DNA of 64,000 nucleotides from Mycobacterium botniense (GTDB taxonomy: Bacteria > Actinomycetota > Actinomycetes > Mycobacteriales > Mycobacteriaceae): NCBI RefSeq assembly GCF_010723305.1, contig NZ_BLKW01000004.1, positions 1,798,001-1,862,000 of the forward strand, read 5' to 3'. Positions 1-64,000 of this stretch are shown here, piece after piece. The notes under the pieces were generated by a model. It was given only the letters and a program-made list of their open reading frames with translations, did no database searches and was not told where the DNA came from. The translations under genes were made by a program, and so were the position numbers. Positions within the stretch are counted from its first letter, which is position 1. Every line of letters begins with the position of its first letter.

Positions 1-1044
1 CGCGGGGGTGGCCGCAGACCAACTGGCCGGCACCGAGAGCCCGCCCACCGAGGGCGCCTGACCCACATTCACGAACACCGGTGCACCACCGGCGACCGCA
101 CCGCCCGCCGGGCTCGCCAGAGCCGCTTCTCCCACACCGCTCGAGACGACACCGTCGGCGCCGACCAGTTGGACGCCGCTGAATGCTGCGGGCCCGGCCT
201 TTGCCAGCCCGACCCCGGAGGAGATGCCGGCGAACATGTTCCAGGCCCCGATGTTTCCGGCCATGCCGGTGACGGTCTGGGTGCCGTTCCAGATCCCGAT
301 GTTTTCGGTGGAGTTGATGATCTCCGACAGGAAACCGTTGGTGCCCATGAGACCCGAAAGCCCCGACGCGGATGACCCGCTGGCTGCCGGAAGCGGGGAC
401 GCCAGCCCTTGCACGGTGTTGGGCAGGGTGGCGACCAGCTGCGACAGCCCGCTTTGGGTACCCGCGCTCGAGGCGGCGGCGTGAGCGACGGCGGCCACCT
501 GGCCGGACACCCCGGCCGGATTGGTGGTCGGCGCCGGCGAGGTCAGCGGGTACAGCGTGGCGGCATTCGCCGAGGAGGCGGCGTAGCCGTACATGGCGGC
601 GGCGTCTTGGGCCCACATCTGCAGGTACTGAGCCTCCGTCGCCATGATCGCGGGGGTGTTCTGGCCCAGGATATTCGTCGCAACAAGCGCCGCCAGCTGG
701 GCCCGGTTGGCCGCGACCACCGCCGGGGGCACCGTCATGGCAAACGCGGTCTCAAAGGCCGCCGCCGATGCCATGGCCTGAGCCGCCGCATGCTCGGCGG
801 CCGCGGCGGTGGAGTTCATCCACGCCACATAGGGGGCAGCCGCGGCGGCCATCGAGGCCGACGCCGGACCCAGCCATTCGTCGCCGGCCAGCTCCGAGAT
901 CACCGCCTGGTAGAAGGACGCCATGCTGCTCAGCTCGGCGGCCAAATCGTTCCACGCCCCCGCGGCGGCCATCATCGGCGCCGCGCCCGGACCGGTGTAC
1001 ATGCGCGCGGAATTGACTTCAGGGGGCAACGCTCCAAAATCCAT
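1..1044 (-). CDS. PPE family protein, SVP subfamily (3' end outside window)
   Basis: Read on the minus strand this opens with MDFGALPPE, the classic PPE start, and stays open for 348 codons to the window edge, so the C-terminus is missing. The PPE domain covers about residues 1-175. It contains the W-x-G turn (EWLG, near residue 57) and the PPE motif 'VPP' followed by helices typical of ESX-secreted proteins. Near the visible end is GGLSVPASW, which matches the Gly-x-x-Ser-Val-Pro-x-x-Trp signature of the PPE-SVP subgroup. The gene lies 68 bases downstream of a PE gene on the same strand, the usual arrangement for a PE/PPE pair exported as a heterodimer, probably by ESX-5 (inference). Its substrate or host role cannot be told from sequence. 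Confidence 0.93.
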
Positions 1045-1112
1045 TTTCTCAATCCTGTTCTGTCGTAATCGATTTGGGTTAGCTCGCCGTGCCACGTCGG
1101 CGGCGCGGGCAG

Positions 1113-1943
1113 CTAGACGACTGCCGGTTTGGGCATCACGGTGGGCTTGACGCCGTAGCGCGGCGCTCCCAAGCCGGCGGCTTTCCCGGCGGCGGCCACC
1201 GACGGCATCCCGGCCGGCATGGTGCTGACCGGCGGGGTCGGCGGGGCGGCCGTCCAGCCCGCGCCCGCCAGCGTCGCCGGGGCAGGACCCGCAGCCCCGG
1301 GCTCCCCGGCCCAACTGGGCGGCACCGACAAGCCGCCGACCGACGATGCCCGGCCCAGGCCGACCACGACCGGCTCGGCACCGATGCCGGCATGGCTCGC
1401 CGATCCCACCGCGCCGGCCAGCAACGGGGCACCCACACCGGCCGAACCGAGAGTCTCGGCGCCCGGGGCGCCACCGGTGATAAACCCGGCGCTGCCGAGC
1501 TGAAGCAGATCGGAGGCGGCGGAACCGAAATTCGACACCTGCATAACACCGACCACGCCGCTGTTGCTGAGCGCGCCGGGCACGAGCTGGTAGGCGCCCT
1601 GCCCGGTCAGCAAACTCAGGATTCCGGAAAGCCCCGACCCGGAGGAGCCGGCCGCGACGGTGTTGGCGGCCTCGGTGGCGCCGTACGAACCCGCGCTGGT
1701 TCCCAGCGTGTGGACGAACATCTCGTGAATTGCCGTGGCTTGTGCGCTGACCGACTGATACAGCGTGCCGTACGCCGCGAACTGTGTGGCCTGCAGCGCC
1801 GACACCTCATCGGCGGCGGCGGGAACCACTCCGGTGGTCGGTGCGGCCGCGGCCGCGTTCTGGGCGGCCATCGCTGCACCGATAGCCTGCAGACGCCCGG
1901 CGGCGGCCATCAGCGCCTCCGGACGTGTCGTCACAAAAGACAT
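1113..1943 (-). CDS. PE family protein with a PPE-SVP-like C-terminal extension
   Basis: The ATG at 1943 is preceded by a strong GAGGAG ribosome binding site five bases upstream and gives MSFVTTRPE, the normal PE start; an in-frame start four codons upstream lacks this. Residues 1-95 form the PE domain, ending with YGATE (87-91), which fits the YxxxD/E type VII secretion signal. The remaining ~180 residues are Ala/Gly/Pro-rich but not PGRS. They contain GGLSVPPSW, the SVP signature normally found in PPE partners. The adjacent PPE has almost the same motif, so the pair may share a duplicated or recombined C-terminal module. The gene is likely co-transcribed with the PPE. The protein is 276 residues and is probably on the cell surface or secreted. 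Confidence 0.9.
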
Positions 1944-2153
1944 GGCACTCCTCAATGATCTTGGTTGACAACCTGACTCATTGAGGTTAGGCAGCCTTAG
2001 CAGACGCTTATCTCACCCACAGCAAGTCATACAAGTTGTTGACGGATCGAACCCGAATCCTTACGCAGTCTTGACAACACGGACCCTTGACAACGCCGAC
2101 ATCCGCTGCCGGCTGTGTGCTCGTGAACCGACACCCCCGTGCGGGCAGCGGTC

Positions 2154-2348
2154 TCACCACTGTTCCCGCGGAACGTCGAAGTCGGCGCATAACGCCTGCC
2201 ACACATCGCGCGGATCCACACCGTCCTCGATCGCCTCCGCGGCGGTGCGCCCGCCGAACCCGCTCAGCACATGGTCGACCAGCACCGACGCCGCGTAAGC
2301 GGCGCCGAACCGCCGGGTGACCCGCTCGTGAAACTCCGTCAGCCGCAC
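2154..2348 (-). CDS. DUF3046 family small protein (Rv2738c-like)
   Basis: A 64-residue protein starting at a GTG (2348) with VRLTEFHERV and ending FDVPREQW. This closely fits the DUF3046 family, which in mycobacteria sits beside recA/recX. The ORF can be extended 31 codons upstream, but family length favours this GTG. The motif GVDPRDVWQALC is typical of the family. Function is unknown. It lies 10 bases downstream of the glycosyltransferase gene on the same strand and is probably co-transcribed. In M. tuberculosis recA is next on the far side; here the PE/PPE pair follows instead. Confidence 0.85.
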   Translation of the reverse strand: MRLTEFHERVTRRFGAAYAASVLVDHVLSGFGGRTAAEAIEDGVDPRDVWQALCADFDVPREQW

Positions 2349-2358
2349 GCGCGCCAAC

Positions 2359-3519
2359 CTACCCAGCGACCGCTTGGCGGCACACCCGTACCGGATCGGC
2401 GACCTCGGTGAGGCTGGCGGCGGCCTGTCGGGCGGCCGCACGGTACCGTGCCGAGGACAGCACCTCCCCGACCGCGGCGATTAACGCCTCAGCGGTCAGC
2501 GGGCGCACCAGCCGCCCGCTGCCCTGGCGTACCACCCGGTTAGCGATCTCCCACTGGTCCCCGCCGCCGGGCACCACCACCATCGGCACCCCGGCCAGCA
2601 GCGATTTGGCCACTATCCCGTGGCCACCACCACAGATCAGCAGATCGGCGTGTTTCAGCAGTTCGTCCTGGCGTCCCAGCCCGGCAACCGCCCAGGGCGG
2701 CAGATTCAGTTCCACCCCACTCAGACGCGACACCACCAGCCGCGATCCTGCGGGCAGCGTGTCACCCGGGATCAGGCAGCGCAGCGCCAGCTCCGCCACC
2801 CCGCCGGCCCCGCTCGCGGCGGTGGAGGGCGCGACCACCACAACCGGTCCGGTCCCCGGCGGGATGGGCAGCAGCCGGCCGGTCGGCTCGAAATGCAGCG
2901 GGCCGACGATGACAGCCTCAGCCGGCCAGTCCGGGCGCGGGACTTCCAGCGCCGGCAGCGTGGCGATGAGCCGGCGCAGTGGTCCCGGGTCGCATGCCGG
3001 CAGGCCGATACCGGCCCGGGCTGTTGCCCGCTGGCGCAGACCCTGACGCCAAGACCGGGCCGTCAGTGCCCGCATGGCCGCGTCGCGCAGCCGCCCGACG
3101 GCGCCGCGGCCGGGCGCCAGTCCGCTGCCCAGGGGCGGCAGCCCCTTCGAGGGCAGGTAGAGCGGATGGGGGTTGAGTTCGATCCACGGGATTCCCAGCA
3201 GCTCAGCGGCCATGCCACCGGCGGCGGTGATGACATCGGACACCACCAGATCGGGTGCCAGCGCCCGCAGCTGCGGCACGTTGAGCACCGCCATATGTGC
3301 AGCACGCTGGTGGATCCTGGCCCCCGCATCTCGGTCCTCGTCGGTGGCCTCCAGCCCGGCCAGTTCGACGGTGTCAACGCCGGCTGAGCGGGCGGCGTCG
3401 AACCAGTTCGCGCCGGTGAGCAGGATCGGCGTGTCGGCCGCCGCCAGGAACCGGATGCACAAGGCGATCGCGGGGAACGCATGGCCGGGATCTGGCCCAG
3501 CGACCACCGCGACGCGCAT
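2359..3519 (-). CDS. UGT/MGT-type glycosyltransferase (Rv2739c-like)
   Basis: A 386-residue protein with the GT-B fold layout of macrolide/UDP-glucuronosyltransferase-like enzymes. The N-terminal acceptor half begins MRVAVVAGPDPGHAFP. The C-terminal donor half contains HADLLICGGGHGIVAKSLLAGVPMVVVPGGGDQ, split as HADLLICGGGHG (about 307-318) and GVPMVVVPGGGDQ, which is the nucleotide-sugar binding region of the family. Such enzymes transfer a sugar from an NDP-sugar to a lipid or small hydrophobic acceptor; the acceptor here is unknown. Length matches Rv2739c (about 388). It is divergent from ephG and upstream of the DUF3046 gene. Confidence 0.85.
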   Translation of the reverse strand: MRVAVVAGPDPGHAFPAIALCIRFLAAADTPILLTGANWFDAARSAGVDTVELAGLEATDEDRDAGARIHQRAAHMAVLNVPQLRALAPDLVVSDVITAAGGMAAELLGIPWIELNPHPLYLPSKGLPPLGSGLAPGRGAVGRLRDAAMRALTARSWRQGLRQRATARAGIGLPACDPGPLRRLIATLPALEVPRPDWPAEAVIVGPLHFEPTGRLLPIPPGTGPVVVVAPSTAASGAGGVAELALRCLIPGDTLPAGSRLVVSRLSGVELNLPPWAVAGLGRQDELLKHADLLICGGGHGIVAKSLLAGVPMVVVPGGGDQWEIANRVVRQGSGRLVRPLTAEALIAAVGEVLSSARYRAAARQAAASLTEVADPVRVCRQAVAG

Positions 3520-3562
3520 TTGCCCCTACCCGCTATAGCGCCCGGCCCTTACCCTGACAACC

Positions 3563-4009
3563 ATGACCCAGCCGAGCACCCGTGACAACACCCACCTCGT
3601 CGAGGCCTTCCTGAACGCGCTGCAGGACGAAGACTTCGACGCCGCCGGGGCGGCGCTGGCCGATGATCTGGTGTATCACAACGTCGGGTTGCCCACCATC
3701 TACGGCCGCGACCGAACCATGAAGCTCTTCCGCGGCATGCAGGGCCGGGTGCGGTTTGAGGTGAAAATCCACCGCATCGCCGCTGACGAGTCCGCGGTCC
3801 TGACTGAGCGCACCGATGCGCTGATCTTCGGTCCGCTGCGAATCCAGTTCTGGGTCTGTGGCGTCTTCGAGGTGCACGACGGGCGAATCACGCTGTGGCG
3901 CGACTACTTCGACTTCTACGACATGCTCAAGGCGACCGTCCGCGGTCTGGCCGCGATGGTGCTGCCCTCGCTGAGGGCCACATTTCAGACCGACAGCGCC
4001 GGCCGCTGA
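3563..4009 (+). CDS. ephG: Limonene-1,2-epoxide hydrolase family protein EphG
   Basis: A 148-residue protein with the NTF2-like cone fold of limonene-1,2-epoxide hydrolases, essentially the same length as M. tuberculosis EphG (Rv2740, 149). The family uses an Asp-Arg-Asp triad to activate water. The matching residues appear to be Arg and Asp in TERTDAL (about 89-95) and Asp in LWRDYFDFYD (about 113-122). It hydrolyses lipophilic epoxides, possibly sterol- or fatty-acid-derived (family knowledge; substrate here not known). It is divergent from the glycosyltransferase and convergent with pspM, with only 19 bases between stops. Confidence 0.88.
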   Translation: MTQPSTRDNTHLVEAFLNALQDEDFDAAGAALADDLVYHNVGLPTIYGRDRTMKLFRGMQGRVRFEVKIHRIAADESAVLTERTDALIFGPLRIQFWVCGVFEVHDGRITLWRDYFDFYDMLKATVRGLAAMVLPSLRATFQTDSAGR

Positions 4010-4028
4010 GGAACCGCGCGATGTTGGT

Positions 4029-4859
4029 CTAGCTCTCAACCCGGGGCAGTCCCCCGAGTTCGTCGAACGCCTGCGCCCAACTCTGTAGACGATCAGTCGC
4101 ACCGGCCAGCTCGTCACGGTAGCGTCGCTGCGACGCCCAGGACCCAGCGTGTGCACCGCCACTGGCTGAAGAAACGAATTGTGCTCCAGCAGTGACCATT
4201 TCATTGTACTGACGGACGCCTGCATTCAATTGTGTGGTATAGGCATTGATGGCCGGAACAAGATACGGCCGCGATCCGGGGGTCAGATGCGCCGCCCGCT
4301 CCATCGACACCACTTGGGCGGCGGTAGCTGCCATGGCCGCAGCCGTTTGGTTAGCCGCTGCGGTAAGGTCACGGATATCAGTGGCCGGCAACATATTCCC
4401 TCGCTCCATCACCCCAAGTAGCGAGAAGAACCCGCGTTCGGAGGCACCCAGCGCGAACATCGCAGGCCGCGCCGCTGAACCCGGCGGAGGCAGCCGGCGG
4501 GCGTTGGCCGGCCGCGGCGCCGGCAGCGGCTCCGCACGCAGCCGCCGGTAGCGAAGCAGCAGCAGGGTCGCGGGAATCGCCTGGACGGCTGCGATGAACC
4601 CGGTGATCACCAGCAGCAGCATGAACCAGCCCCAGGCCGCGAGCAGCACCGTCATCACAGCCCACAGCAGGCACCCGGCGCTGAAGAACAATCCCCACCG
4701 CAATGCGCGGCGCTGGCGGCGCCGCATCCGGGCCCGCGGATCAGTCACTGCGCTGATCTTGTGTGCCACCAGGCCGGAGATTTCGGTGACGGTATCCAGT
4801 CCGCGACGCAGCAGCGTGCACCATTGACCGGCGCCGGTGGGCCGCGATCTCACCGTCAT
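4029..4859 (-). CDS. pspM: PspM, PspA-binding membrane protein (Rv2743c-like)
   Basis: A 276-residue protein starting at MTVRSRPTG. The open frame runs upstream into pspA, but this ATG lies 10 bases after the pspA stop and matches the known length (about 270). Two adjacent transmembrane helices lie at about residues 57-105 (WGLFFSAGCLLWAVMTVLL and the following hydrophobic stretch), then a Pro-rich linker and a soluble C-terminal domain. In M. tuberculosis this protein recruits PspA to the membrane under envelope stress. The fourth member of the system, PspN (Rv2742c), is not present: the next gene, ephG, ends 19 bases away on the other strand. Confidence 0.88.
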   Translation of the reverse strand: MTVRSRPTGAGQWCTLLRRGLDTVTEISGLVAHKISAVTDPRARMRRRQRRALRWGLFFSAGCLLWAVMTVLLAAWGWFMLLLVITGFIAAVQAIPATLLLLRYRRLRAEPLPAPRPANARRLPPPGSAARPAMFALGASERGFFSLLGVMERGNMLPATDIRDLTAAANQTAAAMAATAAQVVSMERAAHLTPGSRPYLVPAINAYTTQLNAGVRQYNEMVTAGAQFVSSASGGAHAGSWASQRRYRDELAGATDRLQSWAQAFDELGGLPRVES

Positions 4860-4869
4860 CGCTGCTCCG

Positions 4870-5685
4870 CTATTGGCGGCCGGTGGTTTTTTCGGCGGCG
4901 GGCTCGCTGCTGGAGGCGGGAGTGGCCGGCACACCGCCCGACGCGTCCCCGGCCGGCAACGCCTCACCGCGCATCGCTGCGCGGATCTGCTCCAGCCGTT
5001 CATGTCCGGCCATCTGGATACTGGCGTGTTCGACCTCGAGCATGCGGCCCTGAATCGAGCCCTGCGCCAGCTCCGCCGCGCCGATCGCGTTGGCGTAGCG
5101 ACGTTCGATTTTCTCCCGCACTTCGTCGAGGGTGGGCGTGTTACCGGGCGCGGCCAGCTCACTCATCGCTCGCAGTGACGCACTGACCTGTTCCTGCATT
5201 TTGGCCTGCTCAAGCTGGCTGAGCAGCTTGGTGCGCTCGGCAATCTTTTGCTGCAACACCATCGCGTTCTGTTCGACGGCCTTCTTGGCCTGTGCGGCCG
5301 CGCTCAGTGCCTGATCGTGCAGGGTTTTGAGGTCTTCGACGCTCTGCTCAGCGGTCACCAGCTGGGCGGCGAACGCCTCGGCGGCATTGGTGTACTCGGT
5401 GGCTTTGGCGGTGTCGCCGGCAGCGGCGGCCTGATCGGCCAGGGTCAGTGCCTGGCGCACATTGACCTGCAGCTTTTCGATATCGGCCAGCTGCCGGTTC
5501 AGCCGCATTTCCAGTTGCCGCTGGTTGCCGATCACCTGAGCCGCCTGCTGGGTCAGGGCCTGGTGCTGGCGCTGGGCTTCCTCGATGGCCTGCTGGATTT
5601 GCACCTTGGGATCTGCGTGCTCGTCGATCTTCGCGTTGAACAGCGCCATCAGGTAGTTCCACGCTTTGACGAACGGATTAGCCAT
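4870..5685 (-). CDS. pspA: PspA/IM30 family phage shock protein (35 kDa antigen)
   Basis: A 271-residue coiled-coil protein beginning [19 protein letters not shown], the amphipathic N-terminal helix that binds stressed membranes. Residues ~25-215 are long Gln/Ala/Glu-rich coiled coils, and the tail (~235-271) is Ala/Ser/Pro-rich and disordered. It is the counterpart of Rv2744c, the 35 kDa alanine-rich antigen. PspA oligomerises on the inner membrane and preserves the proton motive force, and in mycobacteria it restrains ClgR. It is the middle gene of clgR-pspA-pspM. Confidence 0.95.
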
Positions 5686-5871
5686 GAGTTAGCTCCGCTT
5701 TCGTGTCCCTCTCACCAGACGGCTCGCCCGGGGGGTTGCTGCGCATCCCCTGCCGCTCAATGTATCGGTTCGGCACGCCTCGCTGTGTCACGTATCGGCC
5801 GGCACTGTGTCCCTTCCGGCGGGGGCCCGGTCCCTCGCGGTGACATCGCAGAACATGTATCACCGCCGGAT

Positions 5872-6198
5872 TCAGGCCACGGCCAACGACGCCACCGGCG
5901 GGATGACGACTTTCGTGGTTTCGTCGATGCCGGGAGCGCCGACATCGCTGAGCTCCTCGCGTTGCCGGGTGGCCATCCGCTCGCCGGCGTCGACCAGCAG
6001 CGTCGACAACGGGATGTCCAGGGCGTCGCAAATCGCGTTGAGCAGCTCGCTGGAGGCTTCCTTGCGGCCCCGCTCGACCTCCGACAGGTATCCCAGGCTT
6101 ATTCGCGCGGACCCGGACACCTCACGCAATGTCCGGCCTTGTGCAATCCGGGCGCGGCGCAGCACGTCGCCAATGACCTCGCGTAACAGTGGGGGCAT
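5872..6198 (-). CDS. clgR: ClgR, XRE-family transcriptional activator
   Basis: A 108-residue protein with a helix-turn-helix at about residues 11-66 ([21 protein letters not shown]) of the ClgR/PopR type. The C-terminus is hydrophobic and ends SLAVA, which fits its role as a Clp-degraded regulator. The ATG has a strong GAAGGAG site nearby. In mycobacteria ClgR activates clpP/clpC and its own operon with pspA. The 186-base gap before pspA has no gene and may carry an internal promoter or a processing site. Confidence 0.95.
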
Positions 6199-6311
6199 CG
6201 TGCTCTCCTTCGTCCGGTCAGGCCAGTTCCACAGTATTCACCCGGTCAACGCCCGGGCCTGCGGCTCGGGTTCCCGGCCGGGCACCCCCGGAAGCACCCA
6301 CCGGCCCGCCA

Positions 6312-6911
6312 TCATCGCCGGGAGCGGGTGGCCCAGCACACTTCCCTGCGCGCCGACACGACGTAGTCCACACCGGTGACCACGGTCAGCACGACGGCGG
6401 CAACCATCACCGCCGTCGCCACCACCAGCCACGTCCCGGATACTGGGAGTACGAACAACCCGATCGCGACCGCCTGCACCAGGGTTTTGAGTTTGCCACC
6501 CCAACTGGCGGGGACAACGCCACGGCGAAGTACAGCGAACCGCAAGACGGTGATTGCGACCTCGCGAGCCACAATCAGCACGGTCACCCACCAGGGCAGA
6601 TCGCCCAGCATCGACAGCCCGATCAGCGCCGCGCCGATGAGGATTTTGTCGGCGATGGGATCGGCCAGTGTGCCCAGCTCGGTCACCATGCCATAGTTGC
6701 GGGCCAGCGCACCGTCTAACCGGTCGGTAATGACGGCGGCCGCAAAGATCACGAAAGCCGCTGTGCGACTAGAGGTTTCGTGGCCACCCCCGGCGAACAA
6801 CGCGGCCAGGAAGACGGGCACCAATGCTAACCGTAAACCGGTCAGCATATTGGCGACATTGGTGATGCGGGCACGCCCCACTAGTGGACCGGATTGGGGC
6901 TGCCCTGGCAC
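6312..6911 (-). CDS. pgsA3: CDP-alcohol phosphatidyltransferase PgsA3
   Basis: An integral membrane CDP-alcohol phosphatidyltransferase, probably phosphatidylglycerophosphate synthase-like. The family signature DGxxAR(x8)GxxxDxxxD is seen as DRLDGALARN, then GTLADPIADK. Four to five hydrophobic helices follow. The family joins CDP-diacylglycerol to a polyol phosphate in phospholipid synthesis. I chose the GTG at 6911 (199 residues) because it gives a product similar in length to Rv2746c (209); the open frame continues upstream but overlaps argA. It is upstream of clgR on the same strand with a 113-base gap, and divergent from argA. Confidence 0.87.
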   Translation of the reverse strand: MPGQPQSGPLVGRARITNVANMLTGLRLALVPVFLAALFAGGGHETSSRTAAFVIFAAAVITDRLDGALARNYGMVTELGTLADPIADKILIGAALIGLSMLGDLPWWVTVLIVAREVAITVLRFAVLRRGVVPASWGGKLKTLVQAVAIGLFVLPVSGTWLVVATAVMVAAVVLTVVTGVDYVVSARREVCWATRSRR

Positions 6912-6968
6912 GGCAACAGAATAACGGTTGCCCAGCTGCTGCGAACCCGATGCCGTTACTGTGCACCC

Positions 6969-7484
6969 GTGGAGGGAAGTCCCCAGCAGCACCGGCCGGT
7001 CATCCGGCGCGCACGGACCTCCGACGTCCCGGCGATCAAGCGGCTCGTCGACACCTACGCCGGAAAGATCCTGCTGGAAAAGAACCTGGTGACGCTGTAT
7101 GAGTCCGTCCAGGAATTCTGGGTGGCCGAAGACCAGGGCACTGTCGTGGGCTGCGGCGCTCTGCACGTGTTGTGGTCGGATCTGGGTGAGCTGCGCACGG
7201 TCGCGGTCGACCCCGCAATGACCGGCCGCGGTATTGGCCATGCGATTGTCGACCGGCTCATCGAGGTGGCGCGCGAGCTGCAACTGCAGCGGCTATTCGT
7301 GTTGACCTTCGAGACCGAGTTCTTCAGCCGGCACGGGTTCACCGAAATCGAGGGCACGCCGGTCACCGCCGAGGTGTACGAGGAGATGCGCCGCTCTTAT
7401 GATCTCGGCGTCGCCGAGTTTTTGGACCTCAGCTACGTCAAACCCAACATCCTGGGCAACTCGCGGATGCTGCTGATTCTCTGA
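6969..7484 (+). CDS. argA: L-glutamate N-acetyltransferase ArgA (GNAT type)
   Basis: A 171-residue GNAT acetyltransferase with acetyl-CoA loop residues AMTGRGIGHA (about 80-89) and the conserved tail VKPNILGNSRMLL. It is very close to Rv2747, the short mycobacterial N-acetylglutamate synthase that catalyses the first step of arginine synthesis from glutamate and acetyl-CoA. The GTG at 6969 is chosen by length; the frame opens at 6894, which would add 25 residues overlapping the pgsA3 start region. It is convergent with an SDR gene 34 bases away. Confidence 0.88.
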   Translation: MEGSPQQHRPVIRRARTSDVPAIKRLVDTYAGKILLEKNLVTLYESVQEFWVAEDQGTVVGCGALHVLWSDLGELRTVAVDPAMTGRGIGHAIVDRLIEVARELQLQRLFVLTFETEFFSRHGFTEIEGTPVTAEVYEEMRRSYDLGVAEFLDLSYVKPNILGNSRMLLIL

Positions 7485-7518
7485 TGCTCGTTGCGCCGAG
7501 AGCGGGCGTATCAGCGTC

Positions 7519-8388
7519 TCAGAGCCCGAATTTGGTGCCGGTGAGCTGTTCAGAAAGTTCCCAGAGCGCGGCGGCGGTGGTTGCGCGCCGGGCCAGCCAG
7601 CTGCGCCCGACCGGCTGGGTACGGCCCCAGATCCCAAACCGCGGCCCGATAAATGTGTTGCCGGGGAGATCCTGGGAGGCCGCATACAACGTGTGCCGGG
7701 CCCCGAACTCCGCGTCGGTGGACACCACCCGGGTCAGCGCCCGTATCAGCGTGTCGCCGATCACGCGTCCGGACCGGCCCTGCAGATTGGTGTGCGAGTA
7801 GCCGGGGTGAGCGGCCAGGGCGCGCAGCGGCGCGCCGGCAGCGTCCAGGCGCCGTTGCAGTTCGCTGGTGAACAGCAAGTTGGCGAGTTTGGACTGGCCG
7901 TAGGCCAGCCACGCCGAGTACGGCCGGGACTGCCAGTTGAGGTCTTTCAGGCTGATATAGCCAATCCGGTGCAACAGCGAGGACACCGTCACGACCCGGT
8001 CGGTGAGTTTGGGCAGCAACAGATTGGTCAGCGCGAAATGGCCCAGGTGGTTGGTGCCGATCTGACGTTCGAACCCGTCGGCGGTCAGTGCGTAGGGGGT
8101 GGCCATGATGCCGGCGTTGTTGACCAGCACATCGACGGTGTCGACGCCGTCGGCGAACTCCCGCACCGAGGACAAATCCGCGAGATCCAACCGCCGTACC
8201 TCGACTGCACCGGCCATCTGCGCAGCGGCGGCCCGGCCCTTCTCGGTGTCGCGCACCGCCATGATGACCCGGGCACCCACCCGGGCCAATTCCCGGGCCG
8301 TCACCGCGCCCAGCCCACTGTTCGCACCGGTCACAATGGCAGTGCGCCCGGCCCACGAAGGCAGCTCCGCTGCTGTCCAACCAGCCAT
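7519..8388 (-). CDS. Short-chain dehydrogenase/reductase (retinol dehydrogenase-like)
   Basis: A 289-residue SDR with the NAD(P) loop TGANSGLG at about 20-27, NNAG (about 90), catalytic Ser in TVSSLLHR and YGQSK (about 160). Its form, with 'GTNHLGHFALT', is that of the retinol dehydrogenase/WWOX-like SDR group common in mycobacteria. Start MAGWTAAELP (8388) matches related proteins; an ATG eight codons earlier is possible. Substrate unknown. It is divergent from the lipid kinase gene across 332 bases. Confidence 0.85.
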   Translation of the reverse strand: MAGWTAAELPSWAGRTAIVTGANSGLGAVTARELARVGARVIMAVRDTEKGRAAAAQMAGAVEVRRLDLADLSSVREFADGVDTVDVLVNNAGIMATPYALTADGFERQIGTNHLGHFALTNLLLPKLTDRVVTVSSLLHRIGYISLKDLNWQSRPYSAWLAYGQSKLANLLFTSELQRRLDAAGAPLRALAAHPGYSHTNLQGRSGRVIGDTLIRALTRVVSTDAEFGARHTLYAASQDLPGNTFIGPRFGIWGRTQPVGRSWLARRATTAAALWELSEQLTGTKFGL

Positions 8389-8720
8389 GCCAGCCACAGT
8401 AGTGCCGATCACCCCGATCGCCGCCCAACTCCTGCGTTAGGGCGCCGGTTTGGCCGGTACCGACCGCGGTAGCCGAGACCAGCCGCGGACCGGGAGGACC
8501 GGCCAGCCGATCCGGGGACCCGGGGACGAGTCGGGCCGCGGCAACGCCGTCGCAGGTATTGTTTTCGGATAGCGCGCGAAAACCACCTGGTCGCCACCGA
8601 TCCCCGCCCGAGGAGTATTCAGTTGGGACGCGGTGTAACCGCCTCGTCAGCCGTTCCCTGGAACCGTCGCCGATCGGCCCGCCGATGCGTCTGTGCCAGA
8701 CTCACGTCGATGGCCGGTGC
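8389..8720. other. Divergent intergenic region, no gene seen
   Basis: This 332-base gap separates the SDR (minus strand) from the lipid kinase (plus strand). The kinase frame is open through much of it with possible starts at 8559 and 8685, but neither has a convincing ribosome site or homology, so I treat it as promoter DNA for both genes. No clear operator or hairpin was recognised. Confidence 0.5.
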
Positions 8721-9731
8721 ATGTATTTAGGCGTCATCGTCAACCCGCTCGCACGGAAAAACCGTGCCGCTGCAGGCGATCGCAGCGCCGGCCTGCGCCG
8801 CATCGTCGGCCGCTGGGGCGAGGTGCACGAAACCGCTTCCGTCGAGGAGCTTCGCGCAATTGTGCAGCAACTTCATCCGCGCGTCACCCATTTCGTCGCC
8901 GACGGCGGCGACGGGGCGTTGCACTGGCTGATCAATGAAATCCAGCGATGCATCGCCGATCCACGACGCTGGCCGGTATTTGTGCCCACCAACGGGGGCA
9001 GTATCAACGCGGTCGCGCGCAAGGCGCGGGTACGCGGACGCACCGATGCGATCCTGCGCGCCCTTACCGCCGCGGCGAAAACCGATCGGCCCCCACCCGA
9101 AGTACGCCTCGACACGCTGGAACTCGACGGTGAAACCGCGGACGGCGCTCCATTCCATCGGGTCTGCTTCGGGTTGGCGGCCGGCGGTGTGGGCAACCGG
9201 TTCTACGACAAGTACTACGACTACCACCATCACGGCCGCACATCCGCCGCCCGGGTAGTCGCTCGCACGTTCGGTGACTACCTCACCGCCACGCTCCTGC
9301 CCAGCCGCTCCGGCGGGTCCGGCTACGCGTCGCACCTGTTCGCTCCGACGCGCGCCCGCGTCGTCATCGACGGCGAAGAAGTCCCGACCCGGACACACAG
9401 GTTGCTGCACGCCGGTGCGATTGACCTTCAGATCGGGGGTGGGCTCAGACTGTTCCCCAAGGCGTGCGAACCTGGCGCGCTGCATTTCCAGGCCGGGGAC
9501 ACATCGCCGGCGAAAATCATCGCCCGTCTTCCCGCGGCGCTTACCGGCGGTACGCTGCGCGGTGATCGACTGCGCGACGTCAACGGCCGCGAGATGATCA
9601 TCGAGGCCCACGGCGAACCACTCGCGCCGATCATCGACGGCGAGCGGTTCGCCGGCATCGTCAGGCTTGTGGTACGCGCCGGACCACAGATCCGCGTCGG
9701 TCAGGTACGGGCGTCACCACCAGTCCCCTGA
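8721..9731 (+). CDS. Diacylglycerol/sphingosine kinase-family lipid kinase
   Basis: A 336-residue protein with the DAGK catalytic fold. Residues 1-13 (MYLGVIVNPLARK) form strand 1 with the NP turn. The nucleotide-binding GGDG is at about 62-65 (ADGGDGALHWL), and PTNGGSINAVAR (about 89-100) replaces the usual GTxND motif. The C-terminal beta-sandwich contains 'LHAGAIDLQIGGGLRLFP'. These enzymes phosphorylate a lipid hydroxyl using ATP. The altered GTxND loop suggests an unusual lipid acceptor (inference). The start MYLGV is chosen from the domain; ATGs at 8685 and 8559 are in frame. It is convergent with the large acyl ligase/reductase gene, 74 bases away. Confidence 0.78.
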   Translation: MYLGVIVNPLARKNRAAAGDRSAGLRRIVGRWGEVHETASVEELRAIVQQLHPRVTHFVADGGDGALHWLINEIQRCIADPRRWPVFVPTNGGSINAVARKARVRGRTDAILRALTAAAKTDRPPPEVRLDTLELDGETADGAPFHRVCFGLAAGGVGNRFYDKYYDYHHHGRTSAARVVARTFGDYLTATLLPSRSGGSGYASHLFAPTRARVVIDGEEVPTRTHRLLHAGAIDLQIGGGLRLFPKACEPGALHFQAGDTSPAKIIARLPAALTGGTLRGDRLRDVNGREMIIEAHGEPLAPIIDGERFAGIVRLVVRAGPQIRVGQVRASPPVP

Positions 9732-9805
9732 GCCGGTGCCGGCGGCGCTGCGCAGCCACGTTGTGCCCCAGCACCATTCGAGTTGGTCGCTGACTGTTGC
9801 GGTGG

Positions 9806-12800
9806 CTAGGCGCTGCACCGCTGCTCGGTGTCCACCTCGGTGATCAGACGCTCACGCCGCAGGAAGCGCACGAGATCGTCAACCGTGCGGGTCAGGGCCG
9901 GCTCGCGCAGACGCACCTTGGCCAGCTCACGCGCCCGCCGGTAGCACCTGTTGTCGTAGCGCTTGTGCTGCATGGCTGCGATCTTGTCGGCTGAGCGGGT
10001 GAGGAAATCGACCAGCGGATAAAGCGGATCACGCGGCGTGCACCGGCGGTTCACCTGCTCGGTGAAGGACGGGATGTCGTGGTAGGTGAAGCGGTAGCCG
10101 TAGCGTTCGGACAACACCCGGGTGATGTCCACGAGGTTGTAGTAGTCGTCGGCGGTCACATTGAAAACGGTGCCGTGCTCGGCCGGCAGGCCCATCAGCG
10201 CGACGATGTGCTCGGCGACCAGATTTGCCGGCAGCAGGCTGATCTGGTTGCGCGCGTCGACGGCCAGGCCGTGCTCGATCATGAACGCGGTCAGGCGCAC
10301 CAACACGTCGTCCTGGCTGCCACAACCCGTGCTGGTCGGCGAGATCAGCGAGGGCCGGTAGATCCGCACATCGAGCCCTTGCCGCTGTGCGGCCAGCGCC
10401 AGCTGTTCGGCGACCCACTTGGTCTGTGAGTAGCCGAAATCCAGGCCGCTCATCTCCTCGTTTGCATAGGACTCGCCGACCACCGGTTTGGTGCTCCAGC
10501 CGTAGATGAACGTGCTGGACACCAGGTGGAACGTCTTGCGGTGCGCGGTCATGGCCAGGCGCAACAGCTCCCATGTGCCGACCACGTTGGTAGGGCGCAG
10601 GGCATCGTAGGTGCGCACATAGTTGACCAGCGCGCCATTGTGGACGACGGTGTCGATGCTCTCCGCCAGCCGCTGAAACGTGTCCTCCCCGACACCTAGG
10701 TGCGGTTCGGCCAGGTCCCCGCAGACCACCCGCACCCGTGCCCGGACCTCGGCGTCCAGCGCCGGGGACCAGACACGTGCCTGCCGCAGCGCGGCGATGA
10801 TGCGGTCCAGGCCATGCGCCTCATCGGTGGCGCGCACCAGGGCGTGGATGGTGTAGGGGGTCCGCCCGAGCAGGTTGCTGAGCAGAAATGGTCCCAAAAA
10901 CCCGGTGGCGCCGGTCAGCAGAACCTCTCGCGGCGCCGCTTCGCGCGCCGGCGGCAGCGTCGGCAGGGGCAGGCGGGTGTCGGCGCGCATCCGGGTGGTC
11001 TCATAGGCTTCGTACTCGGCGGAAATCTGGGCCAACGACTGACGCAAGATGTCGAGCGGCTGGCCGGACCCATCACCGAAGTGCCGCATGAGCCGGAAGA
11101 ATTCGGCGACGGTCAGGCGCTGAAGTAGCCGCGTGTTGACCTCCCCGGCCAGCTCGCCCGCACCGTGCTCGTCCAGCAGGCCCTGCAGGTCGTTGCGGAG
11201 CTCGGCCAGGGCCAGCGAGTCGATGCCGAGATCGGCGAAGGAGCAGTCCTCCTGCCCGGTCAGGTCGTAACTCTCGATCACAAAGCGGAAACGTTCCAGC
11301 GGACCGGCATCAGCGCCCGGCGCCTCAGCGGGCTGGTGGGTGTAGCTCGCCACCACGGGCAGCTTGCCGTCCAGCCACAGTCGGCGGGTGTGCGCGCGGC
11401 GGATCTTTCCCGAGGTGGTCTTGGGAATGCTGCGCGGCGGCGCGAAAACCAGGGTCTGGGCCTCGATGTGACAGTGCCGACGGATCGCCCGCGCCAGCGC
11501 CCTGGCATCTGGCAGCGCATTGGTGTCCCGCACTTCGGCGACCACGACCAGCGCTTCCTGGTCGTCGCGCTCGACCGAGAACGCAGCGACGCAACCGGCA
11601 CGGACCTGCGCAGCTGTCCGTTCCACCACGGCCTCGATATCGGAGGGGTAGCAGTTGACACCGCGGACGATGATCAGGTCCTTGCTGCGGCCGCAGACGA
11701 ACAGTTCTCCTTCATACAGAAAGCCGAGATCTCCCGTACGCAGATAGGTGCGCACGTCATCACCGGCGATGCGGGCGCCGAAGGTGTCGGCGGTGAGCTC
11801 GGGACGGCGCCAATAGCCGCCCGCTTTGGACGCTCCGTCTACCCAGATCTCACCGATCCGGCCCTCGCCCAGGTCGTGTCGCGTCTGGGGATCGACAATC
11901 CGGACGACATTTCCCGCTATGGGCTTTCCGCAGCTCACCACCGGAGTCTGGTTGTTGTTTTCCGGCAAGGCCTTTTCCACCCGCACGAGGTTCTGCTCCA
12001 GCGCTCGCTTGTTCAGGGCCAGGGTCTGGCGCCCCCGCACGGACACGACCAGGGTGTTTTCGGCCAAACCATAAGCACCGGTTAACGCCTCGGGCCGCAG
12101 CCCGTAGGGGGCGAAGCGCTCCCGGAAACGGGTGAAGCTCTTGGCCCGCAGCGCCTCTGCTCCGACGACGATGCTGTCCAGGCTGCTCAGGTCAATGCCG
12201 GCCAGCTCAGCGGTGGGCAGCTTATCCTCGCGCAGGCAGTAGTCGAGGGCGAAGTTCGGCGCCGGTGTGTGGGTGGCGCGCACCTCGCTGATCAGCCGCA
12301 GCCAAGCCGATGGCCGCTGGAGGAAGTCGGCCGGCGACATCGCATGGGTGGTCCCGCCGTTGACCACCACGAACAGGTATGCCGAGATCAACCCCATGTC
12401 GTGGTGTTGCGGGAGCCAGCTGACCGCCACCTCGCCGCCGGTGAAGGCCGCGCGGTTGGCGATGACGTTGGCGTGGCTGACGATCACGCCTTTGGGGTCG
12501 CTGGTGGAACCCGAGGTGTACTGCAGGAAAAGGACCCGACCGGGCGTATCCGGCACCGGGCGCCCGCCGAAGTCCTGGGCGGCGTCGGTCGCGAACCAGG
12601 GCAGCTGCGGGGGCCGCTCGGCATCCGGCCAGGGCAGCGCGCCTTGGCGGTGGCCGAGCATCAGCCGGTAGTCGTACTCGAACTGCTTAGTGGACAGCAC
12701 CGCCGTGGCCCGGCAGTCCCGCGCGATGTAGCTGAGCTTGGCCAGGCCCGCATCGAAGGCCATCGGCAACGGCGGGCTCACCGGTACCGCGATCACCCCA

Positions 12801-13057
12801 ATGCGCGCGCACGCGAAAAACGCCGCCACCATCTCCAGACCCGGCGGGTAGACCAGCAGCGCCCGATCGCCGGGCCGGAGCCCGGCTTCTGCCCGCAAAT
12901 AGGCGGCCAGTTCGCGCGTGCGCTCGCTGAAACGCCGGTAGGTGTAGTGTTCGAGCTCCCGGCCCTCGACGTCGACAAAGCGGTAGAGCGTGTGGTCGGG
13001 CCGCTCGGCTTCCCACATCTGCAGGTAGTCAATGAGCGTGTCCATCGGTGGCGTCAT
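9806..13057 (-). CDS. Fatty acyl-AMP ligase / acyl carrier / thioester reductase tridomain protein
   Basis: A 1083-residue three-domain enzyme. Residues ~1-575 are an adenylating domain of the FAAL type, with LQYTSGSTSDPKGV (178-191), the FAAL-typical QHHDMGL (217-223), and SIPKTTSGKIRR (543-554) with the catalytic Lys. Residues ~585-660 are an acyl carrier domain with phosphopantetheine Ser614 in DLGIDSL. Residues ~710-1083 are an SDR-type thioester reductase with TGATGFLG (715-722) and YSQTK (876-880). The expected chemistry is activation of a fatty acid as acyl-AMP, loading on the built-in carrier, and NAD(P)H release as aldehyde or alcohol. The layout resembles carboxylic acid reductases (FadD9) but with a FAAL-like first domain. 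Carrier activation would need PptT, encoded at 60640-61317. A long AT-rich region lies upstream. Confidence 0.88.
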   Translation of the reverse strand: MTPPMDTLIDYLQMWEAERPDHTLYRFVDVEGRELEHYTYRRFSERTRELAAYLRAEAGLRPGDRALLVYPPGLEMVAAFFACARIGVIAVPVSPPLPMAFDAGLAKLSYIARDCRATAVLSTKQFEYDYRLMLGHRQGALPWPDAERPPQLPWFATDAAQDFGGRPVPDTPGRVLFLQYTSGSTSDPKGVIVSHANVIANRAAFTGGEVAVSWLPQHHDMGLISAYLFVVVNGGTTHAMSPADFLQRPSAWLRLISEVRATHTPAPNFALDYCLREDKLPTAELAGIDLSSLDSIVVGAEALRAKSFTRFRERFAPYGLRPEALTGAYGLAENTLVVSVRGRQTLALNKRALEQNLVRVEKALPENNNQTPVVSCGKPIAGNVVRIVDPQTRHDLGEGRIGEIWVDGASKAGGYWRRPELTADTFGARIAGDDVRTYLRTGDLGFLYEGELFVCGRSKDLIIVRGVNCYPSDIEAVVERTAAQVRAGCVAAFSVERDDQEALVVVAEVRDTNALPDARALARAIRRHCHIEAQTLVFAPPRSIPKTTSGKIRRAHTRRLWLDGKLPVVASYTHQPAEAPGADAGPLERFRFVIESYDLTGQEDCSFADLGIDSLALAELRNDLQGLLDEHGAGELAGEVNTRLLQRLTVAEFFRLMRHFGDGSGQPLDILRQSLAQISAEYEAYETTRMRADTRLPLPTLPPAREAAPREVLLTGATGFLGPFLLSNLLGRTPYTIHALVRATDEAHGLDRIIAALRQARVWSPALDAEVRARVRVVCGDLAEPHLGVGEDTFQRLAESIDTVVHNGALVNYVRTYDALRPTNVVGTWELLRLAMTAHRKTFHLVSSTFIYGWSTKPVVGESYANEEMSGLDFGYSQTKWVAEQLALAAQRQGLDVRIYRPSLISPTSTGCGSQDDVLVRLTAFMIEHGLAVDARNQISLLPANLVAEHIVALMGLPAEHGTVFNVTADDYYNLVDITRVLSERYGYRFTYHDIPSFTEQVNRRCTPRDPLYPLVDFLTRSADKIAAMQHKRYDNRCYRRARELAKVRLREPALTRTVDDLVRFLRRERLITEVDTEQRCSA

Positions 13058-13980
13058 GTCGTCTTCACCCCTTCTCTGCGCACTGTCCGCCAGCGACCCA
13101 TGCCGGCACCAGCGACAGTTGTGTCGTCGTCCCCCTCGCGGCGGTTGTCGGCACCGAGTGCGTTGAAATCACCAGACAACCTCCGCGATCACAATTTCCC
13201 TAAATGGAAGAGTAGCGCTGCTAACTGATATAAAGCAAACCCTTTAAGGCGCTTTCCAGGTAGCGTTCATTGACCTTGCAGCTAAATTTTTGCGGATAGG
13301 TTAAAATGTTCCCACAAGGTGCCGAATGACTGTGCGAAACCGCGCGGAATCTGTGATTCAATTGTACGCATCTACGCGCCTCAGCATTTCAGTAAAGTCA
13401 CCTTAAGCTGCACAGATACCTGGAAATAAGGGGATACTGCAGTACGCGCCTCCGTATTTCCGTATACCATGATCGTGTCCCGACATCGAGTATCACGGTG
13501 TCGGCATTGATTGGTCTTTTCGTGACCGCTGCTCTCCAGACGGCAAAACATTCGTTTTCATAGAATCCCCGCCTATTGGCCGAAGCAGTAACTGCCAGAA
13601 GCCAGCTGTAATGGCAACAACTAAACCGGGTAATTCGCACGCACAGTTGACAGGCCGCTCATGCCCGCCCGGGTGCACCAAAGGCTGCACGGGATCCGCT
13701 CACGGCGCTGCGGTGTCGGCGATGACACCGGCCAGCTCAGCAACCGCCCCAGCCGGCTCTGGGAGCCGCACTCCCCCGGCGGCGACGTTGAATCGGTCTG
13801 CGCACACATCTGAAGCCCCCTGATCACATCGCTACCGTATAACCACACCAGGCAACAACCACCGCGCGACACATTGTCACGACGGTGCCGATACGTTGCC
13901 CATCGCGTAGTTACTGATATACTGATCTACACTTCTACTGACCTACTACTGACGTACGTGAACGAGAGGGAGGGCACACC
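13058..13980. other. Long AT-rich intergenic region without a supported gene
   Basis: This is a 923-base gap between the divergent FAAL-reductase gene and the partition-like gene. By hand count, 13201-13320 is about 43% G+C (51 of 120), far below the flanking genes. The stretch includes the short palindrome TACTGCAGTA (13435-13444). Open frames of 60-80 codons exist on the minus strand (13398-13640, 13621-13872) but show no recognisable domain or mycobacterial codon use. It is likely promoter and silencer DNA, for example a target of the nucleoid protein Lsr2, or the scar of a lost element (inference). Confidence 0.6.
13912..13952 (+). repeat. Four direct TACTGA repeats upstream of partition-like gene
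   Basis: TACTGA occurs four times in 41 bases, at 13912-13917, 13920-13925, 13936-13941 and 13947-13952, within otherwise AT-richer sequence. The last repeat ends 28 bases before the ATG of the downstream gene. Such iteron-like clusters are typical operators or centromere sites of small ribbon-helix-helix or ParB-like proteins. Binding is inferred from position only. Confidence 0.55.
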
Positions 13981-14313
13981 ATGAGCGCCGCCGACCGGCT
14001 CAACGTCAACGCCGCCGAACAGCGCCACACCCGTGCCACAGTCCCCCCGCGACTGTCACCCGCCGTCGCGGCGGCGCCGACCGAACCCGTGGCCATCGGA
14101 CGACCGCGCGCCCCGCGAGCCAACGTCCGACGAACCGTCGACCTCTCACCGGCGCAGCATCGAGCCCTCGACCTCTGGCAGCGAGAAGCCGCCGACCGTC
14201 TCGGATTGGCGCGTGTGACCGGGCAGGAGGTCTTGGCCGCGCTCGTCGACCAGCTGTTGAGCGACCCCAAACTGTCCGCCCAGATCACCCGCGTTATCCA
14301 GGCGCGCCGCTGA
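13981..14313 (+). CDS. Small partition-like DNA-binding protein (ParB/RHH-type, orphan)
   Basis: A 110-residue basic protein. Residues 1-45 are Ala/Pro/Arg-rich and probably disordered. Residues ~48-110 (RRTVDLSPAQHRALDLW, then helices ending QITRVIQARR) resemble the small ribbon-helix-helix partners that accompany ParA in mycobacterial plasmids and prophages. A strong GAGGGAGGG ribosome site precedes the ATG. There is no ParA or other plasmid gene nearby, so it is an orphan. Four TACTGA repeats just upstream are a candidate binding site. Family assignment is by resemblance and moderate. Confidence 0.55.
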   Translation: MSAADRLNVNAAEQRHTRATVPPRLSPAVAAAPTEPVAIGRPRAPRANVRRTVDLSPAQHRALDLWQREAADRLGLARVTGQEVLAALVDQLLSDPKLSAQITRVIQARR

Positions 14314-14469
14314 CCGCGCCATCACGAGGGCGGGTGTCCCGCGACCACGGCTGACGGCAATTCGTCTCGCGGGAGCACCCGTCGTGCGCGAGTAGACTCG
14401 ACGGCAGCTTGTCAAGCCAGCTGATATCGGGCACTGGTGCTGCAGCAGACTCCGGCCAGGGGGTTCACG

Positions 14470-15378
14470 ATGTTCGCTATCGATGACCAGGCAGCGGGGC
14501 CGCACGACGCGTCACTCGATCACGAGCGGCTCGTCTTGCAGGCGCGTGACGTCGAGTTCGACTGGTCGACGCTGCCGTTCTACTATGTGCCCAACGAGCC
14601 GTTCGCGACCCATTTCTGCAATGTCCTGCATTTGCTGCTGCCGGCGGGCGAGGAGTGGATCGTTGAGGTCTTCAAAAAGGCGTGGCCCCTGATCAAAGAT
14701 GACCAACTGCGGCTAGACGTGCAGGGATTCATCAGCCAGGAGGCCATGCATTCCCAGGCGCACGCCGGTGTGCTCGAGCACTTCGCCGCCAAGGGCATCG
14801 ACGTGACGCCGTTCACCGAACAGATCCGCTGGCTCTTTCACAAGCTGATCGGCGATCGGCCGTGGTGGAACCCGCGGCGACGGCAGAAATGGTTGGCCGA
14901 GCAAGTGTCAATCGTGGCGGCCATCGAGCACTACACGGCCATCTTGGGTGAATGGATACTCGACACCCCCCAGCTCGACGCCCTGGGCGCCGACCCGGTG
15001 ATGCTGGACCTGCTGCGCTGGCACGGCGCGGAAGAAGTCGAACACAAGGCCGTGGCTTTCGACACCATGAAACATCTGCGGGCCGGGTACTGGCGGCAGG
15101 TGCGCACGCAGCTGCTGGTCACCCCCGCGATGTTGTGGCTGTGGATCCGCGGCGTGCGATTCATGTACTCGGTCGACCCACATCTGCCGCCGGGCACCAA
15201 ACCGCGCTGGCGGGACTATTTCGACGCGGCACGCCGGGGTTTGGTGCCCGGGCCATTCCAGTTCATCCGGGTCATCGGCGCCTACTACACGCCGAGTTTC
15301 CATCCCTCCCAGCTAGGCGGGGTGGGCCGCGCAGTGGAGTACCTGGCTCGATCACCTGCCGCCCGCGCATCGCACTGA
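14470..15378 (+). CDS. Metal-dependent hydrolase-like protein (PF10118 family)
   Basis: A 302-residue protein of the PF10118 'predicted metal-dependent hydrolase' family, which is ferritin/diiron-like. Clustered acidic and His residues recur on helices: EEWIVEVFKKAWP (~58-70), SQEAMHSQAHAGVLEHF (~93-109), EQVSIVAAIEHYTA (~144-157) and HGAEEVEHKAVAFD (~182-195). The E-x-x-H pairs suggest a dinuclear metal centre. The ATG at 14470 follows an AGGGGG site. It is the first gene of an operon with the EphD-like and ferredoxin-reductase-like genes, 17 bases before the next. A diiron oxygenase fed by the reductase is possible (inference). Confidence 0.78.
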   Translation: MFAIDDQAAGPHDASLDHERLVLQARDVEFDWSTLPFYYVPNEPFATHFCNVLHLLLPAGEEWIVEVFKKAWPLIKDDQLRLDVQGFISQEAMHSQAHAGVLEHFAAKGIDVTPFTEQIRWLFHKLIGDRPWWNPRRRQKWLAEQVSIVAAIEHYTAILGEWILDTPQLDALGADPVMLDLLRWHGAEEVEHKAVAFDTMKHLRAGYWRQVRTQLLVTPAMLWLWIRGVRFMYSVDPHLPPGTKPRWRDYFDAARRGLVPGPFQFIRVIGAYYTPSFHPSQLGGVGRAVEYLARSPAARASH

Positions 15379-15395
15379 CGGCCCGCGGAGAACAG

Positions 15396-17201
15396 ATGAC
15401 CGGCGCCACCGTCACCGCCTCAGACGGCGTCACCCTGGCCGTGCACAGCTACGGCGCGATCGAGCGGGAACGTCCGACCATTCTGGCTGTCCACGGTTAT
15501 CCGGATAACCACCGGGTGTGGGACGGCGTCGCGGAGAAACTTTCCCGCCGATACAACTTTGTCGCCTACGACGTGCGGGGGAGCGGCGAATCAGCGTCGC
15601 CTGCTAACAGGTCGGGATATGCTCTCCCGCAGCTGGTTTCCGATATCGGCGCGGTGATCGACAGCTTAAACGTGGGCGAGGTTCACCTGCTCGGCCATGA
15701 CTGGGGGTCGGTCCAATGCTGGGCGGCAGTCACCGACGACGCAGTAAGCTCCAAAATCGCTTCGTTCACGTCGATCTCCGGGCCCCATCTGAACTATGCG
15801 GGCAGGTTTTTGCGCTCACCGCGCACACCCCGCGCAGTGGCCGAGGTCGCCAGACAGGTCCTGGCGTCCAGTTATATCTGGTTTTTCCTGTGCCCGGGCG
15901 CACCGGAGGCGGCGATCCGGTCCCGGTTGGCGCTGAAAGTTTTTGACGCGGTGGAGCGTATCGGCAGCTCAAGTACCCGCAGCCGGCGCCGCGCGGGGTA
16001 CCGGTCGATCGATGACTACCTCAACGGGCTCAACTTGTACCGCGCCAACATGCCCGCGCCGGTTCTGGCGCCAACGGCGCAGCTGCCGCACACACGGGTG
16101 CCGGTACAGGTGCTCGCGGCACGTCAGGACTATTTCGTCACACCTGCGCTGCAGCGATTCACCGGCTCGATTCCGGCGCGTAGCCGGGTGGTGCCGATTG
16201 AGGGCGGGCACTGGGTGGTGAGCTCACGTCCCGACGTCGTCGCCCGGCTGACCGGCGAATGGGTCGACCAGGTCGTCGAGGGCAGGCCGGTGCCCGACCG
16301 CTCCGCCGCCGACGCCGGCCGCGGTGACGTGCGCGGCAAACTCGCGCTGGTCACCGGGGCCGGTGCCGGAATCGGCCGGGCCACCGCGGTGGAGCTGGCC
16401 CGCCAGGGTGCGCGCACTGTCGTGGTCGTCGACCGAGACCTTGCCGGAGCGAACGAAACCGCGGACGCCGTCCGGGCGGCCGGCGCCGAGGCCGCTGTCT
16501 ACCAGGTCGACGTCAGCGATGAGGCGGCGATGAATAGCCTTGCCGCACAAGTGCACAACAAACACGGCGTGGTCGACATTCTGGTCAACAATGCCGGCAT
16601 CGGTATGGCGGGCCGGTTTTTGGAGACGACGTCGGCGCACTGGGACACCGTTATCGGGGTCAATGTGCGCGGCGTGATCAACGGCAGCCGAGCGTTCGGC
16701 GCCCAGATGGTCGAGCGCGGCCAGGGCGGAACCATCATCAACGTGGCCTCGGCGGCGGCGTTCCTGCCGTCGAAATCCATGGTCGCCTATGGCACCACCA
16801 AGGCGGCGGTGCTGGCCTTGAGTGAGGCGATGCGGGCTGACTTCGCCGACGACGGCATCACCGTCACGGCCGTGTGCCCGGGTTTCGTCAACACCAATAT
16901 CGCCATGAGTACCATCTACGCGGGCATGACGGCCGAGCAGCAGGAGCGCGCCCGCCAGCAGGCCGACGCCGCCTATCGGCGCCGCAACTACACCCCGGAA
17001 GCCACCGCCAAGGCGATTGTCAAGGCGGTGCGGACCGGGCCGGCGGTAATGCCTATCTCACCCGAGTCGCGAATCGGCTACGCGCTGAGCCATATCAGCC
17101 CCGGCCTGGTTCGGCTGTTCGCCCGGTTTGACCTTCGACGAACTGCGGCGACCGCAAGCACGGTGGAGCCGGGCGCAGCGGGTCACCGCGCAACAACATA
17201 G
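15396..17201 (+). CDS. EphD-like alpha/beta hydrolase-SDR fusion protein
   Basis: A 601-residue two-domain protein. Residues 1-~300 are an epoxide-hydrolase-like alpha/beta hydrolase, with the oxyanion motif HGYPD (34-38) and nucleophile Asp102 in GHDWGS. Residues ~310-601 are a short-chain dehydrogenase with TGAGAGIG, NNAG and YGTTK. This is the layout of M. tuberculosis EphD (Rv2214c, 592 residues), which acts in mycolic acid modification; this copy sits in a different context and may be a paralogue. The ATG follows GGAG. The stop TAG overlaps by one base with the GTG of the next gene, which indicates translational coupling. Confidence 0.87.
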   Translation: MTGATVTASDGVTLAVHSYGAIERERPTILAVHGYPDNHRVWDGVAEKLSRRYNFVAYDVRGSGESASPANRSGYALPQLVSDIGAVIDSLNVGEVHLLGHDWGSVQCWAAVTDDAVSSKIASFTSISGPHLNYAGRFLRSPRTPRAVAEVARQVLASSYIWFFLCPGAPEAAIRSRLALKVFDAVERIGSSSTRSRRRAGYRSIDDYLNGLNLYRANMPAPVLAPTAQLPHTRVPVQVLAARQDYFVTPALQRFTGSIPARSRVVPIEGGHWVVSSRPDVVARLTGEWVDQVVEGRPVPDRSAADAGRGDVRGKLALVTGAGAGIGRATAVELARQGARTVVVVDRDLAGANETADAVRAAGAEAAVYQVDVSDEAAMNSLAAQVHNKHGVVDILVNNAGIGMAGRFLETTSAHWDTVIGVNVRGVINGSRAFGAQMVERGQGGTIINVASAAAFLPSKSMVAYGTTKAAVLALSEAMRADFADDGITVTAVCPGFVNTNIAMSTIYAGMTAEQQERARQQADAAYRRRNYTPEATAKAIVKAVRTGPAVMPISPESRIGYALSHISPGLVRLFARFDLRRTAATASTVEPGAAGHRATT

Positions 17202-18289
17202 TGAGATCGCCTATGTCACAGACTATTTGGAGCAGCAGACCCGCCGACTTGTATGGCCGCCGCAAACGCGACCGCGTTCTCACCGCATTGTGGGGCGTGG
17301 GCATTCTCTTCGGCGGCCTGGCATCGGCGTCACGGTGGTCCCCCGCACGCGTCACCCCGGTGCAGCGCACGATCACCGCGGTGGTCACCGCACGCGAACT
17401 GCTCAGCCCCGATGTGGTTGCGTTGACGTTCGCCGACCCGGACGGCGGGTTGCTGCCGTCGTGGACCCCCGGCGCGCACATCGACGTGCGACTGCCCTCG
17501 GGCCGTCGCCGCCAGTACTCACTGTGCGGCCCGCCCGGACGGCGCACCGACTACCGCATCGCGGTGCGCCGCATCGCCGACGGCGGCGGCGGCTCGATCG
17601 AGATCCATGACACCGTCGACGTGGGCGACACCCTGGCTTTCGAAGGCCCCCGCAACGCGTTTTATCTGGTCACCGACGAGCAAGACGTGTTGTTCGTGAT
17701 CGGCGGCATCGGGGTCACGCCGATTCTGCCCATGATCCGCCTGGCTCATCAGCATGCGATCAACTGGCGCGCCGTGTATGCCGGCCGCAGCCGGGATTAC
17801 ATGCCGCTGCTGGACGAGGTGGTGGCGGTGGCTCCCGATCGGGTCACCGTGTGGGCTGACGACGAACGCGGCCGGATTCCCACCGCGGCGGACCTGCTCG
17901 CCGATGCCGGTCCCGCGACGGCTGTGTACGTCTGCGGGCCGAGCGGCATGCTGGAGTCGGTGCGCGCCGAGCGGGACAAACACGCCGACGCGCCGCTGCA
18001 CTACGAGCGCTTCGGGCCGCCGCCGGTCGTCGATGGTGTTCCTTTCGAGCTGGAACTCGCGCGCTCGCAGCGGGTGCTCAGGGTGCCCGCCAACCGCTCC
18101 GCGCTGGACGTCCTGCTCGACCACAACCCGGCGACCGCCTATTCCTGCCGGCAAGGCTTCTGCGGGACCTGCAAGGTCACGGTGCTCGCCGGGGAAGTCG
18201 ATCGCCGGGGGCGCGCCGCGGAGGGGGAGGACGAGATGCTGGTCTGCGTGTCGCGGGCGAACAGCGGTCGGGTGGTGATCGACGCCTGA
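17201..18289 (+). CDS. Flavin/[2Fe-2S] oxidoreductase (phthalate dioxygenase reductase-like)
   Basis: A 362-residue electron-transfer protein. A short hydrophobic N-terminal segment (~28-42) is followed by a flavin domain with RRQYSLCG (~103-110), an NAD(P)-binding domain with GGIGVTPILPM (~168-178), and a C-terminal plant-type [2Fe-2S] domain with SCRQGFCGTC (~315-324) and a fourth Cys in LVCVS. Such reductases pass electrons from NAD(P)H to an oxygenase or desaturase. The GTG at 17201 overlaps the upstream stop; an ATG at 17213 is the alternative. Last gene of the PF10118/EphD-like operon, where it may power the PF10118 protein (inference). Confidence 0.85.
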   Translation: MRSPMSQTIWSSRPADLYGRRKRDRVLTALWGVGILFGGLASASRWSPARVTPVQRTITAVVTARELLSPDVVALTFADPDGGLLPSWTPGAHIDVRLPSGRRRQYSLCGPPGRRTDYRIAVRRIADGGGGSIEIHDTVDVGDTLAFEGPRNAFYLVTDEQDVLFVIGGIGVTPILPMIRLAHQHAINWRAVYAGRSRDYMPLLDEVVAVAPDRVTVWADDERGRIPTAADLLADAGPATAVYVCGPSGMLESVRAERDKHADAPLHYERFGPPPVVDGVPFELELARSQRVLRVPANRSALDVLLDHNPATAYSCRQGFCGTCKVTVLAGEVDRRGRAAEGEDEMLVCVSRANSGRVVIDA

Positions 18290-18310
18290 CCGGCGCCGAA
18301 CATGCGTGCT

Positions 18311-18354
18311 GGTGGCGAGATTTCAGCCCGTGAATTCGAGGCCCGAAAGCCACC
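18311..18354. terminator. Candidate bidirectional terminator between converging genes
   Basis: GGTGGC (18311-18316) pairs with GCCACC (18349-18354), with extra TTTC/GAAA pairing inside. It lies between the end of the reductase gene and the end of ftsK, which converge. There is no long U-tract, as is common in mycobacteria. Confidence 0.4.
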
Positions 18355-18372
18355 GTGAATGCCCGCCGGGCG

Positions 18373-20847
<2,475 letters not shown>

Positions 20848-20979
20848 GGGGGTAGCCTAATCGCAAATACACCATCTGCACCATCCGCCACACTGGCTAC
20901 ACGGTGTGGTCGTTGGATCATGGGCGGCGCTGGGTAGGGTGGCAGAAATCACCCCGCAGTCACCAAGGAGCGCCGCCAC

Positions 20980-21294
20980 ATGCCCGTCGTCGTCATCGCC
21001 ACTTTCACCGTCAAACCCGAGTCTGTCGACACGGTTCGCGAGATCCTGACCCGCGCGGTCGAAGACGTGCACAACGAGCCCGGCTGCCAGCTCTACGCCC
21101 TGCACGAAACCGGGGAAACCTTCGTTGTCGTCGAGCAGTGGGCCGACGCCGAGGCACTCCACGCCCATAGCACCGCACCGACGGTCACCGCGATGTTCAA
21201 GGCGGCCGGCGAGCACCTCGCCGGGGCTCCGGATATCACGATGCTCACACCTGTGCCCGCGGGCGACCCGGACAAAGGCCAACTACGCCGGTGA
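20980..21294 (+). CDS. Antibiotic biosynthesis monooxygenase-domain protein (Rv2749-like)
   Basis: A 104-residue ABM-fold (dimeric alpha/beta barrel) protein: [15 protein letters not shown] at the start, [16 protein letters not shown] in the middle. AAGGAG precedes the ATG. Members include cofactor-free monooxygenases and heme-binding proteins; this one's substrate is unknown. Its stop overlaps the GTG of the next SDR gene by four bases, so the two are co-translated. Confidence 0.85.
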
Positions 21295-22115
21295 CCGCAG
21301 GGCCCCTGGAAGGCAAAGTCGCGCTGATCACCGGGGCTGCGCGCGGACAGGGCCGCGCCCATGCGGTCCGGCTGGCATCTGACGGCGCGAACATCATCGC
21401 CGTCGACCTGTGCGCGCAGATCCCCAGCGTTCCGTACCCGCTGGCCACGGCTGAGGACTTGGCCGCCACCGCCAAGCTCGTCGAAGACACCGGTGGCCGT
21501 ATCGTGGCCCGGCAGGCCGACGTTCGCGACCGCGCCTCGTTATCCAGCGCACTTCAGGCGGGCCTGGACGAGTTCGGCCGCCTCGACATCGTGGTAGCCA
21601 ACGCCGGTATCGCTCCCATGCGGGCGGGTGCCGACGGCTGGCGCGATGTGATCGAGGTCAACCTCACCGGCGCCCACCACACCGTGGAGATCGCGATCCC
21701 GACCCTGATCGAACAAGGCGACGGCGGCGCGGTGATACTGATCAGCTCGGCTGCCGGGCTGGCCGGCATCGGCAGCGCCGATGCCGGCTCGATCGGCTAC
21801 ACCGCAGCCAAGCACGGACTGGTGGGGTTGATGCGCGTGTACGCGAATCTGCTCGCGCCGCATAGGATTCGGGTCAACTCTGTGCATCCGGGCGGAGTTG
21901 ACACACCGATGGTGAACAATGAGTTCACACGAGAGTGGCTAGCGCAGATCAGCGCTGAGGGTGCGGCGCACCAGGACCTGGGCAACGCGCTGCCGGTGGG
22001 AATGCTGCAGCCGGACGACGTCGCCAACGCGGTGGCGTGGTTGGTGTCCGACCAGGCGCGTTATATCACCGGGATCGCCTTACCGGTCGATGCGGGCTTT
22101 CTGAACAAGGTATAG
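21291..22115 (+). CDS. SDR oxidoreductase of the mycofactocin-coupled type (Rv2750-like)
   Basis: A 274-residue SDR. The glycine loop is [12 protein letters not shown], followed by [16 protein letters not shown], the inserted segment that marks SDRs using mycofactocin for electron transfer with a tightly bound nicotinamide (family knowledge). The catalytic tyrosine is in GYTAAKHG. The GTG start lies inside the stop of the upstream ABM gene. The likely role is oxidation of an alcohol with electrons passed to mycofactocin; the substrate is unknown. A methyltransferase gene follows after 3 bases. Confidence 0.87.
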
Positions 22116-22118
22116 CCG

Positions 22119-22991
22119 ATGACGCGAAATCCTCTGGCGCAGACTGCTTTAGGGCCAGCGGTTTTGGCGGCGATTGAGCACAACGAGCCGCCGGCGCGGC
22201 GGCTCGTCGACGACGACCTGGCGGCAGCGTTTCTGCCGGCGCCCGGGCGGTGGCTGATTGGGGCGACCCGGTCGGCGCTGCTGCGCCGGCTGGTCATCGC
22301 GGCGATGGACCGTTCCGGCCCGGGGTTGTGGGCCAACCTGACCTGTCGTAAGCAGTTCGTCGCAGACAAACTCGACGAAGCCCTCGACGACATCGACACC
22401 GTCGTCATCCTCGGAGCCGGGCTGGACACCCGGCCTTACCGGCTGGCCCGGCGCAGCCGTATCCCGGTCTTCGAGGTGGATCTCCCGGTCAACATCGCCC
22501 GCAAGTCGGCGGCAGTGCGCCGAGCGCTGGGTCAGTCGCCGCGCTCGGTTCGTTTGGTGGCGTTGGACTTTGAGCGTGACGATGTGCTCACTGCACTAGC
22601 CGAGTACGGTTATCGCACCGACTATCGGGCGTTTTTCATCTGGGAGGGCGTGACCCAGTACCTCACCGAGCCCGCGGTGCGGGCTACCCTGGAAGGTCTG
22701 CGCCCGGTGGCACCCGGAAGCCGGCTGGTGTTCACCTATGTTCGGCGCGATTTCATTGACGGGATCAATCTGTACGGCACTCCGGCGCTTTACCGGCGAA
22801 CGCGACAGCGGCGGCAACTGTGGCACTTCGGGCTACAGCCCGAGGAAGTGGCGGAGTTCCTCGCGGGATACGGGTGGCGGCTGATCGAGCAGGTGGGCCC
22901 CGAACAGTTGGTTCAGCGCTACATCGAGCCCACCGGTCGCAACCTCACCGCATCGCAGATCGAATGGTCGGGCTACGCGGAAAAGACCTGA
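22119..22991 (+). CDS. SAM-dependent methyltransferase, PPM1/LCMT-like (Rv2751-like)
   Basis: A 290-residue protein of the leucine carboxyl methyltransferase-like family expanded in mycobacteria. Motif I is VVILGAGLDTRPYRL (~91-105), followed by 'VFEVDLPVN' with the acidic SAM-ribose residue and FIWEGVTQYL (~170-179). The family methylates carboxyl or hydroxyl groups of small molecules or lipids; the target is unknown. It starts three bases after the SDR stop and is the last gene of the ABM-SDR-methyltransferase operon, convergent with RNase J. Confidence 0.87.
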   Translation: MTRNPLAQTALGPAVLAAIEHNEPPARRLVDDDLAAAFLPAPGRWLIGATRSALLRRLVIAAMDRSGPGLWANLTCRKQFVADKLDEALDDIDTVVILGAGLDTRPYRLARRSRIPVFEVDLPVNIARKSAAVRRALGQSPRSVRLVALDFERDDVLTALAEYGYRTDYRAFFIWEGVTQYLTEPAVRATLEGLRPVAPGSRLVFTYVRRDFIDGINLYGTPALYRRTRQRRQLWHFGLQPEEVAEFLAGYGWRLIEQVGPEQLVQRYIEPTGRNLTASQIEWSGYAEKT

Positions 22992-23016
22992 TGCGTGGCT
23001 TACCAGCGAGACCGCT

Positions 23017-24693
23017 TCAGATTTCGATCACGGTCGGCACGATCATCGGCTGGCGGCGGTAGGTTTCGCCGACCCACTTGCCGACCGCGCGGCGCACCGC
23101 CTGGGCGATCCGCGCCGGGTCGGTGATATGCTCGGCCGCAAGCGATTCCAGCTCAGCCTCGACTTTGCGCACGGCCGGCTCCAGTGCCTTGGGGTCTTCG
23201 GAGAAACCACGCGAATGCAGGTGCGGCGCAGCTGCCGGTAACCCGGTGCCGCGGCGCAGCACCACGGTCACCGCGACGAAACCCGAGGACAGGATGAGCC
23301 GTTCTCCCAGCGTAATGTCGCCGACGTCACCGGTGATCAGACCGTCGACGAACATCTTGCCCACCGGCACCGCCCCGGCGATGCGGGCTTTACCGGCGAT
23401 CAGGTCCACGCTGACACCGTTCTCCGCCAATAAGATTGACTCTTCCGGAACTCCGGTGCGAGCGGCCAGCTTCGCATTGGCCCGCAACATCCTCCAGGTG
23501 CCGTGGATCGGCATGACGTTGCGCGGCCGCACCCCGTTGTACAAAAACAGCAGCTCACCGGCATAGGCGTGCCCTGAAACATGGACGCGAACTTGCTGAT
23601 TGGTGACGACTCTGGCACCGATCCTGGACAGCTCGTCGATCACACCGTAGACGGCTTCCTCATTGCCGGGGATCAGCGACGAGGACAAAACGATCAGGTC
23701 GTCGGACGTGAGCGTGATGCTGCGGTGTTCGCCGCGTGACATGCGCGACAACGCCGACATCGGCTCGCCCTGGGTGCCGGTGGTGATCAAGACCACCCGC
23801 TCGGGCGGCATCAGCTCGGCGGCGGCGATGTCGACCAGGTCGGAATCCTCGACCCGTAAAAAGCCGAGCTCTCGCGCGATGCCCATGTTGCGCACCATCG
23901 ACCGACCGACGAACGACACTCGGCGCCCCAGCGCCACGGCGGCGTCCACGATCTGTTGCACGCGGTCGACATGGGAGGCGAAACAGGCCACGATGACGCG
24001 CCCCTGGGCGCTTCTGATCAACCGGTGCAGGGTGGGGCCCACGTCGCTTTCCGATGGACCGACACCGGGGATCTCGGCGTTGGTGGAGTCGCACAGGAAC
24101 AGGTCCACCCCGGCGTCACCGAGGCGGGACATACCGGGCAGGTCGGTGGGGCGCCCGTCGAGCGGGAGTTGGTCGAGTTTGATGTCACCGGTGTGCAAGA
24201 CGGTCCCGGCGCCGGTATGCACCGCGACGGCCAGCGCGTCGGGGACGGAGTGGTTCACGGCGAAGTATTCGCATTCGAATACCCCGTGCGTGCTGCGCTG
24301 ACCCTCGGCGACTTGGACGAATACCGGTTTGATTTGGTGTTCACGGCATTTCGCGGCGACCAGCGCCAGGGTGAACTTCGAGCCGACGACCGGGATGCCG
24401 GGCCGCAGCTTGAGCAAAAACGGGACCGCCCCGATGTGGTCCTCGTGCGCGTGGGTGAGCACCAGCGCCTCGACGTCATCGAGGCGGTCTTCGATGTGGC
24501 GCAGATCCGGCAAGATCAGGTCGACACCGGGCTCATCGTGGGTGGGGAACATGACCCCGCAGTCGATGATCAGCAGCCGGCCCAGATGCTCGAAAACCGT
24601 CATGTTGCGGCCGATTTCGCTGACACCGCCCAGCGCGGTGACTCGCAACCCGCCGGGGGTCAAAGGGCCTGGCGGAGCGAGGTCGTCGTTCAC
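23017..24693 (-). CDS. rnj: Ribonuclease J
   Basis: A 558-residue metallo-beta-lactamase/beta-CASP ribonuclease. The zinc motif HAHEDH lies at 81-86, further ligands are in HTGDIKLDQ and the C-terminal HGTWRM region, and the beta-CASP domain is in the middle. It matches Rv2752c, which has 5'-exo- and endonuclease activity in mRNA and rRNA maturation. It is in an operon downstream of dapA, seven bases apart, the same arrangement as in other actinobacteria. Confidence 0.96.
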   Translation of the reverse strand: MNDDLAPPGPLTPGGLRVTALGGVSEIGRNMTVFEHLGRLLIIDCGVMFPTHDEPGVDLILPDLRHIEDRLDDVEALVLTHAHEDHIGAVPFLLKLRPGIPVVGSKFTLALVAAKCREHQIKPVFVQVAEGQRSTHGVFECEYFAVNHSVPDALAVAVHTGAGTVLHTGDIKLDQLPLDGRPTDLPGMSRLGDAGVDLFLCDSTNAEIPGVGPSESDVGPTLHRLIRSAQGRVIVACFASHVDRVQQIVDAAVALGRRVSFVGRSMVRNMGIARELGFLRVEDSDLVDIAAAELMPPERVVLITTGTQGEPMSALSRMSRGEHRSITLTSDDLIVLSSSLIPGNEEAVYGVIDELSRIGARVVTNQQVRVHVSGHAYAGELLFLYNGVRPRNVMPIHGTWRMLRANAKLAARTGVPEESILLAENGVSVDLIAGKARIAGAVPVGKMFVDGLITGDVGDITLGERLILSSGFVAVTVVLRRGTGLPAAAPHLHSRGFSEDPKALEPAVRKVEAELESLAAEHITDPARIAQAVRRAVGKWVGETYRRQPMIVPTVIEI

Positions 24694-24700
24694 CTGCGGC

Positions 24701-25723
<1,023 letters not shown>

Positions 25724-26488
25724 TCAGGCTTCCGTGGCCAGCGGACTGGTGGCGATCTCGGTGCCGTCAGCGAGTGCGGTGATCTGGAAATCGGCGAACA
25801 CCGCGGGTGCGACGGCGCTGAGTTGGCGCAGACACGCAATGGCCAGCCGCCGGATTTCCACATCGGCGTGCTCGCTTCCCCGCACCGCGATGAAATGCCG
25901 CCAGGCACGGTAGTTGCCGGTCACCACGATGCGGGTTTCGGTGGCATTGGGCAGCACGGCGCGGGCGGCCTGGCGGGCCTGTTTGCGGCGCAGGGCGGCA
26001 TTGGGCTGGTCGGCGAATTTGGCTTCCAGCCTGGCCAGCAGTTCGGTGTAGGCGGCGCGGCTGGCGTCGGCGGCCGTGGCCAGGATCTCGTGCAGTTCCG
26101 GGTCGTCGTCCATGCCGGGCGGTACGACGATCTGCGAGTCACGTTCCGGCACATAGCGCTGGGAGAGCTGTGAGTAGGAGAAGTGCCGGTGCCGGATCAG
26201 CTCGTGGGTGCAGGATCGCGAGATGCCGGTGATGTAAAACGACACGCTGGCATGCTCGAGCACCGACAAATGCCCCACGTCGATGATGTGCCTGATATAA
26301 GACGCGTTCGTGGCTGTGCGCGGGTTGGGCTTGGACCAGCTTTGATAGCAGGCGCGGCCGGCGAATTCGGTCAGCGCCTGACCGCCGTCGGCGTCGGTGC
26401 TCCAGGGCACGTCCGGGGGTGCCAGGAATTCGGTCTTGGCGATCAACTGCACGCGCAGTGCCGCGGTCTCGGCCACGACGCTCACCAT
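25724..26488 (-). CDS. thyX: Flavin-dependent thymidylate synthase ThyX
   Basis: A 254-residue FAD enzyme with the ThyX signature RHRxxSxxSxR, seen as [13 protein letters not shown] (~93-105). It converts dUMP to dTMP using methylenetetrahydrofolate and NADPH, yielding tetrahydrofolate rather than dihydrofolate. Start at ATG 26488; the GTG at 26476 (VAETAALRV) is equally likely by comparison with M. tuberculosis ThyX (250 residues). Both thymidylate synthases are present in this window, with dfrA between them. Confidence 0.95.
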
Positions 26489-26587
26489 AGCGGGCGGTTG
26501 GCCCAGGTGCCGCTGCTCGGCTCAGCGTGGTCGGACACGCATCCGTATGCGGGTAGAGGCCATCGGGCGCACCATGGGACCGCCGGC

Positions 26588-27073
26588 TCACGCGGCGCGC
26601 CGGTAACTGACGAACCGGTAGCGCAGCCCGCTGCTGCTAACCCGCCACTCCCCCGTCACACCGACCCAGGTGGGGTCGAGCGCCGGGGCCAGGGCGTCGC
26701 CGTCTTCGGGGGGCAGGTCGATACCGACCTCGGTGACCTCGCAGCGGGTGGCCAGCGGCATCGCCAGCGCATAAATCTGTGCGCCGCCGATGACCCAGGT
26801 CTCCCCATCGGTCAACGCCTCACCCAGGGTTCCCACCACCTCCGCGCCGTCGGCCACATAGTCAGCGCGGCGGGACAGCACGACATTGCGCCGGCCGGGC
26901 AGCGGGCGCACGCGATCGGGCAGCGACTCCCAGGTGCCCCGCCCCATCACCACGGTGTGGCCTATCGTGAGCGCCTTGAAGCGGGCCTGGTCTTCGGGCA
27001 GCCGCCACGGGATACCGCCGCCGCGGCCGATGACACCCGATGTCGACTGCGCCCAGATCAGCCCCACCTTCAT
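26588..27073 (-). CDS. dfrA: Dihydrofolate reductase
   Basis: A 161-residue DHFR (M. tuberculosis 159). It starts [19 protein letters not shown], with [11 protein letters not shown] carrying the active-site Asp, [10 protein letters not shown] (NADPH site) and VIGGAQIY. It reduces dihydrofolate made by ThyA. Its start overlaps the thyA stop by four bases (ATGA), so thyA-dfrA form a coupled pair. Confidence 0.97.
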
Positions 27074-27870
27074 ACCGCGACGGGTGCTTTGATCGCCGGA
27101 TGCGGATCGTAGTTTTTGACGACGATGTCCTGGTAGGTGTAGTCGAAGATCGAATCACGGTGCGCCAGAACAAGTTCTGGGTAGGGCCGCGGTTCGCGGC
27201 TGAGCTGCAGGCACACCTGTTCGACGTGGTTGTCGTAGATGTGGCAGTCGCCGCCGGTCCAGATGAACTCGCCGACGCCGAGTCCGGCCTGGGCGGCCAT
27301 CATGTGGGTCAGCAGCGCGTAGCTGGCGATGTTGAACGGTACGCCGAGGAACAGGTCGGCGCTGCGCTGATACAGCTGACAGCTCAACCGGCCCTCCGCG
27401 ACGTAGAACTGGAACAGCAGATGACACGGCGGCAACGCCATGCGCGAAAGCTCGCCGACGTTCCACGCCGACACGATGATGCGCCGCGAATCCGGGTCGG
27501 TGCGCAGCAGTTCCAGCGCCGCGCTGATCTGGTCGATATGCTCCCCCGACGGGGTCGGCCAGGACCGCCACTGCACACCGTAGATGGGCCCGAGATCGCC
27601 TGTGGGGGACGCCCACTCGTCCCAGATGGTGACGCCGTGCTCATGCAGCCAGCCGATGTTGGAGTCACCCCGCAGAAACCACAACAGCTCGTAGATCACC
27701 GATTTGAGGTGCACCTTTTTGGTGGTGATCAGCGGGAAGCCGGCCGACAGGTCGTAGCGCATCTGCTGGCCGAAAAGGCTGCGGGTCCCGGTGCCGGTGC
27801 GGTCGGCTTTGGGTGTGCCCCGCTCCAGGACCAGCCGCAACAGATCCTCGTACGGCGTGGGGATGGGCAC
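27070..27870 (-). CDS. thyA: Thymidylate synthase ThyA
   Basis: A 266-residue classical thymidylate synthase. It carries [12 protein letters not shown] (~21-32) and the active-site Cys in [14 protein letters not shown] (~145-158), followed by [21 protein letters not shown], which binds dUMP (residues around QRSAD). It makes dTMP and dihydrofolate, which the coupled dfrA recycles. Divergent from the dienelactone hydrolase gene with a 42-base gap. Confidence 0.97.
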
Positions 27871-27912
27871 GCCCTCAGCTTACGGCGACGTGCGCGTAGT
27901 AGAACGGTAGGC

Positions 27913-28656
27913 ATGCCGAACATCACTGACACCATCACCACTGCCGATGGCACCTGCACGGTGCGCCTGTTCACCCCGGACAGCGGCGAAGGCCCGTGGC
28001 CCGGCGTCGTCATGTATCCCGACGCGGGCGGGGTGCGCGACACCTTCTACCAGATGGCCGCCAAGCTGGCCGGGTTCGGCTACGCCGTATTGCTGCCCGA
28101 TGTCTACTACCGCCACGGCGACTGGGCGCCGTTTGACATGCGCACCGCGTTCAGCGACACCGCCGAGCGCAACCGGCTGATGTCGATGATCGGCAGTGTC
28201 ACCCCGGACATGATGGCCCGCGACGCCGGCGCGTTCTTCGACTACCTGGCCGCTCGCCCGGAGGTCAACGGCGAGCGGTTCGGCACCACCGGTTATTGCA
28301 TGGGTGGGCGGACGTCGCTGGTGGTGGCCGGGCGGGTTCCGGATCGGGTGGCTGCGGCCGCGTCATTTCACGGCGGCGGGCTGGCGACCGACAAACCCGA
28401 CAGCCCTCACCTGCTGGCCGACAACATCCAGGCCTCGGTGTATGTGGCCGGGGCCATCAACGACGGGTCGTTCACGCCTGAGCAGGCCGAACAGCTCGAC
28501 AAAGCGCTGACCGCGGCCGGCGTCGAGCACACCATCGAGACCTATCCCGCCGAGCATGGTTTCGCGGTGCCGGACAACCTGGTGTACGACGCCGCCGCAG
28601 CCGATCGGCACTGGGCGGCGATGCGGGAATTCTTCGGGACGAAGCTGCCCCGGTAG
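27913..28656 (+). CDS. Dienelactone hydrolase family protein (Rv2765-like)
   Basis: A 247-residue alpha/beta hydrolase. The nucleophile elbow is GYCMGG (~125-130) with Cys in place of Ser, as in dienelactone hydrolases; the His is in AEHGFAVP (~215-222). It corresponds to Rv2765. The true substrate is unknown, since most mycobacterial members lack a chlorocatechol pathway. The start ATG at 27913 gives MPNITDTITT; the frame is open far upstream through thyA antisense, which is not coding. Confidence 0.87.
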   Translation: MPNITDTITTADGTCTVRLFTPDSGEGPWPGVVMYPDAGGVRDTFYQMAAKLAGFGYAVLLPDVYYRHGDWAPFDMRTAFSDTAERNRLMSMIGSVTPDMMARDAGAFFDYLAARPEVNGERFGTTGYCMGGRTSLVVAGRVPDRVAAAASFHGGGLATDKPDSPHLLADNIQASVYVAGAINDGSFTPEQAEQLDKALTAAGVEHTIETYPAEHGFAVPDNLVYDAAAADRHWAAMREFFGTKLPR

Positions 28657-28658
28657 CC

Positions 28659-28710
28659 CGCCGGCCTGCCGGCGCCCACAGCTGAGACGGCCGCTGCGCC
28701 CGCTCTCAGC
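28659..28710. terminator. Two adjacent hairpins between converging genes
   Basis: CGCCGGC/GCCGGCG (28659-28665 with 28668-28674) and GCTGAGA/TCTCAGC (28681-28687 with 28704-28710) are both perfect 7-base stems. They sit exactly in the 65-base gap between the converging dienelactone hydrolase and htpG genes. There is no U-tract. The first stem has almost no loop and may form only partly. Confidence 0.5.
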
Positions 28711-28721
28711 GGCGCTGCGGG

Positions 28722-30665
28722 TTACACCGTGCGCGCGAGCCGGTCCGCCAGCAGTCCGGCGAACTTTGCCGGATCCTCGGGAACGTCACCCTCGGCGAGA
28801 AGGGCAGTGCCGTAGAGTAATTCAGCGGTCTCGACGAGCCCGGTATCGTCGGGGCGGGTTTTGTGCGCCTGGTGCAGGGCGGTGACCAGCGGATGCTTCG
28901 GGTTCAGTTCGAGGATTCGTTTGCTCACCGGAACCGGCTGCCCGGAAGCCCGGTACATACGCGCCAGCGCCGGGGTGAACCCGAAGGTGGGGGTGATCAG
29001 GCAGGCCGGCGACTCGGTCAGCCGGCTGGACAGCCGCACGTCGGTGATGTGATCGCTTAACGTCTGCTTCAACCAACTCAGCAGGTCGGCGAACTCCTGC
29101 TGTTGCTGCTGGCGCTCGGCCTCGTGGGCCTTCTTTTCCTCTTCGGAGTCGAGGTCCACCTCGCCCTTGGCCACCGACTGCAGCGGTTTGCCGTCGAACT
29201 CGCTCACCGATCCCGTCCAGATCTCGTCGACCGGGTCGGTGAGCAGCAGCACCTCATAGCCTTTGGCCCGGAACGCCTCCAGGTGCGGCGAGTTCAGCAG
29301 CTGTTCACGCGACTGGCCGGTGGCGTAAAAGATCTGTTGCTGGCCGTCTTTCATGCGCTCGACGTACTCGGTGAGGGTGGTGGGCTGCTCATCGCTGTGG
29401 GTTGAGGCGAACGAGCAGATGCGCAGCAGCGTGTCCTGGTTGTCCAGGTCTGATATCAGGCCCTCTTTGAGCACCGGCCCGAACTGGGTCCACAGCGTGC
29501 GGTAGTCCTCGGGCCGCTCGGACTGCAGCTCCTTGATCGTCGAGAGCACCTTTTTGGTCAGCCGCCGGCGGATCGCCGTGACCTGCCGATCCTGCTGCAG
29601 CATTTCGCGGGAAACGTTGAGCGACATATCTTGTGCGTCGACCACTCCTTTGACAAAGCGCAGGTATCTGGGCATGAGCTGGTCACAGTCGCCCATGATG
29701 AACACGCGCTTGACATACAGCTGCACCCCGATCTTGGCGTCGCGGGTGAACAGGTCGAACGGGGCGTGCGACGGGATGAACAGCAGGGCCTGGTACTCGA
29801 AGGTGCCCTCGGCTTTCATCGGGATGACCACCAGCGGGTCGTCCCAGGCGTGGGCGATGTGCTTGTAGAACTCGTTGTACTCCTCGTCGCTGACCTCGTC
29901 TTTGGACTTGGCCCACAGCGCCTTCATCGAGTTGAGGGTCTCGGTTTCGAGGGTGACCTGCTCGTCACCGCCGTCCTCGTCACCTTCTTTCGCGGCCGGG
30001 GTACGCCGTTCGACCTGCATCCGAATGGGCCAGGCGATGAAGTCGGAGTACTTCTTGACCAGCTGCCTGATCTTCCATTCCGCGGTGTAGTCGTGCAGCT
30101 CGTCCTCGGCGTCTTCGGGCTTGAGGTGCAGCGTGACCGAGGTCCCCTGCGGCGCATCGTCGACGGATTCGATGGTGTAGGTGCCCTCACCGCTGGACAC
30201 CCACCGGGTCGCCACGCTTTCGCCCGCCTTGCGGGTGAGCAGCTCAACCTTGTCGGCCACCATGAACGTCGAGTAGAAACCGATGCCGAACTGACCGATC
30301 AGTTCCTCGGAGGCGGCCGCCTGCTTGGCCTCACGCAATTTCTGACGCAGCTCGGCGGTACCTGACTTGGCGAGTGTGCCGATCAGGTCCACAACCTCCT
30401 CGCGCGTCATTCCGATGCCGTTGTCACGAACGGTGAGGGTGCGTGCTTTTTTATCTGCCTCGATCTCGATGTGCAGATCGGAGGTGTCGACGTCTAAGTC
30501 CTTGTCCCGCAGCGCTTCCAAGCGCAGCTTGTCCAATGCATCGGAGGCGTTCGAGATCAACTCCCGCAAAAACGCATCCTTGTTGGCGTACACCGAATGG
30601 ACCAGCAGACCCAGCAGTTGGCGCGCCTCCGCCTGAAACTCCCGCTGTTCCGCGTGCACGGTCAT
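28722..30665 (-). CDS. htpG: HSP90-family chaperone HtpG
   Basis: A 647-residue chaperone. The GHKL ATPase domain has ELISNASDALDKLR (~39-52), DNGIGMT (~86-92) and GQFGIGFYS (~125). The middle and C-terminal dimerisation domains follow, and an acidic/Gln-rich stretch (EAERQQQQQEFADLL) lies near residue 520. It matches M. tuberculosis HtpG (Rv2299c, 647), which there lies far from this locus, so this is a synteny difference. A promoter with overlapping palindromes is seen just upstream. Confidence 0.96.
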   Translation of the reverse strand: MTVHAEQREFQAEARQLLGLLVHSVYANKDAFLRELISNASDALDKLRLEALRDKDLDVDTSDLHIEIEADKKARTLTVRDNGIGMTREEVVDLIGTLAKSGTAELRQKLREAKQAAASEELIGQFGIGFYSTFMVADKVELLTRKAGESVATRWVSSGEGTYTIESVDDAPQGTSVTLHLKPEDAEDELHDYTAEWKIRQLVKKYSDFIAWPIRMQVERRTPAAKEGDEDGGDEQVTLETETLNSMKALWAKSKDEVSDEEYNEFYKHIAHAWDDPLVVIPMKAEGTFEYQALLFIPSHAPFDLFTRDAKIGVQLYVKRVFIMGDCDQLMPRYLRFVKGVVDAQDMSLNVSREMLQQDRQVTAIRRRLTKKVLSTIKELQSERPEDYRTLWTQFGPVLKEGLISDLDNQDTLLRICSFASTHSDEQPTTLTEYVERMKDGQQQIFYATGQSREQLLNSPHLEAFRAKGYEVLLLTDPVDEIWTGSVSEFDGKPLQSVAKGEVDLDSEEEKKAHEAERQQQQQEFADLLSWLKQTLSDHITDVRLSSRLTESPACLITPTFGFTPALARMYRASGQPVPVSKRILELNPKHPLVTALHQAHKTRPDDTGLVETAELLYGTALLAEGDVPEDPAKFAGLLADRLARTV

Positions 30666-30680
30666 CTGATTGGGCTACCT

Positions 30681-30729
30681 CCGTTCCGATAACGGAAACA
30701 TTATCGCCGCGTCGTCGGTGACCCGTCAG
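30681..30729 (-). promoter_or_regulatory. Probable htpG promoter with overlapping palindromes
   Basis: On the minus strand, CTGACG (30724-30729) and GATAAT (30700-30705) are spaced 18 bases apart and fit a SigA-type promoter. The -10 lies inside a perfect inverted repeat, CGATAA-N8-TTATCG (30687-30706). A second palindrome, CCGTT-N5-AACGG (30681-30695), overlaps it. The ATG is 16 bases below. This layout suggests a repressor site at the start of transcription. Confidence 0.55.
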
Positions 30730-30743
30730 CGCGATGCCGGTGT

Positions 30744-31856
30744 TCACCCGCTCGCCGATGACACCGGCAGGTCGACCAACTCGGCTAACCGGGCGCGATG
30801 CCGGTAGCCGGTGCCGAACGCCAACTGGTCGCTTTTGGCGCGCTTGAGATACAGGTGCGCCGGGTATTCCCAGGTCATGCCGATGCCGCCGTGCAGCTGG
30901 ATGCACTCCTCGGCGACGTGCACGGCCGCATCGCTGCAGTAGGCCTGCGCGAGGGCCGCGGCGATGGTGGCGTCCTCGTCGCCGCGGGCGCAGGTGTCGG
31001 CGGCATAGCGGGCTGCGGTCGCCGCGGAACCGACTTCCAGCCACAGATCGGCCAGCCGGTGCTTGATCGCCTGATACGAGCCGATCGCCCGCCCGAACTG
31101 CTTGCGCTGTTTGACGTAGCCCAGCGTGGTGTCAAAACACCATTGCGCGACCCCGAGCTGCTCGGAGGCCAGCAACGCCGCACCGGTCTCCAGCGCCGCC
31201 GTCACCGCCGTGCCGGCCGAGCCGGTGTCGACGCGCGATGACGCGGCTGCGCTGAACCGCACGTGCGCCAGCGGTCTGGTCATATCCAGCGCCAGCACCG
31301 GCGAGACGTCGACACCGGCTGCGCTGCGGGGGACGGTATGCAACTGCAGCCCGTCGGAGCCGACGGCCGGCACCACCAGGACATCGGCTGTGGTTGCGCC
31401 CGCGACGTTGCTGACCTGTCCGGTCAGGCCGGTGTCGCCGGCGCTGACGCCGCCCACCACGTCGCCGGGTGCGGTCGAGAGCGGCACCACCAGCGCCGCG
31501 GTGGACGCCCCTTTGGCCAGCTGCGCCAGCGTCTCGGTCTCCCCGGCGCGCAGCAACGCGACGGTGGCCAGCACGGCGCTGGACAGATACGGCACCGGCG
31601 CGACGGCCCGGCCGATCTCCTCCATCACCACGGCGGCCTCGCGGGCACTGGCGCCGGCGCCGCCGAGCTGTTCGGGTACCAGCAGCCCGGCCGCCCCCAG
31701 ATCTGCCGCCAACTGCTTCCAGACATCGGAAAAGTCCGGTGGCGCATCGTCATACAGGCGCATGACCGCCTCCGGCGGGCACCGCTCGGCGAGTAAGCGC
31801 CGAACGCTGTCGCGTAGCGCTTCTTCGGTGTCGGAGTAGAGCAGGTCGGCAGTCAT
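30744..31856 (-). CDS. Acyl-CoA dehydrogenase family protein (short, FadE)
   Basis: A 370-residue acyl-CoA dehydrogenase-fold protein with an N-terminal helical domain (LRDSVRRLLAERCPPEAV), a variable middle and a C-terminal FAD domain with 'LHGGIGMTWEYPAHLYLKR' (key part GGIGMTWEYP). The sequence lacks a clear catalytic Glu at the usual EGT position, so it may act as the partner of the larger FadE encoded just upstream; heteromeric FadE pairs are common in mycobacteria. The 4-base overlap with that gene supports co-production. Last gene of the acyl-CoA operon, upstream of htpG on the same strand. Confidence 0.85.
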   Translation of the reverse strand: MTADLLYSDTEEALRDSVRRLLAERCPPEAVMRLYDDAPPDFSDVWKQLAADLGAAGLLVPEQLGGAGASAREAAVVMEEIGRAVAPVPYLSSAVLATVALLRAGETETLAQLAKGASTAALVVPLSTAPGDVVGGVSAGDTGLTGQVSNVAGATTADVLVVPAVGSDGLQLHTVPRSAAGVDVSPVLALDMTRPLAHVRFSAAASSRVDTGSAGTAVTAALETGAALLASEQLGVAQWCFDTTLGYVKQRKQFGRAIGSYQAIKHRLADLWLEVGSAATAARYAADTCARGDEDATIAAALAQAYCSDAAVHVAEECIQLHGGIGMTWEYPAHLYLKRAKSDQLAFGTGYRHRARLAELVDLPVSSASG

Positions 31857-33064
31857 CGGTCCAGGTCCTTCCAGGGAATGTCCTTGTCGACGCGGTGTTC
31901 CGGCGGTAGCCCGAGAACCCGCTCGGCGAGGGTGTTACGCAGGATCTCCGACGTGCCGCCTTCGATCGAGTTGCCTTTGGCGCGCAGGTAGCGATATCCG
32001 GGTCCACGGCCGATGAGGTCGACCGTTTCGGGTCTGCGCATTGTCCAGTCGTCGTAGCACAGCCCGGATTCGCGGTGCAGTTGCATCTCGAATCCCGAGA
32101 TCGCCTGGGCCAGGCGGGCGAAGGTGATCTTCATCCCGGCGCCCTCCGGCCCGGGCTGCCCCGCCGCCAGCTGCTGGCGCAGCCGCTCACCGGTCAGCCG
32201 GGCGACCTCCGATTCCACCCAGAGCCGCATCAGCTCGTCGTGCATCGCGGGGTTGCGCAGCGCCGGCTCGGCCCGCCACGCTTCGGTGACCTTGCCGATC
32301 ATCCCGCCTTCCCTCGGGACACCCGGCCGCGAACCGATGGCCACTCGCTCGTTGTTGAGCGTGGTGGTCGCCACCTTCCAGCCGCCGCCCACCGGGCCGA
32401 GCCGGTTGGCGTCGGGCACCCGCACGTCGGTGAGGAACACTTCGTTGAACTCGGCTTCACCGGTGATCTGCCGCAGCGGCCGGATGTCGACGCCGCCGAC
32501 GGTCATATCGCACAGAAAGTACGTCAGGCCTTGGTGTTTGGGAACGGCGGGATCGGTGCGGGCAAGCAGGATGGCCATCTGCGCGTGCTGGGCCATCGAC
32601 GTCCACACCTTCTGGCCGTTGACAATCCAGTCCCCATCTTTGTCCGAGCCGACACGCACCGCGCGGGTCGCCAGCCCGGCCAGATCGGAGCCGGCGCCCG
32701 GTTCGCTGAACAACTGGCAGTAGATGTGCTCACCGGTGTACAGCGGCCGCAGAAACTTTCGCTTCTGTTCCTCGGTCCCGAACGCGGCGATCGTGGGCGC
32801 GGCCATGCCCATGCCGATGACGTTCCTGCCCAGGCCGGGTGGCGGTGCGTCCGCCGCAGCCAACTGGGCTTCGACGCGGGCCTGAAAACGTCGCGGCAGC
32901 TCGAGCCCACCGCAGCCCCGCGGAAAGTGCACCCAGGCCAGCCCCGCGTCGAAGCGCGCACCCAGAAACTCCCGCGGATCGGTGGTGGCCGGGTCGTGCT
33001 GCTTGATCAGCGCGGCGACCCGTGCGTCCAGGTCCGCCGCGACGTCGTGCCCGTCGATGCTCAT
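31853..33064 (-). CDS. Acyl-CoA dehydrogenase (FadE)
   Basis: A 403-residue acyl-CoA dehydrogenase. FAD/substrate motif YCQLFSEPGAGSDLAGL (~118-134), VNGQKVWTS (~148-156), and NSIEGGTSEILRNTLAERVLG at ~367-387 (the EGGTSEI loop holding the catalytic Glu). It introduces the alpha-beta double bond of an acyl-CoA. It overlaps the smaller FadE gene by four bases and lies 12 bases after the phosphotransferase gene. The partner and substrate length are unknown. Confidence 0.9.
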   Translation of the reverse strand: MSIDGHDVAADLDARVAALIKQHDPATTDPREFLGARFDAGLAWVHFPRGCGGLELPRRFQARVEAQLAAADAPPPGLGRNVIGMGMAAPTIAAFGTEEQKRKFLRPLYTGEHIYCQLFSEPGAGSDLAGLATRAVRVGSDKDGDWIVNGQKVWTSMAQHAQMAILLARTDPAVPKHQGLTYFLCDMTVGGVDIRPLRQITGEAEFNEVFLTDVRVPDANRLGPVGGGWKVATTTLNNERVAIGSRPGVPREGGMIGKVTEAWRAEPALRNPAMHDELMRLWVESEVARLTGERLRQQLAAGQPGPEGAGMKITFARLAQAISGFEMQLHRESGLCYDDWTMRRPETVDLIGRGPGYRYLRAKGNSIEGGTSEILRNTLAERVLGLPPEHRVDKDIPWKDLDR

Positions 33065-33076
33065 GTCGGCCTCCGT

Positions 33077-34105
33077 TCAGATACCAGCGGCGTCGGCCAC
33101 CTCCCGGGCCTTGCGGACCAGGGCATCGATCCGGCGCACGGTCGGCGTGCCGGCCACCGCTTTGTTGTGGGGTTCGTCCCTGGCGCGGCGCATCACACCC
33201 TCGGCGATGATGGCGACCTTCCACAGCCCCAACGCATGCCAGTATTTCAGGGTTGCCGCGTCGCGCCCGGTTTCGGCCAGGTAGACCTGCGTCATCTCGG
33301 CGCGGTCCGGGAAACCGGGAAGCGCGGCGGCGGCGAAATCTCCGGCCCAGTCCTGCTCGCCGGGATGCGGCCAATACGCCAGCAGGCTGCCCATGTCGGC
33401 CAGCGGATCCCCGAGTGTGGACAGCTCCCAGTCCAACACGGCGATCACGTCTCCGCTGCTGTGCGAGGTGATGACGTTGCGCAGGTGAAAATCGCCGTGT
33501 ACCAGCGTCAGCTCCTGCTGCTGCGGTGCCGCGGCGGCCAGCCGCCGGGTCAGCTCGTCGAGCTCGGGCAGTTCCCGGGTTTTCGACAACTGCCATTGCC
33601 CGGCCCAGCGTTTGAGCTGGCGCTGCGCGTAGGGTTTGTGGCTGGCCAGCTGGTCAAGACCCACCTCGGCCAGGTCGACGGCGTGGATCGCGGCCAGGGT
33701 CTTCGGCAGTGACAACCCAATCTGGCGACGTCGCTGCGGGGTGAGCGATTCGGCGATCGACATGCGGTCCACCACCAGGCCGTCGACGTATTCCATCAAC
33801 AGCAGCGGCACACCGTCGACGTCCCGGGTCAACCCGTACACCCGGGGCGTGGGCACCGGAGTGTCGGCCAGCGCGGACAGGATCCGCGCTTCGCGTGCCA
33901 CGTCGTGCGCCGACGCCAACAACTGGCCCAGCGGCGGACGGCGCAGCACCCAGCTGTGGTCGTCGGCGTCGCGCACCCGGTAGGTGAGGTTCGACTGCCC
34001 GAGCCCGATGCGCTCGAAGCGCAGCGGGCCGCTGAACCCGATTCCGAGCTGTTTCATCCAGCCGGTGACGGCCACCGGATCGATCCCGACGACGGCGCCG
34101 GTCAT
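33077..34105 (-). CDS. Phosphotransferase family protein (APH/ACAD10-like kinase)
   Basis: A 342-residue aminoglycoside-phosphotransferase-fold kinase. Visible motifs are LGQSNLTYRV (nucleotide loop, ~31-40), VHGDFHLRNV (catalytic Asp, ~204-213) and VLDWELSTLGDP (metal Asp, ~224-235). Members found next to FadE genes resemble the kinase part of human ACAD10, where phosphorylation of hydroxyacyl-CoA is followed by acyl-CoA dehydrogenase chemistry (family knowledge). The same FadE-kinase pairing is present here, so a role in hydroxylated fatty acid breakdown is plausible. Its ATG directly abuts the stop of the upstream SDR gene. Confidence 0.85.
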   Translation of the reverse strand: MTGAVVGIDPVAVTGWMKQLGIGFSGPLRFERIGLGQSNLTYRVRDADDHSWVLRRPPLGQLLASAHDVAREARILSALADTPVPTPRVYGLTRDVDGVPLLLMEYVDGLVVDRMSIAESLTPQRRRQIGLSLPKTLAAIHAVDLAEVGLDQLASHKPYAQRQLKRWAGQWQLSKTRELPELDELTRRLAAAAPQQQELTLVHGDFHLRNVITSHSSGDVIAVLDWELSTLGDPLADMGSLLAYWPHPGEQDWAGDFAAAALPGFPDRAEMTQVYLAETGRDAATLKYWHALGLWKVAIIAEGVMRRARDEPHNKAVAGTPTVRRIDALVRKAREVADAAGI

Positions 34106-34879
34106 TTACCCGGTTGCCGTCCGGAACGCCTGCGCATCACCGAGCAGCTGGCCCCCGTCGACCACCAAGGTCTCGCCGGTGATCCAGCTGGCCGCATCCG
34201 AGACCAGGAACGCCACCGCACCCGCCACGTCGACAGGCTCCCCGATCCGGCCCAGCGCCGTCGACGCCGAGAGCACCTGCTCGTAGTCCTTCCACAGTGC
34301 CTCGGCCAGCCTGGTGCGCACCACACCCGGACAGATCGCGTTGACCCGGATGCGGGGTGAAAGCTCCAGCGCCAGTTGCTTGGTGACATGGATCAGGGCG
34401 GCCTTCGAGGCGTTGTACAGACCAAGGTTGGGCGCCACGTGCATGCCGCCGACGGAGGAGGTGTTGACGATCGCGCCGCCGTGTTCACCCATCCACGCCT
34501 TGACCGCCAGCGAGGTCCACAGCAGCGGCGCCCACAGGTTGACGTCGAAGATTTTGGCGAAGCGGGCGTGGTCCTGCTCGATGAGCGGACCGAAGGCGGG
34601 GTTGGTTCCCGCGTTGTTGACCAGGATGTCCACCCTGCCGAAGCGGTCCAGGGCGGTATCGATACAGCGTTGCGCGGCAACATCTTCGGCCGCATGCGCG
34701 GCAACCCCGAGCGCGTTACCGCCGACCTGCGCGGCGGCCGCATCGGCGTTTTCCTGCGTGCGGGAGGTCAGCACCACATTGGCCCCGGCGGCGGCCAGCT
34801 GCTGGGCGATGGCCAGCCCGATTCCCCGCGAGGCGCCGGTGACGATCGCGGTGCGGCCGGTGAGATCTGTTGACGTCAT
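34106..34879 (-). CDS. SDR family oxidoreductase (FabG-like, Rv2766c-like)
   Basis: A 258-residue SDR with TGASRGIG (~12-19), NNAG (~90), NTSSVGG and YNASKAAL (~155), and the C-terminus [16 protein letters not shown]. It is close to Rv2766c, a FabG-type reductase of M. tuberculosis at the same map position. Start [10 protein letters not shown] (34879) is chosen over an ATG 17 codons upstream by homology and because it gives a four-base overlap with the SDR gene before it. It could oxidise a 3-hydroxyacyl-CoA within the operon (inference). Confidence 0.88.
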
Positions 34880-35697
34880 CGCGGGTCTCCTAACAAGCTG
34901 CGCTGATAGCGGCGCATGCCGCGCAGCCACCGGTCGTAATCGGCGGCCTTCTGACGGTACATGTCCAGCACTTCCGGGTGCGGAAGGATCAAGAAGCGCT
35001 CGTCGTCGATGGCCTCCAACACGGTGTCGGCGACCACGGTCGGCTCCAGCACGTCACCCGCGGCGGTGACCGCTCGAGTCGCGAGATCACCCAGCGGGTC
35101 ACCGGACTTCGATCCGGAGTACAGCAGTTTCGTGTTCACTCCCATTGGGCATAGGCAACTGACCCGGATTCCCTTGTCGCCGTAAGTGATATTCAGCCAT
35201 TCGGCGAAGCCGACGGCCGCGTGCTTGGTCACCGAGTAGGTGGCCGAGCCGAGCTGGGTGAGCAGGCCGGCCGCTGAGGAGGTGCTCACGAAATAACCCT
35301 GCCCGCGCTCGATCCAGCCGGGTACGAGCAGTTGTGCGGCGCGGATGTGTGCGCGCAGGTTGACGTCGAGGCTTCGGTCCCAATCGGTCTCACTGACGTC
35401 CAGGCCTGTGCTGCCGGTAATGCCGGCGTTCGCGAAATAAAGGTCCACCGGCCCGAATTCGTTCTCCGCAAGGCGGATCAGCTGCTGGATGTCGACGGTG
35501 GCCGACACATCAGCGCCCGCGCTGACAGCCGCGCCGGAACTCGCCCGGTTGATCGCCTCGGCCACTGCCGCCGCCGCGCCGCTATCGAGGTCGGCGACGA
35601 CGACCCGCGCGCCTGCGTGTGCCAGTTTGACGGCCAACGCCGCGCCGATGCCGGCGCCGCCGCCGGTGACGACGGCGACCCTGTTGTCGACTTTCAC
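34876..35697 (-). CDS. SDR family oxidoreductase
   Basis: A 273-residue SDR with TGGGAGIG (~11-18), NAGI (~89) and [10 protein letters not shown] (~150). The cofactor loop 'VVADLDSG' suggests NAD(H). Substrate unknown. It overlaps the Rv2766c-like SDR by four bases and starts 12 bases after the carboxylase gene, so it is part of the same operon. It is not obviously related to the neighbouring SDR beyond the fold. Confidence 0.86.
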
Positions 35698-35709
35698 GCG
35701 AAAATCCTC

Positions 35710-38700
35710 TCAGCGACCGGCCAACCGCGTGATCCACGCCCGGGTGTCCGCCGGGTCGATCACGTCGTCGAGCTCAAAGGTAGTGGCAGAAGTGAGCGCC
35801 TTGCCATGCTGGTAGGCCGCTTCAACCAGCCGGTCGAAGAGCTTTTGCCGCTCGACCGGATCGCTGACGGCGGCCAGCTCCTTGCTGAAGCCCAGCCGCA
35901 CCGCGCCTTCGAGCCCCATCCCGCCGATCTCCCCGGTGGGCCAGGCGACCGTGAACTGCGGCGCGTGAAAAGAGCCACCGGCCATGGCCATTGCGCCCAA
36001 CCCGTAACCCTTGCGCAGGATGATCATTCCCAGCGGCACGGTCAGCCGCGCACCGAGGATGAACAACCGGCTGAATCGCCGCACCGCGGCTTCTCTTTCC
36101 ACATCCGGGCCGACCATGAACCCGGGCGTGTCGCACAGGGAGACCAGCGGCAACCCAAAAGATTGGCACACACGGAAAAAGTCGGCGATCTTGTCCGCCG
36201 CATCGGGGTCGATGGCGCCGCCGAGATGGTGACCGCTGTTGGCCAGCAGCCCGTAGGCGACGCCCTCCACGCGGACCAGCGCGGTCACCACCCCGACACC
36301 GTAGTCGGGGCGCAGCTCTAAAACCGACCCGACATCCACGATGGATTCGATCGCCCGGTGCACGTCGTAGGCGCGTAACCGGTTCTGCGGCACCACATGC
36401 CGGGCCAGCCGCGGATCGGGCGCCTCCCAACCGTCGACGCTGCCTTGAAAGTACGCCAGGTAGCGCTTGGCCAGGCGCACCGCGTGCGCTTCGTCGCGGG
36501 CGACCAGGCCGACCACGCCGGTGCGCCGCTGCACCTCGATGGGTCCGATGTCCTCGGGCCGGTAGGTGCCCAGTCCCCCGCCTTCGATCATCGCCGGACC
36601 GCCCATGCCGATATTGGCGTCGGGTGTGGCGATGATCACGTCGCAGATGCCGGCCAGGGCCGCGTTGCCGGCGAAGCAGCGCCCGGACACGATCGACACC
36701 AGCGGCACCTGGCCGCTGAGTGCCGCCAGCGCCCGGAATGTCGGGACACCCAGTCCGGCTACATTGCCGGCGTCGGTGTCGCCGGGACGGCCGCCGCCGC
36801 CTTCGGCGAAAAGCACCACCGGCAGCTGTTTGCGGGCGGCCAGGTCGAAGATACGGTCGGTTTTCGCGTGGTTGCGCACGCCTTGGGTGCCGGCGAGCAC
36901 GGTGTAGTCGTAGGACAGGACGACCGCTTCGGCTCCACCGATTCTCGCCAGGCCGGCGACCAGGCCGTCGGCGGGCGTGTGCGCGATCAGATCGTCCTCC
37001 GAGCGGCGGCTGCGCTGGGCCGCGATCGCCAGCGCACCGTACTCGATGAAGCTGCCGGGGTCGACCAGATCGGCGATGTTCTCCCGCGCAGTGCGGCGAT
37101 TGTGCCGGTGGCGCTTGGCTACTGCGTCGGGCCGGCCTTCGTCGAGGGTGAGCAGGTGGCGGCGGCGCACCTCGTCGAGGTCAGCTCGCGGCCGGTCCAG
37201 GTCAAGCTCCGCGGCCGACTCGGCTGCGGCACCGCCGCCGGTGCGGGTGAACACCATCAATGGGTCGCCGGTGCCCACCACCTGCCCGGGTGCGACCAGG
37301 TTGCGCACCGTGCGCAGCGCGCCGGGTGCGGCGAGGACGTGCTGCATTTTCATCGCCTCCAACACCAGCAGCTGCCGGCCGGCGTCGAGGTCGGAGCCTT
37401 CGGCTGCGACCTCGACGACGGTGCCGGACATCGGCGCGCGCAGCACCTCCTCACCGGGGTAGAGCTCGGGGACGATGGGGGCGGGCGCTCGCTGGTGGGA
37501 CAGCGCCGCAGCGGCCAGCTCGGGAAGCTTCGCGTCGACGAAACTGGTCGGCACAGCGCCGGACTGCAGCGCACTGTCGGACAAAAGCTCCCGCAAAAGC
37601 CCCAGGTTGGTGCGAATCCCGTCCACGCTGAACGCAGCCAGCGCGGTTCGGGCCTTGCGCAGCGCCGCTGCGAACGATGCCCCGCGCGTATGGGTGATCA
37701 CTTTGGCCAGCAGCGAGTCGTAGCGCGCGCTCACCGTCAGACCCGGCCGGCCATAGGTGTCCACCCGCACCCCGGCTCCGGTCGGTGGCGAGAACGCCGT
37801 GAGGATGCCCGCGGCGGGAAACACCGACCCGTCGGTGTCGACGGTCTCGGTGTTGACCCGACACTGGATTGCGATGCCGTGTGCTGCCGTGGGTTCGCCC
37901 GTGATGTGTGTGCCGCGGGCGATGATTCCGCTGGGCAAGCCCAGTTCTTCCCATGTGGCACCGCGGGCGACGGCCAGCTGCACCGCGACCAGGTCCAGAC
38001 CGGTGACCTCCTCGGTAACGGTGTGTTCCACCTGGATTCGTGGGTTGACCTCGAGGAACACGTATTCGCCGTCGGTGACCAGGAATTCGACCGTGGCCAG
38101 CCCGCGAAAGCCAACGTGCGCGCACAGCCGGGCCGCCGCTCGGTGCAGGTCTCGGCGCAGTGTTGCGGAAAGCTTTTGCGCCGGAGCGATTTCGATGAGC
38201 TTCTGGTAGCGCCGCTGAATACTGCAGTCACGGTCCCCCAGTGCTAGCGCGCGCGTGCCATCGGCGACGACCTGCACCTCAATGTGGCGGGCCGCGGTGC
38301 GCAGCTCCTCGGCGAACACCGCGGGGTCACCGAAGCCGAGTTGCGCCTCCGCCGAGCAGTGGCGATAAGCGTCGTCGATCTCCCCGGCGCGGCGCACGGT
38401 CCGCAGGCCGCGTCCGCCGCCGCCGGCGAGCGCCTTGATCATGATGCCGCTGCGGTGTGCGGCGAAGAACCTGCGGACATCCTCGATGCTGCTGGGGCCC
38501 TCGGTCGCCGCCAGCACCGGCAGCCCGGCGGCGGCCGCCGCGCGGCGGGCTGCTGATTTGTCACCGAGCAGCTCCAGCAGGTCAGCGTCCGGGCCGACGA
38601 ACGTGTACCCGCCGGCGGCGCAGGCGCGGGCGAATTCGGCGTTCTCGCTCAGGAAGCCGTAGCCGGGGTGGATCAGCGCCGCGCCGGACTTCGTGGCCGC

Positions 38701-38895
38701 CCCCAGGATGGCAGCGTGATTGAGATAAGCGGGCGGGCCTTCGCCCGGTAGACCGATCGCTTCGTCGGCGGCGTGCACGTGCGGGCTGTCGGCGTCATCC
38801 TCGGCGTAGACCGCGACGGTGCGGATGCCCAGTTCGGTCGCCGTGCCGATAACCCGAAGCGCGATTTCGCCGCGGTTGGCGATCAGCAGCGTCAT
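35710..38895 (-). CDS. Single-chain acyl-CoA carboxylase (BC-BCCP-CT)
   Basis: A 1061-residue multidomain carboxylase. Biotin carboxylase spans ~1-450, with LAGGGGRGLR (~156-165), the ATP-grasp region, and EVNPRIQVEH (~282-291). The biotin carrier follows with EAMKMQ at 513-518 (biotinyl Lys516). Carboxyltransferase beta and alpha halves span ~575-1061, with GNAALAG, GGAM-type oxyanion loops and 'GYGLGAMAMAGG'. This single-polypeptide form matches the homohexameric long-chain acyl-CoA carboxylase described from M. avium subsp. paratuberculosis; most mycobacterial ACCs are split into A and D subunits. ATG 38895 gives MTLLIANRGE; the frame stays open upstream over the fadD gene, which is not coding. 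It likely carboxylates acyl-CoAs from the neighbouring FadD. Confidence 0.93.
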   Translation of the reverse strand: MTLLIANRGEIALRVIGTATELGIRTVAVYAEDDADSPHVHAADEAIGLPGEGPPAYLNHAAILGAATKSGAALIHPGYGFLSENAEFARACAAGGYTFVGPDADLLELLGDKSAARRAAAAAGLPVLAATEGPSSIEDVRRFFAAHRSGIMIKALAGGGGRGLRTVRRAGEIDDAYRHCSAEAQLGFGDPAVFAEELRTAARHIEVQVVADGTRALALGDRDCSIQRRYQKLIEIAPAQKLSATLRRDLHRAAARLCAHVGFRGLATVEFLVTDGEYVFLEVNPRIQVEHTVTEEVTGLDLVAVQLAVARGATWEELGLPSGIIARGTHITGEPTAAHGIAIQCRVNTETVDTDGSVFPAAGILTAFSPPTGAGVRVDTYGRPGLTVSARYDSLLAKVITHTRGASFAAALRKARTALAAFSVDGIRTNLGLLRELLSDSALQSGAVPTSFVDAKLPELAAAALSHQRAPAPIVPELYPGEEVLRAPMSGTVVEVAAEGSDLDAGRQLLVLEAMKMQHVLAAPGALRTVRNLVAPGQVVGTGDPLMVFTRTGGGAAAESAAELDLDRPRADLDEVRRRHLLTLDEGRPDAVAKRHRHNRRTARENIADLVDPGSFIEYGALAIAAQRSRRSEDDLIAHTPADGLVAGLARIGGAEAVVLSYDYTVLAGTQGVRNHAKTDRIFDLAARKQLPVVLFAEGGGGRPGDTDAGNVAGLGVPTFRALAALSGQVPLVSIVSGRCFAGNAALAGICDVIIATPDANIGMGGPAMIEGGGLGTYRPEDIGPIEVQRRTGVVGLVARDEAHAVRLAKRYLAYFQGSVDGWEAPDPRLARHVVPQNRLRAYDVHRAIESIVDVGSVLELRPDYGVGVVTALVRVEGVAYGLLANSGHHLGGAIDPDAADKIADFFRVCQSFGLPLVSLCDTPGFMVGPDVEREAAVRRFSRLFILGARLTVPLGMIILRKGYGLGAMAMAGGSFHAPQFTVAWPTGEIGGMGLEGAVRLGFSKELAAVSDPVERQKLFDRLVEAAYQHGKALTSATTFELDDVIDPADTRAWITRLAGR

Positions 38896-38908
38896 CACGT
38901 CGCCCGAG

Positions 38909-40501
38909 TCATCGAAGCGGCTCACCCCAGTGCACTTGTTCGCGCAGCCGGCCCTTGAGAAGTTTGCCGCCGGCGTTGCGCGGCAGCGGTTCGCCGACCA
39001 CCGTGACGTATTGCGGGACTTTGAAATCGGCCAGTTGCCGGCGGCAATGCTCCAGCACTGCAGCCACGTCGATCTGCCGCTGGCCGCCGTAGAGCACCGC
39101 GCCGACCTTCTCACCCATGACCTCGTCGGGCACACCGAGCACGGCCGCGTCCGCCACACCCGGGGCGGCCAGCAGCACGGCTTCGACCTCGACGCTGGAT
39201 ATGTTCTCGCCGCCGCGGTTGATGATGTCCTTGAGCCGGTCGATGAGGTGCACCCGTCCCGCGTCGTCGACGCGGACAACGTCCCCGGTGTGCAGCCAGC
39301 CGTCGACGATTGTGGTGGCAGTGGCTTCCGGCCGGTTCCAGTAGCCGGCGGTGACGTTGGCGCCGCGCACCACCAGCTCACCCACACCGGCGTCGCCCCC
39401 CAACGGAACCACGCCCAGATCCACGGAGGGAACCGCGTAACCGACCGAGTCGGCGTGTTCGACGGCCTCGCCGTCGGGCAGCACCGTCATCAGCGACGCG
39501 GTCTCGGTCATGCCGTAGCCGTTGAAGACGGCGGCGTGCGTAAACGCGTTTTTCACCGACGTCACCAAGGACGGCGCGATCGGCGCGCCTCCGTAACCCA
39601 CCCAACGAACCCCGGAGAGGTCGGCGCCCGCAAAATCGTCGTGGCGCAGCAGCAAAGAGTACACCGCCGGAACGGTCACCAGCGACGAGATCCGCTCCTC
39701 GGGTAGCACGGCGATCAGTTTCGGCAGATCCAGTGCGGGCATGATCACCGATGTCCCGCCGACATAGGCGGAGACCAGCAGCTGCGAGTTACAGCCGGTC
39801 ACGTGAAACAGCGGAACCGAGATCAGCGTGCGGTACTGCTCACCCAGATCTCGTGGCTGCCCGAGACAGCGCAGCATGTTCTCCGCATTGGTCAAGAACG
39901 CCTCATGGGTCGTCGGCACGCCTTTGGGCCGTCCGGTGGTGCCCGAGGTGTAGAACAGCGCGGCAACGTCGCCGCGCTCAGCCGCGTCGTCCACATACGG
40001 CTCGCCATAAGGCAGCGGAGTGTCCGGAGCCAAATCCACGCGGGCACCGGCATCGCCAAGGATGAACTCGACCTCCGGTTGGGCGGATCGGGTATTGACC
40101 GGCACCGCAATGCCGCCGGCCATCACCGTGCCCCAGAACGCCAGCACCCAGTTGAGTCCCGCGCGATAGCGCACGCCGACACGCTCGCCCCGTGACAGGC
40201 CACCGGCGCGCAGTCCGCCGGCGACCCGGGCGGCGCGGTCCCACAACTGCCGGTAACTCAACCGCCCGGCACCGAGTTCGACCACGGCTTCGCTGTCCGG
40301 ACGCTGCCGGACTTGCTCGGAGAGCATCTCCACCAAGGTGGCCGGCAGCTGCTGGTAGTGCGGGATGCCGTGCACATCACGTGCTACTCCCGTCGCCGCG
40401 AAAGGGTTGTGGCTGCGCGGGATTCCGGTGACAAGAGTTCTGCCCGACGATGATGCGGGCTGGGCCCGCGCCGGAGCCGGGCGATCGGGCATCGCGGTCA
40501 T
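38909..40501 (-). CDS. Acyl-CoA synthetase (FadD family)
   Basis: A 530-residue AMP-forming acyl-CoA ligase: FYTSGTTGRPKG (~182-193), FNGYGMTETAS (~310-320), WLHTGDV and GRVHLIDRLKD, with the closing Lys in NAGGKLLKG. It lacks the FAAL insertion, so it should make acyl-CoA. The ATG at 40501 is supported by AGAGGAG five bases upstream; an in-frame GTG at 40516 is not. It is the first gene of a seven-gene run (FadD, carboxylase, SDR, SDR, kinase, FadE, FadE). Confidence 0.9.
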   Translation of the reverse strand: MTAMPDRPAPARAQPASSSGRTLVTGIPRSHNPFAATGVARDVHGIPHYQQLPATLVEMLSEQVRQRPDSEAVVELGAGRLSYRQLWDRAARVAGGLRAGGLSRGERVGVRYRAGLNWVLAFWGTVMAGGIAVPVNTRSAQPEVEFILGDAGARVDLAPDTPLPYGEPYVDDAAERGDVAALFYTSGTTGRPKGVPTTHEAFLTNAENMLRCLGQPRDLGEQYRTLISVPLFHVTGCNSQLLVSAYVGGTSVIMPALDLPKLIAVLPEERISSLVTVPAVYSLLLRHDDFAGADLSGVRWVGYGGAPIAPSLVTSVKNAFTHAAVFNGYGMTETASLMTVLPDGEAVEHADSVGYAVPSVDLGVVPLGGDAGVGELVVRGANVTAGYWNRPEATATTIVDGWLHTGDVVRVDDAGRVHLIDRLKDIINRGGENISSVEVEAVLLAAPGVADAAVLGVPDEVMGEKVGAVLYGGQRQIDVAAVLEHCRRQLADFKVPQYVTVVGEPLPRNAGGKLLKGRLREQVHWGEPLR

Positions 40502-40512
40502 TGCCGCTCCTC

Positions 40513-40960
40513 TCACTCCATCAACGTCGCAGCCAGCGTGCCGCCCAGCTCGTAGGCCCGCGCACGGATCGCGGCATCGAGTGCGCCGATCACTTCCAGC
40601 GCGTCGGCGGCCTTGGTCAAGGACAGCCCGGTGGCCACCTTGTCCACCGCGCTCACCGCGCCCACCGTGTCGTTATTGCCATGTACCCACAGACCGTAGG
40701 GCCGGCCGGCCACGTGATCCAGGCTCGGGTAGTACACGGTGTCGAAGAAGTGCTTGAGCGCGCCGGACATGTAACCGAGGTTGGCCGTCGTGCCGAACAG
40801 GTACCCGTCAGCGTGGAGCATGTCCGGCACGGTCGCCGCCAGCGCAGGTCGCACGACCACGTCGACACCATCGATCTCGGGGTCGTTCGCACCGGCCAGC
40901 ACGGCTTCGAGGAGTTCGCGGGTGGTCGGCGACGGGGTGTGGTGGACGACCAGCAGCGTT

Positions 40961-40968
<8 letters not shown>
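40513..40968 (-). CDS. Flavodoxin-like FMN protein (Rv2771c-like)
   Basis: A 151-residue protein with a flavodoxin/NAD(P)H-quinone-reductase fold: TLLVVHHTPSPTT is the phosphate-binding loop of FMN and 'FGTTANLGYMSGALKHFFD' the isoalloxazine loop (core GTTANLGYMSG). It matches Rv2771c in length and position. An electron-transfer or quinone-reducing role is likely. It overlaps the upstream membrane gene by eight bases and lies 11 bases before fadD, so dapB's neighbours and the acyl-CoA operon may be read together. Confidence 0.85.
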
Positions 40969-43256
<2,288 letters not shown>

Positions 43257-43354
43257 CTCGGAAGTGTATAAAATTATCTCCACGTTAGTTGCTGGCCGCT
43301 CGAACTTTCTTCAGACTGGGAGTGAATCTTTGATGGAGCCTGCCAGGAGCGGTC
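43257..43354. promoter_or_regulatory. aldR-ald divergent control region
   Basis: A 98-base gap between divergent regulator and target. It is AT-rich near 43265-43278 (GTGTATAAAATTATCT), where a promoter is likely, and carries AGGAG (43345-43349) five bases before the ald ATG. AldR sites are expected here from the M. tuberculosis system; I could not define them by eye. Confidence 0.55.
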
Positions 43355-44470
43355 ATGCGTGTCGGGATTCCGGCCGAAACCAAAAACAACGAATTCCGGG
43401 TGGCCATCACCCCGGCGGGCGCTGCTGAACTGACCCGGCGCGGCCACGAGGTACTCATCCAAGCCGGCGCCGGGGAAGGCTCGGCGATTGCCGACGGGGA
43501 TTTCAAGGCGGCGGGCGCCCAGCTGATCGGCAGCGCCGACGAGGTCTGGGCGGCAGCCGACCTGCTGCTCAAGGTCAAAGAGCCGACCCCGCTCGAATAC
43601 CGGCACATGCGCCGCGGCCAGACCCTGTTCGCCTTTTTGCACCTGGCCGCCTCGCGCACCTGCACCGAAGCGCTGCTGTCTTCCGGCGCAACGGCAATCG
43701 CGTATGAGACCGTGCAGACCGCGGACGGCTCCCTGCCGCTGCTGGCCCCGATGAGCGAGGTCGCCGGACGGTTGTCGGCTCAAGTCGGTGCATATCAGCT
43801 GATGCGCACCCAGGGCGGGCGCGGGGTGCTGATGGGCGGTGTGCCCGGCGTCGAACCGGCCGAGGTGGTCGTGATCGGCGGCGGCCGGGCCGGCTATAAC
43901 GCGGCCCGCACCGCCAGTGGGATGGGCGCGGCTGTCACGGTTTTGGACATCAACGTCAACAAACTGCGGGAACTCGACGCCGAGTTCGGCTGCCGAATCC
44001 GCACCTGTTACTCGTCGACGTACGAGCTCGAGAACGCTGTCAAAGGCGCCGACCTCGTCATCGGGGCAGTGCTGGTACCCGGTGCCCGAGCGCCCAAGGT
44101 GGTCGCGAATTCACTTGTCGCGGCTATGAAACCGGGCGCCGTGCTGGTGGACATCGCCATAGATCAGGGCGGCTGCTTTGAAGACTCGCGCCCGACCACC
44201 CACGACGACCCGACGTTCGCCGTGCATGACACCCTGTTCTACTGCGTGACGAATATGCCCAGCGCGGTGCCGAAAACCTCGACCTGGGCGTTGACCAACG
44301 CGACCATGCCGTACGTGATCAAGCTCGCCGATCACGGCTGGCGGGCGGCATGCCGGTCGGATCCGGCGCTGGCCAAAGGGCTTTCGACGCACGACGGTGC
44401 CCTACTGTCCGAGCAGGTGGCGGCCGACCTGGGTTTGCCGTTCACCGACCGCGCCAGTGTGCTGCGCTGA
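43355..44470 (+). CDS. ald: L-alanine dehydrogenase
   Basis: A 371-residue enzyme (371 in M. tuberculosis). It starts MRVGIPAETKNNEFRVAITP; substrate residues are in LLKVKEP (Lys ~74) and FLHLAA (His ~95), the NAD loop is VIGGGRAGYNAA (~173-184), and 'DIAIDQGGCFEDSRPTTHDD' carries the active Asp. It interconverts alanine and pyruvate/ammonia and also reduces glyoxylate. It is the secreted-like 40 kDa antigen of M. tuberculosis, where some vaccine strains carry a frameshift; here the frame is intact. Expression is probably controlled by AldR. Confidence 0.97.
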   Translation: MRVGIPAETKNNEFRVAITPAGAAELTRRGHEVLIQAGAGEGSAIADGDFKAAGAQLIGSADEVWAAADLLLKVKEPTPLEYRHMRRGQTLFAFLHLAASRTCTEALLSSGATAIAYETVQTADGSLPLLAPMSEVAGRLSAQVGAYQLMRTQGGRGVLMGGVPGVEPAEVVVIGGGRAGYNAARTASGMGAAVTVLDINVNKLRELDAEFGCRIRTCYSSTYELENAVKGADLVIGAVLVPGARAPKVVANSLVAAMKPGAVLVDIAIDQGGCFEDSRPTTHDDPTFAVHDTLFYCVTNMPSAVPKTSTWALTNATMPYVIKLADHGWRAACRSDPALAKGLSTHDGALLSEQVAADLGLPFTDRASVLR

Positions 44471-44495
44471 GCCGCGTTCGCCGGCATAACGCTGT

Positions 44496-44516
44496 GGCGG
44501 TTCCCGCCCCGATTTT
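44496..44516 (+). terminator. Candidate ald terminator
   Basis: GGCGG-TTC-CCGCC (44496-44508) forms a short perfect stem with a 3-base loop, followed shortly by TTTT (44513-44516). It lies 26 bases after the ald stop and before the converging nitronate monooxygenase gene. Confidence 0.45.
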
Positions 44517-44541
44517 CCGCCCTGACGTCACGCTGGGCGCA

Positions 44542-45564
44542 TCATGCGCCGCCGAGTTTCTTGACGATGTCTGCCGCTGGCCCCGGGCAGGCCGAGCGGT
44601 ACCCAGTTCCGGCCCACAAATTCGTCCCGTGCGGGTCATCCCGCGCGACCGCGGCCGCGCGGATCGGTGCCGTCATGTGGTTAACCTCCGGATAACCCAG
44701 CGGCGCAACGTCGTCGAGGAGACGGGTGAAGTCGTTTTCCAGACCACGCGCATACCGGCCCGAAAAGGCCCGGGTAACGACGGTGTTGCTGAATTGCGGG
44801 TTGCGCAGCGCGCTTCGATGCACGGAGTTGGTGCCCGCCTCGTCGGCCAATAGCAGTGCGGTGCCGACCTGGGCGGCCACCGCTCCTCTGTTCAATACGC
44901 CGGCGACGTCCTCCGGGGTACCCAGACCACCGGCCGCGATGAGCGGAACGTCATGAGTCGCAGCGATCCGGTCGAGCAGTTCACCCAATGATTCGGTGCC
45001 GGGTCTCATGTCGGGCGCGAACGTGCCGCGGTGTCCCCCGGCGCCCGGTCCCTGCACCACCAAGCCGTCCGCACCCGCTGCGATGGCCACGCCGGCCTCA
45101 TAAGCCGATGTCACCGTGATCAGCAGCACGATTCCCAGCGATCCCAGCCAGCGCAACACGTCCGGTGACGGGGCGCCGAAGGTGAAAGACACCACCTCGG
45201 GCCGAAGGTCGGCCACCACCTCGAGCTTGCGCGTCCAGCCGTCGTTGTCGCCGAAACGGGGCATCCCGACCTCGACGTCGTAGTGTTCGGCCACCTCATC
45301 GAGCGCCTCGGCGTAGTGCTCCAACTGCAGGTAGTCGGCCACGCTGGGTTGGGGCACGAACAAGTTGGCCCCAATCGGGCCCGTGGTCGCGGCGCGGGCG
45401 GCCGTGATGTCCTCGGCGAAACGCTCCGGGCTCAGATACCCGCCGGCCACGAAGCCAAGCCCGCCGGCATTGGAGACCGCGGCCGCCAGCTCCGGCGTAC
45501 CAGGACCGCCGGCCATCGGCGCCCCGACCACGGGCACCGCAAGATCCCAGAAGCCCAATACCAT
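44542..45564 (-). CDS. Nitronate monooxygenase family protein (Rv2781c-like)
   Basis: A 340-residue FMN TIM-barrel enzyme: VVGAPMAGGPGTPEL (~12-26), QGPGAGGHRG (~172-181) and AAGGLGTPEDV (~212-222), the FMN phosphate-binding turn. The family oxidises propionate-3-nitronate and other alkyl nitronates; members were formerly called 2-nitropropane dioxygenases. It matches Rv2781c. It starts four bases below the pepR stop, so it is in the same operon as pnp-pepR. Confidence 0.87.
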   Translation of the reverse strand: MVLGFWDLAVPVVGAPMAGGPGTPELAAAVSNAGGLGFVAGGYLSPERFAEDITAARAATTGPIGANLFVPQPSVADYLQLEHYAEALDEVAEHYDVEVGMPRFGDNDGWTRKLEVVADLRPEVVSFTFGAPSPDVLRWLGSLGIVLLITVTSAYEAGVAIAAGADGLVVQGPGAGGHRGTFAPDMRPGTESLGELLDRIAATHDVPLIAAGGLGTPEDVAGVLNRGAVAAQVGTALLLADEAGTNSVHRSALRNPQFSNTVVTRAFSGRYARGLENDFTRLLDDVAPLGYPEVNHMTAPIRAAAVARDDPHGTNLWAGTGYRSACPGPAADIVKKLGGA

Positions 45565-45568
45565 CGCG

Positions 45569-46914
45569 CTACCGTATCAACTCCCGAAGCTGTTGGGGCA
45601 ACGACCGTTTAGACTGATGCGGCCCGAGAACAGCAGCGCCGTAACGGTTGCTCAACACCCGACGCGCCACGGCGTTGACCTCTTGCACGGTGACCGCGTC
45701 GATCTGCTGCAAGGTCTGCTCGATACTGCGGTGCTCGCCATAATTCAGTTCGCTGCGGCCGATGCGGTTCATCCGTGAACTGGAGTCTTCCAGACCCAGC
45801 ACGAGCCCGCCGCGCAGTGAACCTTTGGCGATCCGGCACTCCTGCTCGGTGATCCCATCGCGTGCCACCGATTCCAGCACGTCGCTGATCACTCGCATCA
45901 CGTCGGCGAAACGCTCCGGCAAACACGCCGCATACACCGACAGCGCCCCACTGTCGGCGAAGATGTCCAACGACGAGTACACCGAATACGCCAGGCCGCG
46001 GCACTCTCGAACCTCTTGGAACAGCCGCGAACTCAACCCTCCACCCAGCGCGGTGTGCAGCACCGACAAAGCCCAGCGGTGCTGCCAGTGCCGCCCCGGT
46101 GTCCGCACCCCCAAGGACATGTGTGTCTGGTCGGCCTCCCGATTGAGCACCGCCAAGCCGGGCTGCCCGCCCACCCGTCCGGCGCCTTTGCGCGGTGCCA
46201 CCGGGCGCCGTCCCCGCACCAACCGCGGTCCGAAGTGTTCTTTCACCAGCGCGAGCACCTCGTCGTGATCGACATTGCCCGCCACCGCCACCACCATCCG
46301 CTCCGGCGTGTAGCGCCGCCGATGAAACGAGTGCAGTTGAGCCCGCGTCATGGTTGACACCGATTGCACGGTGCCGATCACCGGACGTCCCACCGGGTGC
46401 TCACCAAACAACGCCGCCAGGAACAGGTCGGCCAGCGCGTCTTCCGGGTCGTCGTCACGCATCGCGATCTCCTCGAGCACGACATCGCGTTCCAGCTCGA
46501 CATCGTCAGCTGCGCAACGACCGTTGAGCACCACATCGGCGACCAGATCGATGGCCAGCTCCAGATCGGCGTCCAGCACATGCGCGTAGTAACAGGTGTG
46601 TTCCTTGGCGGTGAACGCGTTCAGCTCACCGCCGACCGCGTCCATCGCCTGCGCGATGTCGACCGCCGTGCGGGTCGGGGTCGACTTGAACAGCAGGTGC
46701 TCCAGAAAGTGCGCGGCCCCGCCACTGTCGCACCCTCGTCGCGCGATCCCACCCCGACCCAGACGCCGACCGAGGCAGAATGCACGGCCGGCAGGTACTC
46801 GGTCACCACCCGCAAACCACCCGGCAATATGGTGCGCCGCAAAGCAGCGGCCGGCTCGACGCTGTGCCGGCCGCGCCGCAGGGCGCCCGACTTAGCTGCT
46901 GGCCGTCGCGGCAT
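45569..46914 (-). pseudogene. pepR: Zinc protease PepR (M16 family), frameshifted
   Basis: Two frames together encode an M16 peptidase of about 448 residues (PepR, Rv2782c, is 438). The N-terminal part ([10 protein letters not shown]... to RDEGATVAG) runs from 46914 to about 46720. The rest runs in another frame from there to 45569 and includes AMDAVGGELNAF, ERDVVLEEIAMRDDDPEDAL and LGGGLSSRLFQEV. The break falls in a run of four C (46717-46720) exactly where the zinc motif HFLEH should be read; one more base would restore AAHFLEHLLF. It is either a sequencing error or a recent mutation that removes the active site. The start overlaps the pnp stop. Confidence 0.88.
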
Positions 46915-49168
46915 CGGCTGGCGCGGCCTCACCCGTGGCGGAGTCTGCGTCGGCCGACTCGGGGACCAGAACCAACGAGATCTTGCCGCGTTTGTCGATA
47001 TCGGCGATTTCCACGCGCAGCTTATCGCCCACGTTGACGACGTCCTCGACCTTGGCGATGCGCTTGCCTTTGCCGAGTTTGGAGATGTGCACCAGACCGT
47101 CACGGCCCGGCAGCAGCGACACAAACGCACCGAAATCGGTTGTCTTGACAACAGTTCCGAGGTATCGCTCTCCGACCGTGGGCAGCTGCGGATTAGCGAT
47201 CGCGTTGATCCGGTCGATCGCGGCCTGCGCTGACGGCCCGTCTGTGGCTCCGACGTAGACGGTGCCGTCATCCTCGATGGAGATCTGCGCACCGGTCTCC
47301 TCGGTGATCGCGTTGATGATCTTGCCTTTGGGCCCGATCACCTCGCCGATCTTGTCCACCGGCACCTTGATCGTGGTGACCCGCGGCGCATATGGGCTCA
47401 TCTCGTCGGGTTTGTCGATCGCCTCCGCCATGACGTCCAAGATGGTCAGCCGGGCGTCCCGGGCCTGGGCGAGCGCCCCGGCGAGCACCTGCGAGGGGAT
47501 CCCGTCGAGCTTGGTGTCCAGCTGCAGGGCGGTGACGAAGTCACGGGTGCCGGCGACCTTGAAGTCCATGTCCCCGAACGCGTCCTCCGCACCCAGGATG
47601 TCGGTCAGCGTGACGAAGCGCCGCTCGATTCGTCCGTCGGGTAGCTCGACATCGTCGGAGACCAGGCCCATCGCGATCCCGGCCACCGGTGCTTTCAGCG
47701 GCACCCCGGCGTTGAGCAGCGCCAGCGTCGACGCGCACACCGAGCCCATCGATGTGGAGCCGTTGGAGCCCAGTGCCTCGGATACCTGCCGGATGGCGTA
47801 CGGGAACTCCTCCAGGCTGGGCAGCACCGGCACCAGCGCCCGTTCCGCCAGTGCGCCGTGCCCGATCTCACGCCGCTTGGGTGAGCCGATGCGACCGGTC
47901 TCCCCGGTGGAGAACGGCGGGAAGTTGTAGTGGTGCATGTAGCGCTTGGTGGTTTCCGGCCCCAACGAGTCGATCTGTTGGGCCATCTTGATCATGTCCA
48001 GTGTGGTCACACCCAGAATCTGTGTTTCGCCGCGTTCGAACAGCGCGCTGCCGTGGGCCCGCGGCACCACCGCGACCTCGGCCGACAACGCGCGGATGTC
48101 GGCGACACCGCGCCCGTCGATGCGGAAGTGGTCGGTGAGGATCCGCTGGCGCACCAGTTTTTTGGTCAGTGCGCGGAATGCCGCGCTGATCTCTTTCTCC
48201 CGGCCGGCGTAGGTGTCGGCAAGCCGCTCAAGCACCTGGGCCTTGATTTCGTCGGTGCGCTGGTTGCGCTCGGTCTTGCCGGCGATGGTCAGCGCGGCGG
48301 CCAGCTCGTCGGTAGCGATCGAGGAGACCGCGTAGTAGACATCGTCGCCGTAGTCGGGAAACAACGGGTACTCCCCGACCGGTTTGGCGGCCACATCGGC
48401 GAGTTCCTGCTGCGCGGCGCATAACGTGGCGATGAACGGTTTCGCGGCCTCCAGACCTTCGGCCACCACGGCTTCCGTCGGTGCCTGGGCGCCGTGCCCG
48501 ATGAGTTCGATGACGTTTTCGGTGGCCTCGGCTTCCACCATCATGATGGCGACGTCGGGTTCGCCCGCGCCGGCGGAGTTGATCACGCGACCGGCCACCA
48601 CCATGTCGAAGACTGCCCGCTCGAGCTGCTCGACCGTGGGGAACGCGACCCAGGTGCCGTCGATAAGCGCCACCCGCACCCCGCCGATAGGCCCGGAAAA
48701 CGGCAGACCGCCCAGCTGAGTGGAGATGGACGCGGCGTTAATCGCCAGCACGTCGTAGAGCTCGTTGGGATCCAGGCTCAGGATCGTCACCACGATCTGG
48801 ATCTCGTTACGCAGTCCCTCGACGAACGACGGGCGCAGCGGGCGGTCGATGAGCCGGCAGGTCAGGATTGCGTCATTGGACGGCCGGCCCTCGCGCCGGA
48901 AGAATGACCCGGGAATGCGGCCGGCCGCATACATGCGCTCCTCGACGTCAACCGTCAGGGGGAAGAAGTCGAACTGCTCCTTGGGGGTCTTGCCGACGGT
49001 GGTGGCTGACAGCAGCATGTTCTCGTCGTCAAGGTAGGCGACGGCCGAACCGGTGGCTTGCTGAGCCAGCCGCCCGGTCTCGAAACGGATGGTGCGGGTG
49101 CCGAAGCTCCCGTTGTCGATGACAGCGGTCGATTCGAACACGCCTTGGTCGATTTCAGCTACAGACAT
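46892..49168 (-). CDS. pnp: Polynucleotide phosphorylase / GpsI
   Basis: A 758-residue enzyme with two RNase PH domains (~1-230 and ~340-590, joined by a helical domain), then a KH domain with [18 protein letters not shown] (split at ~615-632) and an S1 domain with '[23 protein letters not shown]' (~680-702). An Ala/Asp-rich tail ends it. It degrades RNA from the 3' end using phosphate. ATG 49168 ([11 protein letters not shown]) is chosen against an upstream ATG by comparison with Rv2783c (752 residues). Its stop lies inside the start of pepR (23-base overlap). Confidence 0.97.
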
Positions 49169-49534
49169 GGACGTCCGTGTGGCCTCTCTGGAGTTATTCA
49201 ACTATTTCGCGTGGTCACACACCCCTGAGGGTTCTCCAGGACAACCCGTAGCTCGAAGAACGCCGGCCTGGATGCGGCTACGGCCGTCGATCGAAGCGGC
49301 CGATCTACCCCGGTGCGGGGAGCCCGGCAGCCACTACCGAAGACCGCCCGATACAGACCTGGCCTTTCTCGTTGGTGGTCCCGTCGTGACCCGCTGGAAC
49401 GGCGCGCGGAGCTGCGCGAACCGCACCAGTGCTCTGGCCGAAGCGGCTCAGAACGCCACCACTCTACACGTCTACCTGGTGATCTCCGCCACGAATAGCA
49501 AGTCCGCTGCACGTTCCCCGGCGATCCTGCCCGG
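49169..49534. other. Intergenic region upstream of pnp, no gene seen
   Basis: A 366-base gap between lppU (same strand) and pnp. Open frames here are out-of-frame extensions of lppU. It probably holds the pnp promoter and leader. A weak hairpin, ACCC/GGGT around 49222-49233, lies near the pnp start and could relate to the RNase-dependent autocontrol known for pnp genes; this is speculative. Confidence 0.5.
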
Positions 49535-50038
49535 TTAGGCAACGTTCTCCACACATACCGCAAACCGCCGCTGGGTGTAGGCGTAGCCCACCCCGCTCGC
49601 GCACTGGTCGACGCTGACCGGCTCGGGGAGGTTCCGCAGAATCTGTGTGGCTCGCTGGCGATGCGGCACGGTGTGGTCGTTGCAGTCGACCCGCAACGGG
49701 TCGGCGTTGGTTGCCGGGTCCACACTCATACAGCCGCCGACCACCCAGTCGATGTCCAGGCATGCGGTGTTGCTCGTGTTGGTGAACATAGTGCGCATCG
49801 AGTACGACGAGTCCACGTCGGCCGGGCACTGCTCGCGGGTCGCGACCGTGGCCGCGACTCTGAAGGTGGACAGAGGGCTGCCGCACTGCACTTTGATGAC
49901 CTGCGGCCGTTCCGCGGTACCACCGAGCCGCAGACAATCGCCAACCGTTAGGTCTGCCCAGTCCGCCATCGACGAGCACCCGGTCAGTGCCCCGATGAGC
50001 GCGACTGCGGCGATCGCTGCCGCAGGCAAAGCCCGCAT
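49535..50038 (-). CDS. lppU: Lipoprotein LppU
   Basis: A 167-residue exported lipoprotein. The signal peptide MRALPAAAIAAVALIGALTGC has a clear lipobox LTGC with the acylated Cys at 21. The mature part has several Cys (VKVQC-like, REQCPAD, TACLDID, GGCMSV) that may form disulfides. It corresponds to Rv2784c; function unknown. It lies nine bases after rpsO and is probably co-transcribed with it. Confidence 0.9.
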   Translation of the reverse strand: MRALPAAAIAAVALIGALTGCSSMADWADLTVGDCLRLGGTAERPQVIKVQCGSPLSTFRVAATVATREQCPADVDSSYSMRTMFTNTSNTACLDIDWVVGGCMSVDPATNADPLRVDCNDHTVPHRQRATQILRNLPEPVSVDQCASGVGYAYTQRRFAVCVENVA

Positions 50039-50047
50039 CGCGGCAGG

Positions 50048-50317
50048 CTAGCGGCGCAGACCCAGCCGCTCGATGAGGGAGCGGTAGCGCTCCACATCGA
50101 TCTGGGCCACATACTTGAGCAGCCGCCGCCGCCGCCCCACCAGCAGCAGCAACCCGCGCCGGGAGTGATGGTCGTGCTTATGCACCTTGAGGTGCTCGGT
50201 CAGGTCCGCAATCCGCTTGGTCAGCAGCGCAACTTGCGCCTCCGGGGATCCGGTGTCGGTCTCATGCAGACCGTACGTTCGCAGGATTTCTTTCTTCTGC
50301 TCGGCTGTCAGCGCCAC
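50048..50317 (-). CDS. rpsO: 30S ribosomal protein S15
   Basis: An 89-residue S15 with the family core [20 protein letters not shown] and '[20 protein letters not shown]'. Two GTG codons lie in tandem (50320 and 50317). AAGGAG (50324-50329) is three bases from the first and six from the second, so the second ([12 protein letters not shown]) is the better start and matches the family length. S15 binds 16S rRNA in the small subunit platform and often represses its own mRNA. Confidence 0.97.
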
Positions 50318-50323
50318 CACTGT

Positions 50324-50329
50324 CTCCTT
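50324..50329 (-). promoter_or_regulatory. rpsO ribosome binding site
   Basis: AAGGAG on the minus strand; its spacing decides between the two tandem GTG starts of rpsO in favour of the one at 50317. Confidence 0.75.
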
Positions 50330-50471
50330 GGTCCGCGTCGTGAATTCGGTGCGGCCGCCGCGAACTGCAGCACGCCCGGTGTCGCGGGCAAGTCTAGCAA
50401 CCGGCCCGGCGAAGATGCGGCCCGCGTCGGCGGGGAACCAGCCGGGCCCATCGGTCGTGAACGCCGCAGGA

Positions 50472-51446
50472 TTAGCCGGCCGACAGCAACGCACGCGCCC
50501 GCTCCGTGTCGGCGGTCATCGCGGCGATCAGCGCTTCCACCGTGTCGAACTTGCGCTGTGACCGGATGCGTGCGACGAAATCCAGCGCCACATGCTGTCC
50601 GTAGAGGTCAGCGACGGTGTCCAGCACGTAGGCCTCCACGGTGCGGGTGCGTCCGGAAAAAGTGGGGTTGGTGCCGATGGAGACCGCGGCCCGGTAGCGT
50701 TCACCCGGCGCCACGGTTCCGGTCACCGGTCCGTGCCCCAGCACAGTGAACCAGGCGGCGTAGACACCGTCGGCCGGGATCGCCGAATACATCGGTGGCG
50801 CCACGTTGGCAGTGGGGAACCCCAGCGCAGTGCCCCGGCCGTCGCCGCGGACCACCACGCCCTCGACGCGGTGCGGGCGGCCCAGGGCCTCGGCGGCGGC
50901 TACCACGTCACCGGCATCCACGCACGATCGGATATAGGTCGAGGAGAACGTGACGATCTCGCTGTCGTGCCGCTCAGAGACCAGTGACATCGACTCCACC
51001 GCGAATCCGAAGCGCTCACCGGCCCGGCGCAGCGTCTCGACGGTGCCGGTGGCCTTTTTGCCGAAGGTGAAATTCTCCCCCACAACGACTTCCACCACGT
51101 GCAGACGCTCAACCAGCAGCTCATGGATGTAGCGCTCTGGGGTGAGCTTCATGAAATCGCTGGTGAACGGCATCACCAGGAACACATCGACACCCATCTG
51201 CTCGACCAGCTCGGCCCGGCGGGCCAGGGTCGTCAGCTGAGCCGGGTGACTGCCCGGGAAGACCACCTCCATCGGGTGCGGGTCAAACGTCATCAGCACC
51301 GTCGGCAGACCGCGCGTCCGGCCGGCCTTGACCGCGTGCGCGATCAGCTCGGCGTGTCCGCGGTGGACGCCGTCGAACACCCCGATAGTGACCACACACC
51401 GGCCCCAGTCCGTGGGGATCTCCTCTTGTCCCCGCCACCGTTGCAC
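50472..51446 (-). CDS. ribF: Bifunctional riboflavin kinase/FAD synthetase
   Basis: A 324-residue protein. The N-terminal FAD synthetase domain (~1-185) has [12 protein letters not shown] (~20-31, nucleotidyl-transfer HxGH motif) and SSTYIRSCV. The C-terminal flavokinase domain (~190-324) has [11 protein letters not shown] (~208-218) and GTNPTF. It makes FMN and FAD from riboflavin and so supplies ThyX, the FadE proteins and the reductases of this window. Start is GTG 51446. It corresponds to Rv2786c. Confidence 0.95.
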
Positions 51447-51519
51447 AACCGCCAGCCTACGGCGCGCTGAGGCCTAGCCGGAGCCCCGGACTCGGTGATA
51501 GTTGCCTAGACTTCCCGGT

Positions 51520-52215
51520 GTGAGCTCTGACGACGAGCCGGGCACTCTGACCACGGTTGCGCAGGACTACCTGAAGGTCATCTGGACCACTCAGGAGTGG
51601 TCGTTGGAGAAGGTCAGCACCAAGATGCTGGCCGAAAAGATCGGCGTGTCGGCCAGTACCGCGTCGGAGTCCATCCGCAAACTCGCTGAGCAGGGCCTCG
51701 TCGACCACGAGAAATACGGTGCGGTGACGCTGACCGAATCCGGGCGGCGCGCGGCACTGGCGATGGTGCGCCGGCACCGGCTGCTGGAGACTTTCCTGGT
51801 CAACGAGCTCGGCTACAGCTGGGACGAGGTGCATGACGAAGCCGAGGTGCTCGAACACGCCGTCTCCGACCTGCTGATCGCGCGGATCGACGCCAAACTC
51901 GGGTTTCCCCAGCGCGACCCGCACGGCGACCCGATCCCGGCTTCTGATGGGCAGGTGCCCACGCCGCCGGCACGTCAACTGTGGGCCTGCCGCGACGGGG
52001 ACACTGGGACGGTGGCCCGTATCTCTGATGCCGATCCGGAGATGCTGCGCTATTTCGACAGCGTCGGGATCCACCTCGACTCGCGGGTCGAGGTGTTGGC
52101 CCGCCGTGAATTCGCCGGCATGATCTCGGTGGCGATCCGCTCGAACGAGGGCAGCGACACCACCGTTGATCTCGGTAGCCCTGCGGCGCAAGCGATCTGG
52201 GTCGTGCCTTGCTGA
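51520..52215 (+). CDS. sirR: DtxR/MntR-family metalloregulator SirR
   Basis: A 231-residue DtxR-family repressor. The winged helix is LAEKIGVSASTASESIRKLAEQG (core IGVSASTASESIRKL, ~42-56), the dimerisation/metal-binding part has RRHRLLETFL and HDEAEVLEHAVSD with His/Glu ligands, and the C-terminus is an SH3-like domain. It corresponds to Rv2788 (SirR/MntR), which represses manganese uptake when Mn2+ is bound. The GTG at 51520 is chosen by family length; a TTG six codons earlier is possible. Confidence 0.93.
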   Translation: MSSDDEPGTLTTVAQDYLKVIWTTQEWSLEKVSTKMLAEKIGVSASTASESIRKLAEQGLVDHEKYGAVTLTESGRRAALAMVRRHRLLETFLVNELGYSWDEVHDEAEVLEHAVSDLLIARIDAKLGFPQRDPHGDPIPASDGQVPTPPARQLWACRDGDTGTVARISDADPEMLRYFDSVGIHLDSRVEVLARREFAGMISVAIRSNEGSDTTVDLGSPAAQAIWVVPC

Positions 52216-52305
52216 GCACCGGATGCGCCACCTGCGAGACTATCGCGTTCCACCGGCCGTCGGCGTATCCGCGCCGGCGCCCGGCCGGGCTTCCGCGGTC
52301 GACCG

Positions 52306-53556
52306 TTATCCGCCGAGCAGGCCCTTAGCGATGTGGGTTACCTGCACCTCGTTGCTGCCGGCGTAGATCATCAGCGACTTCGCATCGCGGGCCAGCTGTT
52401 CCACCCGGTATTCGGCCATGTACCCGTTACCACCGAACAATTGCACGGCCTCCATCGCAACGTCAGTCGCCGCTTCCGACGAGTACAGCTTGATCGCTGA
52501 AGCTTCGGCCAGCGACGGCGGCTTTCCCGCCCGGATGCGCTCCAGAGTCTGAAAAACCATGTTCTGCACGTTGATCCGGGCGATTTCCATCCTGGCTAGC
52601 TTCAACTGGATCAATTGGAATTGACCGATGTTGCGGCCCCACAGGCTGCGGGTCTTGGCGTAATCGACACACAGCCGGTGACATTCGTTGATGATCCCCA
52701 ACGCCATGAGGGCCACGCCAAGCCGCTCGGCCAAGAAGTTCGCTCGCGCACTGTCGCGCCCGTCCCCTGCGGTGTGGTGCTCAGTCTCGCCGAGCAGCCG
52801 GTCACGCGTCAGCCGCACGTTGTCGAAGAACAACTCACCGGTGGGCGAAGACATCATGCCCATCTTCTTGAATGGCTTGCCCTGGGTCAGCCCCGGCATG
52901 CCGGCGTCCAGCACGAAAGCCAGCACCGGGCGGCTGCGCCAGTCAGCCGCCGGATCGCCGTCGTCGAGTTTGGCGTAAACCACCAACACATCGGCGTAGG
53001 GACCGTTGGTGATGAAGGTCTTCCGCCCATTCAGGATGTAGTCTTCACCGTCGCGCTGGACCCGGGTTTTCATGCCGCCAAAGGCATCTGAGCCCGAGTC
53101 CGGTTCAGTGATCGCCCAGGCCCCGATCTTGTCGAGTGTCACGAGCTGCGGCAGCCAGCGCTGCTTCTGCGCAAGCGTGCCCCGGGTCATGATCGTCGCC
53201 GCCGCCAAACCCAGGCTGACGCCGATGGTGCTGAGCAAACCGATGCTCACCCCGGCAAGTTCAGAGACCAGCACGGCCAGCGTCGATAGCTGTCCGCTGA
53301 GTTCCCCCAAACTCAGTGGAAAACGGTTATGCTCGATCGAGCGCTCACCGTCGGCGGCGCGCTGGCCCTCCAGCATCGCCTTGACCGCCTCAGCGGCCAG
53401 CACGTCCAGGCCGAACTCGCTGAACAGTTTGCGCGCGATGGGATATGGTGGCAGCTCCCCGGTTTCCAGCGCGTCCAGATGCGGACGAATCTCCTTGTCG
53501 ATGAATTTGCGAGCCGTGTCTCGCATGATCAGATCGGTGTCAGACCATTCGAACAT
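52306..53556 (-). CDS. fadE21: Acyl-CoA dehydrogenase FadE21
   Basis: A 416-residue acyl-CoA dehydrogenase with WAITEPDSGSDAFGG (~147-161), LNGRKTFITNGPYAD (~176-190), and near the C-terminus QLFGGNGYMAEY and YAGSNEVQVTHIAKGLLG. The usual catalytic Glu position reads YAGSNEV, so the base must come from here or elsewhere. It is the counterpart of Rv2789c at the same map position. It is the last gene of the ltp1 operon, providing the first oxidation step. Confidence 0.92.
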   Translation of the reverse strand: MFEWSDTDLIMRDTARKFIDKEIRPHLDALETGELPPYPIARKLFSEFGLDVLAAEAVKAMLEGQRAADGERSIEHNRFPLSLGELSGQLSTLAVLVSELAGVSIGLLSTIGVSLGLAAATIMTRGTLAQKQRWLPQLVTLDKIGAWAITEPDSGSDAFGGMKTRVQRDGEDYILNGRKTFITNGPYADVLVVYAKLDDGDPAADWRSRPVLAFVLDAGMPGLTQGKPFKKMGMMSSPTGELFFDNVRLTRDRLLGETEHHTAGDGRDSARANFLAERLGVALMALGIINECHRLCVDYAKTRSLWGRNIGQFQLIQLKLARMEIARINVQNMVFQTLERIRAGKPPSLAEASAIKLYSSEAATDVAMEAVQLFGGNGYMAEYRVEQLARDAKSLMIYAGSNEVQVTHIAKGLLGG

Positions 53557-53574
53557 CGTGAACTCCGGTCCCGC

Positions 53575-54444
53575 TCAGTGCGGCAGCCGCGCGGCGATGT
53601 CGTCAATCAGCCACGGACCGTCCGTCTCAATCGTCTCGACGTCATGCCAGCCCGACAGCCGTGAGATCGCGCCACCCTGAACCGCGTAGACCTGCCCGCT
53701 GACCGGGCACTTCTCGCTTGCCAGGTAAGCCACCAGCGGGGAGATGTTCGCCGGGCTGAACAGATCCAGCTCACCGTCCGCGGGCTCGGCCATCAACTCA
53801 CCCATACCGGGAGTGGCGAGCGTGAGCCGGGTGCGCGCGATCGGGGCGATCGCGTTGACCCGCACACCGTAGCGGTCCAGCTCCTGGGCGGCGATCAGCG
53901 TCAGCGCAGCGATCGCCGCCTTCGCCGCCCCGTAGTTGGCCTGCCCCGGGTTCGGCAGCGTCGTTCCAGACCCGGAGGCCGTATTGATCACCGCGGCGCT
54001 GGGTTGAGCCCCGGCCTTCGACTGCGCTTTCCAGTATGCGGCCGCGTGGCGCAACATCGCGAAGTGGCCTTTAAGGTGCACGGCGATCACCGCGTCCCAC
54101 TGTGATTCCGTCATACCGGCGATGTAGGCGTCTCGCAGAATACCGGCGTTGTTGACCAGCACATCCAGGCCGCCGAACTCGTCAACCGCCTGCTGTACCA
54201 GGGCTTTGGCGCTCTGCCAGTCCGCGACGTCGTCGGTGTTGGCGACTGCGGTGCCGCCGTTGGCGATGATCTCGTCGACCACATCGTGAGCAGGACCGGC
54301 GTCGCTGCCCTCGCCGGCGTTGTCGCCGCCGCGGTCGTTGACGACAACCTTGGCACCTTCCCTCGCGAACAGCAGCGCATGCTCGCGGCCGATGCCGCGC
54401 CCCGCGCCGGTGATCACCGCGACCCGCCCGTCCAATACACCCAT
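53575..54444 (-). CDS. SDR 3-hydroxyacyl-CoA dehydrogenase-like protein
   Basis: A 289-residue SDR: TGAGRGIGREHALLFAREGA (loop ~11-19), NDRGGDNAGEGSDAGPA (the insert typical of multifunctional-enzyme-type hydroxyacyl dehydrogenases), NNAGILRD and NYGAAKAAI. This pattern is that of the (3R)-hydroxyacyl-CoA dehydrogenase part of peroxisomal MFE-2 and mycobacterial Hsd4A (Rv3502c). Paired with the MaoC-type hydratase 29 bases upstream, it should catalyse the third beta-oxidation step. Confidence 0.87.
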   Translation of the reverse strand: MGVLDGRVAVITGAGRGIGREHALLFAREGAKVVVNDRGGDNAGEGSDAGPAHDVVDEIIANGGTAVANTDDVADWQSAKALVQQAVDEFGGLDVLVNNAGILRDAYIAGMTESQWDAVIAVHLKGHFAMLRHAAAYWKAQSKAGAQPSAAVINTASGSGTTLPNPGQANYGAAKAAIAALTLIAAQELDRYGVRVNAIAPIARTRLTLATPGMGELMAEPADGELDLFSPANISPLVAYLASEKCPVSGQVYAVQGGAISRLSGWHDVETIETDGPWLIDDIAARLPH

Positions 54445-54473
54445 GACGGCATCTCCTCGTCAACTTGTCGTCT

Positions 54474-55334
54474 TCACTCGGTGATTTCGGCCAGCCCATC
54501 GGTAATGACGAAGTCCTCACCCCTGGTGGTCTCGAATGCATAGCGGGTCGTACCGTTGTCGCGTAACACCGTCCAGATCCGGGTTTCCAGATCATCGCCG
54601 GGAAGCACTGGTGTGGAGAAACGCGCCGCAAGCCGCTTCAGCCGGGTGACGTCAGCGCCGTCGACCGCGGTCAGCAGCGCCCAGGAGGCGAATGCCATCG
54701 TACACAGCCCGTGCGCGATAATGCCCGGCAGACCAGCACTTTTGGCAACGTCCTCGTCGAGGTGAATCGGCATGGGGTCCCCCGAGGCGGCGGCGTAGCG
54801 GAAAGTCTGGTCAGTGTCGATGTGCTGCGCCACCGTAGCCGCCGGCGGCTGCATGCGCAGACCCTCGTCGAACTTGTGCCCGGGGCTGAGCGTGCCGACA
54901 GATTTGCCAACAGTGTAACCCCTGACGAATGCGGTCACATACTGCTGATTGACCAGTTCACCTGCCTCGGTGCGACATTCGAGCAGGATCGCCGCCCGGG
55001 TACCTTTCTCCAAGCCCTGGTAGCCGACCATCTTACCGCGCGACACCAGCCTGTCGCCCGGAAAAATCGGGCGATGAAAGTGGAAATCCTGCTCCCCGTG
55101 CACTATTCGTGGGATCAGCTCGACCGGCATCACATCGACCGCCGGTGTCAGCAGCGCTTCGAAGACCGGCACGATCGCGAATACCGGCGGTGCTACATCG
55201 CCGCGACGGTGCGCTTCGATGGGATCGTTAGTCGCAGCCGCATACTCCGCCAGGCGCTCTCGGGTCACTTCGAAACGCACCTCATCGGTCCAGCGGTCTA
55301 AGCCGCTGTCATCGAACGTCAGCTCATCATCCAT
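54474..55334 (-). CDS. MaoC-like (R)-specific enoyl-CoA hydratase
   Basis: A 286-residue double hot-dog protein. The second half carries the hydratase-2 motif, PMPIHLDEDVAKSAG then LPGIIAHGLCTMAFAS (~187-217), with catalytic Asp and His. It adds water to trans-2-enoyl-CoA to give (3R)-hydroxyacyl-CoA. ATG 55334 (MDDELTFDDS) is chosen over a frame-open extension. It is followed by the MFE-2-like SDR; together they replicate the two activities of eukaryotic MFE-2. Confidence 0.88.
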   Translation of the reverse strand: MDDELTFDDSGLDRWTDEVRFEVTRERLAEYAAATNDPIEAHRRGDVAPPVFAIVPVFEALLTPAVDVMPVELIPRIVHGEQDFHFHRPIFPGDRLVSRGKMVGYQGLEKGTRAAILLECRTEAGELVNQQYVTAFVRGYTVGKSVGTLSPGHKFDEGLRMQPPAATVAQHIDTDQTFRYAAASGDPMPIHLDEDVAKSAGLPGIIAHGLCTMAFASWALLTAVDGADVTRLKRLAARFSTPVLPGDDLETRIWTVLRDNGTTRYAFETTRGEDFVITDGLAEITE

Positions 55335-55347
55335 GCGGAAAACCTTG

Positions 55348-55788
55348 TCACGCTGAGGCCGATGCCAGCGCGTCAAGCTGCTTTAATGTCCTGTCAAGCT
55401 GTTTGGCGCCGTCTTTTTCCACCGCCTTGCCCAAAGCCCCCTTAATCAAGGCACCGTCGAAATCGCCGGTCACGGTGAACTTCGCTCCGCTGCCTGCCGG
55501 CTCGATGGTGAACGCGAATTCCGCCTTCACACCGGCCATACCGGTACCGCTCAGCACCAGGCTTCGCGGTGCGTCGACCGATTTAATGGTCCATTCGATC
55601 TTGTTGGCCATGCCTAACATCACGATCTTCGCGGTGAGCGTGGCCCCCTGCGTCAGGGTTTCAGGCGGCTGCTCCAGCCACTTGTCGTGAACCGTGAACC
55701 ACTTGTCCCAGTTTGGAAGGTCACACACCGTAGCCCACAGCGCATCGGGTCGGGCGGATAGCTCGCGAGTGGCTTCGATATGTCCCAT
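55348..55788 (-). CDS. SRPBCC (START-like) lipid-binding family protein
   Basis: A 146-residue helix-grip protein: MGHIEATRELSARPDALWATVCD at the start (first part MGHIEATRELSARPD) and a long C-terminal helix. The fold binds hydrophobic ligands, and some members are hydrolases or cyclases. In the operon between ltp1 and the hydratase it may hold or modify the acyl substrate (inference). Confidence 0.83.
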   Translation of the reverse strand: MGHIEATRELSARPDALWATVCDLPNWDKWFTVHDKWLEQPPETLTQGATLTAKIVMLGMANKIEWTIKSVDAPRSLVLSGTGMAGVKAEFAFTIEPAGSGAKFTVTGDFDGALIKGALGKAVEKDGAKQLDRTLKQLDALASASA

Positions 55789-55809
55789 ACGCCGCTCTCC
55801 TCGCCGCGC

Positions 55810-57000
55810 TCAGCGTTCAGCCCGCTGGTAGGCGGTGACCACCGCGGCACCGCCGAGCCCGATATTGTGCTGCAACGCCGCTGTCACATTCTCGACCTGG
55901 CGCTGGTCCGCTTCACCGCGCAGCTGCCAGGTCAGCTCGGCGCATTGAGCGAGCCCGGTGGCGCCCAGCGGGTGCCCTTTGGAGATCAGGCCGCCCGACG
56001 GGTTGACCACCCAGCGCCCGCCGTAGGTGGTGTCACCGTCGTCGATCAGCTTGGGCGCCTCACCCGGCGCGCACAACCCGAGCGCTTCGTAGAGCAGCAG
56101 CTCGTTGGCAGAGAAGCAGTCGTGCAGTTCGATCACCTGGAAGTCTTCGGGGGCAAGACCAGATTGCTCGTAGACACTTTGTGCCGCACGGACATTCATG
56201 TGGTAGCCGATGAGCGCCTTGCAGCTGCCGTCGAATGTGTCCTCGAAGTCGGTCGTCATCGCTTGGCCGACGATCTCCACCGCCCGGTCGGCCAACCCGT
56301 GGCTGTCGACGAAAGCTTCGGAGGCCAGGATCGCCGCGCCCGAACCGTCTGATGTCGGCGAACACTGCAGTTTGGTCAGCGGTTCGTAGATCATCCGAGA
56401 AGCCAAGATGTCCTCCAGCGTGTAGGACTCCTGGAACTGGGCGTATGGGTTGTTCACCGAATGCTTGTGGTTCTTGTAACCGATCTTGGCGAAATGCTCC
56501 GGGGTGCTGCCGTATTGCTTCATGTGCTCGCGGCCGGCAGCGCCGAACATCCACGGCGCCGGCGGCAATGCCACCTCCGAGAGTTCGGCCATCGCCTGGA
56601 TGTGCTTGTCCATCGGCTGGGTGCGATCGTCGTACATCGACCCCAGCGAGCCCGGTTTCATCTTCTCGAAGCCAAGCGCTATGGTGCAGTCAGCCAACCC
56701 TCCGCGAATCGCTTGTGCCGCAAGGAATAGCGCAGTCGAGCCAGTCGAGCAGTTGTTGTTGACGTTGACGACCGGAATTCCCGTCATGCCCAGTTCGTAC
56801 AGCGCCCGCTGCCCTGACGTCGACTCGCCGTAAACATAGCCGACGTAGCCTTGTTCGACCTCGCGGTAGTCGATGCCCGCGTCGGCCAGCGCCCTGGTTC
56901 CGGACTCCCTGGCCATCTCCGGGTAGTCCCAGCCCTCGCGACGACCGGGTTTCTCGAATTTCGTCATGCCGACACCGACGACATAAACCTTGTTTGACAT
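55810..57000 (-). CDS. ltp1: Lipid-transfer thiolase Ltp1
   Basis: A 396-residue thiolase of the SCP-x type. The nucleophile Cys84 is in [11 protein letters not shown] (81-91), the second active-site region is [13 protein letters not shown] (~286-298), and the His is in [14 protein letters not shown] (~349-362). It corresponds to Rv2790c (401). It cleaves 3-ketoacyl-CoA, often branched or sterol side chains. GGAGG precedes the ATG. It is the first gene of a five-gene operon (ltp1, SRPBCC, MaoC, SDR, fadE21) and has a TetR-like operator 74 bases upstream. Confidence 0.93.
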
Positions 57001-57384
57001 CGCATTCCTCCCGGTCCGTCACTCACCGGTACCGAAACCACCGGCTGGCAAATCTCTAAGCCCGGTGATAAACCATACAGGTCTGATTGTATCTTGACTA
57101 GCCTGCACAGCAGGGCACAGACACCTCGGCACAGCCGGCGGCCGCCCGCCGACCGCGATGCGCCGCTGATCGCGCCGGGCGCCGCGGGCGTTCCCGTCTG
57201 CTGGTTGGGGCCTCTGACGGCCAGGGGAGATCGGGCCGCCTGCGTCGCTCACCCCGACCGTGGCGGGTGGCTCAGCGGCCGTCGATACGCGCCGGCATCG
57301 CCCGGGTCCCTGGCGGGCCCGGCGGCACAACATACCCGGCAGTGTGTATCTTGTGCAGCGCTGATCCGGTGGGCAGGATGGACC
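57001..57384. other. Divergent region between ltp1 and PE-PPE esterase
   Basis: 384 bases. The esterase frame is open through most of it from 57094, but the encoded residues are Arg/Pro-rich without a domain, and the real start is supported at 57385. It holds the inverted repeat at 57074-57093; beyond that nothing was recognised. Confidence 0.5.
57074..57093. promoter_or_regulatory. Inverted repeat, candidate TetR operator upstream of ltp1
   Basis: CATACA-N8-TGTATC, lying between ltp1 and the divergent esterase gene. Its sequence is very similar to the repeat in front of the TetR gene at 59711-59730: both read CATACA, then an 8-base spacer ending GAT, then TGTAT. A TTGACT (57095-57100) directly beside it could be the -35 of the esterase gene. 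Confidence 0.65.
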
Positions 57385-59013
57385 GTGTTGGTCGGCCCGC
57401 TGACTCGCGCGACGCACCCCAGACTCCAGATGTGGGGCCCGGTGGCGGTGGCGATTGTCAGCACCGCGCTGATCGGATGGTCGCCGACGATACCGTCGGC
57501 GCTGGGGGCCGGGGCGGACGCGGTGAGCGCGGACACCGTGTTACTGGCCGGCGGCACGGCATTGATCATGGGGGGCACCGGGCCGTGCTGCACACAGCCA
57601 GAGCCACCGCCGAGCCCCTCCTACGTCGCGGCCGTTGACCGGCTCTACGTCAGCCCCCACTTTCCGGGATACACCGTGGAGGGCCTGTACACGCCCGAAC
57701 AGTTTCACCCGTTTACCGGGCTGACCAGCGCAACCTTCGACCAGTCGGTCAGTGCGGGCGCCAGCGACCTGAACACCGCCATCATGCAGCAATTCGCCGC
57801 GGGAAATAACGCCGTCGTTTTGGGGATCTCCCAAAGCGCTACGGTCGAGACCCTGGAGCTGGAACACCTGGCCGCCCTGCCTGCCGATGCCCGGCCGGGT
57901 TCAGACCAACTGTCTTTCGTGCTGCTCGGTGATGGCAACAACCCCGACGGCGGCTTCCTCGCGCGCTTCCCCGGACTGGACATCACGTCCATCGGTTTGA
58001 CCTTCTCTGGTGCCACCCCCGACGATGTTTACCCAACCGCCGTCTACTCACTCGAATACGACGGCTGGGCCGACTTCCCGCGGTACCCGATCGATATCCT
58101 GGCGGACCTCAACGCCTTTGCGGGCATGGCTTTTGTGCACGGCTTATATCCGGATCTCACGTCCACCCAACTTGCCACGGCTGTCGCAGTGCCGACGGAG
58201 GGACCCACCCTCACCACCTACGAGCTGATTCCCACCGAAAACCTGCCGCTGTTGGATCCGGTGCGTGACATCCCCATCGGAGGCAACGCGCTCGCCGACC
58301 TGCTGCAGCCCGACCTCAGCGTGATCGTCAACCTGGGCTACGGCAACCCCGACTACGGCTGGTCGACCGGCCCGGCGAATGTGGCCACTCCGGCCGGGCT
58401 GTTCCCGCCCCTCAACGACATCGCAGAGGCCATAGCGCTGCTGATGCCGGACACCGTGCGGGGCGTCGACAATGCACTCGCCGCGGTCGGTTTGCCGCCG
58501 CTGCCGAACCTGCCGGTGCCCTCGTTCCTGCCGGATCCGGTGAACTTCTCGCTGCCGAGCTGGCCGGCCGCTTTGACCATGACCGATACACTTGCCGTTT
58601 CGCCGCGCGTCGGCGCTGTCATCGACGGCGCGCTGAACGAGCTGGATTCTGTGCTCAATACCGCCATCAACGACGACATCGATCCCGTCATTCAGGGGGC
58701 CGTTTATGCCGTCGGTGATCCGCTTCGGGCTGCCGCCACTGCTCTCGGCGCTCCGGAGCGGATCACCAACGCCATCTACGTCGGCGAGCAAGCATTACCC
58801 AGTGTTCTTGAGGGGCCCGGTACTTTCGTCACCAATGACGTGCACTTCCTGGTCACCGCGATCGAGGATTTGGCTGCCGGCAACCTCAGCGGGTTCGGTC
58901 AGGAGCTCCAGCTGATCCCCGCGGCCGATATCACCCTGGCGGTGATGGTGGGGGCTTTACTGCCCGCTTTGGCGCTGGAGGATATCCTCGCCGGCATTCC
59001 GTTCAACATCTGA
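57385..59013 (+). CDS. Exported PE-PPE-domain esterase (alpha/beta hydrolase)
   Basis: A 542-residue protein. The GTG at 57385 has AGGA six bases upstream, followed by an N-terminal signal/anchor (about residues 16-32, MWGPVAVAIVSTALIGW); an ATG at 57430 is the alternative. Residues ~85-310 are the PE-PPE domain, a serine hydrolase with the elbow GISQSATV (about 154-161) in place of the usual GxSxG. The C-terminal ~200 residues are Pro/Leu/Asp-rich and unassigned. Mycobacterial proteins with this domain and no PE or PPE head (for example Chp1/Chp2) act as acyltransferases or esterases on trehalose lipids outside the membrane; the exact activity here is unknown. Its last 57 bases overlap the TetR gene on the other strand. 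Confidence 0.85.
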   Translation: MLVGPLTRATHPRLQMWGPVAVAIVSTALIGWSPTIPSALGAGADAVSADTVLLAGGTALIMGGTGPCCTQPEPPPSPSYVAAVDRLYVSPHFPGYTVEGLYTPEQFHPFTGLTSATFDQSVSAGASDLNTAIMQQFAAGNNAVVLGISQSATVETLELEHLAALPADARPGSDQLSFVLLGDGNNPDGGFLARFPGLDITSIGLTFSGATPDDVYPTAVYSLEYDGWADFPRYPIDILADLNAFAGMAFVHGLYPDLTSTQLATAVAVPTEGPTLTTYELIPTENLPLLDPVRDIPIGGNALADLLQPDLSVIVNLGYGNPDYGWSTGPANVATPAGLFPPLNDIAEAIALLMPDTVRGVDNALAAVGLPPLPNLPVPSFLPDPVNFSLPSWPAALTMTDTLAVSPRVGAVIDGALNELDSVLNTAINDDIDPVIQGAVYAVGDPLRAAATALGAPERITNAIYVGEQALPSVLEGPGTFVTNDVHFLVTAIEDLAAGNLSGFGQELQLIPAADITLAVMVGALLPALALEDILAGIPFNI

Positions 59014-59658
59014 CCCGCCGTCCAGCGATGCGGGCGGCAGCAGGCCGGTCATGATGGGGCGTAGGTGCACGCCGGCACGCTCCCATCGCCGCCGGGCACG
59101 GCGGGTATCGCGATCGACGAAGCTCGCGACCAGAATTCCGCGCAACGCGTCCATTGCGGTATAGACGGCGTTGCGGAGTTCTTTCTGCGCGGGGTGCTTT
59201 GGCAGCAACTGAGCGATAGCGGCGACCAAAGTGCTGTTGACAACGGGTTCGACCCGCTCGATTTGACGCGCCAGCACCGGATTGGTGCGGGCGGCGACCC
59301 AAAGCTCCATACTGGCAACGAACATCGGCCCCTGATGCGCGTCCCAGAGAAAATCGAGCACCATCGCCACCGGGTCGGCGCTCGCTTGGGCGCGGCTGAG
59401 TTCACGGATTGCCGCCTGGGCGCGCTGTTGGGCCAGATGTTCGATGGCCGCCACCACCAGATCTTCTTTCGACCGGAAATGGTGGATCTGAGCGCCCCGG
59501 GTCAGTCCCGCCAGCTCCGCCACCCGCGGCGTGGTCGTCTTCGCGTACCCGTAGGTGACCAGGCATTCGATGGTGGCGTCGAGCAAACGCGCGCGCGTCG
59601 CGGCGCTCCGCTCTGCCTGCGTACGCCGCGCCCCCTGGCCGTCTGCGCTCGTCGGCAC
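58957..59658 (-). CDS. TetR-family transcriptional regulator
   Basis: A 233-residue TetR regulator. The N-terminal helix-turn-helix is YGYAKTTTPRVAELAGLTRG (~35-54) followed by IHHFRSKEDLV; the rest is a helical ligand-binding domain. The GTG at 59658 has AAGGAG eight bases upstream; a TTG at 59709 would add 17 basic residues. An inverted repeat (59711-59730) about 53 bases upstream is shared with the ltp1 promoter, so it likely represses itself and the ltp1 operon, with an acyl-CoA as inducer (inference). Tail-to-tail overlap with the esterase gene. Confidence 0.88.
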   Translation of the reverse strand: MPTSADGQGARRTQAERSAATRARLLDATIECLVTYGYAKTTTPRVAELAGLTRGAQIHHFRSKEDLVVAAIEHLAQQRAQAAIRELSRAQASADPVAMVLDFLWDAHQGPMFVASMELWVAARTNPVLARQIERVEPVVNSTLVAAIAQLLPKHPAQKELRNAVYTAMDALRGILVASFVDRDTRRARRRWERAGVHLRPIMTGLLPPASLDGGSDVERNAGEDILQRQSGQ

Positions 59659-59710
59659 CGCTGCCCGCTCCTTGCCTCTCCGCCTCGACTGGGCCCGATG
59701 TGCGCTCAAG

Positions 59711-59730
59711 CATACATGCTCGATTGTATG
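59711..59730. promoter_or_regulatory. Inverted repeat, candidate TetR autoregulatory operator
   Basis: CATACA-N8-TGTATG is a perfect inverted repeat (59711-59716 with 59725-59730) directly upstream of the TetR gene. It matches 57074-57093 in both arms and in the GAT before the right arm. The 20-base size is typical for TetR dimers. Confidence 0.7.
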
Positions 59731-59764
59731 TAAATGCGGCCGGCGGTGGGCGCCCGACCCGCGT

Positions 59765-60643
59765 CTACAGCGTGGCCGGCCGGATGACCACCACCGGGCT
59801 GGTGCGCGGGCCTTCGTCGCGCAGCAACGCGATCACCCGGTCCTCGGCCGTGGTGGCCGCGTAGATGCCGTCGATACCGGCCGCTGCGAGGGACCCGCCG
59901 TTGCTGACGGCCCGGGCCTCGTCCGTGCTGATGTCACGGCGGGGGAACACCAACAGGCAGGCCTCGTCGAGGGTGTGGCTCAGCCGCGGGTGCTGGGCCA
60001 GCTCGTCAAGACAGACCGCCTGGTGCAATCCGAACCGGCCAACGCGGGTGCGCCGCAACATAACCAGATGCGCGCCGACCCCGAGTGCCGCACCGAGATC
60101 GCGGGCCAGGGCGCGGATGTAGGTCCCCGACGAGCAGTCCACCTCGACGTCGACATCGATGAGCGGACCGTGGCGGCGCGCCGCCAGCATCTCGAACCGC
60201 TCGATGCGCACGTTTCGGGCCGGCAGCTCGACGGGGCGGCCTTCGCGGGCAAGCCGGTAGGCGCGGCGGCCGCCGACTTTGACCGCGCTGACCGCCGGGG
60301 GAACCTGGGTGATGTCGCCGCGCAGCGCGGCGATTGCCGTCTCAATCGCCGCGTCGGCGAGGTGTGAGGCCGGAACATCCTGCAGCACTTGGCCTTCAGC
60401 GTCACCGGTGGAGGTGGCCTGGCCGAGCCGGACCGTGGCGGAATACGACTTGGACGCCCCCGCCAGCAGGCCGAGGATCTTGGTGGCACGGTCGATGCCG
60501 ATCACCAGCACCCCGGTGGCCATCGGGTCCAGCGTCCCGGCATGTCCTACCCTGCGCGTGTTGAAGATCCGCCGGCAGCGCGCGACCACGTCGTGGCTGG
60601 TCATTCCGCCCGGTTTGTCGACGACGACGATGCCGGCGTTCAT
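59765..60643 (-). CDS. truB: tRNA pseudouridine(55) synthase TruB
   Basis: A 292-residue enzyme. It carries [14 protein letters not shown] (7-20), the catalytic Asp in [13 protein letters not shown] (~34-46), and a C-terminal PUA-like region. It modifies U55 of tRNAs. ATG 60643 overlaps the pptT stop by four bases. In M. tuberculosis a transposase pair separates truB from ltp1; here the esterase and TetR genes do. Confidence 0.96.
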
Positions 60644-61317
60644 AGCACGATCGCGGTCACCACCAGGCCGCGACCCACCGCCCATCGACCGCTCAGCGTG
60701 GTCAGCGGCGGCCCCGTCAGCGTCGTGCCGTCGACGAGGAGGTGCGAGACGAACCGGCCGGCGCTTGCCGAATCGTCGGCGTCGAAGGTAACACGGGCGT
60801 CCTCGAAACCCAGCCAGCGCTTGGTCAGCGGGAACCACGCCTTATATGTTGCTTCCTTCGCGCAGAAAAGGATTCGGTCCCAATGCAGTCCGACGGGGCG
60901 GTCTTCGATGTCCCGGCGTTCCTCGGGCAGGCTGATCGCGTCCAGCACCCCTTCGGGCAGTACGTCGTGCGGTTCGGCGTCCACACCTACCGAGCGCACA
61001 GCGGCGCGCCGGCCCACCACGGCACCGCGGTATCCGGTCGTATGCGTGAGACTGCCGACGAGGCCGTCGGGCCACAGTGGTTCACCCTTGTCGCCCTTGA
61101 GGATCGGCACCGGCGGGAACCCGAGCCGACTCATCGCTATCCGGGCGCAGTGGCGCACGGTGATGAATTCGTTGCGCCGCTTGGCAACCGAGCGCGCGAC
61201 AAACGGCTCTTCGTCGGGCAGGGCGGTCAGGCCCGGCGGATCCGAGTACAGCTCCGTGTAGGCCAAATTCTGGCTGGCAGCAGGCAACACCGACGACATT
61301 AACAGGGGTTCTGTCAT
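60640..61317 (-). CDS. pptT: 4'-phosphopantetheinyl transferase PptT
   Basis: A 225-residue Sfp-type transferase (227 in M. tuberculosis). It carries [25 protein letters not shown] (metal-binding Asp/Glu) and [15 protein letters not shown] (KEAxYK, ~155-164). It attaches phosphopantetheine to carrier domains of lipid synthases and siderophore NRPSs, and would activate Ser614 of the FAAL-ACP-reductase protein. Coupled to pptH and truB by four-base overlaps. Confidence 0.96.
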
Positions 61318-62306
61318 TGCCGTTGACGCAGCCGTTGCCGGAACCGCTCAGCCTGCTCACGCATTTCGGGAGTGATCACAAAATGTCCCCCGAACTCGTT
61401 GAGATAGCCTGGCGCATACTGCGGATCCGGCAGCACCTGGCGCAACCAGCTGTAGGGCCTGCGCCGGCGCCACTCCCGTGGGTAGCCGACCGATACCTCT
61501 TCGAAACGCACGCCGTCATACCAGGTGGTGCGCGGAATGTGCAAATGCCCGTACACCGAGCAAGTCGCGTTGTAGCGGGTGTGCCAGTCTGCAGTCTCAG
61601 TGGTCCCGCACCACATCGAAAACTCCGGGTAGAACAGCGCGTCGCAGGGCTCGCGTACCAGCGGGAAATGGTTGACCAGCACGGTGGGTATCATCCAGTC
61701 CAGCTCTTCGAGGCGGGCACGGGTCAGACGTAACCGCTCGCGACACCACGCCTCGCGAGTGGCATAGGGCTCGGGGGAGAGTAAGAACTCGTCGGTGGCC
61801 ACCACGTTGCGTTGCCGCGCGATCGCCAGGCCTTCGGCTTTAGTGGTCGCCCCTTCGGGCAAGAAGCTGTAGTCATAAAGCAGAAACATCGGCACGATGG
61901 TGGCCGGACCGCCCCGCTCCGTCCACACCGGGAAAGGATGCTCGGGTGTGACGATGCCCATCTCGTCGCACATGTTGACCAGGTATTCATAGCGGGAGCG
62001 GCCGAAGATCTGCACCGGATCTCTACCGGTGGTCCACAGTTCGTGGTTGCCCGGCACCCAGATCAGCTTGGCGAACCGGCGGCGCAGCAAATCCAGTGAC
62101 CAGCGGATGTCATCGATGCGTTCCCCGACGTCTCCGGCGACGATCAGCCAGTCGTCCGGTGATGAGGGCCGCAGCGACTCGGTGACTGGCTTGTTGCCGA
62201 GGTGGCCGATGTGCAGGTCGGAAATCGCCCAGAGGGTCGGGGGTCCCGCGCCTGTTGCCACGCCTTCCCACCCTAGCCAGCCCGGTGGCACCGGTTCGTC
62301 CCCCAT
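61314..62306 (-). CDS. pptH: Phosphopantetheinyl hydrolase PptH (metallophosphoesterase)
   Basis: A 330-residue calcineurin-like phosphoesterase with the metal motifs AISDLHIGH (~27-35), VAGDVGER (~56-63), WVPGNHELW (~83-91), VNHFPL and YGHLH (~245-249). It matches Rv2795c, which removes phosphopantetheine from carrier proteins and opposes PptT. The overlap of pptH and pptT keeps the two opposing activities in one transcript, as in M. tuberculosis. Confidence 0.92.
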   Translation of the reverse strand: MGDEPVPPGWLGWEGVATGAGPPTLWAISDLHIGHLGNKPVTESLRPSSPDDWLIVAGDVGERIDDIRWSLDLLRRRFAKLIWVPGNHELWTTGRDPVQIFGRSRYEYLVNMCDEMGIVTPEHPFPVWTERGGPATIVPMFLLYDYSFLPEGATTKAEGLAIARQRNVVATDEFLLSPEPYATREAWCRERLRLTRARLEELDWMIPTVLVNHFPLVREPCDALFYPEFSMWCGTTETADWHTRYNATCSVYGHLHIPRTTWYDGVRFEEVSVGYPREWRRRRPYSWLRQVLPDPQYAPGYLNEFGGHFVITPEMREQAERFRQRLRQRQ

Positions 62307-62423
62307 GCCCCCTCACCCGCCGCGGGGAGCCGACGCCACGAGAACAGGTTCTTGTTTCCGCTGTGGCGGCACGCGCGGCGCTTGTACACTCCCGGCATCG
62401 GCTGGCGGAAAACAGGGGGTGCG

Positions 62424-62999
62424 ATGCTCACCAGGGTGCGCCTGCTCATCACGCTGGGAGCGCTGGCCGCGGCGATCACCATGGGCTGGCCCAGCGCGCC
62501 ACCCCGTGCCACCAGCGGGGCGGCCGTGGCGCTGCGATCGACCCCCGAACCGATGACCACGACCATGAAAAGCCCGATCGTGGCGACCACCAATCCGCGC
62601 CCGTTCGACCCGTGCGAGGATATCCCGTTCGACGTGATCCAGCGCCTGGGCCTGTCGTTCACCCCTCCCGAGCACGAGGAAGGGCTGCGCTGCCACTACG
62701 ACGCCGGCAACTACCAGCTGGCCGTGGAGGCCATCATCTGGCGTGGGTACGCGGAGACGCTGCCGCCCGACGCCGTCGAGACGACGATCAACGGCCACCG
62801 CGCCGCCCAGTACTGGGTGCTCAAGCCGACCTACCACAACAGCTACTGGTACGTGTCGTGCATGGTGACGTTCAAAACCAGCTACGGGGTGATCCAGCAG
62901 TCGCTGTTCTATTCGACGATCTACTCCAATCCCGATGTCGACTGCCCGTCGACCAACTTGCAGCGGGCACAGCAACTTTCCCCCTACTACGTTTTTTAG
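62424..62999 (+). CDS. Exported DUF3558-like protein (Rv2799 position)
   Basis: A 191-residue protein with an N-terminal signal/anchor (LLITLGALAAAITMGW, ~7-22) but no lipobox Cys. The mature part has NPRPFDPCEDIP and four Cys (in FDPCED, LRCHYD, VSCMVT and VDCPST) that probably form two disulfides, as in DUF3558 proteins. Function unknown. The stop TAG lies inside the first of a set of 12-base T-rich repeats. By position it corresponds to Rv2799. Divergent from pptH by 117 bases. Confidence 0.75.
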   Translation: MLTRVRLLITLGALAAAITMGWPSAPPRATSGAAVALRSTPEPMTTTMKSPIVATTNPRPFDPCEDIPFDVIQRLGLSFTPPEHEEGLRCHYDAGNYQLAVEAIIWRGYAETLPPDAVETTINGHRAAQYWVLKPTYHNSYWYVSCMVTFKTSYGVIQQSLFYSTIYSNPDVDCPSTNLQRAQQLSPYYVF

Positions 63000-63050
63000 C
63001 GGTTTTTTTAGCGGTTTTTTTAGCGGTTTTTTTAGCGGCCTCGTTAGCGG
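62991..63050. repeat. 12-bp tandem repeats TTTTTTTAGCGG after the DUF3558-like gene
   Basis: GTTTTTTAGCGG (62991-63002), then three perfect TTTTTTTAGCGG copies (63003-63038), then the degenerate CCTCGTTAGCGG (63039-63050). The first copy supplies the stop codon of the upstream gene. On the plus strand the runs of seven T recall repeated U-tracts, and each adds a TAG stop. On the minus strand the same DNA reads as Lys-Lys-Thr-Ala repeats. Confidence 0.9.
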
Positions 63051-63220
63051 GGTTGTCAGCAGCTCTTGTGGAGGTCTTTTGTCGGCCTTTTCGCCCGGTC
63101 TTTGCGCCCGGCATCGGCACAGCCCGGCGCAGTGGGGCGTACAGCGGCGGGGCCGCCTCCCACAGCCGTCTGCGCAGGGTCGGACGCTCAGGACCAGCAG
63201 CCGCCCCCTAATCTGAGCCG

Positions 63221-64000
63221 GTGACGACCACTTCCACCGGACCGCCGCGCGGGCTGCGCTGGCTCGCCAGGCGAGTCGGCAGCCGCGCACTCGGCCGAAT
63301 GCTGGGCCTGCCCCCGGCAACCACCGGGTACACGGTCCGCCGGGTTCGGGTGCCGATGCGCGACGGGATCGAGCTGCTGGCTGACCACTACGCTCCCACC
63401 AGTGCCGGCACACCCGGCGGAACCCTGCTGGTCCGCGGACCCTATGGACGCGGGTTTCCGTTTTCGGTGGTGTTCGCGGACCTCTACGCCGCCCACGGCT
63501 ATCACGTCGTGCTGCAGAGCGTGCGCGGGACCTTCGGCTCGGGCGGAGTATTCGAGCCGATGCGCAACGAAGCTGCCGACGGCGCCGACACCGTGGTGTG
63601 GCTACGCGAGCAACCGTGGTTCACCGGCCGCTTCGCCACCATCGGAATCTCGTATCTGGGGTTCACCCAGTGGGCGCTGCTCACCGATCCTCCGCCGGAG
63701 CTGGCGGCGGCGGTCATCACCGCCGGCCCACACGACTTCAGCCTCTCGTCATGGGGCACCGGCTCGTTCGCGGTCTCCGACTTCCTGGGCTGGAGTGATC
63801 TGATCGCCCACCAGGAAGACCCTGGACGACTCCGGGCCGCGATCCGCCAGCTGCGGGCCCCGCAGCAGGTGACACGCGCGGCGGGTGAGTTGCCGATGGG
63901 GGCGGCCGGCCGGGCGCTGCTCGGCACGGGTGCCCCCTGGTACGAATCGTGGCTGGAACATCCCGACCGCGACGACCCGTTCTGGGATCCGCTGAAGTTC
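63221..64000 (+). CDS. CocE/NonD-family hydrolase (Rv2800-like), 3' end cut
   Basis: 260 codons to the window edge; the family is about 540-560 residues, so about half is present. The GTG at 63221 starts VTTTSTGPPRGL. Conserved parts are VPMRDGIELLADHYAP (~45-60), GPYGRGFPFS, SVRGTFGSGGVFEP (~93-106), and the nucleophile elbow GISYLGFTQW (~145-154; Ser in GxSYxG). These are X-Pro dipeptidyl-peptidase/cocaine-esterase-like hydrolases that cut ester or amide bonds. It corresponds to Rv2800; substrate unknown. Confidence 0.9.
   Translation, partial: MTTTSTGPPRGLRWLARRVGSRALGRMLGLPPATTGYTVRRVRVPMRDGIELLADHYAPTSAGTPGGTLLVRGPYGRGFPFSVVFADLYAAHGYHVVLQSVRGTFGSGGVFEPMRNEAADGADTVVWLREQPWFTGRFATIGISYLGFTQWALLTDPPPELAAAVITAGPHDFSLSSWGTGSFAVSDFLGWSDLIAHQEDPGRLRAAIRQLRAPQQVTRAAGELPMGAAGRALLGTGAPWYESWLEHPDRDDPFWDPLKF

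Follow-up and report, generated by a model that had tools for sequence, protein, structure and literature searches.

BkaR (Rv2506/MSMEG_4718) is an autoregulated TetR repressor of an adjacent branched-chain keto-acid operon, with a small regulon and the palindromic operator GTTA(N)T(N4)A(N)TAAC (PMC3920632), while KstR represses a large regulon of genes for sterol and lipid catabolism through the motif TnnAACnnGTTnnA (PMC1995591). The locus analyzed here, which lies in a 64,000-nucleotide stretch of the Mycobacterium botniense genome (the window), resembles BkaR in the predicted autoregulation, the adjacent acyl-CoA catabolic operon, the predicted small regulon and palindromic operator, and it resembles KstR in the predicted TetR control of lipid-degradation genes. 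However, its predicted operators take the form ATAC-N10-GTAT, and its enzymes differ from those of the BkaR operon. When compared by eye, the sites lacked the BkaR operator core (motif from PMC3920632), and they also differed from the published KstR motif (PMC1995591), in agreement with an earlier note on this DNA, which had not recognized the repeat as that of KstR. The TetR protein scored 25.4 bits against the KstR equivalog model NCBIfam NF033703, for which the cut-off is 280. The KstR2 motif looks different from these sites as well, and the likeness to EthR2/Rv0078 is not specific, as many other TetR structures score equally well. A published motif table covers 30 regulators by Rv number, and ltp1 is not mentioned in the accompanying text (PMC4482099). 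No paper on this TetR-operator pair was found among the matches listed from the open-access literature, and the database entries of the 120 TetR relatives listed bore only generic names, where they were named.

The ltp1 operon comprises five co-directional genes on the minus strand (52306-57000), with intergenic gaps of 18, 29, 16 and 21 bp. The first gene (55810..57000) encodes Ltp1, an SCP2-thiolase type 1 (NCBIfam PRK08256, 707.5 bits, cut-off 436) that matched the solved SCP2-thiolase type 1 in PDB 6hsj over residues 2-392 (E 2.4e-175). Ltp1 carries Cys84, His293 and GHPLGATG at 342, which we take to be the catalytic residues of a thiolase. Downstream are genes for an SRPBCC-fold protein (55348..55788; PF10604 1.8e-17; NCBIfam NF047960 165.6 bits, cut-off 100), a MaoC-like enoyl-CoA hydratase 2 (54474..55331; PF01575 1.4e-28, with a weak match to the MFE-2 hydratase N domain), an MFE-2-like SDR, predicted to be a (3R)-hydroxyacyl-CoA dehydrogenase (53575..54444; NCBIfam PRK07791 442.6 bits, cut-off 373), and, in last position, a FadE21-like acyl-CoA dehydrogenase (52306..53556; PF00441 9.5e-44, PF02770 1.1e-23). 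The operon genes that the earlier note had listed are all present. Its description of the module as self-contained was too strong, since neither a CoA ligase nor a transporter is among the five genes. As judged by homology, the acyl-CoA dehydrogenase, hydratase 2, MFE-2-type dehydrogenase and SCP2-thiolase type 1 constitute a beta-oxidation set of the peroxisomal type: the best PDB sequence matches of the MaoC protein and the SDR were 7mku, a peroxisomal enoyl-CoA hydratase 2 (E 4.6e-22), and 2et6 (E 1.4e-87), respectively. Unlike the peroxisomal MFE-2/SCPx system, the proteins here are separate and bacterial, an acyl-CoA dehydrogenase takes the place of the oxidase, and control by a TetR regulator is predicted. 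This enzyme set suggests that the substrates are bulky or alpha-methyl-branched acyl-CoAs.

The TetR gene (58957..59658, minus strand; provisionally LtpR) lies approximately 2.0 kb past the ltp1 start, with a gene for a PE-PPE-domain hydrolase in between (57385..59013, plus strand); the earlier note had given the same distance, across an exported esterase. Its GTG start was picked by aligning relatives. The protein possesses a TetR-family helix-turn-helix (PF00440 6.8e-13; 48.6 bits, cut-off 24) and a TetR fold in the predicted model, and its recognition region, TRGAQ-HHF, is nearly invariant among close TetRs. We put the probability at about 80% that this protein acts locally to repress the ltp1 operon, and probably its own gene and that of the esterase as well.

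Three candidate operators were located. O1, at the ltp1 promoter (57074..57093; CATACAGGTCTGATTGTATC, or GATACAATCAGACCTGTATG on the ltp1 strand), has 1 mismatch to the palindrome CATACA-N8-TGTATG, while O3, at the tetR promoter (59711..59730; CATACATGCTCGATTGTATG), is a perfect copy with 0 mismatches and a matrix score of 21.0, and it overlaps a -10-like TATGCT (59709-59714, minus strand). These are the two inverted repeats that had been reported before, and both lie at the coordinates given; the inventory was incomplete, because a third site, O2 (57331..57350; CATACCCGGCAGTGTGTATC; matrix score 18.0), had been overlooked. O2 has two mismatches to the full palindrome and one to the core ATACA-N8-TGTAT, overlaps a -10-like TATCTT (57347-57352) and sits 34 bp ahead of the likely esterase start at 57385. 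O1 had been regarded as a joint site of the ltp1 and esterase promoters. This holds for ltp1, but the part of the open reading frame from 57094 to 57384 shows no codon bias (GC at the three codon positions 0.72/0.73/0.75, compared with 0.67/0.49/0.81 in the body of the gene) and the esterase proteins of relatives begin near 57385; thus, O1 is mainly the ltp1 site, and the esterase has a predicted site of its own.

In the ltp1 promoter, a -10-like TATGGT (57072..57077, minus strand) overlaps one arm of O1, and a weak -35, TAGTCA (57095-57100), lies 17 bp upstream of it, so that the site occupies the -35/-10 spacer. This is a classic position for a repressor. Among 22 aligned TetR-linked ltp1 promoters, the -35 TTG was present in 19 and the -10 TATGTT in 21; the promoter in the window has neither.

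A search of the whole 4.3 Mb genome gave only 2 exact matches to the core ATACA-N8-TGTAT, and both are at the ltp1/tetR locus. When mismatches were permitted, the genome-wide scan that the earlier note had proposed gave little or no excess over the controls: the core with at most 1 mismatch was found in 11 places (14 for the control), and the palindrome with at most 2 mismatches in 27 (18 for the reversed control). Within the window, the palindrome with at most 3 mismatches had 12 matches against 7.27 expected, and 9 of 100 shuffles reached 12, which is not a significant enrichment. Because the loose pattern is not enriched, O1 and O3 have nothing but the exact core and their position to set them apart, and conservation is their main support. 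A wider regulon in this genome was rejected, as 8 of the places with one mismatch lay elsewhere in the genome, 7 of these in open reading frames (from a crude ORF caller), and their matrix scores ranged from -12 to 10.6.

A weight matrix trained on 15 named relatives was used to score the DNA upstream of the 150 Ltp1 copies listed for 148 genomes of the genus. In the orthologous promoters, which the earlier note had proposed to check, each of the 15 named relatives with both genes had a site upstream of ltp1. A score of at least 10 was reached by 22 of the 27 Ltp1 copies that have a related TetR close by and by 0 of the 123 others (Fisher p 6e-22), counts that overstate the significance because the cut-off was chosen post hoc (lowest positive 10.1, highest negative 9.2) and because the independent evolutionary contrasts are few, namely 1 on supported branches and 3 on all; in addition, for five of the 22 positives the 120 bp upstream are shared with a locus used for training. 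The copies below the cut-off included all 22 unlinked ones in TetR-bearing genomes (best 3.1) and all 101 in TetR-free genomes (best 9.2), and the site therefore tracks TetR linkage rather than ltp1. Four of the 5 linked copies that fell short have a TetR just 46-49% identical (G092, G088, G050 and G147), and the fifth (G076), with a TetR 66-68% identical, has a decayed site. The strict pattern was detected in 14 of the 148 genomes (10 times before ltp1, 4 times elsewhere), compared with 2 of 148 for the reversed control, and in 9 of the 10 genomes whose TetR is at least 71% identical. Beyond the genus, 3 genomes from elsewhere in the family (G203, G342 and G272) also had TetR-Ltp1 pairs with a related site. 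The presence of the site in all 15 relatives, the linkage among the 150 copies and the restriction of the exact core to the locus support the proposed TetR-operator pair and its small local regulon. Regulator gene and site have been retained jointly in many relatives, so that the predicted switch is probably real. Against the pairing, Ltp1 is missing from the vicinity in 8 of the 34 genomes that carry the TetR, and no site precedes the TetR gene in G087 and G109, where the TetR is 66% identical and has a PE-PPE neighbor. Autoregulation across species was only partly supported: no more than 19 of 51 relatives have a site scoring at least 12 before tetR, and in 1 of the 51 a shuffled sequence passed 12 too (L020, 16.5). 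The tetR promoters of other relatives contain diverged inverted repeats, as judged by eye.

Could the conserved block be just the ltp1 promoter, with its -35 and -10, the palindrome being incidental and the TetR a bystander? One arm does overlap the -10-like TATGTT, and the block is located where a promoter must be. Nevertheless, we regard this as highly unlikely, since the 123 unlinked Ltp1 copies, which need a promoter equally, lack the block, and since A2 and C5 of the left arm, together with C9, are invariant in 22/22 sites and yet lie in the spacer, outside the -10, although this invariance is partly by construction because the matrix itself selected the sites. It is also improbable that the site is the operator of a different regulator and that the adjacent TetR is linked for other reasons. 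Association differs from binding, the independent contrasts number only 1-3, and some TetRs with a conserved helix-turn-helix have no site in their own promoter; against this, site and TetR linkage agree in 145 of the 150 copies (22 with both, 123 with neither), the agreement also holds in genomes with a second, unlinked Ltp1 copy, the site variants track TetR subgroups, and the tetR promoter itself bears the perfect palindrome here.

In the favored reading, that of a local repressor, we infer that a TetR dimer would bind the palindrome through the core ATAC-N10-GTAT, the fullest form of which is AAAGATAC-N10-GTATGTTT. As the operator fills the -35/-10 spacer at the ltp1 promoter, the bound protein is proposed to block RNA polymerase. 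TetR would be freed from its operator by a ligand derived from lipid, with the CoA thioester of the substrate or an intermediate as the most plausible candidate, and the esterase, the enzymes and the repressor would then be switched on together. An unstudied regulator thereby gains a predicted operator and a predicted regulon of three promoters. The pair also offers a route to the substrate of Ltp1 and FadE21, because a compound that releases the repressor should be that substrate or an intermediate.

The earlier note went further: in its scheme the exported hydrolase would act on an external lipid ester, the acid would be imported and degraded by the operon, and its acyl-CoA would release TetR. 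The hydrolase, which is probably exported, is a PE-PPE-domain serine hydrolase (PF08237 5e-79) with GISQS at codon 147, in line with the GxSxG/S motif described for this group (PMC3037379), and the PE-PPE protein PE16 has been reported to have esterase activity (PMC3562317). The esterase gene has O2, and such hydrolases recur near TetR (L016, L017 with three in tandem, L027, G022, G121, G043, G009, G087 and G109). In addition, some relatives have a hydrolase, an acyl-CoA ligase and an SDR added after FadE21 (family-tested in L215), and MCE-type (MlaD) lipid-import proteins are nearby in L208 and L217. The scheme is nonetheless doubtful, as the ligase and importer that it requires are absent from the ltp1 operon here, and the TetR fold in the predicted model gives no indication of the ligand. 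Furthermore, only 3 of the 15 named relatives (L016, L017 and L027) have PE-PPE hydrolase genes between tetR and ltp1; there is no gene between them in 9, and in the other 3 (L023, L025 and L029) the gap has no PE-PPE match but, in the case of L023, an FAD/NAD(P) oxidoreductase. None of the genome's seven other PE-PPE paralogues showed a convincing site, the best nearby scoring 11.5 and lying inside an open reading frame.

More tentatively, and with somewhat less than even odds, the comparison across genomes may be read as follows: an unnamed TetR subfamily, kept with a peroxisomal-type MFE-2/SCPx beta-oxidation operon across genera of one family, would respond to an acyl-CoA that is bulky or branched, and the operator would drift with the protein; both would have been lost together in a large Mycobacterium clade, where the short ltp1(-fadE21) loci would be remnants of a once repressor-controlled pathway. 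As a separate observation, an AraC gene adjoins the TetR gene in L208, and the present genome has one match to the AraC domain, far from the locus.

On the sequence comparisons described here, the finding is real: the refutable prediction of the earlier note, that the repeat is conserved in orthologous promoters and not scattered at random through the genome, holds. The locus represents a predicted local TetR repressor-operator pair, one more of familiar design, and its target pathway is of interest. Five genes on the minus strand (52306-57000), spaced by 16-29 bp, encode Ltp1, an SRPBCC protein, a MaoC hydratase, an SDR and FadE21. In sequence comparison with the PDB, Ltp1 matched SCP2-thiolase type 1 best, the SDR an MFE-2-type (3R)-hydroxyacyl-CoA dehydrogenase and MaoC peroxisomal enoyl-CoA hydratase 2; by these matches, the enzyme set therefore resembles peroxisomal MFE-2/SCPx beta-oxidation, which acts on branched and sterol-side-chain acyl-CoAs. 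By analogy, we infer that the operon may act on the same substrate class. A PE-PPE-domain hydrolase gene, the esterase gene (57385-59013), diverges from the operon, and the TetR gene (58957-59658) lies on the opposite strand, overlapping its end by 57 bp. Because this overlap of reading frames is tail to tail (58957-59013), the two transcripts could interfere with each other. The SRPBCC gene (55348-55788) scored above the cut-off of NCBIfam NF047960 (165.6 vs 100 bits), entitled 'type II toxin-antitoxin system Rv0910 family toxin'. Since it belongs to a conserved beta-oxidation operon with no evident antitoxin partner for it, the toxin name may be misleading, and a lipid- or acyl-binding role seems as likely.

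The sequence confirmed both inverted repeats described earlier, at 57074-57093 (ltp1) and 59711-59730 (tetR), and revealed a third, previously overlooked, at 57331-57350 (esterase). The most likely start of the esterase is 57385, because 57094-57384 lacks codon bias and the proteins of its relatives start close to this position. One arm of each repeat overlaps a -10-like hexamer, namely TATGGT in the ltp1 promoter, TATCTT in the esterase promoter and TATGCT in the tetR promoter. On a weight matrix of 22 sites that include the window's own ltp1 site, the repeats scored 31.1 (57074-57093), 18.0 (57331-57350) and 21.0 (59711-59730). Loose matching of the palindrome was uninformative, yielding 12 places in the window vs 7.27 expected and 27 in the 4.3-Mb genome vs 18 for the control. 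The exact core, ATACA-N8-TGTAT, showed no random scatter, occurring at 2 places genome-wide, both in this locus. When one mismatch was allowed, 11 places were found vs 14 for the control; seven of the eight one-mismatch places outside the locus lie inside predicted ORFs, and the highest matrix score among the eight was 10.6. Random sequence matched in composition (3 Mb) gave 8 places scoring at least 12. If the site is an operator, the regulon would be local.

Named genomes scanned with the TetR protein yielded 18 relatives (Mycobacterium, Mycolicibacter and Mycolicibacillus), in which the gene order pptT-truB-tetR-(variable gene)-ltp1-SRPBCC-maoC-SDR-fadE21-sirR was largely kept where contigs reach. 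The predicted conservation in orthologous promoters was found in all 15 named loci with TetR and Ltp1 (L016-L030), where the site starts 45-84 bp upstream of ltp1. One locus from a metagenome assembly (L032) lacks the ltp1, maoC and SDR genes and retains the site before the SRPBCC gene, and two others (L031, L033) have TetR and no ltp1 operon.

In a genus sample of 148 genomes, 34 had a match to TetR at E up to 1e-35 and 133 a match to Ltp1 at E up to 1e-170. A weight matrix built on the 15 named sites was applied to each of the 150 listed Ltp1 copies, covering 300 bp of upstream and 30 bp of coding sequence. At a cut-off of 10, which was fixed after the scores were known and falls in a narrow gap (10.1 vs 9.2), 22 of the 27 copies with a related TetR gene nearby (26 genomes) were positive (10.1-38.6), five of them having 120 bp upstream in common with a locus used for training, compared with 0/22 unlinked copies in TetR-bearing genomes (best 3.1) and 0/101 copies in TetR-free genomes (best 9.2). 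The association of site and TetR linkage gave a Fisher p of 6e-22 across rows related by descent. In a tree of 58 Ltp1 rows, rooted for drawing only, unlinked rows were interspersed among linked ones and the linked label needed 3 changes; there was 1 independent contrast on supported branches, in the expected direction, and 3 on all branches. Because of the post-hoc cut-off, the shared upstream DNA, the related rows and the few contrasts, the comparison draws its strength less from the p value than from how long the site has been conserved while the promoters around it diverged. A matrix-free count agrees: the pattern RATRCANTCNNNNNKGTATG occurred in 14/148 genomes, before TetR-linked ltp1 in 10 and elsewhere in 4 (G031, G034, G043, G103), and the reversed RATRCANTCNNNNNKGTATG control in 2/148. 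Where TetR identity is 71% or higher (ten genomes), the forward pattern was present in nine, and G117 carries a variant instead. In G117, two ltp1 copies flank the TetR gene, the truB-adjacent one without the site and the other with it.

Among the exceptions, four linked copies (G092, G088, G050, G147) scored 6.4-6.8, with best matches 186-220 bp upstream and TetRs 46-49% identical. In G076, the linked copy (TetR 66-68% identical) has only a decayed site, scoring 1.1, and a short-locus copy has none. A second Ltp1 copy in G092 carries a site of 15.6 despite a nearest TetR of just 38-39% identity. Eight of the 34 TetR-bearing genomes lack Ltp1 near TetR (G008, G028, G056, G084, G087, G098, G109, G145); a site is present at the start of TetR in G056 and G084 (22.2 and 19.2) and absent there in G087 and G109 (66% TetR, PE-PPE neighbour). 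In G028, G145 and G008, truB and sirR flank a solitary TetR gene, with matrix matches between TetR and sirR of 14.2 (L238, 6470-6489), 17.6 (L239, 6140-6159) and 12.0 (L240, 5982-6001), perhaps the remains of a lost ltp1 promoter. Two tandem TetR paralogues precede ltp1 in L044, L045, L053, L054 and L055 (G009, G043, G053, G018, G004), with the site variant GATACGTKC before ltp1.

Across the 22 sites, A2, C5, C9 and G16-G20 were invariant, TATGTT was present at -10 in 21 and TTG at -35 in 19, 17-18 bp from the -10; the window's own ltp1 promoter has TAGTCA and TATGGT in their place. The fullest palindrome including flanks, AAAGATAC-N10-GTATGTTT, was found in 8/22. The recognition region TRGAQ-HHF is nearly invariant in close TetRs. 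A Pro after TTT in the HTH mostly accompanies T at site position 8, and Ala, Gln or His mostly A, a small covariation confounded by descent, with G117 and the GATACGTGC sites as exceptions.

At the tuberculosis locus, we take Rv2789c to be fadE21, Rv2788 to be sirR and the ORFs that separate ltp1 from truB to be transposase genes. It is plausible that the TetR regulator was lost there. Rv2786c (ribF), Rv2790c (ltp1) and Rv2793c (truB) appear as ordered markers in PMC2447356.

In three genomes from other genera of this family (G203, G342, G272), a TetR 51-62% identical adjoins an Ltp1 81-85% identical, and a related site separates the two. For seven TetRs 55-57% identical in another family (L269-L275), neither Ltp1 nor a site was found within 1.5 kb. 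A similar palindrome lies at the TetR's own start in L223 (8855-8874), L224 (9538-9557) and L283 (1954-1973), scoring 22.2, 19.2 and 25.5; because these TetRs are just 53-56% identical and have no neighbouring ltp1, the half-site may be common to a wider TetR subfamily. The operon of L215 (G141) is extended by an alpha/beta hydrolase, an AMP-binding ligase and an SDR, and ORFs in L207, L208, L209 and L210 match this extension by size and order alone; an MCE-type protein, an aldehyde dehydrogenase and an AraC regulator are encoded nearby in L208. PE-PPE hydrolase genes recur, including a tandem array of three in each of L017 and G022. These surroundings fit a lipid-ester catabolic island, and since the neighbouring parts vary among relatives, the exported-esterase step is not constant. 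Between tetR and ltp1, L023 carries a divergent FAD/NAD(P)-dependent oxidoreductase gene (8663-10315) with weak flavin-monooxygenase similarity; an ORF in L025 has a similar N-terminus, and the tetR-ltp1 gap of L029 is of like size.
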